Shown here in pieces: positions 1 through 64,000 of a DNA stretch of 64,000 nt. The notes beneath the pieces are model-generated. The model did not search any database and was not told the DNA's origin. It saw nothing but the letters and a program-made list of their open reading frames with translations. The DNA comes from Aurantiochytrium sp. KH105 (taxonomy: Eukaryota > Sar > Bigyra > Thraustochytrida > Thraustochytriidae), in contig BGKB01000213.1 in assembly GCA_003116975.1 (NCBI GenBank), positions 43,217 through 107,216 of the forward strand, read 5' to 3'. The position numbers and the translations under genes are program-made. Within the stretch, counting starts at the first letter, position 1. Every line of letters begins with the position of its first letter.

Positions 1-99
1 CGGCCCGAAGGTTTGTAGAGATTGACGATTACTCGGACGTTTGAGATAAGAGATGGGTGGGGCAGTCTTCACCCAACTTACACGAATGAGCTGTCTCCT

Positions 100-1023
100 T
101 CATGACGCAGACGGAAGTGTCTTTGTCGTGACGCGAGAATGCAAAGGGCTGCGACGCTGAGGGGAGGCATCAACACGACGCGGAGGTCGAAGTGCAATGT
201 GCTTGCTGGGTTGAGACGATGTAAACAAATGTATGTCATGCCGCGAGCGAAATGGAACCTGACTCGAGGGAAATGGCAATCCTCCACGGTGGCCTGGTCG
301 CTCGCTCCTGGCAATAGTCGGGGATACACGCGCCGCGCGCTGGCGCTCTTGCTCATCCAAAAGCGCAATAAAGTGCTCGGGGCTCAGTTGTGGGTCCAAG
401 GCCTCGAGACCGCCTCGAAAAACTGCCGTCAATGCGCGTTGCTGAGCGTCTGATTCGGGGACAGGCATGAGTGCCTGCGCCGTAGTCAGCTGCTGCAAGG
501 GCTCAAACGTTGTCGCCACAGGCCCATACACTGCTCGATCATCACCAGCGGTTTCCTCGCGAGAAGAAAGGCTCGCTGTCGAGACTCGACGTGGGTCAGA
601 TCGCGCAACGGCTGCGCGAATTTCACGCAAGACTTGAAGGAGTTGCTGCTCGCGCTCTGTCTTGCTGGGGACGGCTCCGCACGACCTCTCGGGCTTCACC
701 TCGCCCGCTTGATTACCATCGTCGTGTGTAAGCTGATTTGATGTTGCGCGCGCTTCTTCTTCTTCAAGTCTCTTGACATCCGCGCCGGAATTTCCTTTTT
801 TGGAGAAATCAAATCGATCACCAATTTTCTTTACTCCTCCTCCTCCTCTTCCTCCTCCTTCTTCTCCTTCCTCTTCGGCTGCACGTCGTTCACAATCATC
901 GTATTCATAATCTCTCGCCTTTGCAGCGCGATCGCTGCCGCTACCACCGACGCGCGGTTCTGGCACGGGTCTTTGCAATGCAGCAAGATCGTGTCGAATA
1001 TCTACAGAAAGTGCCGGCAACAT
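100..1023 (-). CDS. Hypothetical protein, 307 aa, low-complexity
   Basis: I do not recognise this protein. It opens at an ATG and runs uninterrupted for 307 codons. Residues 40-64 are a Glu/Gly/Arg-rich run and residues 85-92 are acidic. Residues 122-141 could form a helix rich in Arg, Glu and Leu. After about residue 230 the product becomes a basic Ser/Arg/Pro-rich tail without globular character, so the true 3' end might be spliced or lie elsewhere. It is divergent from the EF-hand gene, with a 527-base shared upstream region. No membrane segment or signal peptide is visible. It could be a spurious reading frame favoured by high GC content. Confidence 0.4.
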   Translation of the reverse strand: MLPALSVDIRHDLAALQRPVPEPRVGGSGSDRAAKARDYEYDDCERRAAEEEGEEGGGRGGGGVKKIGDRFDFSKKGNSGADVKRLEEEEARATSNQLTHDDGNQAGEVKPERSCGAVPSKTEREQQLLQVLREIRAAVARSDPRRVSTASLSSREETAGDDRAVYGPVATTFEPLQQLTTAQALMPVPESDAQQRALTAVFRGGLEALDPQLSPEHFIALLDEQERQRAARVSPTIARSERPGHRGGLPFPSSQVPFRSRHDIHLFTSSQPSKHIALRPPRRVDASPQRRSPLHSRVTTKTLPSAS

Positions 1024-1550
1024 GCTGCCGTCGTGGTTGATCGGTCAATCAGTTGATCGATCACTTTTCGCGTGCCCGCTCGTACGGCCGCTCTCACCTC
1101 GCCTTCAAGGCGTCCGATTTCCCGTCTACTCTTTTTCTCCCGGCTTGCTTGCTCGTTTGCTTGCTTTTCCTTGTTTGCTTCCTCGCTTGCTTTCTTGCGC
1201 ACCCACTTGCTCGCCCGCCCACCCACCTCTATTGCTCGCCTCGGTGGCGGCGGCGGCGGCGGCCCCTCCCTCAGGCTCCGTATCCGTTCACAGCGAAGCG
1301 GCTGCGTTCTGGTCTCCTTGGCTTTTGCTTTTTTCACCAGTGTGTCGACGGTCAAAAACGGTGTGTACCACACCACACTCCGGCTGGCTGCAGCCGCTGG
1401 CCGCTGCCGCACGCAAGCTCAGGGCTGAGCTAGGTCGTTTCCGATTCAGCCGAGAGAGTAATCTCCAGCCGGGCGAGCCGTCGCACCCCACCGGCGTGCA
1501 CATACGTACGTACGTACGTACGTTTGTACGTACGCACGCGCTTACCGAGG
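1024..1550. other. Divergent intergenic region
   Basis: No gene is supported. The stretch is pyrimidine-rich on the + strand, with many CTTGCT and CTCGCC runs, a GGCGGC tract near 1246-1262, and an ACGT-type tetranucleotide tract just before the EF-hand start. It probably holds the promoters and leaders of the two flanking divergent genes. Confidence 0.5.
1503..1535. repeat. (ACGT)n microsatellite in 5' leader
   Basis: About eight tetranucleotide copies of TACG, slightly interrupted, end 16 bases before the proposed ATG of the EF-hand gene. Tetranucleotide tracts recur in other leaders in this window. Confidence 0.85.
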
Positions 1551-2597
1551 ATGCGCGCCAATCTCCACCACCGTCAACATCACCACAAGCACGGGCAAGA
1601 TCGTCCGAATGAGAAAGCGGAGCGAAGAGCCTTCAAAGAGCTCCTCGCAGCCTCGCGCTTGAGTCGGGGGGCGAAAACACCGCGCAGGACGCTCGCCGAA
1701 GTCGAAGCGACGTTTCGGGACCCCCATGCGAGAGAAACCGCACCGACGCAAGCGCAGCATCCGCGAGGCCCTAGACCACGTATCTTTGCAAACACAGCCG
1801 TCTTCAAAGAAGATGTCGATATTGACGCGTTCTCTCGTCGCGAGCGCACATTATATAAAGCGCGCCAAGCGACCAGGCGCCCTTCTATAGACGCTCACAA
1901 CATCTCAAGCGATACGCGAAAGGCCAGACAAAGACCTGCTGCAGACACCAAATTAGCCCAAGGCCAAGGCCAAGCTCAAGACAGCAAGGAGCTCGCCGAT
2001 CTTCTGGTCAAGTGGCAAAAACTGCGTTCAGATTTTTTTGCGGAGCGAAAAGAACGACACAAGAGGTCTCACATTGCACTTCGTGATGAGTGGGGCACGT
2101 GGCTTCGAAACCGAAATCCAGCTCTCAAAGCGCAATGGGCAGCAATTCGAGATCGACGCATGGACCTCCGACAGTGGTTCAATGTTCTCGACGAGGACAA
2201 GAGCGGCGAAATCAGCACCAACGAGCTCGTCGACCCACTCCTTACCGTGGGACTCTGCCGATCGCGGCAACAAGTTGAGCGATTGGTGTCAAAGATTGAC
2301 GTCGATGGCTCGGGGGCGATTGGATTCGACGAGTTTGTCAATATTGTGTGCTCCGAGGAGGGCGAAGACCCCAACTCGGCCAACGCCCTTGTTCAGCTTT
2401 ACAGGGCCGTGGCGCGTGGCGAGTTGGGTGATTCTAATCTCGACTTTTCTATGCTCCTTTCCTCGTATCGACGCAAGGTCATCTTGCGTGCCTTGGCTCC
2501 CGAGTCACAGCGAATAGAAAGTAGCAAGGAGCGTCAGCAAGACAAACGTTGCGTGGATGCGCTTGCAAACGAGTTCTGGTCGCAAAAGTATGCATGA
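1551..2597 (+). CDS. EF-hand calcium-binding protein, 348 aa
   Basis: Two consecutive canonical EF-hand loops are visible: DEDKSGEISTNE at residues 214-225 and DVDGSGAIGFDE at 250-261. Both have Asp/Ser/Glu at the calcium-coordinating positions and Gly at loop position 6. This pairing is the normal calmodulin-like unit, so the protein should bind two calcium ions. The N-terminal 140 residues are basic and His/Arg/Gln-rich, without a recognisable domain; residues 150-190 are helical and charged. The reading frame is open further upstream but only from a TTG, so I take the first ATG at 1551. The partner and role cannot be deduced; cytoskeletal or flagellar calcium sensing is only a guess. Confidence 0.82.
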   Translation: MRANLHHRQHHHKHGQDRPNEKAERRAFKELLAASRLSRGAKTPRRTLAEVEATFRDPHARETAPTQAQHPRGPRPRIFANTAVFKEDVDIDAFSRRERTLYKARQATRRPSIDAHNISSDTRKARQRPAADTKLAQGQGQAQDSKELADLLVKWQKLRSDFFAERKERHKRSHIALRDEWGTWLRNRNPALKAQWAAIRDRRMDLRQWFNVLDEDKSGEISTNELVDPLLTVGLCRSRQQVERLVSKIDVDGSGAIGFDEFVNIVCSEEGEDPNSANALVQLYRAVARGELGDSNLDFSMLLSSYRRKVILRALAPESQRIESSKERQQDKRCVDALANEFWSQKYA

Positions 2598-2856
2598 AGC
2601 GGTGGTTCCTAAAAATTACAAATACTGTCATACACAATCCGAGTCAGACAGCACCTTCTCGATGCTGACGTCTCGCGTTTTACGTTGTATTGGCCTCTCT
2701 TCGTTGATTTTGCGTCTTGCCATCATCCACGGGGGATGGGCTGAGCAGGTAGATCCAGGAATAGAGACAGGAGGGTGGGCGATCATGCTTTGATTTTGGA
2801 CACATTTGTCCCACCGACACCAACCGCAAGCAACCAAAACGTGTTCGCTTTCACAA

Positions 2857-4965
2857 ATGGTCTCGGACGCAAGTCAGCCCTCTGCTGCGCGCCGGTGGAG
2901 TGCCGTTGGCGGGCTCGTGGCCGTCGCCTGCGCTCTCGCGGTCGCAGCGCTCAGCGCCAACAGAGAGTTCGCTGAGCGCGTCGGAAAGCAGAACTTGGCT
3001 CTCGCCATGGACGACTCCGCCAAGCTGGCCGCCCTCGGGGCCGTGCTCATGGGTGGCGTCACCTGGCTCAAGGCGCGCGACCGTAGTAACAGAAAGGCCA
3101 CGGGCATCAAAGAAGCAGCTGCAGGAACAGCAGCAACCAAAGGAGATCCTACTTGGCTCTGGTGGCTCGAGGCCGGAGCCTATATAGTCATCGTCGTTCT
3201 GTTCTATGTACGAACTATTGTGGTCACGACAGATTTGAGCACACGCTACAAGAATCTTTTGATAGATGCTCATAAGAGGCCTGCGCGCACCAGTGGGCTG
3301 CACCAATCTTGGCTGTCACCATATCTCGGGGGCCGGCTGATGGATCTTAAAGATGCGCAGTACCACGAGTTCCGCGACATGTTGCCTGTGCTCGTGTGCG
3401 GAATGTTCGTGTACCTTGGCATCGCAGCAATCGTGCGTCATTTGACGCGGAACAAAAGCCGTATCATGCGAACTCGGGCGCGTGCTACCTACATTGCTTG
3501 TGTCGGTTTGGCCACAGCGCTCGTCTTTCATGAAGCGGACACCCTAAAGATTCTAGCCCTCGCGTTCACAAACTACGCTGCTGCACATTCTATTATGAGC
3601 ACGCATTGGATCACACCCGCGACGCTCTGGACCATGAATCTAGGCATGCTGTACTGCAACGAGACCTACAAGGGGTATCGTTTCGCAAGCTTTTTGGGGA
3701 AGGGACCGTGGACGCATTGGCTCGACAATCATTCAGGGGAACTTGCCTGGCACCACTCGTTTAACTTTATCATGCTTAGGATGATGAGCTACAATTTGGA
3801 CATGTGGTGGCGCCACTGCGTCCTTCGTAAACTCGACGCGAGCGCGAGCGAGCAAACCTCGCCAAGGAGGCCACTAGCAAGCAAAATTTGGCAGTCAGAC
3901 GATGACACCAAGGCTGCGCGCGAGTCTGCCGTGGATGAGCGATCCCGCGTTGAGAACTTCCATCCTGCTGAGCTATATCGCGACTTCGTCGTCTATGTAT
4001 CCTACCTGCTTTATCTGCCTCTTTACATTGCAGGACCCACCATCACATTCAACTCTTTTGTCTCGCACTTGGGTCTCGCGCAGCAAACGTACAGTGCGCC
4101 GGCCAAGCTACGATACGCCTTGCGCTTTGCCGGCATACTCCTCCTCTTTGAGGTATTGACACATTATTTATACGTGGGCGCCATCTCGTTTATGGCGTTT
4201 CGCTACACCGTTGCCGAGTCAGACCCTGTCTCGCGACGACGCGTAAACACGCCCTTGCTTGTGTTTCTGACGCGACAGAGCTACGGGGGACCGCTCGACT
4301 ACGAGGAAGTGGTCTACTATTCGTATTGGGCGCTCATGTATCTGTGGTTCAAGTTTCTGCTCATTTGGCGATTTTTCCGTCTGTGGGCTGTGTGCGATGA
4401 TGTCGAGCCAGTAGAGAACATGGAGCGTTGCATGAATAACAATTTCACGGTGGGGGGCTTCTGGCGAGCTTGGCATCGCTCTTTCAATCGGTGGCTGGTT
4501 CGCTACATTTATGTGCCTCTCGGCGGCAACTCGATTGGGCCGCTGCGGAAGGCGTTCAACATTCTCGTGGTCTTCACCTTTGTTGGTTTCTGGCACGATC
4601 TCAAGCCTGAGCTTTTCGCCTGGGGTTGGCTGCTCTCGCTGTTTTTTATGCCGGAAATTGTAGCAGAGCGCGTGTCTCGCATCGAGTCCGTGCGCGCGTG
4701 GATGGAGAAACATCCTCTTGCGGGCCGTTGGATTGTCTCTTTTCTCGGGGCCTGCAACATTATCATGCTCAAGATTGCTAACATTGTGGGCTACACGACT
4801 GGGCTCGAGGGTGCCGCAATGCTCCTCCCAGCTCTCCAGTCTTGGGATGGCCTCCTCTTTGTGTCAGGATACTTGTTTGAGATGACCATTGGAGTTCAAT
4901 GCATGCTCTTCATTCGAGACGCTCGCGAGACGAGGTCAGGCGTCGGTGCGACTAAGCGTATCTAG
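2857..4965 (+). CDS. MBOAT-family O-acyltransferase, Gup1/HHAT-like, 702 aa
   Basis: This is a polytopic membrane-bound O-acyltransferase. The core signature FWRAWHRSFNRWLVRYIY is centred on His540 and is followed by PLGG. The conserved catalytic-type His is in FVGFWHDL at residue 580. The upstream segment YIAGPTITFNSF (about 389-400) is typical of the Gup1/Hedgehog-acyltransferase branch. About ten hydrophobic segments are present. In yeast, Gup1 acts in the ER remodelling GPI-anchor lipids; metazoan relatives palmitoylate secreted proteins. Which substrate is used here is unknown. At 702 residues it is longer than yeast Gup1 (about 560), mainly through an N-terminal region and a hydrophilic loop near residues 325-365. 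The start is the first ATG in the frame. Confidence 0.88.
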   Translation: MVSDASQPSAARRWSAVGGLVAVACALAVAALSANREFAERVGKQNLALAMDDSAKLAALGAVLMGGVTWLKARDRSNRKATGIKEAAAGTAATKGDPTWLWWLEAGAYIVIVVLFYVRTIVVTTDLSTRYKNLLIDAHKRPARTSGLHQSWLSPYLGGRLMDLKDAQYHEFRDMLPVLVCGMFVYLGIAAIVRHLTRNKSRIMRTRARATYIACVGLATALVFHEADTLKILALAFTNYAAAHSIMSTHWITPATLWTMNLGMLYCNETYKGYRFASFLGKGPWTHWLDNHSGELAWHHSFNFIMLRMMSYNLDMWWRHCVLRKLDASASEQTSPRRPLASKIWQSDDDTKAARESAVDERSRVENFHPAELYRDFVVYVSYLLYLPLYIAGPTITFNSFVSHLGLAQQTYSAPAKLRYALRFAGILLLFEVLTHYLYVGAISFMAFRYTVAESDPVSRRRVNTPLLVFLTRQSYGGPLDYEEVVYYSYWALMYLWFKFLLIWRFFRLWAVCDDVEPVENMERCMNNNFTVGGFWRAWHRSFNRWLVRYIYVPLGGNSIGPLRKAFNILVVFTFVGFWHDLKPELFAWGWLLSLFFMPEIVAERVSRIESVRAWMEKHPLAGRWIVSFLGACNIIMLKIANIVGYTTGLEGAAMLLPALQSWDGLLFVSGYLFEMTIGVQCMLFIRDARETRSGVGATKRI

Positions 4966-5354
4966 CCCAAGGCATAGCAAGGAGCCAGGTGATCCTGTGT
5001 TTCCTCTTTCCTGCAAATTTTCTACGCACACACACGCACACCCAATTAAAATTTTAATGCAGGAGAGAGAGAGAGAGAGAGAGAGCGAGAAGAGAGACTT
5101 TTCTCCTCTCGAACTATACTTTATTGATCGTGAGGAAACGAGCAAAGTAGAAAATAAATTCTCAGTAGCAAGCGTGACCACACGTCAGAGGTAGGCACTG
5201 ACCGCATGGCTGGACGAAAACATAACTTTGAAATGAAGGAGAGGCCTCCAACTCTGCGCTAAATTCATTCAGGTTCACTTACATAATCTGTTTTTCATGG
5301 ATTATACACGAAAGGCCAACCAAACGGTCACAAGCTCACCCAGCGTCAGTTGTA
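4966..5354. other. Convergent 3' intergenic region
   Basis: This is AT-richer sequence between two convergent genes, so it should hold both 3' UTRs and poly(A) sites. It contains a GA tract at about 5061-5091 and an A/T-rich block at 5110-5165. No gene is seen. Confidence 0.6.
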
Positions 5355-6647
5355 TTACTTTTTTCCGAAGAAAGCGCCGAGCGTGGCTTGACCCTTTTCG
5401 GCTGGAAATGCGGCCTTTGTCTTTTTTGGCGATTTGAACGGAGACAAAGGCTGAGACTTGCTCGGCGTAAGCGGGCGTTTCTTCGAAACCTTGACGTCCG
5501 TCGAGGACCGTGCCTTTGCTTGATTTGTCTTCGATGTGTCGTCTTGAATAACCACAACGTCATCATCTTCATCATCATTGCCACCACCGCTTCCGCCGCG
5601 GTCGGTCCCGTGATTCTTTTCATGCGCGGCTGAGATTTCCTTTTTGGAGTCCGCGGGCATCGCCGAGTTTCTTGGGGTTTGCACTGGGGGAGGTTTTGAT
5701 GGTACAGATGTGGCGTCCTTTACGCCGCCCCCTCGCTTCGTGACGACCGGGGTTCCCTTTTTGGACCAAAAAGAGAGCACGGAAGGTTCTGACTTGAGCT
5801 TGATCGGTTTGGTGCAGTCTGAGGCCTGGTACGAGGTCTTGCCCATGGCAGAAGTCACAGGGTGCCAATCTAGCAAGTTCTCGCTGGGCTTGAGCAAAGC
5901 ACGAGTCTTGGGAGAAAAGTCAGATGCAGAAAGCCAGGCGTCAACTGCGGCATCATCTTCCAGCACGGCGGGCATTCGGTGGTGCAGCCAGGAAAACGAC
6001 TTTGCCGCAGCGACCGTCACAATTGTGAACGTTGTGAGCTCTTCGCCCGTGCCTGGGTCTGTGCTCGTCTCGTAGAGGCCGGCAAGGCGTAGCACGCTGC
6101 CATCCTTGGGATAAATGTAGTAAGGTTGTTTGGTAGGTTTTTTGGAGAGTGGGTCCTGGCCCTTTTTCCACTCGTAGAATCCATTGAAGAGTACGACGCA
6201 ATGTTGTCGACCCAGACGCGTGCTGTGCACATGCTCGAGATTGTCCTCTCGCGCGTTAAACTTTTGAAAGAAGTCTCCTGCCGACACGGGCTTTGTGAGC
6301 TTCCTCGGGAGCAAGCCCCACTGCGCTTTGCGCAGCTGCAGCGTGCGTGTTTCTTTCCCGTTGTCATTGGCCACAAGGATGAAGGCGACCATGCCGGGGC
6401 CGAAGTTCTCTCTGCGCATGCCCTCAAGCTGGCCCTGCAGACCGGCATCCTCCTCGCGAGGCTCGCTCGCGCCGCTGCCGCGCCCTGCCTGGTCGCCGGA
6501 TCCCCCCCGGGTGGAACCACAGCCATCCGCCTCGGGCTCTGCAGCCGCGCGCGGGCGCCCGTCGCCGCCGGCGCGCGACGCAGCGCCGGTCCTCGCCGCC
6601 GCCTGCAGCTGGCCGGCCTCCAGCGCGAAGCGGCCCCGGCCGCACAT
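5355..6647 (-). CDS. HMCES: SRAP-domain abasic-site crosslinking protein (HMCES/YedK family), 430 aa
   Basis: HMCES/YedK proteins crosslink to abasic sites in single-stranded DNA through Cys2, shielding replication forks. I start the protein at 6647 because this gives Met-Cys-Gly-Arg, putting the catalytic Cys at position 2. The frame is open for 195 more codons upstream, but that part is low complexity. Other active-site residues are visible: Asn131 in FNARED, Glu159 in GFYEW and His223 in HHRMPAVL. Residues 15-78 are a GC-rich Ala/Gly/Arg insertion replacing the usual segment after the catalytic Cys. The C-terminal tail is disordered and basic, with a SUMO-interaction-like VVVIQDD (364-370) and a terminal PIP box QATLGAFF (420-427) for PCNA binding. 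It is divergent from the GNAT gene. Confidence 0.92.
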   Translation of the reverse strand: MCGRGRFALEAGQLQAAARTGAASRAGGDGRPRAAAEPEADGCGSTRGGSGDQAGRGSGASEPREEDAGLQGQLEGMRRENFGPGMVAFILVANDNGKETRTLQLRKAQWGLLPRKLTKPVSAGDFFQKFNAREDNLEHVHSTRLGRQHCVVLFNGFYEWKKGQDPLSKKPTKQPYYIYPKDGSVLRLAGLYETSTDPGTGEELTTFTIVTVAAAKSFSWLHHRMPAVLEDDAAVDAWLSASDFSPKTRALLKPSENLLDWHPVTSAMGKTSYQASDCTKPIKLKSEPSVLSFWSKKGTPVVTKRGGGVKDATSVPSKPPPVQTPRNSAMPADSKKEISAAHEKNHGTDRGGSGGGNDDEDDDVVVIQDDTSKTNQAKARSSTDVKVSKKRPLTPSKSQPLSPFKSPKKTKAAFPAEKGQATLGAFFGKK

Positions 6648-7198
6648 CCTCGCGCGCGCTGCCCGCTGCTCTCCACGCGCGGCTCCGCGGAATCGAATCC
6701 GATCTGCTGTCGTCTGCTGCAGCGCCGCGAGCGCGGCCCGGGACCCTGCAGGGCCGCAGGGCCGCGCCGGCGTCGCGCTCGACCTGGACTGCCCGGCCCG
6801 CGCCGCGCGAGGGCGAGCTCGCGTCGCCCCGCCTCGCCTGCTCGGCGCAGCCGCGCGGCGCGGGCGCCTTCGGGAGCGAGCAGCTGCAGCTGCGGCGAGC
6901 GCGACGCGCGGGATCCCGGCAAAGACAAAACCAAGAGCAGTGGCAGCTGCGCGCGTGCCGCTTGCGACAAACGTGCAGGGCAGGGCGGCGCAGAGAAGAG
7001 CGCGGCGGGCGTGGCTCGCACGGCGTGCGTTGAGGAGCAGGGGTTGAGTTGGCGCAGACTCGCGTGGCCTGGAGCAAGAGCAACCCGAACCGGCGGACGG
7101 ACCACTGGCGGGGGACGAGAAGAAGCGCACGTACGAAAGCAAGCAAGCAAGCAAGCAAACAGACAAGGAGGTAGACAGACACACAGACGCACAGGACG
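6648..7198. other. Divergent GC-rich promoter region
   Basis: This 551-base interval separates the HMCES and GNAT start codons. It is very GC-rich, so long reading frames are open on both strands; none resembles a protein. A CAAG tetranucleotide tract lies at about 7139-7162, just upstream of the GNAT gene. Confidence 0.6.
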
Positions 7199-7714
7199 AT
7201 GGGCGAACAGCCAAAGGCCAAAAAGGGCCCACTGAGGATTCGCGCTGCGCACGACGGAGATGTGGAACGAATTTGGGAAATATTTCGCGAAGTGATCAAG
7301 ACAGGCGACACGTATGTGTTTCCTCCGAACATGAGCCGAGAAGACGCGCTGGCCAACTGGTATGGCAAGAAATTTCACACGTACGTTGCCGAGCAGGAAG
7401 GCAAAATCGTGGGAACCTACATCCTCAAGGACAATCAAATGGGGCTTGGCTCGCACATTGCGAATGGCTCATTCATGGTGGACCCAACACAGTTTGGTCT
7501 TGGCATCGGCCGCGCCATGGGAGAGCACTCCATCCCGGAAGCAAAGCGTCTGGGATACTATGCGATCCAATTTAACTTTGTTGTCGCGTCGAACAAGGGA
7601 GCGGTTAAGCTTTGGAAAGACCTTGGCTTTACTGTGCTTGGCACCATCCCCGACGCATTTCAGCACCAGAAGATGGGTCTTGTCGACGCGCACATCATGT
7701 ACTCCAAGCTCTAG
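7199..7714 (+). CDS. GNAT-family N-acetyltransferase with C-terminal SKL, 171 aa
   Basis: This compact GNAT acetyltransferase is close to one bare domain. The acetyl-CoA pyrophosphate-binding motif A is QFGLGIGRAMG at residues 98-108 (Q-x-x-G-x-G). The downstream motif SNKGAVKLWKDLGF (131-144) is the usual helix alpha-4 region, and the start GPLRIRAAHDGD is a typical first strand. The substrate is not predictable. The last three residues are Ser-Lys-Leu, a canonical type-1 peroxisomal targeting signal, so peroxisomal import is likely. The ATG at 7199 agrees with the family start. The gene is divergent from HMCES and is followed by a gene on the same strand. Confidence 0.9.
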   Translation: MGEQPKAKKGPLRIRAAHDGDVERIWEIFREVIKTGDTYVFPPNMSREDALANWYGKKFHTYVAEQEGKIVGTYILKDNQMGLGSHIANGSFMVDPTQFGLGIGRAMGEHSIPEAKRLGYYAIQFNFVVASNKGAVKLWKDLGFTVLGTIPDAFQHQKMGLVDAHIMYSKL

Positions 7715-8176
7715 ATTAGCACACCCACAAAGTATCGATCGCCCGCTCCCCCCTTCCCTCCCAGTTCCCACCTCTCTTGCAGCAGAAAGAATCGTCTAGG
7801 TGGCGCTAACAGTAAGTAAGCATGGACTGCGCAACGAGGCTAGCCGTTAGAGATTTTGGGTTTCGCAGTCATGCTTTTCTTTTGTTTGTGTGAGTTGTAG
7901 GTATGTCAAGCAAACAAAATTCGATCTTCCTGATCGTGTCTCCAAGCCGAGGAGACATTTGACGGTCTCCCTGTCCTTGGGAGCGAGTTGTTGATAGATC
8001 CACATTGGCCAGGAGAGGACGTCGGACCGGCTGGAGACAGACAGCACCGCCGTTCAGCTCGAGGGTGACGCGACAGCTTCGTCCTTTATCTTCATTGCGT
8101 TCCGAGTCACGTGCACAACATTAGCAGCAGCAGCAGCAGCAGCGGTGGCAGCAGCCACGCCAGCACTGCCAGCAAA
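7715..8176. other. Intergenic region
   Basis: No gene is supported. It should carry the GNAT 3' UTR and the promoter and leader of the next gene. A short AGC run at 8122-8142 continues the downstream frame upstream from a GTG, but I do not count it as coding. Confidence 0.5.
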
Positions 8177-9655
8177 ATGACAAGTTCTGCCCCTTCTGCC
8201 TTGGCTGCAGCCGCGCAAGAGCTTGCACAAGAGGAGGGTACGGAAATTGCTACGAAAGCAAACACAACAATGTCGACGGAAGGCGAAGATCGACCCAACG
8301 ATGATGCGCCACGAACGCAGCGTGTTCTCGAAGAAGCTGTGCGCGAAGTTGAGGCCCAGCAAGAAGCGGAAAAGAGCGACGCTGCTGCTCCCAAGCTTGA
8401 AAGCTCTTGCTCACCGAAAGAAAACAGAGAAGGCAATGGCACGTCGCAGGTGCTCAAATCTGTAGCGCAGGATGTACTTGGAACGGAAGCCGAGGCTTCA
8501 AACCTAGCCGAGGTTGCGAAATCGAATGCTCTGGCTTCAGGACCTGAAGAGGCCGACAACGAGCAGTTCCACCGGTCGAGCAATAGTCGACTCCGCAAGC
8601 AGAGAACGCCGCCTGTGACGCATGCTTGGAAAAAGCTCTATGCAGAGCCAATGGAGAGAGCACAGACTCAGGAGCAACGGGGACTGCGCAGGCGGTCAAC
8701 CTCGTCCTGGTCCAAGTCTGGCTCCCCGCGACGATTCTCGCTGGCAGAGTCGCGTGAGAGATTGTTTGCCGGAACCAGTGGTCGACAAAAACGAGCGTCC
8801 ACGTCCGAGGCAAAAAGCCAAGGTCGCGCACGCTTTGAAAAGGAGGACGACGCGAAAAATTGCACCTTTCAACCCAAGATCAACAAGTCTTCCAAATCGA
8901 TGGTCCGAAACTCGGGTCCGTGCTTGAAGCGCTTTGAGATCGCGCACGAGAACAAAGAGCAGGCGCTGCGCACAAGACGCGGCAAAGCAGAATATGAAGC
9001 GCGCGTGGACAAGAAGGTGTGCCCACAGTGCCGCGCAACGCAGTCGTACGATGAGTTCAAGCACCGCAAGAACAAGTGTCGCGACTGCAAAGTTGCTTTT
9101 CGCCATAAGGTGGTGTGGCAAGACGTGAGCGACGGTTTCCTTGATCGTATGGAGACCAAGATGCGCGAGAGCGAGTCGAAACAGGCCGAGCTTGAGATGG
9201 AGATGTGCCCAGCCTTTCGGCCGCAAGAGAAGATTATCTACGACGCGGCATTTGGGACGACCCGCAAGGTGAAGACGAGGCCGATGGCCTGGGAAGAGGT
9301 CCAAACGGGATTTATGCAGCGCGTGGAAAACGACCTACGGACACGGGAGGCGAAACGTGCGATCGCGGAGCGCGAGGCGCTCCGGTCCGTCGGCTGTTCG
9401 TTCCAACCGACACTTGCAACGCGAGGCTCGGCTACGGAATTTGATGTCAGCGTTCCGGGCGAGTACTTTGCAGAACGAATGGAGCGTGACGCGCAGCGAC
9501 GCAGACGCGTCAAGGCTCAAAACGAAGTGCGCGCCAAGTATCAGTCGACGCTCTTGGACCCAAGTCTCGGTTTCAAGAAGCGATCAGCTTGGGATGATTC
9601 TCAGCTTGTCTTTGCGGGCGGGCGTCATCGTAACTCTACGGGGCGCTGGATGTGA
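8177..9655 (+). CDS. Charged protein with four-Cys zinc knuckle and repeated F-x-P motifs, 492 aa
   Basis: I do not recognise a named family. The first 200 residues are disordered and Ala/Glu/Ser-rich. A putative zinc ribbon is formed by Cys282, Cys285, Cys301 and Cys304 (C-x2-C-x15-C-x2-C). A short motif recurs three times: CTFQPKIN before the knuckle, then CPAFRPQEK and CSFQPTLATR after it. Between these lie similar helices of the form F-x-x-R-x-E-x-D/K with Arg/Glu-rich tails (GFLDRMETKM, GFMQRVENDL, YFAERMERDA). Such C-x-F-x-P-x-I/L motifs occur in protist cytoskeletal and flagellar proteins, so a cytoskeletal role is a guess. The start is the first ATG (8177, A at -3); the more upstream frame begins only at GTG. 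Confidence 0.72.
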   Translation: MTSSAPSALAAAAQELAQEEGTEIATKANTTMSTEGEDRPNDDAPRTQRVLEEAVREVEAQQEAEKSDAAAPKLESSCSPKENREGNGTSQVLKSVAQDVLGTEAEASNLAEVAKSNALASGPEEADNEQFHRSSNSRLRKQRTPPVTHAWKKLYAEPMERAQTQEQRGLRRRSTSSWSKSGSPRRFSLAESRERLFAGTSGRQKRASTSEAKSQGRARFEKEDDAKNCTFQPKINKSSKSMVRNSGPCLKRFEIAHENKEQALRTRRGKAEYEARVDKKVCPQCRATQSYDEFKHRKNKCRDCKVAFRHKVVWQDVSDGFLDRMETKMRESESKQAELEMEMCPAFRPQEKIIYDAAFGTTRKVKTRPMAWEEVQTGFMQRVENDLRTREAKRAIAEREALRSVGCSFQPTLATRGSATEFDVSVPGEYFAERMERDAQRRRRVKAQNEVRAKYQSTLLDPSLGFKKRSAWDDSQLVFAGGRHRNSTGRWM

Positions 9656-10102
9656 TCGCGCCAGCACGATATTTGGGCCGGGGAATAAGGAAAAGGAAAA
9701 TAGATCGGGCAAGAAGAATGCGCCAATTTTCAGTCAGTAGAGATCCCAGGACACACGTCTCCGTTCGTTCTTGGTTGAGCGGTCGATCTGTCTGTTTGTC
9801 TGTCGGGGTAGATGTCGAACTTGTCTTTGTAGGTGGTCTTCATCATAAGTCTGCGAGACGGCGCAAGTAAACTGATTTCATACTCTTCTTATTATTTGTC
9901 GTGATTTCATCTTACATGATTGAATTGAATCGGATAGGCGCAAAAGCTCGCCACATAGCGCGTCGAAAATGCACAGTACGGCATATTGACCCTGCTGATG
10001 ACCGGATTGTGTGCGAGCGCAACGTAGCATAATGGTCGGTACAGCTGGCTAGCTAGCAGGCTAGCTCGCTAGCTAGCTAGCTACGCTTGCAGAGACATTG
10101 AT
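9656..10102. other. Convergent 3' intergenic region
   Basis: This lies between the 3' ends of two convergent genes. It is AT-richer in the middle (9870-9960) and carries a GCTA-rich tract at 10043-10083. No gene is seen. Confidence 0.6.
10043..10083. repeat. GCTA tetranucleotide tract
   Basis: Imperfect repeats of CTAG/GCTA fill about 40 bases just beyond the stop codon of the R-SNARE gene. The tract is self-complementary and could fold as a hairpin in the 3' UTR. Confidence 0.75.
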
Positions 10103-10966
10103 TTATCTGCTGGCGAGGGCAACGATGATGATGACGATGATGAGCAGGAGAATGCCGCCAATGACAATATTCATTCTCCACTTGCGCCACTGCTCGTGGC
10201 GCTTGAGCTGGTTCGTCTGCTTATGAAAGAGCTCAGCCTCATCCTGAAGTCGCATGGTCTGTTCTTCGAGCTGTTCGGCCTTGTTTATGTTGCGTAGGGC
10301 ACCACCAATGCTGTCGCCAACACTGACTGCAATATCACCAACCTTTGCCTGAAGCGAGGCGATTTTGTCCGAAGAAGGGTTATCGTATGCGCGCACGAGG
10401 CGAGCAAAGCTGGGCTCTACCTTTTTAGAGAGTGCTCCTTCTTCGCAAGAAGCCGCCTCGTCACCGCAAGCATCTTTGAAAGCCGGTATGAGTTCATTGA
10501 TGAGAGGGAAGACGAATTTCTCGGAGAAGTTAGCGACAGTGATGACAATGTAGACGCACTGCTGCGTGTCTGTGGTAAAGTTGAAAGCATTGATATCTCC
10601 TACAAGTCGATATCGCGACCCGGGTTTGACTTTGTGCTGGAAATCGGGTGCGCAGAGCACCTCGTGAACGGCATGGTGATATTTTTCCACGTCGGAGTCG
10701 GCGCGCGACGGGAGATATGAGGCCACAAGCTTGCCGTCATCCGCGCGAGCAACGGCTACGAATTTGATTCTGCCCTGAACACCGGTCGCGCTGTTTCGTG
10801 ATCGAGGAGAGGAGCACCATGCATGTATGCGTTCGTCAGAAAGAGAGCGTCGTGCGAAGGGGGGAGTTGAATCTCGATTTGTCAGTCATGGTCAGGTCAT
10901 TCGACAGCGTGCGAGACCCGTGATGACGGATGAAACGTACCCGTTGGCGTTGCTGTCACCAAGCAT
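10103..10966 (-). CDS. Longin-type R-SNARE (VAMP7-like), two exons, about 230 aa
   Basis: Vesicle SNARE with an N-terminal longin domain (KFVAVARADDGKLVASYLP and onward), a SNARE coiled coil (about residues 143-203) and a C-terminal membrane anchor (about 209-227), an architecture like VAMP7. The main open frame lacks an ATG. I propose exon 1 at 10941-10966 (Met-Leu-Gly-Asp...) spliced to exon 2 at 10103-10769. The donor is GTACGT and the acceptor CAG, giving a 171-base intron that contains a frame stop at 10886-10888. When I align heptad layers with animal VAMP2, layers -5 to +8 fit well, but the ionic zero layer falls on Asn169, with Arg168 just before it. It should act in endosome, vacuole or plasma-membrane fusion. 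The exon 1 choice is the weakest part. Confidence 0.78.
10770..10940 (-). other. Predicted 171-base intron in the R-SNARE gene
   Basis: On the minus strand the interval begins GTACGT and ends GGCAG. Removing it joins Met-Leu-Gly-Asp-Ser-Asn-Ala-Asn to Gly-Ile-Lys-Phe in phase, restoring the first strand of the longin domain. Another AG six bases upstream (TTCAG) is a rival acceptor but would need a different donor phase. Confidence 0.55.
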
Positions 10967-11752
10967 CTTTCTTCGACTATGCACGCTGGTCGGCGCCGGG
11001 GGTTGTTGCCGGCACGATAGGTATCGATCGAGTTTGGGCGTCACGGACGACGTGGAGTCGTCACTTGGCTACTCGGGCCTAACGCCAGTGCGGGCCCACC
11101 AGGGCCTGTGAAGGCGCGCGCGCTGCCTTGCACTGCGCGAGGCGCAGGGAATGCGCTGGCTTTGCTCTTGAATGCACCGGCTGTCCCGCGTGTGCGTAGC
11201 GTATGGATGGAGTTTACAGCGCTCGCTCGCACATCCGCAAAGAAGAAAAAAGGAAAAAAGAAAAGAAAGAATCTTTTGGCCTTGGCTTGGCTTGGCTTGG
11301 CTTGGCCGCAATATTCAAGTCGATCGAGGGCATAGAGCACGACGATTTGTCGCGCATGGTCTGAGCCAAATTTGATCAGAGATTCGACAAGAATGGTGTA
11401 CTTTACGGCGGCCAATGCAGCATGAAGTGAAGTCTTATCTTTACATTCATCAAGTGGACAACTTGAAGATGTAGACGAGGACTGCACGACGAAGCAGCTG
11501 CAGGCGGAAGAAGCGAGAAAGGTTGATTGGGACAACAAGGAGCAGCAAAAACATGGGATCAGCAGTTCAAAGTTGGCGAGGTCGTCAAGGAGGTTTGCAG
11601 GACAGCCTTTTTACCTTGCAGCTATAGTTTGATGGGGAGGCCACGCAAAGCGGGAAGAAATGCGCGTGTGGACCCGCCCGAGCGACCAAGCAACTGAGCG
11701 AGTTCGAGCGCAGGCTCGCAACCTCGCGAGAGAGAGAGAAATGAGTGCGCGT
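10967..11752. other. Intergenic region upstream of R-SNARE and downstream of DEK
   Basis: No gene is convincing. It should contain the R-SNARE promoter and the DEK 3' UTR. A GGCTT pentanucleotide tract lies at 11279-11305, next to an A-rich stretch (11238-11270). A 165-codon minus-strand frame across 11041-11538 has no homology I can see. Confidence 0.5.
11279..11305. repeat. (GGCTT)n tract
   Basis: Five copies of the pentanucleotide GGCTT occur in direct succession. Confidence 0.85.
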
Positions 11753-13002
11753 TTAGCTGGAGAGGGCCTCGCCGATGAGACGATGGATGAGAGCCTTGTG
11801 GTCGGCGTTGGCGTCGGGAACCTCAGTCATGATCTGTTTGCGGACGGCAGCGACCTTGAGCTTGTCCCTGTCGGCGGACTTGATGATGGTGTCGATCTTG
11901 TCCTTGATCTCCTTGACGAGGGCCTCGGGGACTTCCTTTTCGGGCTTCTCCTCCTTTTTGTCTTATCAGCCTTCTTGGCAGGCTTTTTGTCAGTAGTCGT
12001 CTTGCGTTTCTTGGCCGACGCCGGGGACTTGGCTGCTTTGGCGGGCGACTTGCGCTTGGTAGCCTTCTTGGCAGGCGACTTGGCCTTGGCCTTCTTGGCC
12101 TTGGCACCGGCGCCCTTCATGTCCTCGTTGTATGTGGGCTTTTCGAGCCAGTCGATGAAGGTGTCGAGCAGGTCCTCCTTTTTCGTCTTGGAGGTTCTGT
12201 CGACGCCAAAGACGTCAATCATCTGCCTGAGGAAATCAATCTGCCACTTGCCAATGTTCTGGAAAACGCGGTCACGCGCCTCCTCCTTGCTGACGCCCTC
12301 CGGGTAGACGAGGCCGCTGAAGGCGAGGACATTCTTTTTGGCGTCGTTCTTCTTTCCGCGACGGCCATACATGGCGCTGTGCAGGGCCTTGATCTCCTCG
12401 GAGTTGCCGGAGAACTTGCTCAGATTGTCCTTGACCTTTTTCATTTCGCTCACAGCCGTTCCGAACCCTGTGGGTACCTCAAAGACTTCTTCTTTGGTGA
12501 CGGCTTCGACGGGCACGAAGTGATCGACCTGCTTGCGAGCGCGTCCGCTACGGCGTCCACCAGAGGCGGGTTCGGGGGTGGCGGCGCTCTTCTTCTTGGC
12601 AGGGGTCTTGGGCTCGGCCTTCTTTTTAGGCGCCTTGGCCTCCTTGGTGCCGTTCCCGTTTTCGGTAGCGGTCGCGTCCTTCTCGGCGGGAGCGTCAGCC
12701 ACGGGAGCCGGGTCGGCAGCAGGTACGGTCTCGGTAGTCTCGGTAGTCTCGACGGTCGTGGATTTGGTGCCATCGGGGGCCGTGACAGTGGTGTCCTTGT
12801 CCACGGTGGTCGTGACCGTGGCCTCCGCGGGTCCGGTGGCAGAGGCCTTCGTAGTCGTCACCTCGACGGTCTTGGTCTCGGAGCCGTCAGGGCCAGGCTC
12901 GGTGTCCACTACGACGGTCTTGTCGACGACGGGAGCAGCCGCAGGAGCGGCGGCGGCGGCGGCCTCGGGGGCCTTGGCCTCGACCTCCATAGCGTCCGCC
13001 AT
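11753..13002 (-). CDS. DEK: DEK chromatin protein, with apparent one-base frameshift near the C-terminus
   Basis: DEK proteins bind DNA and histones and shape chromatin. Residues 1-130 are Ala/Thr/Val-rich and acidic, followed by Lys-rich stretches. The signature SGRARKQVDHF leads into the SAP/SAF-box segment LHSAMYGRRGKKND, then AKKNVLAFSGLVYP. A Lys/Ala/Pro-rich linker follows. The frame opened by the ATG at 13002 ends at 11827 in a meaningless Arg/Ser tail. One reading frame over (-1), starting at the five-A run at 11955-11959 (minus strand), the DNA encodes a good DEK C-terminal domain (VPEALVKEIKDKI... ending GEALSS) with a stop at 11753-11755. I therefore annotate the gene down to 11753. 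Codon use is strongly C-ending, as in highly expressed genes. Confidence 0.88.
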
Positions 13003-13139
13003 GGTCTCAACGAGTCCGAGGTCGCGTTCGCGCGCGGGTCTCTAGTCCTGTCTCTTGTCTTGTCCTCCGCGCGGTGCTCTTGCGTGCGGGCGGGCGGGTG
13101 CGCGAGCGGGCGGGCGGGTTAGGCTTGCGCGCGAGGTCG

Positions 13140-13226
13140 ACGCTCCCGTGCGCGCGTGCGTGCGTGCGTGCGTTCGCGGCGTGCGCTTGCGCGAGCGAGC
13201 GAGCGGACGAGCGAGTGAGCGAGCGT
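13140..13226. repeat. CGTG/GAGC tetranucleotide tracts upstream of DEK
   Basis: Runs of GCGTGCGTGCGT (13155-13172) and GAGCGAGCGAGC (13191-13226) lie 140-225 bases upstream of the DEK start codon. Confidence 0.8.
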
Positions 13227-15363
13227 GCGTGAGCCTATCTAATCGAGAGAAGATTGTTTGCGGCAAAAAGATCCAACCCAACTCAGCTCATAGTGAGTCA
13301 ACACTGGTGGCTGGTAAAATGGAAAGAAAGTCGAAGTCAAGTCAAATCAACGTAAGCGGCAAGTCAACTAAAAGTCATTCGTTAACCAGCGGCAGCTCAG
13401 CCAGCTCGCACCTTGGCTGACTTGAAGTCGCAACCTTGGACCAGCAGCAGCATTCACATGTCAATCATGGCCGCGGGTTAGAGGCACTGCGCTGCTAGCA
13501 GCAGCGATGGACAAGACGAGACAAGAGAAGACAAAACCTCCGAGCTAGGCCTATACCTAGGCCTAGGCCAAGGACTGGAGCGCACCGTCTGGCAGGTGGT
13601 GTGGATAGCATACATGTCAAGCCAAGGCCACTCCACACCAACTGACTAATCACTGCCAACCCAACGACCACCATGACCGCAAGCTGTGCAAGCAGAGGAG
13701 GGAAAAAAACAAGGACCCCCCCCCGCGATCTCGAGAGGCTGTCGAAGCTGGTGACCTCGAGCAGGCGGGCCGTGCGAAAAAATCCCGCGCCGGCGACGCA
13801 TCAAAAACAAACAGCAGCAGACGCGCAGCGTGGCCATCACGAGCCAGACCTGGGCCGCCCGCGCAGAGATCAATCATTGCAGTCAGCAGTTGGTTGATTG
13901 GTTGCATCACAACGCCCGATCGCCATTCCCTGCATTACCCGTTCCGGAACGCCTCGGCGTCTCGGAGAACGGGCCGGACCAAGCGAGGCGCACACCCCTC
14001 GGGGACCCCGCGTTCCCCAGAACGCGCGCGACCACCACTACGGCGGAAATCCTGCGGCTACGAGGACTACGAGGACTCCGCGTCCTGCGAGCTTGGGCGA
14101 GGCGAGGAGCTCGCTCGCCGCTGCCGCTGCCGCTTCGGTTGTCGAACCGCGTGGTCGCAGGATGTCGCTGTTGTCGGCGGCGACGCGGAGAGGAGGCGAC
14201 TCGTCTGCACTGCCGCAGCCGCGAACAAACACAGACTGAGGCGTGGACGGATGAGCGTATAGGGATGCGCTCTTGCAGTTTGTTGACAGCAGGGAGATTG
14301 TCGGAGAAGCAGGAAGCGGGGCACAGTTAGAGTAAGCAGTGCGGCGTTGCGGGCTCGGCGCGCCGGCAGTTGCAGCGGCAAGGCGCTGGAAGAGATGAAG
14401 CCACCACTGCACTGCAAGGATGCTTTTTCTTTTTGGGGCAGATGTGGCAGTGCTCTGCTGCAGCTGCCTGCAGCAGGCTAGACCTATGCTTTTGCGATCG
14501 AGATCCTCATCATGGCTGCCACGAGTGCCAGTAGCACTTACTTTGCTTCGTAAAATACATGAAGTGCTCTCCGACCGTGAGACGGTCAGCGGCCACACCG
14601 GCCAGCTGCTGCTGCAGTGACCAAACAAGCGACCGACACACCTCTCTGCCAAGCGACCGCGTACGCCACCTCCATGGCATTGCATAGAATCTCACCAGTC
14701 CGCGCAGGCTGAATGAAGCAGCAAGATGGCGTCTTTGCTTCAGAAAGCTCGCTGCGGCTGCGGCTGCTTGCAATGCCAGCCAGCCAGCTGCTGCTGCACC
14801 TTGGAAGCGAAAGCTCGCAGTCGCCCGCCACATGCCAATGCCAATGCCAATGCCACGCGGCCGCATCTTCGTGGCCACAAGGTGAATCCGCCCACGGTGA
14901 ATCCGCCGTCTCTCTCCATTACCTACTAGCTGAGCCTAGCAGGCCGAGTGAATGCGCGCGCGCACTTGTTGTTGTGAGCAGAGTTTCTGCAACAGCGCGA
15001 TCGATCCTGGCGGGGTCGGTCCGGGCCGAAGTGCACTTGCTCGCTCCCTCCCTCCCTCCCTCTCCCTCCTTCACTCGTGCCAGTGCCTCGCGCCACGCCG
15101 CGCCAACCAGAGCAGAGCAAGGCAAGAGCAAGAGCCGCAGCAAGAGCAAGAGCAACAGCAGAAGCAATGCGTGGCATCATAGCGAGCGTGGCGAGCCCTC
15201 CCTCGGCTGCATTCCTTCCCGCCGACAGTGGCCGCGCGAACCCCGTTGCCAGCTGCAGTTAGCTGCAGGCAGTGCAGGCAGGCAAAGGCTTGGCTTGCGC
15301 GGAGCCAAGCCAAGAAAAGAAATCATGCCTGGCCACTGCACTGCACTGCACTGCAAACTCGAC

Positions 15364-15366
15364 CAA

Positions 15367-15406
<40 letters not shown>

Positions 15407-15407
15407 T
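15364..15407. repeat. (CCAG)n microsatellite
   Basis: About ten uninterrupted copies of CCAG lie 620 bases upstream of the DAHP synthase start. Confidence 0.9.
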
Positions 15408-15939
15408 GAATGAAAAGGAATGAATGATGTGAATGAAAGCGTGAAATGAACGCACGGAGATCCCGCTCCCTCCGAGCCCAGGCCTTTCCCCCCTCCCTCC
15501 GTTTGCTTTGCTCGCTCCGCACTGTCCTGCCTGCCTCTGCCTGTTGCCGCGTGCGGTCGCTGCGCGCACAAACACCTCGGCCGCCGAGCAGCTTGTTCCT
15601 ACTCGGGCCGCGCCGCCGCCTCTGCTCGACGCGAGCAGGCCTCCCTCCTCCTTCCTGCCGCGCGCGCCGCCGCTGCTAACTAACCAACTGTACTAACAGG
15701 TAATGCACTGCGCTGCACCGCCCCGCATCGCCTCGCCTCGCGCTGTGCTTGTTGTGTTGGAGCGGCGGCTGCCTAGGCGGGCACTAGGAGCAGGCCTAGC
15801 GGGCGGGTAGGCGAGCAAGTAGTGGTGCTGGCAAGCCTTGCAAAAGACAAGAGGCGGGCGCACCAGGGCCGCACGTGGAGGCCAGAGGCAGGCAGGCGGC
15901 GGCGGCAGCAGAGCAGAAACGAGACGGAGCCAGGAACAG

Positions 15940-15985
15940 CAAGCAAACAAGCAAGCCAGCCAGCCAGCAAGCAAGCAAGCAAGCT
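15940..15985. repeat. (CAAG)n/(CCAG)n tract in DAHP synthase leader
   Basis: Mixed CAAG and CCAG tetranucleotide copies end about 45 bases before the start codon. Confidence 0.85.
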
Positions 15986-16029
15986 AGAGCAAGAGCAGGG
16001 GCAGCACACAGAGCTCGGAGCAGAGCAAG

Positions 16030-17148
16030 ATGTCCAAGCGCAAGGCCACCGAAGAGCTCAATGGCGGCGAGGCCGGGCCGACCAGGGATGTCCGCGTCCT
16101 CAAGCTCCGACCCCTTATCCCGCCAGCGATTCTGAGCGAGGAGATGGCCGTGAGCCAGGAGCTGGCCAAGCAGATCCACGAGGCGCGCTCCGTCGCCGCC
16201 AAGATCATCGACGGCACCGACGACCGCATCATGGTTGTCGTCGGCCCGTGCTCGATCCACAACACCGAGCTCGCCATGGAGTACGCCCGGGAGCTCAAGA
16301 AGCTCCAGGAGGAGTTCGCCAAGGACATCTTTGTCGTCATGCGCGTGTACTTTGAAAAGCCCCGCACCACCGTCGGCTGGAAGGGCCTCATTAACGATCC
16401 GGACCTCAATGGCACCTTCAACATCAACAAGGGCCTCCGCATCGCCCGTCAGCTCCTTCTCGACATTAACACCCTCGGTCTCCCCGTGGGCACCGAGTTT
16501 CTCGACTCCATCTCGCCGCAGTTTACCTCTGACCTCATCACCTGGGGCGCCATCGGGGCGCGCACCACCGAGAGCCAGATTCACCGCGAGCTCGCCTCCG
16601 GCCTTTCGTGCCCGATTGGCTTCAAGAACGGCACTGGTGGCAGCGTGCAGATGGCTGTCGACGCCATTAGCTCCGCGTCCAACCCGCACAGCTTCCTCGG
16701 GGTCACTGAGCAGGGTCTGGCCGCCATTGTCTCCACCACGGGTAACGAGTCTTCGCACATCATCCTTCGCGGCGGCAGCAACGGACCCAACTACGAGAAG
16801 GAACACATTGAGTCTTGCCAGGCTCTCCTTGATAAGGCCAAGATTAACGCCCGCATCATGGTCGACTGCAGCCACGGCAACTCCAACAAGGACCACAAGA
16901 ACCAGCCCAAGGTCGCCGCTGATCTCGCCGAGCAGATTGCCAGCGGCAGCCAATCTATTGCTGGTCTCATGATCGAGTCCAACATCAACGAGGGCAAACA
17001 GTCCATGGATATTGGCAAGACCGACCCCGCGACCCTCAAGCATGGTGTCTCCATCACCGATGCCTGCGTCGACATCGCCACCACCAAGGAGGTTCTCCAG
17101 GGTCTCGCCGCCGCTGTGCAGAAGCGCCGTGAGGCCGCCTCCAAGTAA
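16030..17148 (+). CDS. 3-deoxy-D-arabino-heptulosonate-7-phosphate synthase (type I), 372 aa
   Basis: The first enzyme of the shikimate pathway condenses phosphoenolpyruvate and erythrose-4-phosphate. Type I (AroG/Aro4) signatures are clear: VVVGPCSIHN near residue 75, KPRTTVGWKG near 117, GFKNGTGG near 197, the metal-site stretch VDCSHGNSNKDH near 278, and ESNINEGKQ near 317. The length matches bacterial and yeast enzymes (350-370), with about 20 extra residues at the N-terminus, so no plastid presequence is evident and a cytosolic place is likely. The N-terminal segment that forms the feedback site in AroG/Aro4 is present, so aromatic amino acid inhibition is plausible. Codons are strongly C-biased, suggesting high expression. 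The start ATG at 16030 has A at -3. Confidence 0.95.
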   Translation: MSKRKATEELNGGEAGPTRDVRVLKLRPLIPPAILSEEMAVSQELAKQIHEARSVAAKIIDGTDDRIMVVVGPCSIHNTELAMEYARELKKLQEEFAKDIFVVMRVYFEKPRTTVGWKGLINDPDLNGTFNINKGLRIARQLLLDINTLGLPVGTEFLDSISPQFTSDLITWGAIGARTTESQIHRELASGLSCPIGFKNGTGGSVQMAVDAISSASNPHSFLGVTEQGLAAIVSTTGNESSHIILRGGSNGPNYEKEHIESCQALLDKAKINARIMVDCSHGNSNKDHKNQPKVAADLAEQIASGSQSIAGLMIESNINEGKQSMDIGKTDPATLKHGVSITDACVDIATTKEVLQGLAAAVQKRREAASK

Positions 17149-17267
17149 AGTCTTTTCTTTCTCTTTCTTATCTAACGTCAGATGTTGGGAGCCCGCTCGA
17201 AGTCGATTCGGCATCAGCATCTGAAGTCGAAGTCGAAACTTGACCTTTTTTTTTCTCTTCTACACTC

Positions 17268-17292
17268 TTTCTCTCTCTCTCTCTCTCTCTCT
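17268..17292. repeat. (CT)n tract in convergent 3' region
   Basis: A dinucleotide CT tract of about 25 bases lies between the DAHP synthase stop and the stop of the convergent orphan gene. Confidence 0.85.
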
Positions 17293-17418
17293 TCCTCAAT
17301 CCTTCCTTTTCCACTTCAAGCTCTCCCTCGATTCGCAAGCTCAAAGGATAATGGTGTCTTTTCAAGCCAGTCGTCTCTAGGTATATACAGTTTTTTTTTA
17401 CTTTTATAAATGTCGACG

Positions 17419-18171
17419 TCATGTCATGAATTGAAACACTTGCGGATTGCTTTGGTGCAAGAGCTCCAAAAGACTCGACGGCTCACAGCTCGTGCTCAGC
17501 ACATTGCGCGCCACCTTTTCCCCAGATCGCGTGTACCGCGGCGGCACGCTCGGCACGGGGAACCGTCTACGCCACCACGTCGCGCCAAGCTGCAGCGCTG
17601 CATATCTGTTTCCTGTTGCCGGATCTGACATGCTCGCAATCCACTCCGAGAGTTCTTCATACGAGCGCCCTTTGCCTTGCCTGGTACCGAGCCAAAAGAG
17701 AGTTCCATTCGCTTCCTTTTTCTGCAGTAGCTCCACGACCTGAGCGGCGAGGCGCACGGCGGTCTCGTCGGCCTGTCCTGCTCGTCGAATAGGATGTACG
17801 GCAGTCCAGTGGCTATCGGGCAAGATGACGAGCGCTTTGGCTAGCACACTGTCCTCAAGTCTCCGCACGAGCACGGCGTCCTCGACGCTTTGCGCCGAGA
17901 TAAACACCAAGCGTTGTGTCCCTCTCGCGCCGTTGCGCACTGTACTACGTCGCTTTTGCTGCGTCTGCGCGGCAGACCGGCGTGCGCGCACCTGCCGCGT
18001 GAACTGCGGTCCGGCGCGGAGTTCCTGCACGATTGCCGTCGCGTCCTCGGTGCGCAGTCTGCGCTGTGCGGCGAGCAACGCGCTGTGCAGCTCTGGGACG
18101 CTCTTGCCGTCCGAGCTGGTCCCGACGGCGCACGCTGCGCTTCCTGGTACTACCACCTGCCGCTGCTCCAT
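17419..18171 (-). CDS. Hypothetical protein, 250 aa
   Basis: I do not recognise the family. It begins with ATG and is uninterrupted. Residues 25-85 are helical and charged. A possible alpha/beta core lies at about residues 86-170: strand-like segments RLVFISA, AKALVILPD and GTLFWLG alternate with helices. This is followed by RSYEELSEWIASM. The C-terminus is Arg/Ser/Pro-rich. It sits convergent with DAHP synthase and on the same strand as the MFSD1-like gene. The amino-acid composition in the core looks protein-like, so I keep it, but the N-terminus might lie further upstream if there is an intron. Confidence 0.5.
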   Translation of the reverse strand: MEQRQVVVPGSAACAVGTSSDGKSVPELHSALLAAQRRLRTEDATAIVQELRAGPQFTRQVRARRSAAQTQQKRRSTVRNGARGTQRLVFISAQSVEDAVLVRRLEDSVLAKALVILPDSHWTAVHPIRRAGQADETAVRLAAQVVELLQKKEANGTLFWLGTRQGKGRSYEELSEWIASMSDPATGNRYAALQLGATWWRRRFPVPSVPPRYTRSGEKVARNVLSTSCEPSSLLELLHQSNPQVFQFMT

Positions 18172-18906
18172 CGTTTTGCGTTTTGCTGCGGTGGCGACGG
18201 CTGTGCTGCGAGCAACACAACAACCTGCGAGGCCTCTCGTTCCACGGTCGCTCTTGACTCCCTCCTCCCAGTAGGACTATGGTAGTAGTATGCTAGGAAG
18301 GTGCGCACACCTCTCGCTGGCTGAACGGAGTGAAGGAAACGAGAATCCTCTCAGCGGTCCTGCGCGTGGCGAGCTCCGATTTGTGCTTGCGCGCACGTTT
18401 GTGGTGCTGGCTGTCCCTGTCGCGGGCGGATAAAGCACTCAGCAAAGTAGGTAGGTATGAGGTATACAAGTGAACCTAATACGAGGCAGCAAGGATGGTG
18501 CGACGTCGACGAGGAAGCAAGATTGAAGGAATGAGAGCAAGCGAATGAATCGACCACTGTGAGCAAAACGATAGCATCACGAAACGACTCTTGCCACGCA
18601 CCTCTCTTCCTCTTGTGGCAAAGAGAAACAAGCAAGAGGCTTTGTACTCGCAGAGACCTAATTCCTCTCAGCTCTCGCGCGCGTGCCGGGCCGGTGGCAG
18701 CGAAAATTTGTGCGTGCACAAACACAAAGGAAAAAAAAACGACACGATGTGAACAAGTCATTTCGACATGGCTTTTTTCATCAGCTGGCGCATACAGCCT
18801 GGGCTGTGAAAGGAGAAAGAAAGACGCAAGAAAAGAGGGGAAGCAAGAGGCAAGGCCATGATAGTATACGTCCTTTCCGTCCATCGCTTGAAAGCTCGTT
18901 TCAGAA
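18172..18906. other. Intergenic region
   Basis: No gene is supported. It should hold the promoter of the orphan gene and the 3' UTR of the MFSD1-like gene. An A-rich run occurs at 18730-18742 and mixed A/G-rich sequence around 18805-18850. Confidence 0.5.
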
Positions 18907-20809
18907 TTAAATGTGGGCCTGTACGCGCAGCTTGCGAAAGTACTTTCGGCGCACGGCGTGCGGCGTCCTGGGAGCCACCGCCTCGCGTGGTGGGGGAAAG
19001 GATGCACGTCGGAGAAAAGGGGATGCCCGCGGGTTGAGCGGGTTGATGCGTGGCGAGGGCCGCCCCGCCATGGGCGTATCGTCGGACGACAATGCTGGCG
19101 CGCTGAGCTCTCCTCCGCTACGCATGTCCACAAAGTAGAGCACAACCGTGCACAGGAGCGCTCCGGCTGCGCAAGCAGAGAAAATGAGTTCAATGGTTCG
19201 GTAGCTTGCCGCGATCGTATCCGGATCGCTGCCTTGGTCCGGAATGAGCTTCATGACGATCGCCGGGGCCAACGCGAGGCCTGTGTTCTGCAGGCTCATC
19301 ATGAGCCCATAGCTTGTGCTGATAAACTTGGATTCAACGACGACAGCCTAGAGTGCAAGTCAAGTATGCGTTAGTGTCGCACGCGAGCGAAAGGAATTTG
19401 GTAAGTCGTCAATACGCAGAACAAGAGAAAATGTCAGTCATGAACGGAAACGAACAAAAAAGCACGCAGCGAAAGCCAGGGAGATGACAAGGAGTGCTTT
19501 TTGGGTATTCTTTCCCTCCCTTTACGTTGCACAAGAATAGGAGCAACGGGAAACTTACAATCATGGGCCAAAGTGAGGCCGCACACGTCGAATACGTGAT
19601 ACCAAGCCAGACCATCACGCCCATGGGAGAGACCGCATGCGGAATGAACGCGAACGTGGCGTGGACGCCCAAAAGGCTGAGACAGGCCAGTCCGACAAAG
19701 AGAAGACCACGGCCAACCTTATCCATGGTCATGCCCAGCAGAGGAGAGGCAATAGCACTGACCGTGTACGGAACGGAGACAAGAAGTCCTGCAGAGACCG
19801 CATCAACGTCATCGTAGGTATCGGTGAGAAATTTGGATGCCACCGCGATAAAGACAAAAACCGCAACGTAGAACTGCACGCAAATGAAATAAATGAGAAG
19901 CTCGCGCAGCCCAATGACCTGTTTGAGCGAGAACCAAATGCCGCCGTCCGTGGCCTTGTTGGCGTCCACGCCCTGGTGCGTGCGTTCTACAACGGGCGCC
20001 CGATTCGCGAGGAGGTCCAGGTCGCCCTCTGAGCCGTGGCGCACGCCCTCGCCAAGAAGACGTTCCTCGAGCAAACCAGCGTCACCATTCTCCAGCAGGG
20101 CTTCCTGGAGCCTGGGCGCGTTCTCCTCGCGCGTAGACTCCTCAAGACGTTCATCCATGTCAAAAAATGCGTCGTCGTCATCTTCGTCTTCTTCGACGGT
20201 GAGATGCTCATACCTTGCGTCAAGAAAGCTCAAGAGAAAGCATGACAGCAGCGAGATCACACAAAAGCCTGCGCTTACCCATAAGGCAAACGAAAAGCTG
20301 TACTGTGCCGCAAGCTTGGGTTCGATGGCAAAGTTTATTGCGCTTCCCACGCGGGCAAAGCTCAGTACAATTGCAAACGCGGTGGCCAAGTCAGCGCCAC
20401 GGAACCATTTTGCGCAAAAGGCGTTTTGGCACACGGCCAGCGTCTCGCCGCCAAGACCAAACACGAAGCGACCAGAGACGCCCACGATGAAGGCCGTGCT
20501 TGCGCCAGACCACGCAGGAACGCTCGCTGCAAAGGCCACAATCGCGCACCCGATTGCCACCAGTGAACAGCAAATGGTGGCGCCTAGCCGGAGACCGAGG
20601 ACCTTGTCAATGACGATTCCGCCCACAAACGGCTGCACAGTGTTGGGAAGGCTGTACATGGAGTAGAAAAGGCCCTGCTTGCCCGGGTCATTTTCCGCGA
20701 GGATCTTGCGAAAGTCATCCGGCAGCGCGCCCGGCAGGTCGAAGCAATAGTACGAGCCCAGACTGAGCAGGCAGCAGCACACGAGCACCAGCACCCGCAC
20801 GAGGTCCAT
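18907..20809 (-). CDS. MFS transporter, MFSD1-like, two exons, 563 aa
   Basis: Human MFSD1 is a lysosomal dipeptide exporter of the major facilitator superfamily, and this protein resembles it. Features include the N-terminal SYYCFDLPGALPDDF, the loop with GGIVIDKVLGLRLG, GRFVFGLGGETLAVCQNAF in helix 4, and YSTCAASLWPM in helix 10. About twelve hydrophobic segments are present. An acidic cytosolic loop (EEDEDDDDAFFDMDE) separates the halves. Exon 1 is 19559-20809 and exon 2 is 18907-19347. The intron begins GTAAGT and ends CTCTAG, in phase 0, joining SLWPMI to AVVVESKF. The C-terminal tail is basic and disordered. I start at the ATG at 20809 (A at -3, G at +4); the frame upstream starts only at GTG. 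The lysosome/vacuole location is by analogy. Confidence 0.88.
19348..19558 (-). other. 211-base intron in the MFSD1-like gene
   Basis: Canonical GTAAGT donor and CTCTAG acceptor on the minus strand. The surrounding protein helices are continuous only when this interval is removed, and it contains a pyrimidine-rich part and in-frame nonsense. Confidence 0.85.
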
Positions 20810-22020
<1,211 letters not shown>

Positions 22021-25000
22021 ATGATGAAACGCGGGCGCCTGCAAATGGCGTCGCGGTACACGGAATTCAACCAAAGCGGGGCCTCGGGGCAGGGGGGCGA
22101 GGCGGCGGTGCCAGCATCAACCCCAGTCCAGGCATTCACGAGCTGGTCGCGGGGACGTAGAGCAGAAGACAACCAGGGCCTTGGCTCTGCAAATGAACCA
22201 GGCCCAGACCCACGCTTCGCGCGAGAGTTACCCGCGACAACGCAGCGCGAAAATAGCGTGAATCACGGCAGATCGAGAGCTTCTCAGCAGCCCCGTGCGC
22301 CAGCATCAGAGCCTCTTGAGGTCGTGTACGAGCCCTGTTTCGAACTTGACCAGGTCGCTCTGGGCCACGAGCAAGATACGGCGTCACAGAGGGAGAACTC
22401 GCGCCACGGAGAACGGGAAACACAAGCTGATGCATCCCTCGAGACACCCCAACATGGCAATCGCAGTCTCCAAGCGCAGTCATCGATGGAATCGACGCTT
22501 ACGCGAGATGGGGCTAGCCCAGGGCAAGCGCTAAACTTTGCCGACCTGGAGACGGGTTTCGACGAAGAATTTCAGCAGCTCGTGCACGAGATCGAGCCGG
22601 ACCTGACAATTTACAAAAAGGCAGACACCTTTAGCAAGCTATCAAAATTAGTGCGGGACTTTAAGCACGCTGCCGAGACGTACGGCAAAGTGATCATCAG
22701 CGAGAAGCACCTTCCCGACGAGCTCAAGTCCATTCAACCCGTGACAAACACTGTCCGCGGTTTTGCCGGCGGTGAAAAGTATATTGCCGGCAACATTTTT
22801 TTCCGCCTCCCGCAAGATGGCCACCGCATTTACGGCAGCGAAGCGCTCGCCACGAAAGAGGCCAATCACCAGCTTAAAGGGGTCACGGCGCTGCACAGTA
22901 TCAACGCGGGATTGCAGCTACCGCTCGTTGCGGTTATTCGTTATTTGGGATATAAACTCGTCGCCATGTCTCTTTTGCCCATCGAGGGAGAAAGAACGCT
23001 CTGCTACGGATCCAGCGACGGGGGCGTCAACCTCGAGGACGACGCCTTGTCCGGCAAGGTTCTCATCGAGAATGTTGCGGCCGCTCTCAATCTTGCCAAG
23101 CACCCTGTTCGGGTTACGCAGCGCTGGCGCGATCAACGACAGACTTCGGAGCGCTGGATACATTTGCCTTGCGACATGGAGGTGCATCGTATCACGCGGC
23201 CGATGCCAGCAACGGAAAACGAGGGCAACCGTGCTGATAATGGCGAGGAGAAGGGGGAGGAGGAAATACGTCACTATGTCGTGGACTTTGCGCGTCTCTT
23301 TCCACCGCAGCCACCGCATCACCTTTTGGCAGCGCTTCTTCGAGAGGCGGACGGGTTTCAGACGCAAGCAAACATTCAGACGCTCGAGGCCCAGGCCCCC
23401 GTGCAGGGCCACCACCTCGTTTACATGCTTCGCCCCGAGCTCGTTCGCGCATTTCCAACGCCATTGTCAAGTGATGCGTTTTCCAGATTTGCCTCGCGGC
23501 GCCCCGAGCACGCACATATCGAAAAGAATGTCGAGGAGGCTGCTGGTCATCTCATCAAGATTGTCATCCCGCGCGTGGCCCGAATCCTCGACGCGTCAAG
23601 ACCGGCCCACGCTATGTTTGGCAAAGATGGCATTGAGCGCAGAAGTCGTCAAATTTGTCGTGAGATGCACGCCAAGGGCGTCAATATGCGATTTCTGGGT
23701 CCTCTGTTCCGCCGCGCCGAGACCCAAGCATGCAAAGGCGATCTTTTGCTCGAGGCCGCAGCTCGGGTCTTTAAAGACCTTTTGCGAGGCGAGATGCGCA
23801 TGGCTCGAACGCGAGACGTGCGCACCGCAGTTCTGTCGCCCTATCTAGAAAGAGTAACTGCATTCCTTAATATGGGGTTCGGCGACACCCCTTGCCAAGG
23901 CATGAACGGCGTTGGTGCCGATGCGCAAAGTGAGGGCTGCGCCAATTGTGCACCATGGCGCGAAGGCGATCCGGCTCCATGCCGATGCTGTTGCGCCTAT
24001 GATTGTCGACGTGCACATCCCAGGAGCATGAACCCTCGTGGCCCATCGCGGTTTGCGGCAAGCCCTGCAGCAATGGGTTCGGCAGAGCATCTTAATTCGC
24101 AGACCCGAGCTAACTTTTGGTGCCACCGCTTGTTTGGCTTTATGCAAGAAAAGTTCTGGTTTCCGGAAAAGGCGAGATTCCGCGAGGCGCTCATTAACCT
24201 CGTGCGCGGTATGGTTCCACTTCTCAATTGTCACTGCTGCGTATGTCTATGGCGGCGATGTTTGCCTCCGGCTTGTCTCTTTGCAAGTGTGCAGTCCAAG
24301 TGCAAAATTGTACTGTCCGCGCCAATGCAGCACTCTTGTGATGCTGCTTTGCGGGAAAGTCTCGCGCCTGGGGTGGCGCAAGAGGAGAGCGTCTGGCAGG
24401 TGTCTCCCGGAGGAAGACCAGGGGCACCTGGGCCGTGGAAATCCCACTTGACGTCTCCGCAAACGCCTTCTTCGCAGCAGCAGCGAGCCCGCACTTTGCA
24501 ACGGCACGCCCCAGAGTCGCAGCACTCACAGCGCTCGCAGCGCTCGCAGTTCTCGCAGTCGCCTTGGGAGTCGCCTTCGCCACGACAACACGGTGTCTGG
24601 AGTCAATCTCGGGCGACTTCGCCCGTCACACCGCAGACCCAAAGCCATGCGCACCGCGCCGAAACACACTCGCAACAAGAAGGGCGGAGAAGGGCTCACA
24701 TGGTGTCGTGTTTTACACTTCGCACGCCTTTTCAGCCAGACAGCGACCTGGTGGACCTTGGGGCATCCACGCGCATTTTACCCATCATGGAGTACGCACA
24801 AGGCACGGAAGCGCTCATTCGTGCCAAGTTGTATGACAAGGCCAACCGCGTGCAAGAGGCAAACTACACCCGAGAGCGCGCGGTGGAGCGTCTCAGTGCA
24901 GGCTTAGACATTTGCCCTTGGGATGCGCGGCTTCGATGTAACTTGGGTATGGCACTCGAGGATCGAGGCGAGACTCGTGAGGCCTTGCGTATGTACCTGA

Positions 25001-26193
25001 GCGCAATTGCATCGAACAAGGGCAGTGGGAGAGCCTGGTATCTCGCCGCTCGCTTCATGGCGCAGTGGATTGGTCGGTCCCGGGGTGCCAATGAGCGCAC
25101 GGCCACGTCAAACATCTGCATTGAGGAAATGATGCTAGCTTTACCTGACCTCGAGCTGCGCAGCGAAGACAATGCTTACCATGTAGAGATATGCTTCGAA
25201 AAGGCCTGTACGCTGAGCCCCGGGAATCTCGACTGGAAGAAGGATTATGCAAATTTCATTCAGTATACGCGAAGGGGGGCAAAGGCAAGAGCCATTGAGA
25301 TTTACGATGAGATTCTCAGTCAAGACGCAACGCATCTAATGACGCTCAAAAATTACGCGCTCTTGCTGCAAGAGCAGGCGCTCAAATCGCTGAACAGATT
25401 GAAAAGGAACGATTCTTTGGCAAAAGTTCTTCGCGTGCGCACCAAGACTCGAAAGTCACTCGAACTTGCTCATCGGCACTTTTGCACGGCTCTGGAACTT
25501 GCTCCCACCGATGCGATAATGCACTTCCGCAATGCTTTGGTTCAGCTGGACATAGTCGTGCGAGTATTGAGTGTGAGCGAGGATCCGAATGACGGTCAAG
25601 CTGCGATTGACCTGGCCATCGACAACGCCCTGCAAAGCCTGCGTCAAGGACTCGACCTCGCTGCTGCCTTTCGCGAGGAGTCTCGAGCGCTCGGAGATCC
25701 AACGCCGCGCTTCTTTGATGACGGCGACCAGCGTCGTGCGATCATCGCTGCTACTGCGGTTCTCCGCAGAGTGGCCAAGCGTCTCGGGATTAGTCGAGAA
25801 GCAGTCGATCCTACTCGAAAAGAAGAACTTCTCGAAGCCATGAGAGATTGCTTCTCCTGGGGAACACGAATTGTAGAGGATGATCTGGAGCAGCTTGGCG
25901 TGGTCCACTACAATGCTTCCAATTTGCACTGCGACAACTACAAGAACCAGATCCTTTGTCTTCTTAATGTCATGGATCCAGGTTTTCGTTTCACGGGCCC
26001 AACATTTGCCGGCGCGTCTCGTACTTCGTCTGCTCGTTCTCGATTCTCTGACGTCGAGCTCAAGAAGGACGAAGCGATTATTGCGGAGGTAGAAGCCACT
26101 TTCTCTGCCTTACGTAGGTTGCCCGGCCGCGCAGACTTGGCCAGGGATATGTACACCGAGTATCGCAGACACTTCTTTCCAGATCCCACGTAG
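22021..26193 (+). CDS. Clu-domain and TPR protein, 1390 aa
   Basis: Residues about 180-430 match the central domain of Clustered-mitochondria (CLU1/Tif31) proteins: YGSEALATKEANHQLKG, then LVAVIRYLGYKLVAMSLLP, CYGSSDGGVNL, and a closing HYVVDFARLFPPQPP segment. Clu proteins are cytosolic, bind mRNAs for mitochondrial proteins and affect mitochondrial distribution. Residues 1-170 are disordered. Residues about 630-800 include many Cys/His (such as CANC, CRCCC and CHCCVC), followed by a Gln/Ser/Pro-rich linker. Residues about 925-1230 hold TPR-like helices (LRCNLGMALEDRGETREAL, MTLKNYALLLQEQAL). The N-terminal Clu part is present but the order and insertions are unusual; an undetected intron in the Cys-rich part (24,200-24,700) is possible. 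The ATG at 22021 is followed directly by a second ATG. Confidence 0.78.
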   Translation: MMKRGRLQMASRYTEFNQSGASGQGGEAAVPASTPVQAFTSWSRGRRAEDNQGLGSANEPGPDPRFARELPATTQRENSVNHGRSRASQQPRAPASEPLEVVYEPCFELDQVALGHEQDTASQRENSRHGERETQADASLETPQHGNRSLQAQSSMESTLTRDGASPGQALNFADLETGFDEEFQQLVHEIEPDLTIYKKADTFSKLSKLVRDFKHAAETYGKVIISEKHLPDELKSIQPVTNTVRGFAGGEKYIAGNIFFRLPQDGHRIYGSEALATKEANHQLKGVTALHSINAGLQLPLVAVIRYLGYKLVAMSLLPIEGERTLCYGSSDGGVNLEDDALSGKVLIENVAAALNLAKHPVRVTQRWRDQRQTSERWIHLPCDMEVHRITRPMPATENEGNRADNGEEKGEEEIRHYVVDFARLFPPQPPHHLLAALLREADGFQTQANIQTLEAQAPVQGHHLVYMLRPELVRAFPTPLSSDAFSRFASRRPEHAHIEKNVEEAAGHLIKIVIPRVARILDASRPAHAMFGKDGIERRSRQICREMHAKGVNMRFLGPLFRRAETQACKGDLLLEAAARVFKDLLRGEMRMARTRDVRTAVLSPYLERVTAFLNMGFGDTPCQGMNGVGADAQSEGCANCAPWREGDPAPCRCCCAYDCRRAHPRSMNPRGPSRFAASPAAMGSAEHLNSQTRANFWCHRLFGFMQEKFWFPEKARFREALINLVRGMVPLLNCHCCVCLWRRCLPPACLFASVQSKCKIVLSAPMQHSCDAALRESLAPGVAQEESVWQVSPGGRPGAPGPWKSHLTSPQTPSSQQQRARTLQRHAPESQHSQRSQRSQFSQSPWESPSPRQHGVWSQSRATSPVTPQTQSHAHRAETHSQQEGRRRAHMVSCFTLRTPFQPDSDLVDLGASTRILPIMEYAQGTEALIRAKLYDKANRVQEANYTRERAVERLSAGLDICPWDARLRCNLGMALEDRGETREALRMYLSAIASNKGSGRAWYLAARFMAQWIGRSRGANERTATSNICIEEMMLALPDLELRSEDNAYHVEICFEKACTLSPGNLDWKKDYANFIQYTRRGAKARAIEIYDEILSQDATHLMTLKNYALLLQEQALKSLNRLKRNDSLAKVLRVRTKTRKSLELAHRHFCTALELAPTDAIMHFRNALVQLDIVVRVLSVSEDPNDGQAAIDLAIDNALQSLRQGLDLAAAFREESRALGDPTPRFFDDGDQRRAIIAATAVLRRVAKRLGISREAVDPTRKEELLEAMRDCFSWGTRIVEDDLEQLGVVHYNASNLHCDNYKNQILCLLNVMDPGFRFTGPTFAGASRTSSARSRFSDVELKKDEAIIAEVEATFSALRRLPGRADLARDMYTEYRRHFFPDPT

Positions 26194-27074
26194 GTAGTAG
26201 ACCTTTACAATTTTTAATAATCAAAGATCATGTTGCTGGCGAGCATATGATGTAAAACAGCCGAGAGTAGCATACGAGTCACCCCGCATGGCTTTGAAGG
26301 CCAAATCTCTCGAATTCACGTATTTTTAGTGCACGAATTGAAAGCGGAGAGCAGCTAGCTACAGCTTCTCCTCGAGCTGCGCGACCTCTGGGAAGTCCTT
26401 TTCAAGAGCGAGTATAGCCTCTTGTTTAGAAATGAGTACACATGTACAAGTTCGATCTTTCCGACACTGTGGCAAGTTTTGAGACCCTAGATCTCATGAA
26501 GGGAAGTGACGGGATTGGCAATCCTATACCGATTTGATTCTGGTAAGGAGCTCTGAGGCAGCCTCACAACTTCCTTTTTCGAGACCAGACACCAAAGATT
26601 CCTTGCACAACTTCGCAACCGATGGCGGCTTCATGCGATTACTTTTTTAGTCAACATCTCCAGCACAACTTCGCAGCGATGGCTTCATTCGAAGCCAAGA
26701 GTTCTTACACAATCCAGACGCACAAGACGCCAAGTGCTCTTTCCAGCTGCAGCAACCATTGGCACTGCTCGTGCTCCCCCCCCCCCCCCACCCACCTAAC
26801 GACCACGCCAAATGACGGTTAGGTGGTTAGAACTTCGCCAGTACACACGCAGGGTTGCCAGAGGATCGCGAGAGCAGAAACTCATCACCGCATAGCGCAG
26901 CACTCCAAAAGAGAGCGCGGAGCGGTCGGAGGAGGTGTAGAGCGCGAGCGGGCGGAGAAAGCAAAGCGGCACGCTCAGGGACGTCAAGACCCTTACGAGC
27001 ACAGACAGATAGAGAAAGAGAGAAGAAAGCAAGAGAGCAACGAGCGGGAGTGATTTCGTTTTGCAAAGGGGACG
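26194..27074. other. Intergenic region
   Basis: An 881-base gap between two same-strand genes. The first half is AT-richer (3' UTR). A 14-base C run lies at 26776-26789. An imperfect direct duplication is visible: GCACAACTTCGCA followed by GATGG and GCTTCAT at about 26602-26633 and again at about 26663-26690. A 66-codon ATG frame at 26622-26822 covers it but has no recognisable content. Confidence 0.5.
26776..26789. repeat. Poly-C run
   Basis: Fourteen consecutive C bases, a site liable to length error in reads. Confidence 0.9.
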
Positions 27075-30000
27075 ATGGTTGAGCTCACGCAGGTCCTTTC
27101 GGCGCTACTTTCCGTGGACAACAACACGCGAGGGCAAGCGGAGAAGGTGTACCATGAGATGCTCAAAGCTGACCCTGGACGCGTCGTGGCGTCGCTGGTT
27201 GAGAATGCTGCATCAGCACAAGTGGATCTCGCGAGCCGGCACTTGGCCTTGGTCCTCACTCGACGCGCAATTCGTGGAGAGGCTTGGCACAACATGGCCA
27301 CGCACACGAAGCAGGGCGCCGTCAAGGTCATTGTCGATCTTCTGGAAAGGGAAGACAATGTGCGACTAGACATGATGGCCGTTCACGCGCTGGTCGTCGT
27401 CCCGGCTCAGGAGCTGGCTCAGAACGGCCAGCTCGTGGGATGGGCGATCGAGCAATTGAGCAAGGTTGGATCGGAAAAGCGCGTCGTCTTTCTCTTTTTG
27501 CTGGGCAAGCTCGCCGAGTTCTGCTTCGATCTGGTCAAACCTCATGTACGCAGGGTGATTGAGGTGCTTGGCCAGTGCGTGCAGCAGACACAAGAAGTGG
27601 AGACGCAACTCTTTGCGTCCGAAGCCGTGTGCCAAGTGGCTCTTAGCTTTGAGCGTCCGCAGGAACTTCGATCTTTCCTGGAAGACGCCCTCCCTGCAAT
27701 GCTTGACGCCGTTTCGCGCGGGCTGGGAGAGAACAGCTCGCAGCGCGCCCAGGATCAGGCCGTGCGCATGCTCGAGGCACTCGACGCGCTGAGCGCCAAG
27801 TGCATGTGGGCCTTTGACAAATCTCTGGGCCCTATGTGCGTTTCTCTGCTGCAGCTCGCTGAGCGTGCATCGCTTGACGATGGTACGCGCTGCCAAGCGC
27901 TGTCGCTCTTTGTGGAGTTGGCTCGAAAACGCTCCAAGCTGGCTCTCGGCGGAGACGCCGGCTTTGTTGACAATCTCCTCAGGCTCCTGCTCCGTCTTCA
28001 ATGCGAAGACGAGGACTGGCTCGACGATTGGGCCGAGGACTTTCACCCCTCGCCTGCGGACATGCTTCTCGTGCTAAGCCCAGGAATGCGTGGGAGCGCG
28101 CTTTCTTCGCTGGAGACCCTGGCTGCCAGTGTCTCGGCGGAAGCCGACAAGGAGAACTTTCTCTCGGCCATCTTCAAGTCAATCGTTCCAGCTTTGCAGT
28201 CGGGCGCTCCGGCGGAGCGACTTGCGGGCGTTTCCTCGATGGGCGTTCTCGCGGGCGCGCTCGGCAAGCAAATGCGATCCTCGCTGGGGGATCTTGTGCA
28301 CTCGACGCAGAATTTGTGCAGAGACGCCGACTCGCGCGTGCAGTACATGGCGCTTGCGGCGCTGCGGGAGCTCGTCCTCTCGCCGGGCCTCAAGGGGGCC
28401 TTTCGTGACGACAATGCAGAGATGGGCGCTTCGATTCTCAGCACGATGCTCGCGGTCCTCGAGGCGGGCGCCTCGGCCCCGGTCGTGCGGTCATGCGCGT
28501 GCAGAGGTCTTGAAGCCTTTCTTGACGAGGAGCTCTGTCCCACGGAGCAGATTGAGGGCCCTCAGACGCAGAGGCTCATTCGCGCTCTGGTGGCCTGCCT
28601 GCAAAACGGCAGCGTCGGGCTCCAAGAGGACGCCATGATGGCGCTAGGGCAGGTGGCCGCTGTGGCGGGCGCCGGATTTGGCGCCTTTTACGAGGAACTT
28701 GTTCCCGGCATCAAGCAGGTCATTGCCGCCCCCGCAGGCCAGGCACCCGTGTCTTCGCGCAAGATCGGCGGTGAGGGCAATCAGGACGCAGTGCGCGGCG
28801 GAGGTGCGCTGCGCGGCGCCGCGATGTCATGCATCGCTGCCATTGCCGAGGCCGTGGGCAAGGAACGCTTCCAAAAGGACGCCGACGAGGTCATGGGTCT
28901 CTTGTTGCAGGCAAGCGCGGACGACTTTTTGGCGCAGGACGGAATCTTCGACTTTTGCAAGCGAGTCTCGGTGGTCCTGGGCGACGACTTTGTCCCGTAC
29001 CTGCCACATGTGCTGCCTATCATTTACCGTGCCCTGGACATGGACGTTGGTCTCAACGTACAAGATGTACTTGCCGGCGACGGAAATGGTGCGGCTGGCT
29101 CCTCTTCTGCCGAAGCCGCGGCTGCCGGTATGCTCGACGACTCGAATGGTCTGGCTACCGTGACCAAGGATGTCCGCGGCGCGGGAACGTACCGGGTGAC
29201 GGCCAATGTTTACGTGCTGCAGATGCGCGTCAATGCTCTCGATGCGCTCGATAGCATTGCCGACGCCGTGGGAGCCGGGATGAGCCCATTTCTCGAGGAG
29301 GCTCTCACGGTGGTTCTGCCTGCCATCAACGACAAGCTCAACGTGTACGCCGCCGTTAAGGCCGCGGAAGGTGCGGCCTCGCTGCTGCACGCCGCCTGGA
29401 AGTCGCTCTTTGAGCAGGGCCATACCATGGAGCCCGCGCAAAAGCTGCTCGTGACAATTTGCACCGCGCTGCTGTCTGGACTGGAGCAGGCAAGTCAAAC
29501 GGATCCGGACGAGGATCCTCTGGAGCACAGCTCGGGGCCCGAGCACCGCGCTGGGTTCGCAAGCGCTTTTGAGCGATGCATGCGCATCTGCTGGTTCTCT
29601 GGTGGCGAAGACTATGACGAGGAAAGTGGCCGCCCTCAGCCGGAACTCGTGCCGCCTCTTCAGCTTGTCCCGCAGATGGTCAATGTGCTGCGCAGCGTTG
29701 CGGCTCGGAGCGTGCAGCGCCGCGCAGAGGCCGTTCTGCGCATGAACAATGCGGGCTACGAAGCCGAGGCTATCGAAGAGTACATGGAAGAGCTCAACGA
29801 GTGGGAGACGGAGTTCATGACCGACATCATTGACAGCATTGGCTACATTCTCAAGCTCATTGGCCCTCCCGTGCTTCCCGTCTTTGACGAGATCCTGCAC
29901 CCGTTTCTGCAGGTCATTCTTGTCGACCAAAGCGACGCGCTGCGGCACAACGCCATGTGTTTGTATGACGACATTATCGAGTACGGAGGTGCCGGCGCCC

Positions 30001-30638
30001 ACAAGTACTTGGACACCTGCTATCCTGCCATGATCCAATATGCGCAGAGCGATCATGAGCCTCTGCAGCAGAGCGCCATTTATGGCATTGGGCAAGTTGC
30101 GGAGCACGCGCCAAAGCGGTTCGCGCAAGACGCGGGCCGCGTCGTCCAGCTGTTGTCGACGATCATCACGCAGCCCGACGCTCGCGAGGAGGATAACATT
30201 GACGTCACAGAGAATGCCGTATCCGTCTTGGGCAAGGTTTACGCACACCACAAGCAAAACGTGCCCGCCACCGAACTCATGCAGCTTTGGCTGCAGCATC
30301 TCCCACTAACCGAAGACCTTGCCGAGGCCAAGTACTCGCACAGGCTGCTTGTCCGCCTGCTCGCGGAGAACGATGCTGGCGTACTCGGTCCCAACCAGGC
30401 CAACCTTTCACAGATCCTTCGTGTTCTTGCCGCACTCTTGGCTACCGTCACCGAAAACGAGAAGACTGCCGAATCTGGCGCCGACGACGACGACCTCAAG
30501 GACATTGTCGACAAGTACACGGAGGAAGCACTCCCGGACCTTTTATCTTCCATGCTAAAGTCTGCGCCGGATGCGCAACGCATGGTTGCGCAGCTTCCGC
30601 AGGCCTCGCAGCAGGTTATTCAGGACCTTCTTTCATGA
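27075..30638 (+). CDS. Importin beta-family karyopherin, importin-5 (Kap121) like, 1187 aa
   Basis: This nuclear import receptor, a HEAT-repeat solenoid, carries ribosomal proteins and histones through nuclear pores in a RanGTP-controlled way. The N-terminus (LLSVDNNTRGQAEKVYHEML ... LASRHLALVLTRRAI) is the usual Ran-binding importin start. HEAT-like helix pairs continue throughout. The late segment CLYDDIIEYGGAGAHKY and SAIYGIGQVAEHAPKRF is characteristic of the importin-5/Kap121 branch. At 1187 residues it is about 90 longer than the human and yeast proteins; the extra length lies in loops, e.g. a Gly/Ser/Ala stretch near residues 665-690. There is no intron. The ATG at 27075 begins Met-Val-Glu-Leu, in family register. 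Confidence 0.93.
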   Translation: MVELTQVLSALLSVDNNTRGQAEKVYHEMLKADPGRVVASLVENAASAQVDLASRHLALVLTRRAIRGEAWHNMATHTKQGAVKVIVDLLEREDNVRLDMMAVHALVVVPAQELAQNGQLVGWAIEQLSKVGSEKRVVFLFLLGKLAEFCFDLVKPHVRRVIEVLGQCVQQTQEVETQLFASEAVCQVALSFERPQELRSFLEDALPAMLDAVSRGLGENSSQRAQDQAVRMLEALDALSAKCMWAFDKSLGPMCVSLLQLAERASLDDGTRCQALSLFVELARKRSKLALGGDAGFVDNLLRLLLRLQCEDEDWLDDWAEDFHPSPADMLLVLSPGMRGSALSSLETLAASVSAEADKENFLSAIFKSIVPALQSGAPAERLAGVSSMGVLAGALGKQMRSSLGDLVHSTQNLCRDADSRVQYMALAALRELVLSPGLKGAFRDDNAEMGASILSTMLAVLEAGASAPVVRSCACRGLEAFLDEELCPTEQIEGPQTQRLIRALVACLQNGSVGLQEDAMMALGQVAAVAGAGFGAFYEELVPGIKQVIAAPAGQAPVSSRKIGGEGNQDAVRGGGALRGAAMSCIAAIAEAVGKERFQKDADEVMGLLLQASADDFLAQDGIFDFCKRVSVVLGDDFVPYLPHVLPIIYRALDMDVGLNVQDVLAGDGNGAAGSSSAEAAAAGMLDDSNGLATVTKDVRGAGTYRVTANVYVLQMRVNALDALDSIADAVGAGMSPFLEEALTVVLPAINDKLNVYAAVKAAEGAASLLHAAWKSLFEQGHTMEPAQKLLVTICTALLSGLEQASQTDPDEDPLEHSSGPEHRAGFASAFERCMRICWFSGGEDYDEESGRPQPELVPPLQLVPQMVNVLRSVAARSVQRRAEAVLRMNNAGYEAEAIEEYMEELNEWETEFMTDIIDSIGYILKLIGPPVLPVFDEILHPFLQVILVDQSDALRHNAMCLYDDIIEYGGAGAHKYLDTCYPAMIQYAQSDHEPLQQSAIYGIGQVAEHAPKRFAQDAGRVVQLLSTIITQPDAREEDNIDVTENAVSVLGKVYAHHKQNVPATELMQLWLQHLPLTEDLAEAKYSHRLLVRLLAENDAGVLGPNQANLSQILRVLAALLATVTENEKTAESGADDDDLKDIVDKYTEEALPDLLSSMLKSAPDAQRMVAQLPQASQQVIQDLLS

Positions 30639-31149
30639 GTATGCATTCTAATTTTATCTTTTTTCTTCAAGTTTCCTGCGCTGTGTGAAAATGATGCAGC
30701 GAGCGACTTTGTTCGCGCGACCAAAAACCGTTTCCCGACGTATACCTGAGATGACGTTGGCCCGTCTTTTTCGCGCGGCAGGCGCTCTCCGCGCGATCCC
30801 ACTGACATGGCATTCTTCCTTTGGGTTCCCGCTTCTTCACTCAACTCTTTTCATCATCGCTTCCGCCTCCGTCATCGCTTCCACCACTTGCTTGTGTGCT
30901 TTTGCCCCTTCTTGCTTTCGCCTTAGCTTTTTGGCCTTTTCACGCCTTTTCATAACGTGATCCTTCAGCGCGCGAGCGAGCGAGCGAGCGAGCGGCCGAG
31001 CCGAGCCGCCACGCCGCGCCGCGCCGCGCCGGGCCAAGCGCAGCGAAGCCGCGCCGCGCCGAGCCAAGCGAAGCGAAGCCACACTTGCCAGGGCAGCGCA
31101 GCGCGCGCGCGCGGAAGGGGCAATAGAAGAGACGAGAAAGGGAGCAAGC
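30639..31149. other. Intergenic region, repeat-rich leader
   Basis: No gene is seen. From 30968 to about 31110 the sequence is GAGC, GCCGC and AAGCG/CGAAGC simple repeats, part of the Cdc73 leader. Confidence 0.6.
30968..31090. repeat. GAGC and CCGCG/AAGCG simple repeats
   Basis: Six GAGC/GCGA copies are followed by degenerate GCCGCGCC and AAGCGAAGC units, ending about 60 bases before the Cdc73 ATG. Confidence 0.8.
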
Positions 31150-32382
31150 ATGGCGGCGACGGCTGCGACGACGGGCGCAGAAGCGCTGGCGAAGCTGCGC
31201 GCGGCGGTGAGCGCCAAGGAGGAACTCAAGGATGCCGGGGCGGACGTGGAGTTCGCAGACGGCTCGAAGCTACCCAAGGAGATGGAGACCGCGCTGCGAA
31301 CGAGCGATGGCAAACCGCTCTCCGTCGGGACGATCGCCTTGTACGTTATGCACAGCAGCAACCGCACCGTGTACCACAAGGAGCACGCCAAGGAAAAGCA
31401 AAGGTTTCCAAACATCATCTCCATTCAATTTATCGCCGGTCGCGAGCTGCTCTCGTATCTGCAGGGAACGACCAAGTCGGTGAGCAAGCATTTCTACATT
31501 GAGGGCGATTCGAGCGGCAAAGGGGCCGCAGGGGCAGCAACTGCGACAGGCGCTGGTGCCGACGATGCCAATCAGCAGCAGACGCGATCCCAGCAGCAAG
31601 CAGGTGGGCGGGGCCAACAGGGAAGCTCGCAGGCAGACGAAGGCGGCGCTGGAGTCGAAGGCGGGCGGCCAAAGCAGACACCGGAAGACCTTCTCTTGCG
31701 CAAGATCCAGCGTCGCGAAGGCGTCCGCAGAGACCGCATTAACGTCTTGATGAGCTCCCATAACTTTGCAGCAGACGTTATGCGTCTTGTGGGCGAGGCC
31801 CAGCGGGCCAAGTCAAGCCACAACATGAATGGGTCTTCTGGACCGGCGGAAAAGAAGCGGCGGCTAATTATCGGGTGCCCCATCATTGTAGTCCCGGCGG
31901 CGCCTACCGCGCCAATCAATCTTTACAACGTGCGCGACTTTTTGCTCGAGGGTAAATTCGTGCACGCCGCCGAAGCTAAACGTCGCGACCCGACGCGAAA
32001 ATCTGAGATCTACCTCGAGAAGAAACTTGGAGAGCATGGCTTTGTGCGATTCAAAATCGTCGACTCGGTCAAACGCTTCCAGGACCAGCACTGGAAGCGC
32101 CTGGCGGCCGTGATCACCTTTGGGCCAACTTGGCAGTTCAAAGACTGGAAGCTCAAGGACACTGCGCAGATCTTTGACGCCTGCCGCGGCATTCACATTT
32201 ACTTTGATGACAAAAAGCTTGAGCCGCACATTAGTGACTGGAATGTCGTGAAAATTCCGTTGAAGAAGGAGAGTCGACACCAGGACTCGCTGCAGCAACA
32301 TCGCGTTTGGGATGAGGTGGAGCATTTTCTCGTGCATCGCAAGCCAGACTTGCTTGCGTCGGGTATTATCAAAATTGCATAG
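31150..32382 (+). CDS. CDC73: Paf1 complex subunit Cdc73 (parafibromin), 410 aa
   Basis: Cdc73 is a subunit of the Paf1 complex, which travels with RNA polymerase II and promotes histone H2B ubiquitination and H3 methylation. The C-terminal Ras-like domain starts near residue 243 with PIIVVPAAPTAPINLYNVRDFL, a diagnostic run, and includes FKIVDSVKRF, AAVITFGPTWQFKDW and RGIHIYFDDK. The N-terminal part has RTVYHKEHAKEKQRF-type sequence, and the middle (about residues 115-175) is Gln/Gly/Ala-rich. The length is close to yeast (393) and shorter than human (531). It has no intron. The ATG at 31150 is in good context (GCA before it). It shares a strand with importin-5. Confidence 0.95.
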   Translation: MAATAATTGAEALAKLRAAVSAKEELKDAGADVEFADGSKLPKEMETALRTSDGKPLSVGTIALYVMHSSNRTVYHKEHAKEKQRFPNIISIQFIAGRELLSYLQGTTKSVSKHFYIEGDSSGKGAAGAATATGAGADDANQQQTRSQQQAGGRGQQGSSQADEGGAGVEGGRPKQTPEDLLLRKIQRREGVRRDRINVLMSSHNFAADVMRLVGEAQRAKSSHNMNGSSGPAEKKRRLIIGCPIIVVPAAPTAPINLYNVRDFLLEGKFVHAAEAKRRDPTRKSEIYLEKKLGEHGFVRFKIVDSVKRFQDQHWKRLAAVITFGPTWQFKDWKLKDTAQIFDACRGIHIYFDDKKLEPHISDWNVVKIPLKKESRHQDSLQQHRVWDEVEHFLVHRKPDLLASGIIKIA

Positions 32383-32769
32383 CGTGGAACCGTTTTCTTT
32401 GTCGCGCCTTCTCAACATGTGCAACTCGAGGGTAGAGCACGTCGAAGGATGCGGGTTTTGCAATCCGATGGACTCCTCTTCTCTCTTTCAATATCGTCAA
32501 TAGAATAAAAAACCAGAACAAAAACGACACGAAAGTCACCTCTCTGTCCAATGATCCACGTACCTGCACACTGTTGACGTGACGTTAATTAACCATGCAG
32601 TCAGCTTTACACATTTCCTTCTCCTTTCTTTCCTTCTTTGGCATTATTTGTCAGCCAGCCAGGACAAAACAAAATGAACCAAATCACAAATTCCAAATCA
32701 CAAAACAAAAAAACAAACTTTTACCCATAGTCTTCCTACTATTTTGCAGAGTACTACGAAAGGAAAAGG
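32383..32769. other. Convergent 3' intergenic region
   Basis: AT-rich sequence between the Cdc73 and kinesin stop codons, with A-rich runs near 32505-32525 and 32700-32720. It probably contains both poly(A) sites. No gene. Confidence 0.65.
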
Positions 32770-35700
32770 TCACACATCGTTAATGGCCTCCATGGCCCTG
32801 GCCAACGCCAGCTTGGAACGCTGAAGAGCGCTCTGCAAGCGTGGCGAAGAAAGAAGTTGCTCAGAAACATCGCTACGCGGACTCTCCTGCGCGTCTGGGA
32901 CGCGAATTGACAAGTCATGCCCAGTAACGTCTTGTTGCTTGCCAAAGGTCGCGACGGGAGATTTGCCGGTCCCATCTTCTGCATTGCCATGCAGCTCGCG
33001 GATCATAAACTCGTAGATTCCGCGTTCTTCCGTGTGCAGCGTAGAAATTGACTCGAGCTTGCTCTCGGCAGATTCTAGACGCTTGCGCATCATTTCAACG
33101 CGATTTCGCTCATACTGACAAAGATCTTGCGCGTCCGCGAGTTTGTGTTGCAAAACCTGAACCGCCTGAACATGGGCTTTATGCTCGTCCGAGAGCACTT
33201 TGGCCTGCGAAACCTCGGACGCCTCAGCCCGCACCTTTTCGAGTTCTTGCTCCAGCGCTGCAATGCTCCCTCTTTGGACTTCGATCAATGTCCGAAAATC
33301 TTCCGCATCCGACTCGGCCTCACGCGCTCTCTCCTCCAAGGCATGTCTGAGCTCGGCCCAAGCATCTTCCTGCGTCTCGGTACATTTGTCTTGGCTTTCT
33401 TTGACAATGCGAGCCTCGGCATGAAGATTCTCAAGCGAGGCTTCCAGAGAAGCACAGCGTTCTTCTCTGTCTCGCAAAGCTTCCTCAAGTCGCTGCGCAC
33501 GTGCCTCAAGTTCGTTTATGCGGTCCTGTTGCTGCGCGTGGCTATCGGACTCCTCTGACGGACTCTCGTTCTCGTCGACGGTTAAGACAATGGGCTCGTT
33601 TTCGGCACTGCCAGCTACAGGTCCTTGGCAAGGGGGTTTCTGCGGAGAGGCTGCGCTAGAAGCTGCAGATCTGGACCGAGCCCTGGACTTGGCGCGTCGA
33701 CGAGACCGCTTTGACTTGGGAGACCTGGGGACACGATCTTCGGGTGATTTTGATGGCGACTCCAATGCAGCAGCAGAAAAGCGCGCTTCGCGGTCTGCAA
33801 GCGTTTGCCGAAGTTCGTTCAGCTCTTGCTGGAGTTGATAGAGTTCAAAGCCACGCGTGTCTTCGACAATCGCCCTGCAACGCGCGAGTTCCGATTCGAG
33901 CTCTGCATTGGCCTGCAGAGCAACGTCGAGCTGGGACTGGAGAGCGTCGGCCCGTTGCTGGTCGCCTGCAGCGCGCACTGCGGTATCGCGAAGCTGCTCG
34001 CTAAGTACGGCAACGCGGGATCGCAAGTCGACGTCAGGCTTCATTTGATCTGCTTCATGTTCATGTTCGCTCTGCGACGCCGTTTCGACATCCCGAACCT
34101 TGGCCTCAACTTGGGCGTTGATTTCAAGCTGCTCAAAGAGAGCGTCTTCAAGAAGCTCCTGCGATTCTCGTAGTTCCTGTGCGCTCCGACGTTCAGCCTC
34201 GAGCTGCTCGTGCAGCGCGTTGAGATCATCGGACGCGAGGCGCGACGGGCTGCGAGCCGAAAGTGTCGCGATGCGTTCGTTCTTTTCCAAGAGTTCGTTT
34301 TCCAGGTCAGCCATGCGCGATTGGAAATCCGCTGCCATTTTGTCCATGGTGGACTGTAGATCGTCGACAACTTGCTTGTAGTCGATCTTGGAATTGACCT
34401 CCGGCTCGAGGCTAACGCTCATGGAACGACGACCAAAAAGAAGCGAATTGATGCTCTCCTTGACGTTATCGGCCCCAGGGCCAACATTGATGACGAGAGA
34501 GACCCGGGCGCGGCCAGAGAGGCTGTCTTGGAGGACCCTCGTAAGCTTGGAATCGCGCCAAGGCACAAATGCAGGTTCCTCGCTGCGGCGCGACCGGGTA
34601 TCGTCCTCGATGTCTGCAGCATCCTCGCTGAGCAGGTAGGTGTCGAAGCTACTCGCAGCGCCTGGCGTGGCAAGCGCAGCAATAACGTTGCCCAGGGCCG
34701 AGAGTGAGCGATTTATACTTTTGGCCTCTTCAAGTTGCAAGCCTTGAGGATGCGTGCGGTTAACGCGTTCGGATCCTGCAAGGTCGACGCAAGTAAGCTT
34801 TGCGCGCATGGTCTGCGGAGCGGCGTCCGACGCCATGCCCCTCGTATGTTGCACAAGCTGAAGAGTGAAGACGGAGTGCGACCGTGAAGACTTGGCATTC
34901 ATGGACGTTTGCGAAACGACCTTGCAACGATCACCGCGGACGAGAAGCTGCATAATCTCCGCAACGGAGGTGACGCGGTGCACGGAGAGCCCTTCCACTT
35001 GATGGCCCGCTGCGACGCCACTGGATCCGGCTTTGGGCTCGATGAGACGAATTTGGAGCTGGCGTTCTGTTGGATTGAGCAGATCCTGAATGTAGGAATC
35101 TAAATAAATCTGGTAATACGTCACGTACAGAGCGTACGAATAGCGGACCTGTAGGCGGCCTGTTTTTGCCGCAGACCGCGCCATTTCAACCTTGGTGTTC
35201 AACTCGGCAAAGAGGCTGTGGGCGATCCGCGGGAGAAGGCCGGTCTGCGCCAAGTCTGCGGGGGTTTTGGCTGCGCCGCTGCTACCAAGCGGGCCAAAGG
35301 TCGTAAAGGTTTTTCCAGCGCCTGTTTGGCCGTACGCCAAAAGGCAGCCATTGATTCCTTCAAGCACATTGTCAACGAGAGGTTTACCGACGCTTTCAAA
35401 GACGTCGGCCTGGGAGCTGGCTGGGTCAAAGACGTGGTCGAACTCGAAAGTCCTTCGCTTGGCTTTTTCCGGCGTTTGCGAGTACTTTGACGAGGGCGCA
35501 AGCCACGCAGACACTGTCTTTTGCCATGGGTCGGCAAGCACAGCCTTGCGATTGTTTACGTGACGGATTTCCTCGCCTGGGAGAGGCGGACGAATGCGCG
35601 CGGCGACGAGGACTCTTTCGCCTGCCGCGACGTCGCCCCCCTCTGGCCCCGGTGTCCTTGCTCGTTTCTTCGCCGACCTCGGGCGAGAGCTCGGTGTGCC

Positions 35701-35850
35701 GCCACGGCTAGCCATCCTTGGCGCGGTGCCGGGCCTCTGGCGCGCGTCGCTGTTCCTCTCGAGCAGCTCGAGCGCCTCGGACAACGGCATCTGTGGTCCA
35801 GCTGCCGCCGCAGGGCCGTTCCAGCCACTGCCAGCCTCCACGTCGTCCAT
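32770..35850 (-). CDS. Kinesin with N-terminal motor and coiled-coil tail, 1026 aa
   Basis: A microtubule motor. The P-loop GQTGAGKT is at residues 174-181, switch I SSRSHSVF and switch II DLAGSE follow, and the motor ends with VPWRDSKLTRVLQDSL ... NSLLFGRR (to about residue 480). Residues 1-75 are disordered and basic. After a neck (KIDYKQVVDDLQ), the rest is long coiled coil rich in Glu/Leu/Gln, broken by an Arg/Ser/Lys-rich segment (residues about 700-740). The N-terminal motor position implies plus-end movement. The motor has some likeness to the ungrouped KIN-UN/ARK kinesins of plants and protists, but there are no armadillo repeats, so I do not assign a class. It is intronless and divergent from the LRR gene. 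Confidence 0.93.
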   Translation of the reverse strand: MDDVEAGSGWNGPAAAAGPQMPLSEALELLERNSDARQRPGTAPRMASRGGTPSSRPRSAKKRARTPGPEGGDVAAGERVLVAARIRPPLPGEEIRHVNNRKAVLADPWQKTVSAWLAPSSKYSQTPEKAKRRTFEFDHVFDPASSQADVFESVGKPLVDNVLEGINGCLLAYGQTGAGKTFTTFGPLGSSGAAKTPADLAQTGLLPRIAHSLFAELNTKVEMARSAAKTGRLQVRYSYALYVTYYQIYLDSYIQDLLNPTERQLQIRLIEPKAGSSGVAAGHQVEGLSVHRVTSVAEIMQLLVRGDRCKVVSQTSMNAKSSRSHSVFTLQLVQHTRGMASDAAPQTMRAKLTCVDLAGSERVNRTHPQGLQLEEAKSINRSLSALGNVIAALATPGAASSFDTYLLSEDAADIEDDTRSRRSEEPAFVPWRDSKLTRVLQDSLSGRARVSLVINVGPGADNVKESINSLLFGRRSMSVSLEPEVNSKIDYKQVVDDLQSTMDKMAADFQSRMADLENELLEKNERIATLSARSPSRLASDDLNALHEQLEAERRSAQELRESQELLEDALFEQLEINAQVEAKVRDVETASQSEHEHEADQMKPDVDLRSRVAVLSEQLRDTAVRAAGDQQRADALQSQLDVALQANAELESELARCRAIVEDTRGFELYQLQQELNELRQTLADREARFSAAALESPSKSPEDRVPRSPKSKRSRRRAKSRARSRSAASSAASPQKPPCQGPVAGSAENEPIVLTVDENESPSEESDSHAQQQDRINELEARAQRLEEALRDREERCASLEASLENLHAEARIVKESQDKCTETQEDAWAELRHALEERAREAESDAEDFRTLIEVQRGSIAALEQELEKVRAEASEVSQAKVLSDEHKAHVQAVQVLQHKLADAQDLCQYERNRVEMMRKRLESAESKLESISTLHTEERGIYEFMIRELHGNAEDGTGKSPVATFGKQQDVTGHDLSIRVPDAQESPRSDVSEQLLSSPRLQSALQRSKLALARAMEAINDV

Positions 35851-36333
35851 GGCTTTTGGTGTGGCGGGGCGCGGCGGGGCGTGCTGGCGTGCCCTCGCCG
35901 GGCCTTGGGCTTTGTGAGACTGGGCCCCGCAAGGAGACGGCGACGAGCCCGCGCGTCTTGTTTTCTTTTTCCTTTTTTATTGATCCTGCTGCTGCTTGCT
36001 GTTGCTGAGACGAGGAACCGAGAATAGAAAATTTGACCGTTGACGCAACTGGGCGGCGGCCGCGCCACGGCCAGTGGCAGGCTGAGGGCCGGCCTTTTGG
36101 TGGATGATTCGAAGTTCACTCGTAGTAGTGCTGACGGCGACGGTGGCCCTGGATGACTTGCGTCCTCGCAGCTGCAGCGGTATGGTACGACGATAGAGCT
36201 TGGACGCCGCGCGTTGCAAGCCCACTTCTGCAAAAGTACAAGTAAAGGGGGAAACGAAAAAGGACTCGGCGAGCGAACAAACCCGCGACGCGACAGAAGA
36301 AGAACAAGGGGGAAGAGGAGGAGAAGAAGGAGA
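35851..36333. other. Divergent intergenic region
   Basis: The shared upstream region of the kinesin and LRR-coiled-coil genes. The LRR frame is open back to a TTG at 36214, but no ATG precedes 36334. No other gene is seen. Confidence 0.55.
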
Positions 36334-38370
36334 ATGCTGTCGGGCGGAAGAAGCCCTGCGACAGCGACGCCGCCATCAGCGGCTCGAGCACGAAAGGAAG
36401 GTCATCGTGTAGGCTGGGATGTTCATGAGTCCAAGTCGGAGCACGTTGAAGAAAACTTTTTGCAAAATGAGGGTGCCGAGGAAACGGTGGCCCTCGAACC
36501 TTGCAATGACGAGGAGGGAAGTGACAGCGTGTATTTTAGAGAGGACGCTGGGACTCTATCGCTCGGGGACAAGCTTTTGGGCGACTCGGGATGTATTCGT
36601 CTCATGCAAGAGATTGCAAACAGCGCAACACTTGTGCGACTGGACCTGCGTGGCAACCACATTGCGACAGATGGCGCAGAGGCAATTGCAAATGCTCTTC
36701 GTACAAATCGAACGCTACGGTTCTTGAGTCTGGAGTGGAATCGTATTGGTGCGTGCGATGGCGGCGTCCGAAGCTTGGCGTCAAGCTTGGAGATTAATCA
36801 GACCTTGCAAGACCTCGACTTGCGCAATAATCAGATTGGCCCTGATGGCGGTCTAAGTTTGGGCAGGGCGCTTCGGCAGAACTGCGGCTTACGACGGCTC
36901 GATTTACGGTGGAATGAGCTCGGCACATCGGGGGGGCGCGCGCTCGCCAATGCAGTAAGCGAGGGAAACCACACGGTGCGCGAGGTGCTCGTCACTGGAA
37001 ACGGAGTTATTGGCGTCCACGCACAAGCCCTGCGCGATGCTGTGGCCCGAAATGCGCACCCGCGTGTGCAAGAGGCTGTTGATGACGAGAAACTCGAAAA
37101 CTTTGCGCGGAAGCTTCGTTTAAGCAGCGAGACGTCTTTGACCTGCCAAACGGCCGAAGACCTGGTTCTTGTAACGCGTGAAGCTGCTGCAAAGTTGCGC
37201 AAGGACGAAGCAGCGGAGGATCACCATGTTTTCGCGGACCGTGTTGTGGAGCTTGAAGTACAGGTCAAGAGGCTGCAGGATGCTCTCGAAGCGGCGCGCG
37301 CAGACCTTGTGTCCGAGCGTGATGCGCGGAACGAGGCTCTTCAGCAAGTGAAGACTGCTCATGATCAAGCTGCGGCGGCTTCTGACGCCAAGGAACGCTC
37401 CCACAACGCGCTGCTTAAGGAGCGCTCGGACTGCAAAATGGCCCAGGATGAGGCCAGTAAGGCGAAAACAAAAGTTACAGAGCTCGAGAGGGAGCATGCT
37501 GCGCTGCGTGCACGTGTTGAGGAGCTAGAAGCTGCGCATGATTTGCAAGTGCGTGCTACGGAGCGAGAGGCGCAGCAACGATCAAGCGTAGAGATGGCGT
37601 TGAGCTCGGTTCGCGAGGAGCGTGGCGAGCTCTTGCGAAAGCTGGACGAAGAGCGCGCTCTGGCGTCACGTGCCCGCGAGGATGCTTTTACGAAGCAACT
37701 CGAATTCGAGGAGGGCAGTATTCGGCAGCGGGATGCGTCTGCGGCCGAGGTTCGCAAGCTGGAGCGGCAGCTTGATGAGGCGAGGATCGCGCATAGCGCC
37801 GAGGTGGACAAGCTCCGGCGGGAAAAGGAGGCCTTGGAGGAAAAGGTCGCTCGTGCGACGCGAGAAGGGATCGAGTCTGCTGCGAGACAAGTTTCCGAAA
37901 CCCTGGTAGCCCATGCCGAGGAAATGGTGCGCGTGCAGAGCGCTGCGGACGCGGCTCGACAGGACGCTGTTGTTGCGCTCCGCAAGCAACAAGCGGAGGA
38001 AATTGCTCGGCTCGAAACGGAGCACGAGGCTCGGACGGCTCGCGAGGTCGCGGTAGCTTGTGAGCAGGCTGTTGAAAAGGCCTTGGCTGAAACCGTTCGC
38101 GTGGAAGTCGCCAAGGCATCCAAGGAGCTCTCCGCGGTACATAAGCGCAATTTGTGGGAGTGCGCGAAGCGCGTTCGTGAGGAGGCTAAAATTCAGGCCG
38201 AGACTCTCTCGGACAGACATGAACAAGAGGTGTACCGTCTCGAGGCTGAAGTGGCTCGCGCCAAAGATCAGGTTCGAGACCTGGAGCAGTCACATCGCGA
38301 GGAGCTCGCCAAACTGCAGGAACGTGCGCGGCGGGCGCTCGGCGATGTCTTTCGTCTTGCTCCGAGTTGA
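36334..38370 (+). CDS. Leucine-rich repeat (RNI-type) plus coiled-coil protein, 678 aa
   Basis: Residues about 85-235 hold five to six ribonuclease-inhibitor-like leucine-rich repeats, for example LVRLDLRGNHIATDGAEAIANAL, LRFLSLEWNRIGACDGGV, LQDLDLRNNQIGPDGGLSL and LRRLDLRWNELGTSGGRAL. These form a curved protein-binding surface. From about residue 285 to the end the protein is a nearly continuous coiled coil of Ala, Glu, Arg and Lys heptads, with no other domain. Such LRR-coiled-coil proteins are common in basal bodies and flagella of protists, but the function here is not known. The frame opens at a TTG; I chose the first ATG (36334, A at -3). There is no signal or membrane segment. Confidence 0.82.
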   Translation: MLSGGRSPATATPPSAARARKEGHRVGWDVHESKSEHVEENFLQNEGAEETVALEPCNDEEGSDSVYFREDAGTLSLGDKLLGDSGCIRLMQEIANSATLVRLDLRGNHIATDGAEAIANALRTNRTLRFLSLEWNRIGACDGGVRSLASSLEINQTLQDLDLRNNQIGPDGGLSLGRALRQNCGLRRLDLRWNELGTSGGRALANAVSEGNHTVREVLVTGNGVIGVHAQALRDAVARNAHPRVQEAVDDEKLENFARKLRLSSETSLTCQTAEDLVLVTREAAAKLRKDEAAEDHHVFADRVVELEVQVKRLQDALEAARADLVSERDARNEALQQVKTAHDQAAAASDAKERSHNALLKERSDCKMAQDEASKAKTKVTELEREHAALRARVEELEAAHDLQVRATEREAQQRSSVEMALSSVREERGELLRKLDEERALASRAREDAFTKQLEFEEGSIRQRDASAAEVRKLERQLDEARIAHSAEVDKLRREKEALEEKVARATREGIESAARQVSETLVAHAEEMVRVQSAADAARQDAVVALRKQQAEEIARLETEHEARTAREVAVACEQAVEKALAETVRVEVAKASKELSAVHKRNLWECAKRVREEAKIQAETLSDRHEQEVYRLEAEVARAKDQVRDLEQSHREELAKLQERARRALGDVFRLAPS

Positions 38371-38680
38371 TTATTTGGTCAACATGCAGATGATGCTCTT
38401 GTCTCAAGCCTTGTCGTCCACAGTTATTTTCAAGGTAGGCTATACCGACTGCATGCAGCAGCAGCTCGAGCTTATTCCCGAATGCCCCGCATGGGCTGCG
38501 CAGACCAACTATAGTACTACCACGTATTCGAAACAATTGATAGTGTTCAGCTTGTAGAGGTGTTGCGCGCCTCGCCAGCCTCTCTGTTCTGCAGCTGGCT
38601 GCTCTGCCCTAACAGTAAAGCCCCTTGGCTGGAGGGCGCAAGGACAGCCGAGGCGGCCTTGACCCGTGTGTTGCTTGCCG

Positions 38681-38693
<13 letters not shown>

Positions 38694-38714
<21 letters not shown>
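38694..38714. repeat. (CT)n tract
   Basis: A perfect CT dinucleotide tract of about 21 bases. Confidence 0.9.
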
Positions 38715-38718
<4 letters not shown>

Positions 38719-38975
38719 TCCGTCTCTCGACTGTCGACTACATACAGCCAGGGACAGAGAAGTTGTGCATCCAAGTCACTTGCCATTGGCCATGTGAAGG
38801 CGCAGCCTGCTGCTGACAGTGACAGGCAAACAGTGCAGCAAAGTGCCAGCCACCTCAGTTTGGGGCTGGGAACGGAGCGACGCGTGCCGCGGCGGGCGCA
38901 AAGTGCGCAGAGCGGAGCACAAGAGCGGAGCAGAGCGAGGCAGACCAGGTTGGCGGTGAGGAGCGCGCGCGCACA

Positions 38976-39020
38976 CGAGCGAGCGAGCGAGCGGGCGAGC
39001 GGGCGGGCGAGCGAGCGCGC
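38976..39020. repeat. (GAGC)n tract upstream of the acyltransferase
   Basis: Ten GAGC/GGGC units lie about 200 bases upstream of the start at 39221. Confidence 0.85.
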
Positions 39021-39220
39021 GACCCAGCTGGCTGGCAGGTCGGCCGTCGTGCCTGACAAGCTGTCTTGGCCGGCCTTGACTTGCCCGGTTGTGCGAGCCC
39101 ACGGGCGTGGCGTGGCCTGCGCGCGTGCGTCCGTGTGCGGAGGCAGAGCCCGGGTGCGTACAAAGGCGCCGTCGAGGGCGAGGGCGAGGGCCGCGGAGCG
39201 GCGTCGTTGAGAGCAGGAAG

Positions 39221-40828
39221 ATGTCGATCGTGGACGACCGCTTCGTGTACCACTGCATTCGCAGGTTTTTCCAGGTCTGCGCCATCTCCTTTTACAGCAG
39301 CTTTGATGTGCGCGGACTGGAGAATCTACCCGCGGAGGGCGAGCCGACGCTGCTGTGCTTTAATCATGGCAACTCGCTGACGGACTCGGTGGTGCTCATC
39401 TCGCAGACGCCACGTGTGATTCGATTCTGCGCCAAAAACACGCTCTGGGACATGCCGGTCGTAGGGTCGCTCATCAAGGGCTCGGGCGCGGTGCCCGTGT
39501 TCCGGCGGCGCGAGCACGGTGACAAGGCCACCGAGTTCAACGTGGACACTTTTAAAGCCGTATACGGTGCTTTGGCCAAGGGGAACTGCGTTGGCTTCAG
39601 CCCCGAAGGCGCCTCCTCGTTTCGGTCGGAGGCTTTCAAGTTCAAAGACGGCGTGGCGTACATTGCGCTCGAGGCCGTGGAGCAAGCCCTCGCGCGTGGC
39701 GACAAGGACTTTAAGATCAATATCGTGCCGGCCGTCATGGTGTGGACGCACCGTGAAAAGTTCCGCAGCGATGTGATGCTGCGTTACCGCCCGCCCATTG
39801 TGGTGGACGCCTCGTACGTAAAACCGGGTGTGCCGCCCAAACAGGCCGCCAAGGAGATTATCGCCATGCTCGAGGCTGAGTACCACGAGAACATTTTGAG
39901 CGCCCCAGACTGGCAGGCAGCGCGTCTTGCGATCGCGGCGACGCGAATCCAGCGACCGCTCGGCACCTTTATGAGCTTGTCGACATACATGTACTTTTTG
40001 CGTGGCTGGATGCAGATCTTCAAGATGCCCGCGGAGACCCCGCTGAAGCCTTTGGCTCGCGAGACGGCCAAGCGAATCGAGTCTGTGGCTGCTGCGACTG
40101 GATCCGAGGCCAAGGACGCTCGGACAGTTGGTGAGGTGTTGGCATCGCTCCACGAGTACCAGAAAATGCTCGAGCTCGTCAAGGTTAAGGACGACCGAAT
40201 TCGGCGTATTGAGATGAACGGCGGGGTACGGCCGTCGATGATGCGGTGCCTGCGTATCATTGTTTACCGCATGACGCTGTGCTCGACCTTGTTCACAGTG
40301 GCGGCGCCGGGCTTGGCGATCTGGAGCCCTGTGTGGTTTCTCATCAAGCGCAAGGAGCGCTCGCTGCTGAGCAAGGGCGTCGGCTGGGTGGACTCTGTTG
40401 CTGAGAACAAGATGATTGTTGGCTTTTTCGGTCTCCTCACCATGGGTGTTCTCTTTAACGTGGCGGCGCCCGTGGTCTTTTTGTACCTCTGGCTGACGAT
40501 GCGGCTCTACGAGGAAGCTGTTGCGTCTGCGCGTTCCATTTGCGGGATTTACCGTCTGATGGTGATTCCGGGCCGGGATTTGCGCAAGCTTCTGGCTCTC
40601 CGTCTGCGCGCCAAGTGGCACGTTTTGCAGGCTGTGAGTCTGTTCCCCAAGTCCTCGGCGGACCGCATCATGGAGGAGTGCGGAGATGATGTCTACGCGG
40701 ACAAGTCGACGGAGGATGTTGGCCGACCTCGTTGGTGGACGAACTTCAACCCGATGCGTCGTCGTAAGAAGGACTGGAACGAGGTTTTGCGTCTGATGGA
40801 TCACGCCACAATGGACTACGTGGAGTAG
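39221..40828 (+). CDS. Glycerol-3-phosphate/dihydroxyacetone-phosphate acyltransferase, Sct1/Gpt2-type, 535 aa
   Basis: A PlsC-type membrane acyltransferase for the first step of glycerolipid synthesis. Motif I is NHGNSLTD, with His49 and Asp55 separated by five residues; this H-x5-D spacing is seen in yeast Sct1/Gpt2, unlike the usual H-x4-D. Motif III is FSPEGASSF (126-134), and the binding motif GAVPVFRRREHG is at 89-100. Two long hydrophobic segments near residues 345-370 and 400-430 anchor the C-terminal half in the ER, as in the yeast enzymes. An acyl-chain or lysophosphatidate substrate cannot be excluded. I chose the ATG at 39221 (A at -3); the frame before it starts only at TTG. It is relevant to triacylglycerol formation in an oleaginous host. 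Confidence 0.87.
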   Translation: MSIVDDRFVYHCIRRFFQVCAISFYSSFDVRGLENLPAEGEPTLLCFNHGNSLTDSVVLISQTPRVIRFCAKNTLWDMPVVGSLIKGSGAVPVFRRREHGDKATEFNVDTFKAVYGALAKGNCVGFSPEGASSFRSEAFKFKDGVAYIALEAVEQALARGDKDFKINIVPAVMVWTHREKFRSDVMLRYRPPIVVDASYVKPGVPPKQAAKEIIAMLEAEYHENILSAPDWQAARLAIAATRIQRPLGTFMSLSTYMYFLRGWMQIFKMPAETPLKPLARETAKRIESVAAATGSEAKDARTVGEVLASLHEYQKMLELVKVKDDRIRRIEMNGGVRPSMMRCLRIIVYRMTLCSTLFTVAAPGLAIWSPVWFLIKRKERSLLSKGVGWVDSVAENKMIVGFFGLLTMGVLFNVAAPVVFLYLWLTMRLYEEAVASARSICGIYRLMVIPGRDLRKLLALRLRAKWHVLQAVSLFPKSSADRIMEECGDDVYADKSTEDVGRPRWWTNFNPMRRRKKDWNEVLRLMDHATMDYVE

Positions 40829-41055
40829 ACGCTCGCGACTTGTTGTAAAGAACAACAAATGATAAAGGGCTCATGAATCAACAACTCACGAGTCAAGTTT
40901 TTTTTGTTTTTTTCTGGCGTGCTAGCAATAAAGGGATCAGCCCGATCCAACCAGAAAATCCCAGCCAAAACAAGAAATGATGGGAAAAGAATCGTGCATT
41001 CATACACAAAGAAAGTTTGTTTCTTCTCATTCATTGTCATGCGGATAATTGCCGT

Positions 41056-42615
41056 TTACATTCTGGAGCGGAGGTGTTGATGCGCAATGTAGGCAGTCAT
41101 GAGGGTGATGAGGAAGTTCTTCTTGTCGGTGATAAAGTTGGTCATCTGCGTAAAGTGAAAGGAAACCTTGGGATGCAGTCCAAGCCTGAGCACGGCCTCG
41201 TCGAGCGAAGAGTAAGGCGGGTAGCGCTGCGGGGCATCGAGCAAGGTGCCGCGGCGCATCACGGCCTTGTGGTGGGAAAAGGCATCGAAAGAACGTTTGC
41301 CGTGGTAAGATCCCATACCCGAGGCACCAACGCCGCCAAAGGGCAGCTCCGAGTTGGAGAGATGCACGACGACATCGTTGATGAGGGCCGCGCCAGAAGA
41401 GGTGAGACGCAGCGCACGCTCAGCAAGCTCGTTATCCGACGTGAAGCAGTAGAGCGCAAGGGGCTTGGGGCGCGCGCGGATGAAAGGCAGCACCTGTCCG
41501 TCAAAGTCGCGATAGCGGAAGATGGGAATGAGAGGTCCGAAAATCTCGTCCTGCATGAGGGCCGAAGACTCGAAGGCGTGCATGTCAGTGCCAAAGTCAA
41601 AGACGGAAGGCGCAATGAAGCGGTCATTGGCGTCATTCTCGCCGCCGTGCACAAGGTACTGCTTGGCGTCCTCAACGCAGCCGTTGAGACGGCGGAAAGC
41701 GGCATCGTTGACGATGCGACCAAACCACTTTGTCTTTTGCGGGTCGCGGCCATAGAACTGCACAATGGTACGCTTGAGGGTCTTGATGAAGTCATCGGCG
41801 ATTGCCTCATGGACCATAAAGTAGTCGGGACGCACGCAGGTTTGGCCGGAGTTCATGAGCGCGCCCCAGGCGCAGCGTTTGGCGGCGATGGCAAGGTCAG
41901 CCTTGCGGTCAATGACGCAGGGCGACTTGCCACCAAGCTCGAGCACGACGGGGCAGAGCTGCTTGGCAGCGGCCTCTGCGACGACCTGACCGACAAAGGG
42001 GCTGCCGGTAAAGAAGATCTTGTCGAGCTTTTGCTCGAGCAGGCTGCTGGTGATGTGGCGGTTACCCTCGACGGCGCGAATGCATTCCGGGTCCATGTAC
42101 TTTTGCACGAGACGGCAAATAGTGTGGCTGCTGGTTTCCGAGTAAGAGCCGGGTTTGATGATGGCGCAGTTTCCGGCGGCGATCGCGCCAACGAGCGGAT
42201 GCAGGGAGAGGAGCACGTTGTAGTTCCAGGCGCCGAGAATGAGGACGACGCCGAGGGGGTCCTTTTGCACCATGCTTTGAGACGGGGTGTTGAGCAGACC
42301 CGATCCGACATGCTCGTCGGCCATCCAGTGGTCAAGGTGCTGCTTGGCCTCGTAGATCTCGCCGCGCACGAGGGCGATCTCCTGGAACCAGCCTTCGAGG
42401 TCGCTCTTGTGGATGTCGGCGTACATGGCCTTGCAGAGGTCATCGCAGCCCTCGGTGAGAAGCTTGTCGAGGGCATCAAGCTGCGCCAGTCTCCATGCCT
42501 TGCTGCGTGTCTTGTCGGTGTTGAAGGTCTGGCGCAGGCCTTCGACGATGCCCGGAATGTCCTCCGGGTCCACGGACGCTTTGAGGGCACCAGCCTCTTC
42601 GGTGGGACGCGGCAT
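41056..42615 (-). CDS. Aldehyde dehydrogenase, ALDH3-type, 519 aa
   Basis: NAD(P)-dependent oxidation of aldehydes, probably fatty aldehydes, as for the ALDH3 class. The cofactor site has WNYNVLLSLHPLVGAIAAGN (130-149) and FFTGSPFVG (201-209). The general base Glu226 is in LELGGKSP and the nucleophile Cys260 in NSGQTCVRPDY. Downstream, EIFGPLIPIF and ELPFGGVGASGMGSYHGKRSFD are class-3 hallmarks. The C-terminal residues are Ser-Arg-Met, which fits the [SAC][KRH][LM] rule for peroxisomal targeting, though SRM is a weaker signal. The C-terminal end lacks a strong membrane anchor. The start is the ATG at 42615; the earlier frame has a TTG and a Gln-rich run. The gene is convergent with the acyltransferase. 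Confidence 0.94.
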   Translation of the reverse strand: MPRPTEEAGALKASVDPEDIPGIVEGLRQTFNTDKTRSKAWRLAQLDALDKLLTEGCDDLCKAMYADIHKSDLEGWFQEIALVRGEIYEAKQHLDHWMADEHVGSGLLNTPSQSMVQKDPLGVVLILGAWNYNVLLSLHPLVGAIAAGNCAIIKPGSYSETSSHTICRLVQKYMDPECIRAVEGNRHITSSLLEQKLDKIFFTGSPFVGQVVAEAAAKQLCPVVLELGGKSPCVIDRKADLAIAAKRCAWGALMNSGQTCVRPDYFMVHEAIADDFIKTLKRTIVQFYGRDPQKTKWFGRIVNDAAFRRLNGCVEDAKQYLVHGGENDANDRFIAPSVFDFGTDMHAFESSALMQDEIFGPLIPIFRYRDFDGQVLPFIRARPKPLALYCFTSDNELAERALRLTSSGAALINDVVVHLSNSELPFGGVGASGMGSYHGKRSFDAFSHHKAVMRRGTLLDAPQRYPPYSSLDEAVLRLGLHPKVSFHFTQMTNFITDKKNFLITLMTAYIAHQHLRSRM

Positions 42616-43131
42616 TCTCCGACGAGAAGTGGTCACTCGTACTGCTGTTGCTGTTCGATGCTGCTGCTGCGGCTGCTGCGGCTGCTGATTCTGATTTTGG
42701 TCTTTGCTTTCTCGCAAGCTTTCTTTCTTTTTATTTTTTTATTCTTTCAGCCTCCCCTTTTACGCAGGCAGCACAGGTAGTATAGCTGTCTGTCTCTTGC
42801 GCGCACACCTTGTTTGCGCGCAGCAGCGCACCCCTTGCCCCCTATGAGGTACGCCTTCTTTTGGCATGACATGATGGGATGCTCTCACATGCGCGAGCGA
42901 GCGACAGCAACGATGGCGATGGCGAGAGCGAGAGCGAGAGCGAGAGCGAGAGAGCGAAGCCTTCACCCCTGTGACCCGTCACGTCACATCATGTCACTTG
43001 ATGTTTTTAGACCATAGTGGGGATAGACACCTGCCCATACCTACCTACCTGCCAAGCCTGCTTATACCTAACCTATACCCCGGCCCTTCTCAAGATCATA
43101 CAAATGGATGAGCGACTGAGCAAGCCTTAGC
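42616..43131. other. Intergenic region
   Basis: Upstream of the ALDH gene and downstream of the M13 peptidase. It has a GAGAGC hexanucleotide-like tract (42918-42955), a CTG/GCT-rich run just upstream of the ALDH start, and ACCT-type repeats at 43030-43080. No gene. Confidence 0.55.
42918..42955. repeat. GAGAGC/GATGGC simple repeat
   Basis: Hexanucleotide-like tract (GATGGC, then GAGAGC units) about 300 bases upstream of the ALDH start. Confidence 0.8.
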
Positions 43132-45723
43132 CTACCAGACCTCGCAGCGCGTCCCAGCATTCATGGGAGAACCCGAGGGACATTTGAAGGCCGAAGCAAA
43201 GGGACGAAAATTTTGCAGCGTGCCGATGACCCGGAAACGAGCGGGCGCGTGGACATCGTTGAGGACGACCTTTTCGAGGGCTTGGTCGCGGGTCTTGGAG
43301 CACCAGGTGCGCGCGAAAGCTACAAAGAAGAGCTGGTCCGAGGTGTAGGTCTCGAGCCCAGGAAGTCGCTTGAAGAAGGTGCCGAGGTTGTCGCTGGACT
43401 CGGCCCGCTGACGCGCGGCATGATAGGCGGTGTACGCCTGCTTGAGGCCAGCGTTGTCGGCAAGATTCTCGCCGAGCGTGAGATTGCCGCGGACATGCGC
43501 AGCGCCGCCGAGGACCTTGAAGTGCTCGTACTGCTGGCGAACACAGTCCGTGCGCTTTTGAAAGGACTTGTACGTTGCAGGCTCCCACCAGGTCTGCAAG
43601 TTACCGCGGGCATTGTACTTTGCGCCAACGTCATCAAAGCCGTGAGAAAGTTCGTGGCCAATAACAGATGCGATACAGCCGTAGTTTAGGGCGGGAACGT
43701 GGTCCTTGTGAAAGAGCGGCGGCTGCAGGATGCCCGCGGGAAAGACAAGCTCGTTGTTGGCGTTTGAATAGTAGGCGTTTACCTCGACGGGATTCATGTG
43801 CCATTCAGTCTTATCTACAGGTTCACCAAGTCGGTCGAGAACGCGCGCAAGGCCAAGCGCATCCGCACTGAGAAGATTGGAAAAGTAGTCTGTGACGGAG
43901 ATCTCGAGGGTGGCATACCTCTGTTGCAGTGCCTCGTCATCCATGACAAAGTCCGGGTAGCCAATGCGAAAGCGACTGGCATCGACCTTTGCACGTGCCC
44001 GCGTGCGCGTGGTCTCATCCATCCAGTCGAGAAGGTCGAGGTTGGACTTGAAACTGGCCTGAATGTTTTCGACGAGAGCCGAGGCCTCGGTGCGCGATTC
44101 CTGCGTAAAGTGCTCGTCGAGGAAGAGGCGCGCGACAAGGAAGCCCATGTTACTGCGCGCGCGCGCCACGCAGCGTTTCCATCGTGGCGTCGGTGACTCA
44201 ACGCCAAAGACGGTCTTGTCAAAGGCCTCGTCATTGCGAAGAAAGTGCTCAGAGAGATGTGGCGAATAATGGTACACGATGCGAAAGTAGAGGTAGTCCC
44301 GCACGGTGACAAGCTTTGTGTCGGCCAAAAGATTTTGCAGTTTTTCCAAAAATGAAGGAGACTCTACCGTGACACTTTGCAAGGCACGCAGGACTTTGGC
44401 ATCGGCGCCATCCAGCGCGGTCTTGATGTAGCGCGCGAGACCCAAGAGAGGCATGAGCGCGTCAAATTCGCTGAGGGAAAGCTCTGTGTTGGAGAGCGAC
44501 GGATCGCGGAGACGTTCGGGCGGGTCCATGATGGTGGCGAGTTTTTGCTCGAGCCGCACGAGGTCCCGGGCGCGAGCGGCCGACATTGCATCTTGTCCAC
44601 GCCAGGCCGTGAGCTGCGCAACAACGAGATCTTGAAGAGCAATGAGCGAGGGGTCGGTGTCGACGTCCTTGCCCAGGTAACTTGATCGTCCCGGAAGTGC
44701 GAGGTTTCCCTGCACAGCGTAGACGACGTTTTGGGTTGAGTTGTGAACAGCGGCGCCAATACCAAAATCTAACAAGGCGCCGACGCTGGATCGATGCATG
44801 GCCGCAAGGATATTCCGTAGGGTGCTCCAGTGACTTGCTGTCCACGTTGCGTTGTTGGGGTCAAAGTTCCAGCTGTGGAGTCCAAAGGAATTGGCGGCAC
44901 GGTCAAGCGGGGCGGCTCCAGCGGCGTTGATGCGGTCCATGTCCATGCAGGCGGCGAAAAATTCCCGAGGTTTGCGTAGCAATTGTTTGTGTTGTTTTTG
45001 TTGCTTGTCGTTGCTCGTGTCGGATGCATCATCGACAGGATCGAGAATTTGACGCAAGGCTTGCAAGTTTCGATCCGAGACGAGGGTCAGTGTGGAGACG
45101 CGTGTATCGGATGGTTCTAATGGGTGGTTGGCGATCCACTCGCCGCACACGTGGTTGTAAAAGTCATCGCACGGGTCGACGGACGCGTCGATGCTGCGGA
45201 GGAGATCGCTGGCGGCCTCGACACAAGCGGGCGTCTCGCAAATGGTGGCTTGTTGCAGCTGGAGCTCCTCGAGACGATCTGTGCGCAGACCGACGCTCAT
45301 GAGCGCGAGGATGAGAATGGCGCAGCCGAGAGTGAGCGCTTTTTCCAGCGGGCTAAGGCGCGCCCAGGTGTGGCCCGCGCCGCACGCTGCAGAGTCGTCC
45401 GCCCCCGCGGGCCCTCTTGCGTACACCTCGGGCCCTGAGTTTGTATCTGCAAAAAAGGATCTCTGTGCATCCCAATGCGACCCGCCATCATCGTCATCGT
45501 CGTCGTCGTCGTCGCCGCCGCCGTCTCCGTTGCCGACGTTGTCGTGAATGCCGTGGCGACGGCCACGTCCTCGGCCCAAGCCCGAGCCCAGAGGTTCGCT
45601 TGTGCCTTGGTCGTCGTCGTTGTGATTGACGCCGTTGAGAAAGTGCCCCTCGCGCGCAGCCGCAGAAGCTGCGTTCTCCTCCAGGTCGCCGCGCCCCGCC
45701 GGGTCCACGCGCGCGAGCTCCAT
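43132..45723 (-). CDS. M13 (neprilysin/ECE-type) zinc metallopeptidase, type II membrane protein, 863 aa
   Basis: Cell-surface or endomembrane oligopeptidase. Zinc motif HELSH is at residues 690-694 within VIGHELSHGFDD, the third ligand Glu752 in ENLADNAG with Asp756 nearby, and the protein ends in C-x-V-W, the hallmark terminal Cys-x-x-Trp. The substrate-side motif NAYYSNANNELVFPAGILQPP is also clear. A single membrane segment at about 127-146 follows a cytosolic tail that is Asp/Gly-rich, with ten Asp in a row at 70-79. Paired Cys residues in the ectodomain start (about 161-193) match the family. This fits peptide hormone or nutrient peptide cleavage outside the cell. The cytosolic tail is longer than usual. 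Intronless, divergent from the exchanger gene. Confidence 0.95.
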   Translation of the reverse strand: MELARVDPAGRGDLEENAASAAAREGHFLNGVNHNDDDQGTSEPLGSGLGRGRGRRHGIHDNVGNGDGGGDDDDDDDDDGGSHWDAQRSFFADTNSGPEVYARGPAGADDSAACGAGHTWARLSPLEKALTLGCAILILALMSVGLRTDRLEELQLQQATICETPACVEAASDLLRSIDASVDPCDDFYNHVCGEWIANHPLEPSDTRVSTLTLVSDRNLQALRQILDPVDDASDTSNDKQQKQHKQLLRKPREFFAACMDMDRINAAGAAPLDRAANSFGLHSWNFDPNNATWTASHWSTLRNILAAMHRSSVGALLDFGIGAAVHNSTQNVVYAVQGNLALPGRSSYLGKDVDTDPSLIALQDLVVAQLTAWRGQDAMSAARARDLVRLEQKLATIMDPPERLRDPSLSNTELSLSEFDALMPLLGLARYIKTALDGADAKVLRALQSVTVESPSFLEKLQNLLADTKLVTVRDYLYFRIVYHYSPHLSEHFLRNDEAFDKTVFGVESPTPRWKRCVARARSNMGFLVARLFLDEHFTQESRTEASALVENIQASFKSNLDLLDWMDETTRTRARAKVDASRFRIGYPDFVMDDEALQQRYATLEISVTDYFSNLLSADALGLARVLDRLGEPVDKTEWHMNPVEVNAYYSNANNELVFPAGILQPPLFHKDHVPALNYGCIASVIGHELSHGFDDVGAKYNARGNLQTWWEPATYKSFQKRTDCVRQQYEHFKVLGGAAHVRGNLTLGENLADNAGLKQAYTAYHAARQRAESSDNLGTFFKRLPGLETYTSDQLFFVAFARTWCSKTRDQALEKVVLNDVHAPARFRVIGTLQNFRPFASAFKCPSGSPMNAGTRCEVW

Positions 45724-46355
45724 GGTCCCTGGGCGGCGCGCCGCAGCGAGCCTCGCTTCTGCTCCGCTGGCAGCCTCTCTCGCTCGGGCTCGAAGATAGC
45801 CTTTTTTTCGCCTCGTTCTTTCCTTCTCTACTGGTATAGTAGGCCTACTACATGCCGCACAGCCGCAAGGCCCAACACCTTTCCGTTTTGTCTGCCGGGC
45901 TTCTTCAGCCCTCCATCGCGCGAGCCAGCCTGCGCGTGCTCAGCCTTTGCGTAGCTTGTGCCGCGTCCCATCTTGGCCGGCGCCCCGCTGTGCTCCCGGG
46001 AGGCACGAACCTGAACAGGCCTAGGCCTAGACTCTCACAGACGTGAACGGACGCGTAGTAAGTCGCTGAGCACTGGCAGGGAGAGCGGAGGCGAGGCAGC
46101 AGAGCCGCAACGGAGCGACCAGCCAACGGCCGCGACGGGCACGCGCGCGCGGAGCTGCGTTGCGTGCGTGCGTGCGTGCGTGGGCGTGGGCGCAAGCGCG
46201 TACGAGCGAGCGAAGAGGCGGAGCGGGCGACGCAGCGGGCCCGCCCGGAGAGAAGTCTGGAGTACGCTGAAGGAAAAAAGGAAGCAACGGAGCCGCAAGC
46301 TTTGCAGACAGGAAGGCGTTGAGTAGACCCACCCCAGCCAGCACTCGCCGTTTTC
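45724..46355. other. Divergent intergenic region
   Basis: Shared by the M13 peptidase and the NCKX-like gene. It has TAGGCCTA at 45840-45847 and at 46022-46029 and a GCGT tract (46158-46182). No gene. Confidence 0.55.
46158..46182. repeat. (GCGT)n tract in exchanger leader
   Basis: Six copies of GCGT lie about 175 bases before the exchanger start codon. Confidence 0.85.
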
Positions 46356-47960
46356 ATGATGTCCCCGCGAACTTGGGTGACGAGAGCAGTGGCCGTGACG
46401 GCTGCGGCCGGTCTTTGGGGTCTGAGTGCGGCAGCGGCGACAGAGACGGAGGACGACGTGGTGCTCGCTGGCGATCAGGGAAACGAGGAAATGGGGATGA
46501 AATTGGCCAAGGCTTTTGGTCTCCCGGTCCTGATTTTCTTTTGCTTTGTCGCGCTGGCCCTCGTGTGCGACGACTACCTTGCGCCGTCGCTGGAAGCTCT
46601 TGTGAGGCGCTTCAAGATTCCGCACGATGTAGCAAGTGCAACCTTTTTGGCGTTTGGCTCATCGGCGCCCGAGATTAGCATCAATTGCGTGGCGACAATT
46701 CATGGCAAGGTAAGCCTTTCACTGAGCGCGGTCCTGGGCTCCGGCATCATTGCATACACGGTGATACCAGCGGCGTGCGTTCTTGTTTCCAAGGGCCAGG
46801 TACTGCACTTGGAGGCGGTACCATTGGTACGCGACATGGTCTTTTACGCGGCAGCGCTATCGGCCTTTGTCGCGTTCACGTCGGAGGAAGCCTTTGCGCT
46901 CAATCAAAATCTGATCTTGCTGGGTCTCTTTGTCGTCTACCTCGGAGCGATGGTCGTCTTGGGCAAATTCTACCACGAGGCCGATAGCGGTGGCGACAAC
47001 AACGCAAGGACTCATGCTTCGATTGTAAGCCAGAACATGGAGAATGCGGCTGCTCTGAAAGCCGAGCGTGATGATTTTGATGATGACGAGGAAAAGGGAG
47101 GTCAACAGGAACGTAAGCACTTGCTGACAAGATTCAACACAGACTCGACGATTCCACACCACACTGCTTATGGAGACGACGACCTTGTGGGCCTCAAGGA
47201 GAAGAATCGGTACGGCGCGGCGCCTCACAATCCTTTTGAGAACGAAGTCGAGGAGATGCGCGGACGTAAAGAGCTCGCTGAAGCGCAAGGGTGCTGCATG
47301 CGGGTCCTGGGCATTATTACCATCCCGCTGAATCAACTTTTCCACGTGACAATTCCTCCATTTTGCTGGTCCGCGCCAGCCGATGACGACGGCAACGACG
47401 GAGACAGCGCCACGGACAGTGGCGACGATGAGAATGCAATTGAAAAGACGTGGCCTTTGACCATGTTTCTGTCGCTGGTCTACGTTGCAATCTTTAGCGA
47501 GCTTGTTCTCGTGCTGACGACGAGCTTTGCGGAGGTCGTGGGACTTTCGCACAATGTTGCGGGTTTGACAATTGTGGCGCTCGGCGCCCAGGTCCCGGAT
47601 CTCTTTGCAAGTATGTCGGTTGCGAAACAGGGCGAGGGTCCAAGCTCGATTGCGAATGCGGTCGGCTCGCAGATCATTAACATTTTGGTTGGCATTGGGG
47701 GACCCTTTTTAATCTCCAACCTGCGCACTGGAGTTCCTGTGCAAGTGGGCGCGGGCGGTGCAGGCGGCGAGCTTATCATGACTGGCGTGATGATGCTTTT
47801 CTTGGTTGTGGTCTTTTCGGTCCTGTGTTTCCGGCACATGTTTTGTAAGGCGCGGCCCTCGCGCAAGCCAGAGCTTACCAGTCTAGATGCTGTCATTCTC
47901 GCATCTCTCTACGTCGTCATGCTCGTGGTCCTCGTGGGCTCCCAGGTGATCGTCAAGTGA
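46356..47960 (+). CDS. Cation/calcium exchanger, NCKX/CaCA superfamily, 534 aa
   Basis: Sodium/calcium (perhaps potassium-dependent) antiporter. Two alpha repeats bracket the ion site: alpha-1 has TFLAFGSSAPEISIN with GSSAPE at 101-106, and alpha-2 has VALGAQVPDLFAS with GAQVPD at 410-415 in place of the usual GTSxPD. About ten hydrophobic segments are split into two halves by a hydrophilic acidic loop (about 210-360). Residues 1-28 look like a cleavable signal peptide. The family works at plasma membrane or vacuole to expel calcium. The change of the second Ser/Thr in alpha-2 to Ala-Gln could alter ion choice. ATG at 46356 is followed by a second ATG. Confidence 0.88.
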   Translation: MMSPRTWVTRAVAVTAAAGLWGLSAAAATETEDDVVLAGDQGNEEMGMKLAKAFGLPVLIFFCFVALALVCDDYLAPSLEALVRRFKIPHDVASATFLAFGSSAPEISINCVATIHGKVSLSLSAVLGSGIIAYTVIPAACVLVSKGQVLHLEAVPLVRDMVFYAAALSAFVAFTSEEAFALNQNLILLGLFVVYLGAMVVLGKFYHEADSGGDNNARTHASIVSQNMENAAALKAERDDFDDDEEKGGQQERKHLLTRFNTDSTIPHHTAYGDDDLVGLKEKNRYGAAPHNPFENEVEEMRGRKELAEAQGCCMRVLGIITIPLNQLFHVTIPPFCWSAPADDDGNDGDSATDSGDDENAIEKTWPLTMFLSLVYVAIFSELVLVLTTSFAEVVGLSHNVAGLTIVALGAQVPDLFASMSVAKQGEGPSSIANAVGSQIINILVGIGGPFLISNLRTGVPVQVGAGGAGGELIMTGVMMLFLVVVFSVLCFRHMFCKARPSRKPELTSLDAVILASLYVVMLVVLVGSQVIVK

Positions 47961-48528
47961 GAAGGTTTTGATGGTGCGTCTCGCCACGTCCATTTATGAT
48001 TGGTGGTGAGTGGATAGGGGATGTGCAATTCATGTAGCCTAGAATTTTCTTTAATAATCAAAACGAATCATTGTCAGTCGAATTAGCCTTGATGTTGTTG
48101 ATGTGGATCGTAAATGAAAATGAATGACTGTCGGTCGTCAAAGTCGCATCCGAGTTCTTTGAGCGACGCCTCATTCGCTTACGAGCTTGAGCGACTGGTT
48201 CGCAAGCGAAAATCGCATGCGCCCAATCATCAACCTCATCGTCGTTGCCGCTATCATCTTGGCATTCTTTCAAGAAAATAGTGGAAGAGTGAGATGCGCT
48301 GGCAATTGCAGTTGCGAACAACGAAAAGGAGTCAACCGCTTGAACCGAAACGCAAAAAAAACAAAAAAAACATGGAAAGGAAAAGGAAGAAAAAAGAAAC
48401 GAGCTTGTAAAGTAAGGAATCAATGTTGTCTTGTTGCATCTAAAGCATGAATTACGCCTTTGGCAAATGTTTGAGCGCTTGGGCTCCACCTCCTCTCCTT
48501 TTTTCTTTGCCCCCCTTTTTCTTTCTCC
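47961..48528. other. Convergent 3' intergenic region
   Basis: AT-rich relative to surrounding genes. It contains A-rich runs (48355-48400). No gene; a 143-codon minus frame at 48058-48489 starts at a non-ATG or weak context and looks like chance. Confidence 0.6.
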
Positions 48529-49476
48529 TTAGTGGTTGAGAAGGAGCACCGAGCAGATGAGCGATGCCCAGGTGGCAAAATAACCATTGCCGACGTCCTG
48601 GAAGGGGTTGAAGAAGGTAAGGACAATGAGGGCGACGGTCCACCAGACAATCAAGAACATGATGAGGGGCTTGCTGCCCGCTTCGGGGAACTTTGCGCCG
48701 AGAAGGACGCGTGTGAGGACAACAACGAAGGAGATGGCGCCAACAGCAATGGCGTAGCCGGAGTTGCCATTGCAGCCGTTGTCGGTGCAAAGGGAAGCGC
48801 CGGCGATGAGGACAACGGCGGAGCTAACGAGGAGGATGGCGTAGCGGTGGCCAACCTTGGCGAAGCGGTCGATGCTCTCCTGGACGCGACCGACAGCGTT
48901 GGCGAGGAGCACGATGGAGCAGAGCAGCCCTCCCCAGGCCGCAAAGTAGCCATTTCCTGGCACGACAAATGGGGCGTCATTGCCGAAAGTGGTAAAGCCG
49001 GCCACAAAGACCCACCATGCAAAGAAGAAGACGACGAGACCGAGCTGGAGCTTGGGCGTGAGGTTGTTGACGCGGTCGAGGGCGATGTAGGCGGCGGAGA
49101 CGACGAGCGAGATGACGCCAGCAGCGACGGCAAAGCCGTGCTTACCGGAGCAGTCGTTGTCGTCGCTGCATGCAGTGGACGCGGTGATTGTGAGAATGAT
49201 GGAGGCCACGAAAACGAGGAGCGGGTATCCGCCGTTGCTGAAGACCTTTTCCTTGGCGCTCTCAAAGGTCACGGTGTCGTGCTGCTCGCCGTAGGCCTCG
49301 TTGTTGCCGTAGTGGCCATTGGTGTCCTGCGCCTCGGGTGGGGGCACGGGCACGGCGTACGCCTCGTCGACGCCCTCCTGGTGTCCGCGACCAGACATCG
49401 TAGACTCCTCCTGAAACTGCTGCTCCTCGTGCTGCTGGTCCTTGGCCTCGTCCGCAGAGGGTTTCCCGTCGAGCAT
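48529..49476 (-). CDS. Tandemly duplicated four-helix membrane protein, 315 aa
   Basis: I see eight hydrophobic segments arranged as two copies of a four-helix unit, each about 115 residues. Each copy has TM1, a small Cys-containing loop (TACSDDNDCSG in the first, SLCTDNGCNG in the second), a Gly/Ala-rich helix, a helix with Trp-Trp (AWWVFVAG and VWWTVALI), and GNGYFAAWGGLLCS / GNGYFATWASLICS. This four-helix layout is MARVEL-like in general shape, but I do not claim that family. The first 75 residues are hydrophilic and Glu/Gln-rich. A second Met (residue 27) is an alternative start. A role in plasma membrane or vesicle organisation is only possible. Convergent with the exchanger. Confidence 0.85.
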   Translation of the reverse strand: MLDGKPSADEAKDQQHEEQQFQEESTMSGRGHQEGVDEAYAVPVPPPEAQDTNGHYGNNEAYGEQHDTVTFESAKEKVFSNGGYPLLVFVASIILTITASTACSDDNDCSGKHGFAVAAGVISLVVSAAYIALDRVNNLTPKLQLGLVVFFFAWWVFVAGFTTFGNDAPFVVPGNGYFAAWGGLLCSIVLLANAVGRVQESIDRFAKVGHRYAILLVSSAVVLIAGASLCTDNGCNGNSGYAIAVGAISFVVVLTRVLLGAKFPEAGSKPLIMFLIVWWTVALIVLTFFNPFQDVGNGYFATWASLICSVLLLNH

Positions 49477-50432
49477 AGTCCGCGGGGGTCGCCGGTTGCC
49501 GAGCGCGTGCGTGCGTCCGTGCGTACGGGCGGGCGGGCGGGCGTCGTCGATGCGCGTCTGCTGCCTTGCACCCGGCTTCCTTGCTTGCTCGCGGCCGGTC
49601 GATCAATCGGGCGGAGCGGCGTTGGTCGTTTGTTTCCTTCTTGCTCCTCAAGTTGGCAGTCAGACTCTGCCCGTGAGTGAGTGAGACACAGAGACAGAGG
49701 CAGCTGGATGGAGAAAGAAAGATTGCCGATTCCCTAGAGAGACACTACTACCTCGTAGTACTACCGAGATAGATAGACAGACAGATGGGCTGAGATCCTC
49801 AGGCGCGCCACGCCTCGCCGGGCGCCGCTCCCGCTGCAAAGCGAAGGCGGCCGGCCGGGCGGCGGGAGCGGCGACGGCCGCGCCTGGCTCTCCCCGCGAG
49901 GCGCCGCGGCGCGCGGGCACGCAGGCGGCGCGCGGGGGGCAGCGTCCCGCGGGGCGGCGGCGAGGCGCGGCGAGGCCGAGGCTCAGTGGGCGGTGCAGCT
50001 GCAGCGGCGAGGCGGAGGCGCGCAAGTGGGCCAAACGCCACCGCAAGTGCGGAATGCGCCGTAGTCTTCACTTGCCGCGCGCGCCGGCCTGTTTGCTATC
50101 TTTTTCAAATCCGCATTTCTGTTTTTATTTCGATCGCTTTTATTTATTTTCTTTTTTGCCACGGCGGCCGCCATGTCACTCCGTTTACTATCTATCTAGC
50201 TATCACCCGCGCGCTGCAGCGGCGATGGACGGGACGTGGAGGCCGCGCCGCGCCGCCTCCCCGGCATCAAGACCGAGGCCGGCGCCGAGCTCTGCCGTCT
50301 CCTCGGAGGGCCCGGGCTTCGCACGCTCCTCGCCTGGCCGGCTGGCTCCTCTCCCCTCCGCTCGGCACGGCGAGCTTCCTGCCCTCGGCGAGTCATCACA
50401 TCGCGGCCGTCCCCGGGAGCGGCGCGAGGAAG

Positions 50433-50475
50433 GGGAGGCGAGGCGAGGCGAGGCGAGGCGAGGCGAGGCGAGGCG
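50433..50475. repeat. (GAGGC)n tract
   Basis: About eight copies of GAGGC in a row. Confidence 0.9.
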
Positions 50476-50544
50476 GAGGCTTGCGGGCGGCGGCGGAGTG
50501 GGCGCTGCTGCTGCGCGGGACTCGCTCGCAGCCAAGCGAAGAGA

Positions 50545-50600
50545 GGCGATGCGATGCGATGCGATGCGATGCGAAGTGATGCGATGTGATGCGATGCGAA
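50545..50600. repeat. (GATGC)n tract, degenerate
   Basis: Repeats of GATGC with GAAGT and GATGT variants. Confidence 0.85.
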
Positions 50601-50708
50601 GCGTGCGGAGTGGGAGCTAGCAGGTGGCGAGTTCCGCGGGGCCGGGGGTTCTGGAGAGTCTGCCGGTGGCGGGAGGATAAAAGTTTCGCCGATTGCGCCG
50701 ACGCGGCC

Positions 50709-50720
50709 ATGAAGAAGAAG

Positions 50721-50751
<31 letters not shown>

Positions 50752-50752
50752 C
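50709..50752. repeat. (AAG)n tract after an upstream ATG
   Basis: ATG followed by about thirteen AAG codons, starting 88 bases before the RlmJ start and out of frame with it. Confidence 0.9.
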
Positions 50753-50796
50753 GGAGATGGAGAAGGAGAAAGCAGAATGCGTGGTCGCTGAGCGGC

Positions 50797-51741
50797 ATGG
50801 TGCTCTCGTACAGACACGCGTTCCACGCGGGAAACCGCGGGGATGTCTTCAAGCATGCGGTGATGCTGGACCTGCTGCGCGCAGAGATCGCGGCGAGGGC
50901 GAGAACGAGGGTCGTGGAGACGCACGCCGGCGCCGGGCTCTACGCGCTGCGGTCCGGCAAGGCCGACGAGCGCCGCGAGTGGGCGCAGGGCATCGGCAAG
51001 GCGTGGGACGCGTTTGCGGCAGACGTGGCCCGCAGCGGCGGCCATGGCGACGACGCGGAGGCAAAGCAATCTCCTGGGCCACTTCAGGAACTCGTGCGGC
51101 ACGTGGCGCAGTTCAACAACTCGAAAAAACGGCAGCGACTGGACTTGTATCCGGGGTCACCGTTGCTCACGTTGCAAATGCTTCGCGACCAAGACGAGGC
51201 GGTCTTTTACGAGCTGCACGCCTCGGACATGCCTGTGCTTCAGTGGCACTGCGCCTCGCCTGGCAGGCACGTTTTGAAAAATGGTCCAAAGATTGAGCTC
51301 GGGGACGGCCTTGCAGGTCTGCGGGCCGAGGCAACGAGGGCAGACCTTGAAGGTTGCACTCTGGCCTTCATCGATCCCCCGTACGAGGTGAAATCAGAGT
51401 ACAATGAGGTGGCGCGCTGCGTTCTCGCTTGTGCCGCTGCCAACGCCTCCATGACGATTGCTCTTTGGTATCCGCTCATCCTGGGCATGGATCGCGCGGA
51501 AACCATGGTGCAGTCCCTTTGCGAAAGCCTCAAGACCCCTTGGGTGGACGTGCGTGAGCAAGCTCCGAACGAGGGCGCTGGCCTCGAGCGCGGCATGTGG
51601 GGCTCGGGCGTGCTGGTCGTGAACCCGGATTCCACATGGTTGGCCCAGGCCGGACAATTCGGCGATCGCCTCGGTCGCGACGCCGCGCAGGCCTTTGGAT
51701 CCGATCACGTCGTCAGGCTAACTCTTTCGCCACAAGTTTGA
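50797..51741 (+). CDS. RlmJ-type 23S rRNA adenine-2030 N6-methyltransferase, 314 aa
   Basis: The bacterial RlmJ family methylates adenine 2030 (E. coli numbering) of 23S rRNA. The N-terminal signature YRHAFHAGNRGDVFKH and the cofactor region VVETHAGAGLYALRS are clear, and the catalytic DPPY is at 193-196 (FIDPPYE). Also present: LYPGSPLLTLQMLRDQD. It starts in register with the bacterial enzymes and has no targeting presequence, so import into an organelle is not obvious. Length 314 versus about 280, through small insertions. A bacterial-type gene in a eukaryotic neighbourhood suggests horizontal or organelle-derived origin. Its codon use resembles its neighbours, so the transfer is not recent. 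Convergent with the ACAD11-like gene. Confidence 0.92.
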   Translation: MVLSYRHAFHAGNRGDVFKHAVMLDLLRAEIAARARTRVVETHAGAGLYALRSGKADERREWAQGIGKAWDAFAADVARSGGHGDDAEAKQSPGPLQELVRHVAQFNNSKKRQRLDLYPGSPLLTLQMLRDQDEAVFYELHASDMPVLQWHCASPGRHVLKNGPKIELGDGLAGLRAEATRADLEGCTLAFIDPPYEVKSEYNEVARCVLACAAANASMTIALWYPLILGMDRAETMVQSLCESLKTPWVDVREQAPNEGAGLERGMWGSGVLVVNPDSTWLAQAGQFGDRLGRDAAQAFGSDHVVRLTLSPQV

Positions 51742-51927
51742 GGCCTCGGGGAGCGGAATATTATTCTCAAGGCAGAGGCAAATGGGCGCTCTCAATTATT
51801 TATCTTCCATGAACAGAGACTGTGACAGCAAGTCGGTAGGCATACATGATTTATCGTTTTGGAGAGCTTTTTGTGCTGAATTGAAATTGAAAACGGAGAT
51901 GACTTTTACTTTTGTTGGGTAAAATAA

Positions 51928-54321
51928 TTAAAGCTTGCTGGCAGACTTGGCCTTGGCGTTGACCATCTCGCGCGCGCGCAGCTCGAGCTTGGCAACAGTC
52001 TCGCGATGAACTTCGTCAGGTCCGTCCATGTAGCGCACGGTGCGCGTTCGTGCATACCAGGAAGCAAGAGGAAACTGCCACGAGACGCCAATGCCGCCGT
52101 GGACCTGCATGGCCTTGTCCATGACCTCGAGCGCCATGCGCGGGGCCTCGACCTTGATCATGGAAATGTACTTGCGCGCAGCCTTGGAACCAAGCGAGTC
52201 AATGGCGTGGGCCGCACGCAGCGTGAGGAGCCGGGTCTGGTCGATGGCGATGCGACAGTCGGCAATGTCTTTGCGGATGGTACCCATCGCGGAGAGCGTC
52301 GAGCCAAAGGCACTGCGTGAGAGCGCGCGATCGAGCAAGAGCTCGAGGGAACGCTCGGCCAGACCAATTGTGCGCATGCAGTGGTGAATGCGGCCGGGGC
52401 CCAGACGAGCCTGGGCAATCTCAAAGCCAGTGCCCTCTTTGTAAAGGAGATTCGTGACGGGAACACGGACATTATCGAGGGTAAGCTCGAGATGGCCATG
52501 CGGGGCGTCGTCATACGCAAAGGCGGTCATGGGGTTGGAAAAGGAAATGCCCGGGGCATCTGCAGGCACGATCACTACAGAGTGACGCTTGTGACGCGGC
52601 AGCTTGCTGCGGTCCGCGGCATTCATCGAGGTGTCGCCCAGCACGAGAAGGACACCGAGACGAGGATCGCCGCCGTTTGAAATCCAGTGCTTCTTTCCGT
52701 TGATGACGTACTCGTCGCCTTGGCGGCGAATTTCGGTCGAAATATTCACGGCATCCGAGGATGCGACCTGCGGCTCAGTCATGACAAAGGCGCTTCGAAT
52801 CTTGCCGTCCTTGAGAGGATCGAGCCAAGCCAGCTTTTGTTCGTCATTGGCAAACAGGTGCAGCGTCTCCATGTTGCCTGTGTCGGGGAACTGGCAGTTG
52901 AAGACCTCGGCGGCCCACAAGTTGCGCCCCATCACCTCGGCCATGGCAGCATATTCGGCCTGCGTAATGCCGCCGAACTCCTCGAGGAAAAGGTTCCAGA
53001 GTCCCGCGGCCTTGGCACGCGTCTTGAGGTCCTCGACAATGGGAGGAATTTGCCACGGGTTACCCGCCTTGCGAAAGGCGGCCATTTGACGCTCGTACAC
53101 GGGCTCGGCTGGGTAGACTTCGTCCTCCATGAAGCGCTCGAGGCGACGCAAGATGACGGCGGCGCGCGAAGAAAGTGGCGGTGGCAGCACGTTTGCCCCC
53201 AGCTCGGTCGTCTCGGCCTTGAGCGCCTCCTCGAGCGTATCAGGCACACCCGCGAGGCCGGCGGTGCTGGCGGCGGCATGGGCCAACTGGAAAATGAAGT
53301 CGGCGGTAAAATCTTTGGCGGACGAAGACGCCGCGTTGCCGCGTAGAAAGCGTCCTCGGATGCCCCCAATAATGCACGCAACGCGGAAGCGCGCATAAGT
53401 ATTGTAGACCTGCATGTTGGGAATTGGGTAGGAAAAGTCGCGGCTCCGCTGGCAGTAGCGCCACACCAGGGACTCGAAGGGGGGGATGCCGCGCGGGAGC
53501 GTGCCGTCACGCGCATAGGGGCCCGCAACCAGACCACGCAAGTTGGGCGTTTTGAAGCTGGTGAAGCAGTACGCGAGGTCTGCAAGGGGGTCGCCCAGTG
53601 TGACGATTTCCCAGTCGAGGACGGCCACGATTTCCGGCTTGGTAGGATGGAAAATGACATTGTCGAGCTTGTAGTCGCCATGCACGATGCAGGTGCGCTT
53701 TTCCGGCTCGATGCGAGCCTCGAGCCACTTTTTCACGCGCAGCATAACTTGTTCGCTGATAGCGTCCTTGTCGCTGTCCTTGTTTTCAATGGCGCTCTCC
53801 GAGTAGTTGCGGTGCCAGGTTTTCACCTGGCGCGCAACGTAGTTGCCGCGGCGCTTAGAAAGCCAGCCGAGGCCGAGCTTGTCCGGGTCCATACGGTGCA
53901 GCTGGAGCATGACGTCAACGAGGGCGCCGTACATGGCGGACCGGTCCGCGGGGGAGACCCCGGGGAGCGTCATGTCTCGGAAGACGCGACCCTCGACGAA
54001 GCGCATAATGTAAAAGTCCGTGCCCAGGAAGCCCGGATCCTCGCAGTACACGATGGGTTCTGGGACGGGAAAGTTTTGCTTGTAGAGGACGTCGAGCACC
54101 TTGTACTCGCGCTGCACATTGTGCGCCCCAGGCAGCAACTGGCCAGCGGGTCGCTTGCGGACGACAACGCTCTCGCCTGCTTTGCCGCGCGTCAGCGTCA
54201 CCTTGAACGTAGGGTTCGACTGTCCATCGTCGAAGCGCTCCACGGCCGCGCCCTGGAGCCTGCCGGTCAGTGCGGTCACGTTCGCCTCCTCTACGAAGCG
54301 CGCCAGCGCCGCGAGATCCAT
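51928..54321 (-). CDS. ACAD11-like fusion: aminoglycoside-phosphotransferase-type kinase plus acyl-CoA dehydrogenase, 797 aa
   Basis: ACAD10/11 proteins carry a kinase-like APH domain fused to an acyl-CoA dehydrogenase and act on 4-hydroxy acids. Residues about 1-370 hold the APH domain: [15 protein letters not shown], the Brenner motif [14 protein letters not shown] (His214, Asp216, Asn221) and VAVLDWE. Residues about 390-797 hold the dehydrogenase: [61 protein letters not shown] and [18 protein letters not shown]. The C-terminal Ser-Lys-Leu is a canonical peroxisomal signal. I start at 54321 (G at -3 and +4), close to the family start. An upstream in-frame ATG at 54561 would add 80 Arg/Ala/Gly-rich residues. 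Confidence 0.94.
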
Positions 54322-54353
54322 CGCCCTCGAGCTCGAGCTTGACCTCGTGCGGG

Positions 54354-54355
54354 TC

Positions 54356-54388
<33 letters not shown>

Positions 54389-54393
54389 GCACC
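54354..54393. repeat. (TCCTGC)n tract near ACAD11 start
   Basis: About six copies of a TCCTGC-type hexanucleotide just 5' of the chosen start; read on the minus strand in frame it would give Gly-Ala repeats. Confidence 0.85.
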
Positions 54394-56297
54394 TGCTGAA
54401 GCGAGCGCGGCCGGCCGGTCGATGCGGTTCTGGGCATCCGCCCCGCCCGCCCGCCGCGCGCCCGCTCGAGGCGCGTCGCGATTGAGGCGGCCTTGGATTG
54501 GACCGGGGCAGCGGACTGACAGGATCCCTGACCGACCCCTCCGCCGCGTCCCGACTACCATGATACCGGTACCGTGCCATGGTACCACCGTCTGTCTACG
54601 AGCAGAGCGGAGCAGAGCGGAGCAGCCGCCGGCGTCGAGTGCAGCGAGCGCGCGCGCGTGCGCGGGCGGAGAGGGCGAGTCGGGGAAGAGCAACGGACGG
54701 GGAGATGAGATGGCGGGCGACCAAGCGCAGCAGAGCCGTGGTCCATCGCTGCTGCTGCAGCCGCCGGTAGCAACACAGCTGCAGTGCAAGGATGGCTCTG
54801 CTCTGCAGGGCGGAGGGGACAGGCAGCGTCTTCGAGCGAGCCTGGCAGCTTGCGCAGCCGAGGGATGAAGGATCCTGGGCCGACTCGGCTCCCCGACGCA
54901 GCCACGCAATATCCCACTGCGCGTCCTCGGTCATGGTGGCCGGGGTGGCATCGGCCGGCCGGCGAGGCGGCGCACGTGGAAGATAAAGCCCAGGCGAGGT
55001 GTGCCCGAACGACAGAACTCGTGTCCGACGGCTCCAAGTTGCATGTTCCGGGTCTAGGAATCGAAGAGGGGGTGATGCACGCAGCTGTAACAGATGCGCT
55101 CACGACAGGATCCGAGCGAGTGCGAGGCGAGTGCGGGGCGATACAGCAGCTGCAGAGGGGGGAGATGCACGCAGTTGCGCGCAGATAGGACATGGTTTGG
55201 GGGTAAAAGCTTTTCTCTAAGACCGCAACAGATGATGGCGCGTCAAGTCCGACATCCTCGTTCTCTTGCTGTTTAACCACTTTTGCGGTCATGACCCGAA
55301 AAAGACCCAATGGCGAAGCGCTCGCTCCAGCGGAATCACGAGGTCTTGCCACATTCGGCGCCGCCGAACAAAGTAAGTCATGAATGAAGAAGATGCAGCT
55401 GAAAGAGAATTTGATCCCATATAAGTCCTCCATGGCAACCCAATTGCACACGACAACCGTTTGTTCAATGGCATCCAGGGTGAATTAAAAAAAAAATGTT
55501 GCTACCGGCTCGCTTCTAAAAAGCAACGTCCTTGCGGTGTGGACATGACTCACATACTGTTCCAGATGTTGTTCCGAAGTGGATGGAGCTCAAAATGAAT
55601 AGAATCAGCTCCAAAAAGTAAGTTTTTGAGTTTGCCTTTCTACTCAACATGTACGCAGACGTGCGCAAAGCTGTGACAGCCAGATGAATGAGGCGCCATC
55701 GTGTCGACACATAAACGGTCGAGGCACACACCTTAGCGGATGTGTGCGTGCGCATGTGCGCGCAGGCTCGTCCACCCGCTGAGGTGTAGACGTCGAAGTA
55801 GACAATATTCTAAAAGCAAGCCGCACCACGAGTTTGAGCTAGGCATAGGGTTTCGTCAACCAAATGCATGGCCCAGCCGTACGTGCGGCAATTCCAAAAC
55901 TAAGTCATCTTCACATGTCCAATACATCGCTGGGTTCTCAGAAATTGCGCCTCACATGTGCTTTTAAAAAATAAATAGCGACAAGTTCTTGTTTTACAAT
56001 TTGCATTTATCAACTTTCCTTTGTTTTCTCCGCCCTCCCCCACAAAAAGAAGGCGAGAAGTGCCTTCTTTTGTCCGCAAGAGAAAACATTGTACATCGGA
56101 GTTAGACTTGCTCTTGTCGTATGACCCATCTCATTAAGGTCTCCGACTTTACTTGCATCCCGGCGAGAACGTGGTTCGACGATTCCTGGCGATGATCAAA
56201 ACCCGATTCTCCAACGTCACGTGCAAGTTTAGATTGGTGTGGTGAGGCGATATGTTGTCAACGCAGCTTCCATTCTGTAGCACTGTAACGTATACAT

Positions 56298-56405
56298 AAA
56301 GTTTTGAACCTTTATGGATCTAAATTTGCACAAGAAGATTTTGAACCTTTGTGGGTCTAAATCGCACATGAAGTTTTGGACCTTTGTGGGTCTAAACTCC
56401 ATAAG
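56298..56405. repeat. 35-37-bp imperfect tandem repeat, three copies
   Basis: The core AAGTTTTGAACCTTTGTGG followed by GTCTAAA recurs three times, with TTTTG cores at 56302, 56339 and 56374 (spacing 37 and 35). Copies differ by a few bases. Confidence 0.85.
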
Positions 56406-59238
56406 GCGATATGGATCTTCGGGGCCTAATTCCAAGAAAGAATTCAAATTTCTAAAGTGCATCTTTAGGCAGCCTTTGGGATGTGTAGTACCACGCTCTT
56501 ACGAATCAAGTGTACAGACACACATTGATTTATAGGTACACTTCCTAGACTCGTCGCTGAGAATGTTATCTGAAGTAAGACGCAGCATTTTTCGTTGCTT
56601 TTGACGCTAGCTGACACAATGCCCGCACTTGGCTCTCGTCATGGGTGCTTGTCGACTTGCAGGTGGGGAGCTGCTCAAAACGTCAAGCTCTGCCTCTTTG
56701 CGTCAAACTAGCTCAGCGCGTCACGATAGGTTTCGAATCTTGGCCAAAAGTCATTGAGATCTTCGGGGTCTGAGGAAAATTCACCACTTTACACGAACTT
56801 CCAACGCCTTGACTGATTTGCTAGACGATGTCGCCGCAGAGGAGCGCTCCCTATCAATTAAACCACGTGTCCATTTCTCCACGCCGGAGCTTCTCATCTA
56901 TCGATCTCAATACCTCGTGGTTCGCACCGCCCTCGCCCCAATCTTGCGGAAGCAAAGCTTCGAAGTGAGAAATGCCCGAGAGGTTGCATTCGTGTTGCAT
57001 ATCCCGCCGCTTCAGCGACGAAGTCATGCCCATCTCCTAGAGGCTAGCACTCGCCAGGCCCTCTTCGTGGAAGGCCCTCAGGTCACCACGAAGCTCCACA
57101 GCTGAAGTAGCCAGCCCAAAAGAACCCTCGCCACCTCTTCAGGAACGCGCTGGCGTCGGCGCGATGAAAGTAGGCCTACTTGGCATTTGCAAGTGCGTCA
57201 TGACCTTTGTTATTTTCAAGTCCAAATCCGCCGCGCAGGAGACCCGCTGCGGTGTGATGCGATGCCAATAGCGGCTGTCACGTCAGCATCGGCGCGCAGT
57301 TCATTCCTTGCTTTTCTGCAGGCCGAGCTTGGCGCCGCGCCGGACGGGCCACTGCGCGATGACGGGCTGTGAAAAACCCACATAAGCGGAGTAGATTTCA
57401 AAGTCGTCGCCGTCGCGTTGAGCAGGACGGGGTCGCACTGCACGGCGCGCTGCAGCGAGTTCGCCATCCTTGTTGATGAGTTGTAGTTGACACGCTCGCC
57501 ATCTTGGTCTCGTTTGGTACGCGTCGCGAGTGCGCGTAGGGAAGATAAGGCCGGAGAAGTGGGACTAGGGGCCCCGGCCACGCGCGATGCAAAGTGATGA
57601 GAGGGAGGCTTCTCTTGAAGCCTGTTGAATACGTGCATTTCTAGCAGATTCGACCCTTAACTTGACGAACAGATGATGATCACCTTGCAAGACGCCGCGC
57701 AGACACCACGCCGCGCAGGCAGGCAGGCACACCTGATGCGCAAGCTTGGCGGACGGTGTCGCAAGCCTAGTGGTGCCCAAACGCGTGCAAGGGGCGCGCT
57801 CATCACAGTTCCCTGCGCAGAATCTCGCCGCTGGGAACAGCTTGGAGATCGAGCCGACAATGATGCGTGCGGGTGCTGATGGCGCGAGCAACGAGAGGCG
57901 GGGAGGCCAAGACGCGGCTGTAACGATGGAGACTCGCGCTCCGAGAAGTCTGCTCCGCGCTGCCCGACGACTTGAGTTTTGGACTGAACAGGAGCAAGCA
58001 AGAATGAAAGACCACCGCAGCGTCCCGGACGCTGGGAGAAACGCTTACGGTGCGCGTCACGTCAAGCCTGCAGTCACGCTGCCTGCAAGTTTATACTTTG
58101 TGAAAGTCGATGTTTAAGCCGATGCTGGCGGCCAAGCAGGGTTCAGGTCAATGAGTCGATGCGGCCACGATCGCTCGCTTTGCGATCATAGTGTCAAACG
58201 CGCAGCGATCAAAATGCCTGCGCCCAACATTCCGGATCAGCGAGAAATCATTGCAAGGAGGACCGCCGTCATGCGCTGCGTCATGCGTACTGTGTCCTCT
58301 GAGGCGTCAAACCTGTTGTCGCCTGCAGTGTTGCTCTGCCTTTTGGGGCATACTTAGACAAGACAGCAGCGCGAGGGCGAAGTAGCTTCTTTCAGTAGGT
58401 ATGTGCCACACGAGCGCCGGCCTCGGTGTCGACTCTAAGAAACTGTTCAGGCCAGCGCCGAAGTGTCATTCACCTATGTCACGCTTACGGGTACGATCAG
58501 CCAAGTACACTTTTTGTAGCAGTTGATGCGATGGAATGAGAGGCAGAGCCACTGCAGAAACGGAACTCGAGGCTGGCCGTGGCTAGATGGGTCAAATTCA
58601 GTCGAGAATTGGAGGCGCTCAGAGCAAGTCGGTCCCAATCAGCCTCCGCGCAACGTGTTGCCAGATCCATTATTGTAATTTGAGTCATGATGCCGCGGGA
58701 TTACTTGCGCGCCTCTTTCATGCCAGCCAAACCTTCTTCGCGCTCCCATCCTTGAAGAAGTGAACGCCGATCTGACGACAAAGCACTCTTGCAGATGACA
58801 CTCGAAAAATTCGGCAGACGGAGGATTAAGTTGCTACTGTCATGGCAAGGTAAGTGCCGGCAGTCTCTCAAAGATGGTCCTCGTGACATTACCAGTTGGA
58901 AACTCTTGTCATCAGCAAAAGATTGCTTGAGGTGCGCTCTCCTCGCAATTGTGGTCACGCCATCGGAGATTTGTGCCGCCGCATCTCCCGTCCCCCGTCT
59001 CCCGAGGACAGAAAAAGCTTCGTGGATCCAACCACCTTCGAACTATCGCAGCTTTATAAAACGTTATTTTCTTGTTCTGTTGCGGCGCGTGCAACAAATA
59101 AAGACCGAGGAAAGAACAAAAAAAAACAAAAGATTATAAGTGGAATATTATTACTGCGTCGCACGCAATAAGTGATCACAAACAGTTAAGGTCGGTCGCC
59201 CATGCAGGCATGGCACACGGTAGCGCAAAGCCACACGA

Positions 59239-62200
59239 TTAGGTCTCAGGTTCGTTTCCTTGGACATGCAAGATGTGTACCATCCCGCTAACGTCGCCAA
59301 CAACGTAAACACTTCCCTGGCGAGCTGTGTTCCAGATTGCGTGATCCGTCGTGAAGCCTATGCCTCCGCTAAGCTTCAGATGCGTTCGATTCTCAACGTT
59401 CATCAAAGTGTGTGTCGCAGATGTAGTCGATGCCTCCACTTCATCCGCGTCGAGTGCCTCGCCCGTTTGAGCGTTCCAGTAGCGAGTCTCAAAGCCTGAC
59501 TGTGATACAATGGTGTCGCCCTGTATCGCCACGCTGCTGACGACATCAGAGTGCCCCTTCATCACGTGCTGCTTCTTGCCCGACGTAGCGTTCCAGATGC
59601 GCACCGTCTTGTCCCAGGACCCACTGACGATGGTGTCGCCCTGTATCGCCACACTCAAGACAACATCAGAGTGCCCCTTCAACACGTGCTGCTCCTCGCC
59701 CGACGTAGCGTTCCAGATGCGCACCGTCTTGTCATAGGACCCACTGACGATGGTGTCGCCCTGTATCGCCACACTCAAGACAGCATCAGAGTGCCCCTTC
59801 AACACGTGCTGCTCCTCGCCCGACGTAGCGTTCCAGATGCGCACCGTCTTGTCCCAGGACCCACTGACGATGATGTCGCCCTGTATCGCCACGCTGTAGA
59901 CCGGATGAGAGTGCCCCTTCAACACGTGCTTCTCCTCGCCCGACGTAGCGTTCCAGATGCGCACCGTGTTGTCATCGGAACCACTGACGATGGTGTCGCC
60001 CTGTATCGCCACGCTCAAGACCCAATCAGAGTGCCCCTTCAACACGTGCTGCTCCTCGCCCAACGTAGCGTTCCGGATGCGCACCGTGTTGTCCGAGGAC
60101 CCACTCACGATGGTGTCGCCCTGTATCGCCACGCTGTTGACCGCATTAGAATGCCCCTTCAACTCGTGCTGTTCCTCGCCCGACGTAGCGTTCCAGATGC
60201 GAACCGTTCCGTCATCGGACCCACTGACGACGGTGTCGCTCTGTATCGCCACGCTGTTGACCCGACCAGAGTGCGCCTTCAACACGTGCTGCTCCTCGCC
60301 CGACGTAGCGTTCCAGATGCGCACCGTCTTGTCATAGGACCCACTGACGATGGCGTCGCCCTTTATCGCCACGCTGTAGACGTAATGAGAGTGCCCCTTC
60401 AACACGTGCTGCTCCTCGCCCGACGTAGCGTTCCAGATGCGCACCATCTTGTCCGAGGACCCACTGACGATGGTGTCGCCCTGTATCGCCACACTCCTGA
60501 CGCAATCAGAGTGCCCCTTCAACACGTGCTGCTCCTCGCCCGACGTAGCGTTCCAGATGCGCACCGTGTTGTCATCGGACCCACTGACGATGGTGTCGCC
60601 CTGTATCGCCACACTCAAGACAGCATTAGAGTGCCCCTTCAACATGTGATGCTCCTCGCCCGACGTAGCGTTCCAGATGCGCACCGTTTTGTCATAGGAC
60701 CCACTGACGATGATGTCGCCCTGTATAGCCACGCTGTTGACCCGATGAGAGTGCCCCTTCAAAACGTGCTGCTCCTCGCCCGACGTAGCGTTCCAGATGC
60801 GCACCGTGTTGTCCCAGGACCCACTGACGATGGTGTCGCCCTGGATTGCCACGCTGTAGACCTCACTAGTGTGCCCATTCAACACGTGCAGCAAGAGGTC
60901 ACGGGGATGAACAAGGGTGACGCGAGTAGGCTCCAGCCATGGCTGATCAGGTGTTTGCAGACCACGTGCCAAGGGACCTTTTGAGTCGTGCCCAAGACGC
61001 GCCAGAACTTGCGACGCAAGTTCGTTGGGATCGTAGCTGAGGGCATGCACTGCTTTGCTCAGGAAGCGAGGCGTATCACTTTCGGACGCAGAGTAGATGC
61101 CGAGTTCGACGCAGTCGCGAATGAGATTTTCGATTGTGGCGCGCCTTTGCGCTTCATCGTCACCGACAGAGATGGTGCTCTGTACCCATGCAAAGTCATT
61201 CAGGAGCTCGAAAGCCTCAGCGTGCTCGCCGCTCTTGACGAGGTGAAAGACGGCGTGACGGAGCGCAAAAACGTCATCCCGCGAGCTGCTACAGTAGTCT
61301 GCCAATTGCTTATGCCCGTCTTTTTTCTTCACGAAGAGCTTTTTCCCGCTCTGCTTCTTATCTGAGAGCCAGTCTGCCATGCGCTTATGAATGAGTGCCA
61401 CTCGACCATCGCCGCCTTGATATAAGAGATTGCTCGCGTCGTCGACAATATCATCAATATCATCTGGATCTAATTGCAGAACTGCGCTAAGTTGCTCGAC
61501 ACTGAGCGGTTCATAAGCAGCTAGGATTGGCGCCAGCAGCGTCTTGTACGTCTTCTCCCCGCCAACTTTTTCTTGCAGGCGCTCAAAATACTCTTTGAAC
61601 ATGCCGCCAAGCCCATTGGGGATGGCGTCTTTGTGAGAGATGTCCTGCAAGGTCAGCAGTCCACCTTGTTTCTCCTCGTGCATCCGGTTCAGGGTCTCGG
61701 GAAGGAAGCTCGCCCAGAGAAAGAGACCTTCGGATCGTTCGGAAAGAATCCTGGCGCAAGAAGCAACGTCCCTTTGATCCACGGTNTCTGCCATGCGCTT
61801 ATGAATGAGTGCCACTCGACCATCGCCGCCTTGATATAAGAGATTGCTCGCGTCGTCGACAATATCATCAATATCATCTGGATCTAATTGCAGAACTGCG
61901 CTAAGTTGCTCGACACTGAGCGGTTCATAAGCAGCTAGGATTGGCGCCAGCAGCGTCTTGTACGTCTTCTCCCCGCCAACTTTTTCTTGCAGGCGCTCAA
62001 AATACTCTTTGAACATGCCGCCAAGCCCATTGGGGATGGCGTCTTTGTGAGAGATGTCCTGCAAGGTCAGCAGTCCACCTTGTTTCTCCTCGTGCATCCG
62101 GTTCAGGGTCTCGGGAAGGAAGCTCGCCCAGAGAAAGAGACCTTCGGATCGTTCGGAAAGAATCCTGGCGCAAGAAGCAACGTCCCTTTGATCCACGGTA

Positions 62201-63971
62201 TCTTTCATGTCGCACAGCATACGCTCGATGTGCTTTTCGATGTCGCAAAAGTGTTCTGTTCGTCCTTGAGCTCCAGCACTCTAAAATCAAGTCTGTTGTT
62301 GGTGATGCTGCGCTGGATCTCGCCTTCGGGACGTGTGCTCACAACCAAGCTGAGCCATGCCGGCATCGCGTCCTTCCACGTGCGAATGACCTTTCGCAAA
62401 ACATCGTCGCTTTTGCTGCACTCGTCGAGAGCGTCGAGCACGACCACTTGTCGCGTTTGATCTGAGCTGAGCTTGGTTGCAGGATTGACGAGAATGGTCT
62501 GAAATACGTCGGCCAGGGGCTTGTCGCGGATACTACCAAAGCTCTCGGAGTCCAGCGCATCGGCAAAGCCAGGCACGCTCTGACAGAGCTGCCATGCAAT
62601 GCTCATAAGAGCCACCGTTGGCACGGCAGCAGTGGGGACTTGATCATGCCGAAAGAAATGGTACGCCGCAACAAAAACAGGCGAGCGCTCTTTCTTGCTA
62701 CGACGCCACAAGCTACGTACACGTGACGACTTTCGGCGCGACTCGGCGCGTTCGTGTGCCTTGCTCTTTTCGACATCTTCATCAGTTTTCAGAGCGCCAC
62801 CGCGGTGGCAAAGCTCGGCCATGATGACGCTTTTGCCGATGCCGCCGTCGCCCACAAGAATGGAGACGGCACTCTGTTTCTTGTTGTACCAGGTGCAAAG
62901 CTCATCAATGATCCAGCTCCGCGTGCCGTCAGTGAAGCTTTCTGCTTTCTCTCTGGCCCATGCCTCGGAGCTGCAGGGGCGCAATCGAGGACGAATGCGG
63001 CACATGGCGGGTGTTAGATCTGACGAGGCCTCTGGGAACTTAATGCGTGACCATATTGTGCCGACAAGATGCGATATGGCTTCGTCCGTCAGTGTCGATA
63101 GATTATCGGGCGACTGTTTATTGAGAGCGAGCTGGAACTGCCCCTTCCATTGGGTCGTGGCATCGATCATGGTCGATTCCAACGCAGCGACCACAATCCG
63201 ATCTGCGCGGTTCTCGCGGGCGTCCAGAAAGTCTCGGACGCATTTCTCGCGGCGGTCTCCTCGGTTCACCTTGTCCATGTACCCCTCGGTTGCGAGGACG
63301 AGGAAAACCTTGGATAATGCAATACCTTGTGACACGCTCTCGTCGGCGCTTCGCACCCCCTGGTTTTCGTTAAGCCATACTTTCAAATCATGTTGGTCTT
63401 CGAGGCGCTTGGCGATCTCTTTTGCCATGTCGCACGCGTCCCTGTCGTATGAAATAAATGCATCAAAGATCTTGCGGAGGTACTTGCCGCTTCCTTTGTG
63501 TTGAATCTGGTCGAGAAGATGAGAAATGATGGCTGTTTCAGGCTCGCAAAAGTCGAATTGTACCTCGTCGGCCATACGATAGCTGATTGCGCTGTTCCAT
63601 GACTCTTGCAGGATCATGGCCTTGTCGACGACGACTGGAATGAGCGCATGGGGTAGCTTGCGAGCTACGACCTCGACGAGTGGTTTGTTCCACTGCAATG
63701 CTGCGCTCACTAGCATCGCGGCCACCTTGGCCACCTTGGCCTCCTCTTTTGCCTCTGCGACGTGGCTCGCAGTGCGCACTGGTAAGCTGAGGTGAGGTTG
63801 GAGCTTCCCGATCAAGTCTTTGGCTACTTGCTCATCTGCCGGGTCGTAGACCACGAGAAGGGCAACGCCCGCAGGCAGCACGCTTTCGATCGGCTCGTCT
63901 TCCGCGTCGGTGGTGGCTTCGTCGTCGTGTCCTCTGTAAAAGAGCGTGAGCAAGCGCGTCGCCCAACCCAT
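59239..63971 (-). CDS. TIR-NACHT-WD40 repeat receptor (HET-E/NLR-like); one frameshift and one N in the given sequence
   Basis: STAND-type receptor. Residues about 36-140 are a degenerate TIR-like fold; 168-285 a TIR domain (FDAFISYDRD, LKVWLNENQG, KVFLVLATEGY). NACHT follows: Walker A VGDGGIGKS (373-381), FVAAYHFFRHD, Walker B VVLDALDE (510-517) and LVVSTRPE. A helical segment (SEGLFLWASFL, YEPLSVEQLSAVLQLD) leads to 12 WD40 repeats of 40 residues and a degenerate C-terminal blade. The frame from ATG 63971 breaks at a four-base run at 62247-62250 and continues one frame over, so the given sequence encodes a 588-aa half and a second half. A 413-bp duplication flanks an N at 61786. Likely immune or self/non-self signalling; the stop is at 59239. 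I treat the breaks as likely assembly faults, but a real pseudogene is possible. Confidence 0.85.
59452..60885 (-). repeat. WD40 coding repeat: 12 tandem 120-bp units
   Basis: Twelve tandem 120-base units, each encoding a 40-residue blade (VLKGHSxxVxSVAIQGDTIV then SGSxDxTVRIWNATSGEEQH). Starting bases are spaced exactly 120 apart (60885 down to 59565). Long stretches are identical in nearly all units, including third codon positions. Variation is concentrated at blade positions 7, 8, 10, 24 and 26. Confidence 0.95.
61373..62199. repeat. 413-bp direct duplication with a single N between copies
   Basis: Positions 61373-61785 and 61787-62199 appear identical and are separated by one N at 61786. 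The period of 414 keeps the reading frame. This pattern is typical of two contig ends that overlap but were joined across a minimal gap. Confidence 0.93.
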
Positions 63972-64000
63972 GCTGGCCTCGCCCTGTCTTCCTTTCTTTC

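Follow-up and report, generated by a model that had tools for sequence, protein, structure and literature searches.

What kind of gene keeps a run of tandem repeats almost identical while letting a handful of codons in every repeat vary? The window examined here, a stretch of 64,000 nucleotides, raises this question with an array of twelve 120-bp units on its minus strand (59446-60885; tandem-repeat score 2081). A sequence-only reading had proposed that five columns of the unit are hypervariable while the rest is nearly constant, and this is confirmed: column 7 carries S/H/N/D/G, column 8 E/R/A/C/Y/W/P/V, column 10 Y/N/L/R/S, column 24 W/Y/D/S (G in unit 12) and column 26 N/K/G (E in unit 12), as it had listed them apart from these two residues of unit 12. 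Other codons are close to constant, with the exceptions of column 18 (T/I/A), column 11 (AGC and AGT in a ratio of 8:4) and scattered single changes. The twelve units it had counted are all there and units 1-11 are full, but unit 12 is degenerate and the gene is not one open frame.

Gene organisation and domain content

The array belongs to a minus-strand gene (59239-63998) encoding a TIR domain, a NACHT domain and twelve WD40 units of 40 residues (Table 1). The TIR_2, NPHP3_N/NACHT and WD40 matches all lie above the Pfam cut-offs, and a NACHT-type NTPase with a Walker A motif sits between effector and repeat domains, as in STAND or NLR proteins. TIR_2, NPHP3_N and NACHT were the only N-terminal Pfam matches, and no HET domain was found among them. 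The AlphaFold model of the TIR-NACHT part is poor outside the TIR domain (mean pLDDT 52), so no claim about the NACHT domain rests on it. Alternating strands and helices near the N terminus of this model weakly suggest what is perhaps a second, degenerate TIR-like fold, and the C-terminal tail, where the array model is unsure, is possibly a cryptic closing blade.

Table 1. Features of the receptor gene and its array in the window
Feature	Position	Strand	Evidence or remark
C-terminal tail, about 68 aa	59239..59445	-	Follows the array in many of the family genes fetched, with about 198-210 bp between array end and stop
Unit 12, degenerate closing unit	59446..59565	-	Last unit scores low in most family arrays
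Units 1-11, full-length WD40 units of 120 bp (40 aa) that are highly conserved among themselves	59566..60885	-	Pfam WD40 E 1.4e-96; AlphaFold beta-propeller
Linker, NACHT to array	60886..61776	-	60-93% aa identity in most near-full-length family matches; 40% in two distant ones
414-bp stretch in two copies, 99% identical, single N between them at 61786	61373..62203	.	Repeat search
Reading-frame break, NACHT part versus linker	62205..62260	-	NACHT part stops at 62205, next frame starts at 62220
NPHP3_N / NACHT NTPase, Walker A ILVGDGGIGKS	62334..62927	-	PF24883 E 8.1e-17; PF05729 E 3.1e-6
TIR domain (TIR_2)	63174..63458	-	PF13676 E 2.1e-8; structure match to SARM1, MyD88 and AbTir TIR folds
N-terminal alternating strand/helix region	63657..63866	-	Predicted model, pLDDT about 46-71

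This copy of the gene is broken, with a frame break and an N-flanked duplication, and it has Asp at the TIR position (63231-63233) where 20 of 21 parsed family genes have Glu. Among the matches of the linker search, a second copy of the 414-bp stretch is seen in the window gene alone; the direct duplication around the N is probably an unresolved assembly join. From its motif we take the Glu to be the catalytic residue of TIR NADases, present in 20 of 21 family genes (the pattern does not match L027) and replaced in the window copy. A protein of the thraustochytrid Hondaea fermentalgiana (P0001) likewise has Asp at this position, which makes the Asp probably an old feature of the lineage. Like the TIR NADases SARM1, AbTir and plant TIR-NLRs, these proteins have a TIR fold and, with the exception just described, Glu in the corresponding motif. 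Unlike them, the TIR domain is fused here to NACHT and WD40 domains and the window copy has Asp, and NADase activity is putative. The Walker A pattern GxxxxGKS is present in 22 of 22 family genes examined, and 18 of 22 match a stricter pattern. The GC content of the window is 57.5%.

A large family of related loci

The genome of the window (76.0 Mb in 367 contigs) holds many relatives of this gene. The TIR-NACHT part has at least 76 matches, which by hand count resolve into 59 loci at 45% identity or more and 8 more distant ones, while the linker has at least 75 and the array DNA at least 52. Open frames are the rule, with no internal stop in 75 of the 76 TIR-NACHT matches. Both haplotypes were probably assembled, so the roughly 59 loci would cover two haplotypes and the number of genes per haploid genome would be smaller. 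The nearest named proteins are those of H. fermentalgiana, which account for 12 of 13 TIR-NACHT protein matches at E <= 1e-10, the best at 88% identity, and are annotated as guanine nucleotide-binding protein subunit, TANC1 and similar. PMC8917795 credits Hondaea with 306 WD40 proteins against about 200 in other close species.

The arrays that were fetched represent part of the family: 54 loci, of which 47 contain three core units or more, 30 of the 47 having a mean unit identity of at least 0.85. Column counts omit units scoring below 95 (below 100 in the first set), that is closing units, long-loop blades and decayed units, and the distant arrays L029 and L030 are excluded from the statistics.

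Diversifying selection at five codons

Across 153 distinct units from 20 near-identical arrays, amino-acid entropy reaches 2.40, 3.65, 3.15, 3.15 and 1.93 bits at columns 7, 8, 10, 24 and 26, and is at most 0.98 bits at the other 35 columns. Selection was assessed by a tree-free count of nonsynonymous change per column (pN) over backbone pS, with a bootstrap over arrays (30 arrays, 222 units, 214 distinct). The ratio is 4.20 [3.41-5.14] at column 7, 6.39 [5.40-7.80] at column 8, 6.20 [5.17-7.60] at column 10, 6.16 [5.17-7.68] at column 24 and 3.78 [2.96-4.78] at column 26. The next highest value is 1.33 [1.02-1.75] at column 3, and point estimates at the other 34 columns are 1.04 or lower. An excess of nonsynonymous change is thus found at all five columns in these 30 arrays of one genome.

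Tree-based tests, whose tree assumption is violated by recombination of units, separate the columns further. When all columns share one synonymous rate, the five pass and the other 35 do not. With a synonymous rate of its own for each column, site-likelihood gives column 24 as passing correction and columns 7, 8 and 10 at p < 0.05, and column 26 shows no departure from neutral (p = 0.97). On a tree built from the 35 backbone columns, again with own synonymous rates, columns 7, 8, 10 and 24 pass and column 26 fails, its alpha lying above its beta (28.6 vs 13.4). Rates at columns 8, 10 and 24 reach extreme values in this test, so these codons carry almost no backbone-tree signal. On these sequence comparisons, selection is rated as strong at columns 7, 8, 10 and 24, whereas column 26 appears to change fast but with less certainty.

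The residues that fill the variable columns are also far from random. Compared with random codons, N (x6.9), Y (x4.7), W (x3.3), K (x3.3) and D (x2.8) are enriched, while A, V and I are depleted to about x0.2, a bias that would suit a binding face. The same five columns stand out elsewhere. For example, they are again the most variable in 17 less uniform arrays of the same genome, with more background. In 16 units from H. fermentalgiana (6 of 8 scanned proteins) they rank highest, with entropies of 3.50, 2.95, 2.77, 2.53 and 2.05 bits at columns 8, 24, 10, 7 and 26 and 1.19 at the next. The suggestion of Podospora-like diversifying selection therefore gains support, the five columns being highest both in the 30 arrays and in Hondaea. 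All 16 Hondaea five-residue codes are distinct, and 3 of the 16 are shared with the window's genome (unit 1 of the window array and the first unit of Hondaea P0101 have the same code), which indicates that some blades are old and persist between species.

Two further lines were followed and dropped: a synonymous hot spot beside the loops is unsupported by fourfold-site diversity (18 columns), and single-step changes could not be read from unit pairs one codon apart, as 1 pair in 153 units is too few.

Position of the variable columns on the propeller

In the AlphaFold model, four-stranded blades close into a beta-propeller, with strands a, b, c and d at about columns 9-15, 18-23, 27-32 and 38-2. 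Over residues 71-390 it matches an 8-bladed design, whose blade number need not be the real one. Columns 7, 8 and 10 fall at the d-a loop and where strand a begins, and columns 24 and 26 at the b-c turn. Sites at this loop and turn belong to the WD40 top face (PMC1805685), and by our mapping columns 8, 10 and 24 would be top-face binding positions. The sequence-only reading had placed the variable columns on one face; strand assignment on the model agrees, with all five mapping to one predicted face.

Blades also vary in loop length. Among 239 strictly matched blades, 222 have three residues between strands b and c and 16 have 8 or 9; three of these 16 are the same L025 blades found again in L062, and one holds an X in L065. 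The long b-c loop motifs are themselves variable (GGFFSTDN, GEFISTDN, GESFWSLDK), and the blades that carry them are scattered among normal ones (L015, L017, L025, L002, L013, L045, L047, L049). One d-a loop of L015 has 10 residues instead of the usual 5.

Homogenisation of units within and between loci

Units of the same gene are scarcely more alike than units of different genes. Distinct units differ at 3.87 of the five variable columns within genes and 4.04 between genes, and by 2.39 and 2.36 backbone synonymous differences (627 within-gene and 11001 between-gene pairs, exact copies excluded). Among 214 distinct units, 66 share one identical 35-residue backbone, and 203 distinct five-residue codes occur. 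Synonymous divergence falls towards the array: among 12 genes, pS in the TIR half (alignment columns 241-660) lies mostly at 0.36-0.64, against 0.13-0.29 just before the array, and pS in the units is 0.10 (30 arrays). Homogenisation acts both inside a locus and across loci, with five codons of each blade diversifying, and the concerted evolution that had been likened to that of Podospora is recovered here. Mutual information links columns 7-8, 7-10, 8-10 and 24-26 (uncorrected p 0.006-0.032), and none of the six column pairs across loops is linked (p 0.22-0.88), as expected if units also recombine internally.

Probable alleles and array pairs

The receptor adjoins an ACAD11-like gene (phosphotransferase-type kinase plus acyl-CoA dehydrogenase; 51928-54909). 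The stretch around this neighbour (51500-55581) has one other long match, on contig C307 at 94% identity, its other 24 matches being short, and the C307 counterpart adjoins family gene L025. The two receptors are 61.5% identical in the TIR-NACHT part and 86% in the linker. By visual count, which takes in the closing units, their arrays have 12 and 8 units, and they have zero five-residue codes in common. Between neighbour and receptor, positions 55581-58924 of the window are without a counterpart on C307 and hold a 35-bp tandem repeat (2.9 copies, 56294-56396).

A comparable case is the flank of the C40 gene, which is 99% identical to C235, where a family gene lies at the same place; here the receptors are 73% identical. 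By these alignments, window/C307 and C40/C235 are probable allele pairs whose receptors have diverged far more than their flanks. The search used the flanks of five loci with near-identical arrays, and a partner with a family gene was found for the window and C40. The matches of the C15 flank (86-88%) and the partial match of the C212 flank (97%) fall at places with no family gene among the matches listed, and the flank at C17:565 kb has no match above 72%.

Older arrays behave differently. Four haplotype-like older pairs keep their blade order. Their five columns show 19 changes in 225 codons and their backbone 110 in 1575, and synonymous changes number 125 in 1800 codons. With no excess at the five columns, diversification does not seem to be under way in every member. 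Flanks were examined for one of these pairs, C51/C123 (97% identity downstream, 84% over 638 bp upstream), whose receptor proteins are 89.5% identical. In a fifth older pair, L040/L041 (18 and 17 units), several units have been replaced. Three blades have been lost between C36 and C363, and seven between C17 and C104, although the flanks fall short of proving allelism.

Proposed function and alternative explanations

We put the probability at roughly 70% that the array serves as sensor in an intracellular TIR-NACHT-WD40 receptor of NLR-like (STAND) type, diversified in the manner of Podospora HNWD in a thraustochytrid-like protist with about 59 related loci. Each blade array would make a distinct binding face, and ligand binding to this face would open the NACHT switch. 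The opened receptors would then oligomerise, their TIR domains would act as an NAD-consuming or signalling effector, and this effector would kill or arrest the infected (or mixed) cell. New blade combinations would come from unequal exchange and from gene conversion between loci, and selection would retain new binding faces. Quite doubtful is a bolder version, an antibody-like repertoire in a unicellular stramenopile, in which scores of TIR-NACHT receptors would draw on a family-wide pool of blades. The loops, including the CDR-like b-c loops of 8-9 residues, would be reshuffled between loci faster than the backbone, consistent with alleles 61-73% identical beside neighbouring DNA at 94-99%, perhaps through actively regulated exchange or mutation and with clonal variation within a culture.

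As for the ligand, viruses infecting thraustochytrids have been described (PMC4512727, PMC8354545), which makes pathogen sensing the likelier class and allorecognition the second. Under allorecognition, the arrays would sense variants of a polymorphic self protein when cells fuse or mate, much as HET-C is read by HET-D/E in Podospora. The anatomy and selected columns are as in Podospora, and very divergent receptor alleles beside near-identical flanks would fit balancing selection. We nevertheless hold this unlikely: about 59 loci are many for such a set, we know of no fusion-incompatibility system in thraustochytrids, and the viruses offer another class of ligand.

Distinctly improbable is the idea that a local mutator, such as a diversity-generating retroelement or an activation-induced deaminase-like enzyme, writes the loop codons, with selection secondary. 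Estimated synonymous rates are also raised at columns 7, 8, 24 and 26, the entropy of codons given their amino acid is highest at column 8, and just 1 pair among the 153 distinct units differs by a single codon, all of which would suit a mutator. Yet fourfold sites next to the loops show no clear rise in synonymous diversity (18 columns; Spearman -0.49, p 0.04; grouped permutation p 0.31), the conserved V9 and D25 sit between variable codons, and amino-acid bias is strong at the variable columns. Moreover, NNY codons are the signature of adenine-templated change, and the third bases here are mixed, with no such pattern; saturated rates also make alpha unreliable.

The assembly breaks at family genes, and mixed reads from paralogues could yield chimeric units or false allele pairs. 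The duplication with its N is a case in point, and contigs C213, C284, C242, C1 and C351 end within or beside family members, so mis-joined contigs are possible there and blade number and order may be wrong. Illumina data are also reported to misassemble such arrays in Podospora (PMC12222747). Artefact is nevertheless very improbable as an explanation, given that codon-specific variation cannot arise from chimeras, that Hondaea proteins deposited under another genome show the same columns, and that 9-13 blades are kept in order in some array pairs. Scarcely credible is a relaxed tandem repeat, identical through recent duplication and unconstrained at five columns: tandem arrays often drift, the window copy is damaged and the four older pairs fit, but relaxation alone is insufficient to lift the variable columns about four- to sixfold above the synonymous level, as is seen in the near-identical arrays, residue bias is strong, and the same columns vary in Hondaea and in the 17 less uniform arrays.

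Comparison with known systems and significance

The closest parallel to the proposed receptor family is found in a fungus. In Podospora anserina HNWD genes, the selected codons 7, 9, 25 and 27 flank the conserved codons 8 and 26, one pair at the d-a loop and the other at the b-c turn (PMC1805685). Similarly, columns 8 and 10 flank V9 here and columns 24 and 26 flank D25, with column 7 as an addition, so the earlier matching of these columns to Podospora agrees in its flanking pattern, with the reservation that tests using own synonymous rates fail for column 26. HNWD/NWD genes (het-d, het-e, het-r) also combine NACHT with a C-terminal WD40 domain of high internal conservation, and evolve in concert within and between loci (PMC1805685). 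The window family differs from them in having a TIR and not a HET domain, a fifth selected column (7) and b-c loops of 8-9 residues, and in numbering about 59 loci, probably across two haplotypes, against 10 Podospora genes. Its unit has 40 residues, compared with 42 in the Podospora WD40 unit, and we know of no class of long b-c loop blades in Podospora. Its nearest named relative belongs to the thraustochytrids and not to the fungi.

WD40 NLRs with high internal conservation are known in fungi (PMC1805685, PMC4986451, PMC12222747). High conservation extends to WD, ANK or TPR repeats of other fungal NLRs: it is seen in about 16% of the repeats annotated in fungal NLRs, and selected positions occur in ANK and TPR repeats as well (PMC4986451). 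That source reports NLRs as restricted to filamentous fungi and missing from yeasts, whereas the closest named relative here is a unicellular protist. Highly repetitive WD40 proteins have also been described in prokaryotes (PMC5587647). Among the matches listed in the open-access literature, no paper described a family of this kind in thraustochytrids or other stramenopiles, and none dealt with thraustochytrid immunity. What is new relative to these systems is the lineage, the TIR effector, the large copy number, the fifth column and the long-loop blades.

These observations suggest that the Podospora solution, a frozen blade scaffold with a diversified face, is also present in a lineage of protists distant from fungi, with a TIR effector and many more loci. 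For the question of how ligands are read by a propeller face, the family is a natural test set, and for a group of protists in industrial use it is a candidate immune repertoire. It is also a possible exception to the view that NLR repertoires accompany multicellularity. If the ligands are viral, it would open up the immunity of thraustochytrids.

Two minor features of family loci deserve mention. The L035 array (contig C9) has a run of older, divergent blades between young, near-identical ones. At L026, a 748-bp repeat beside the family gene (about 774-1522) occurs at more than 30 places in the genome, most of them 100% identical, and is regarded as a young mobile or homogenised element.
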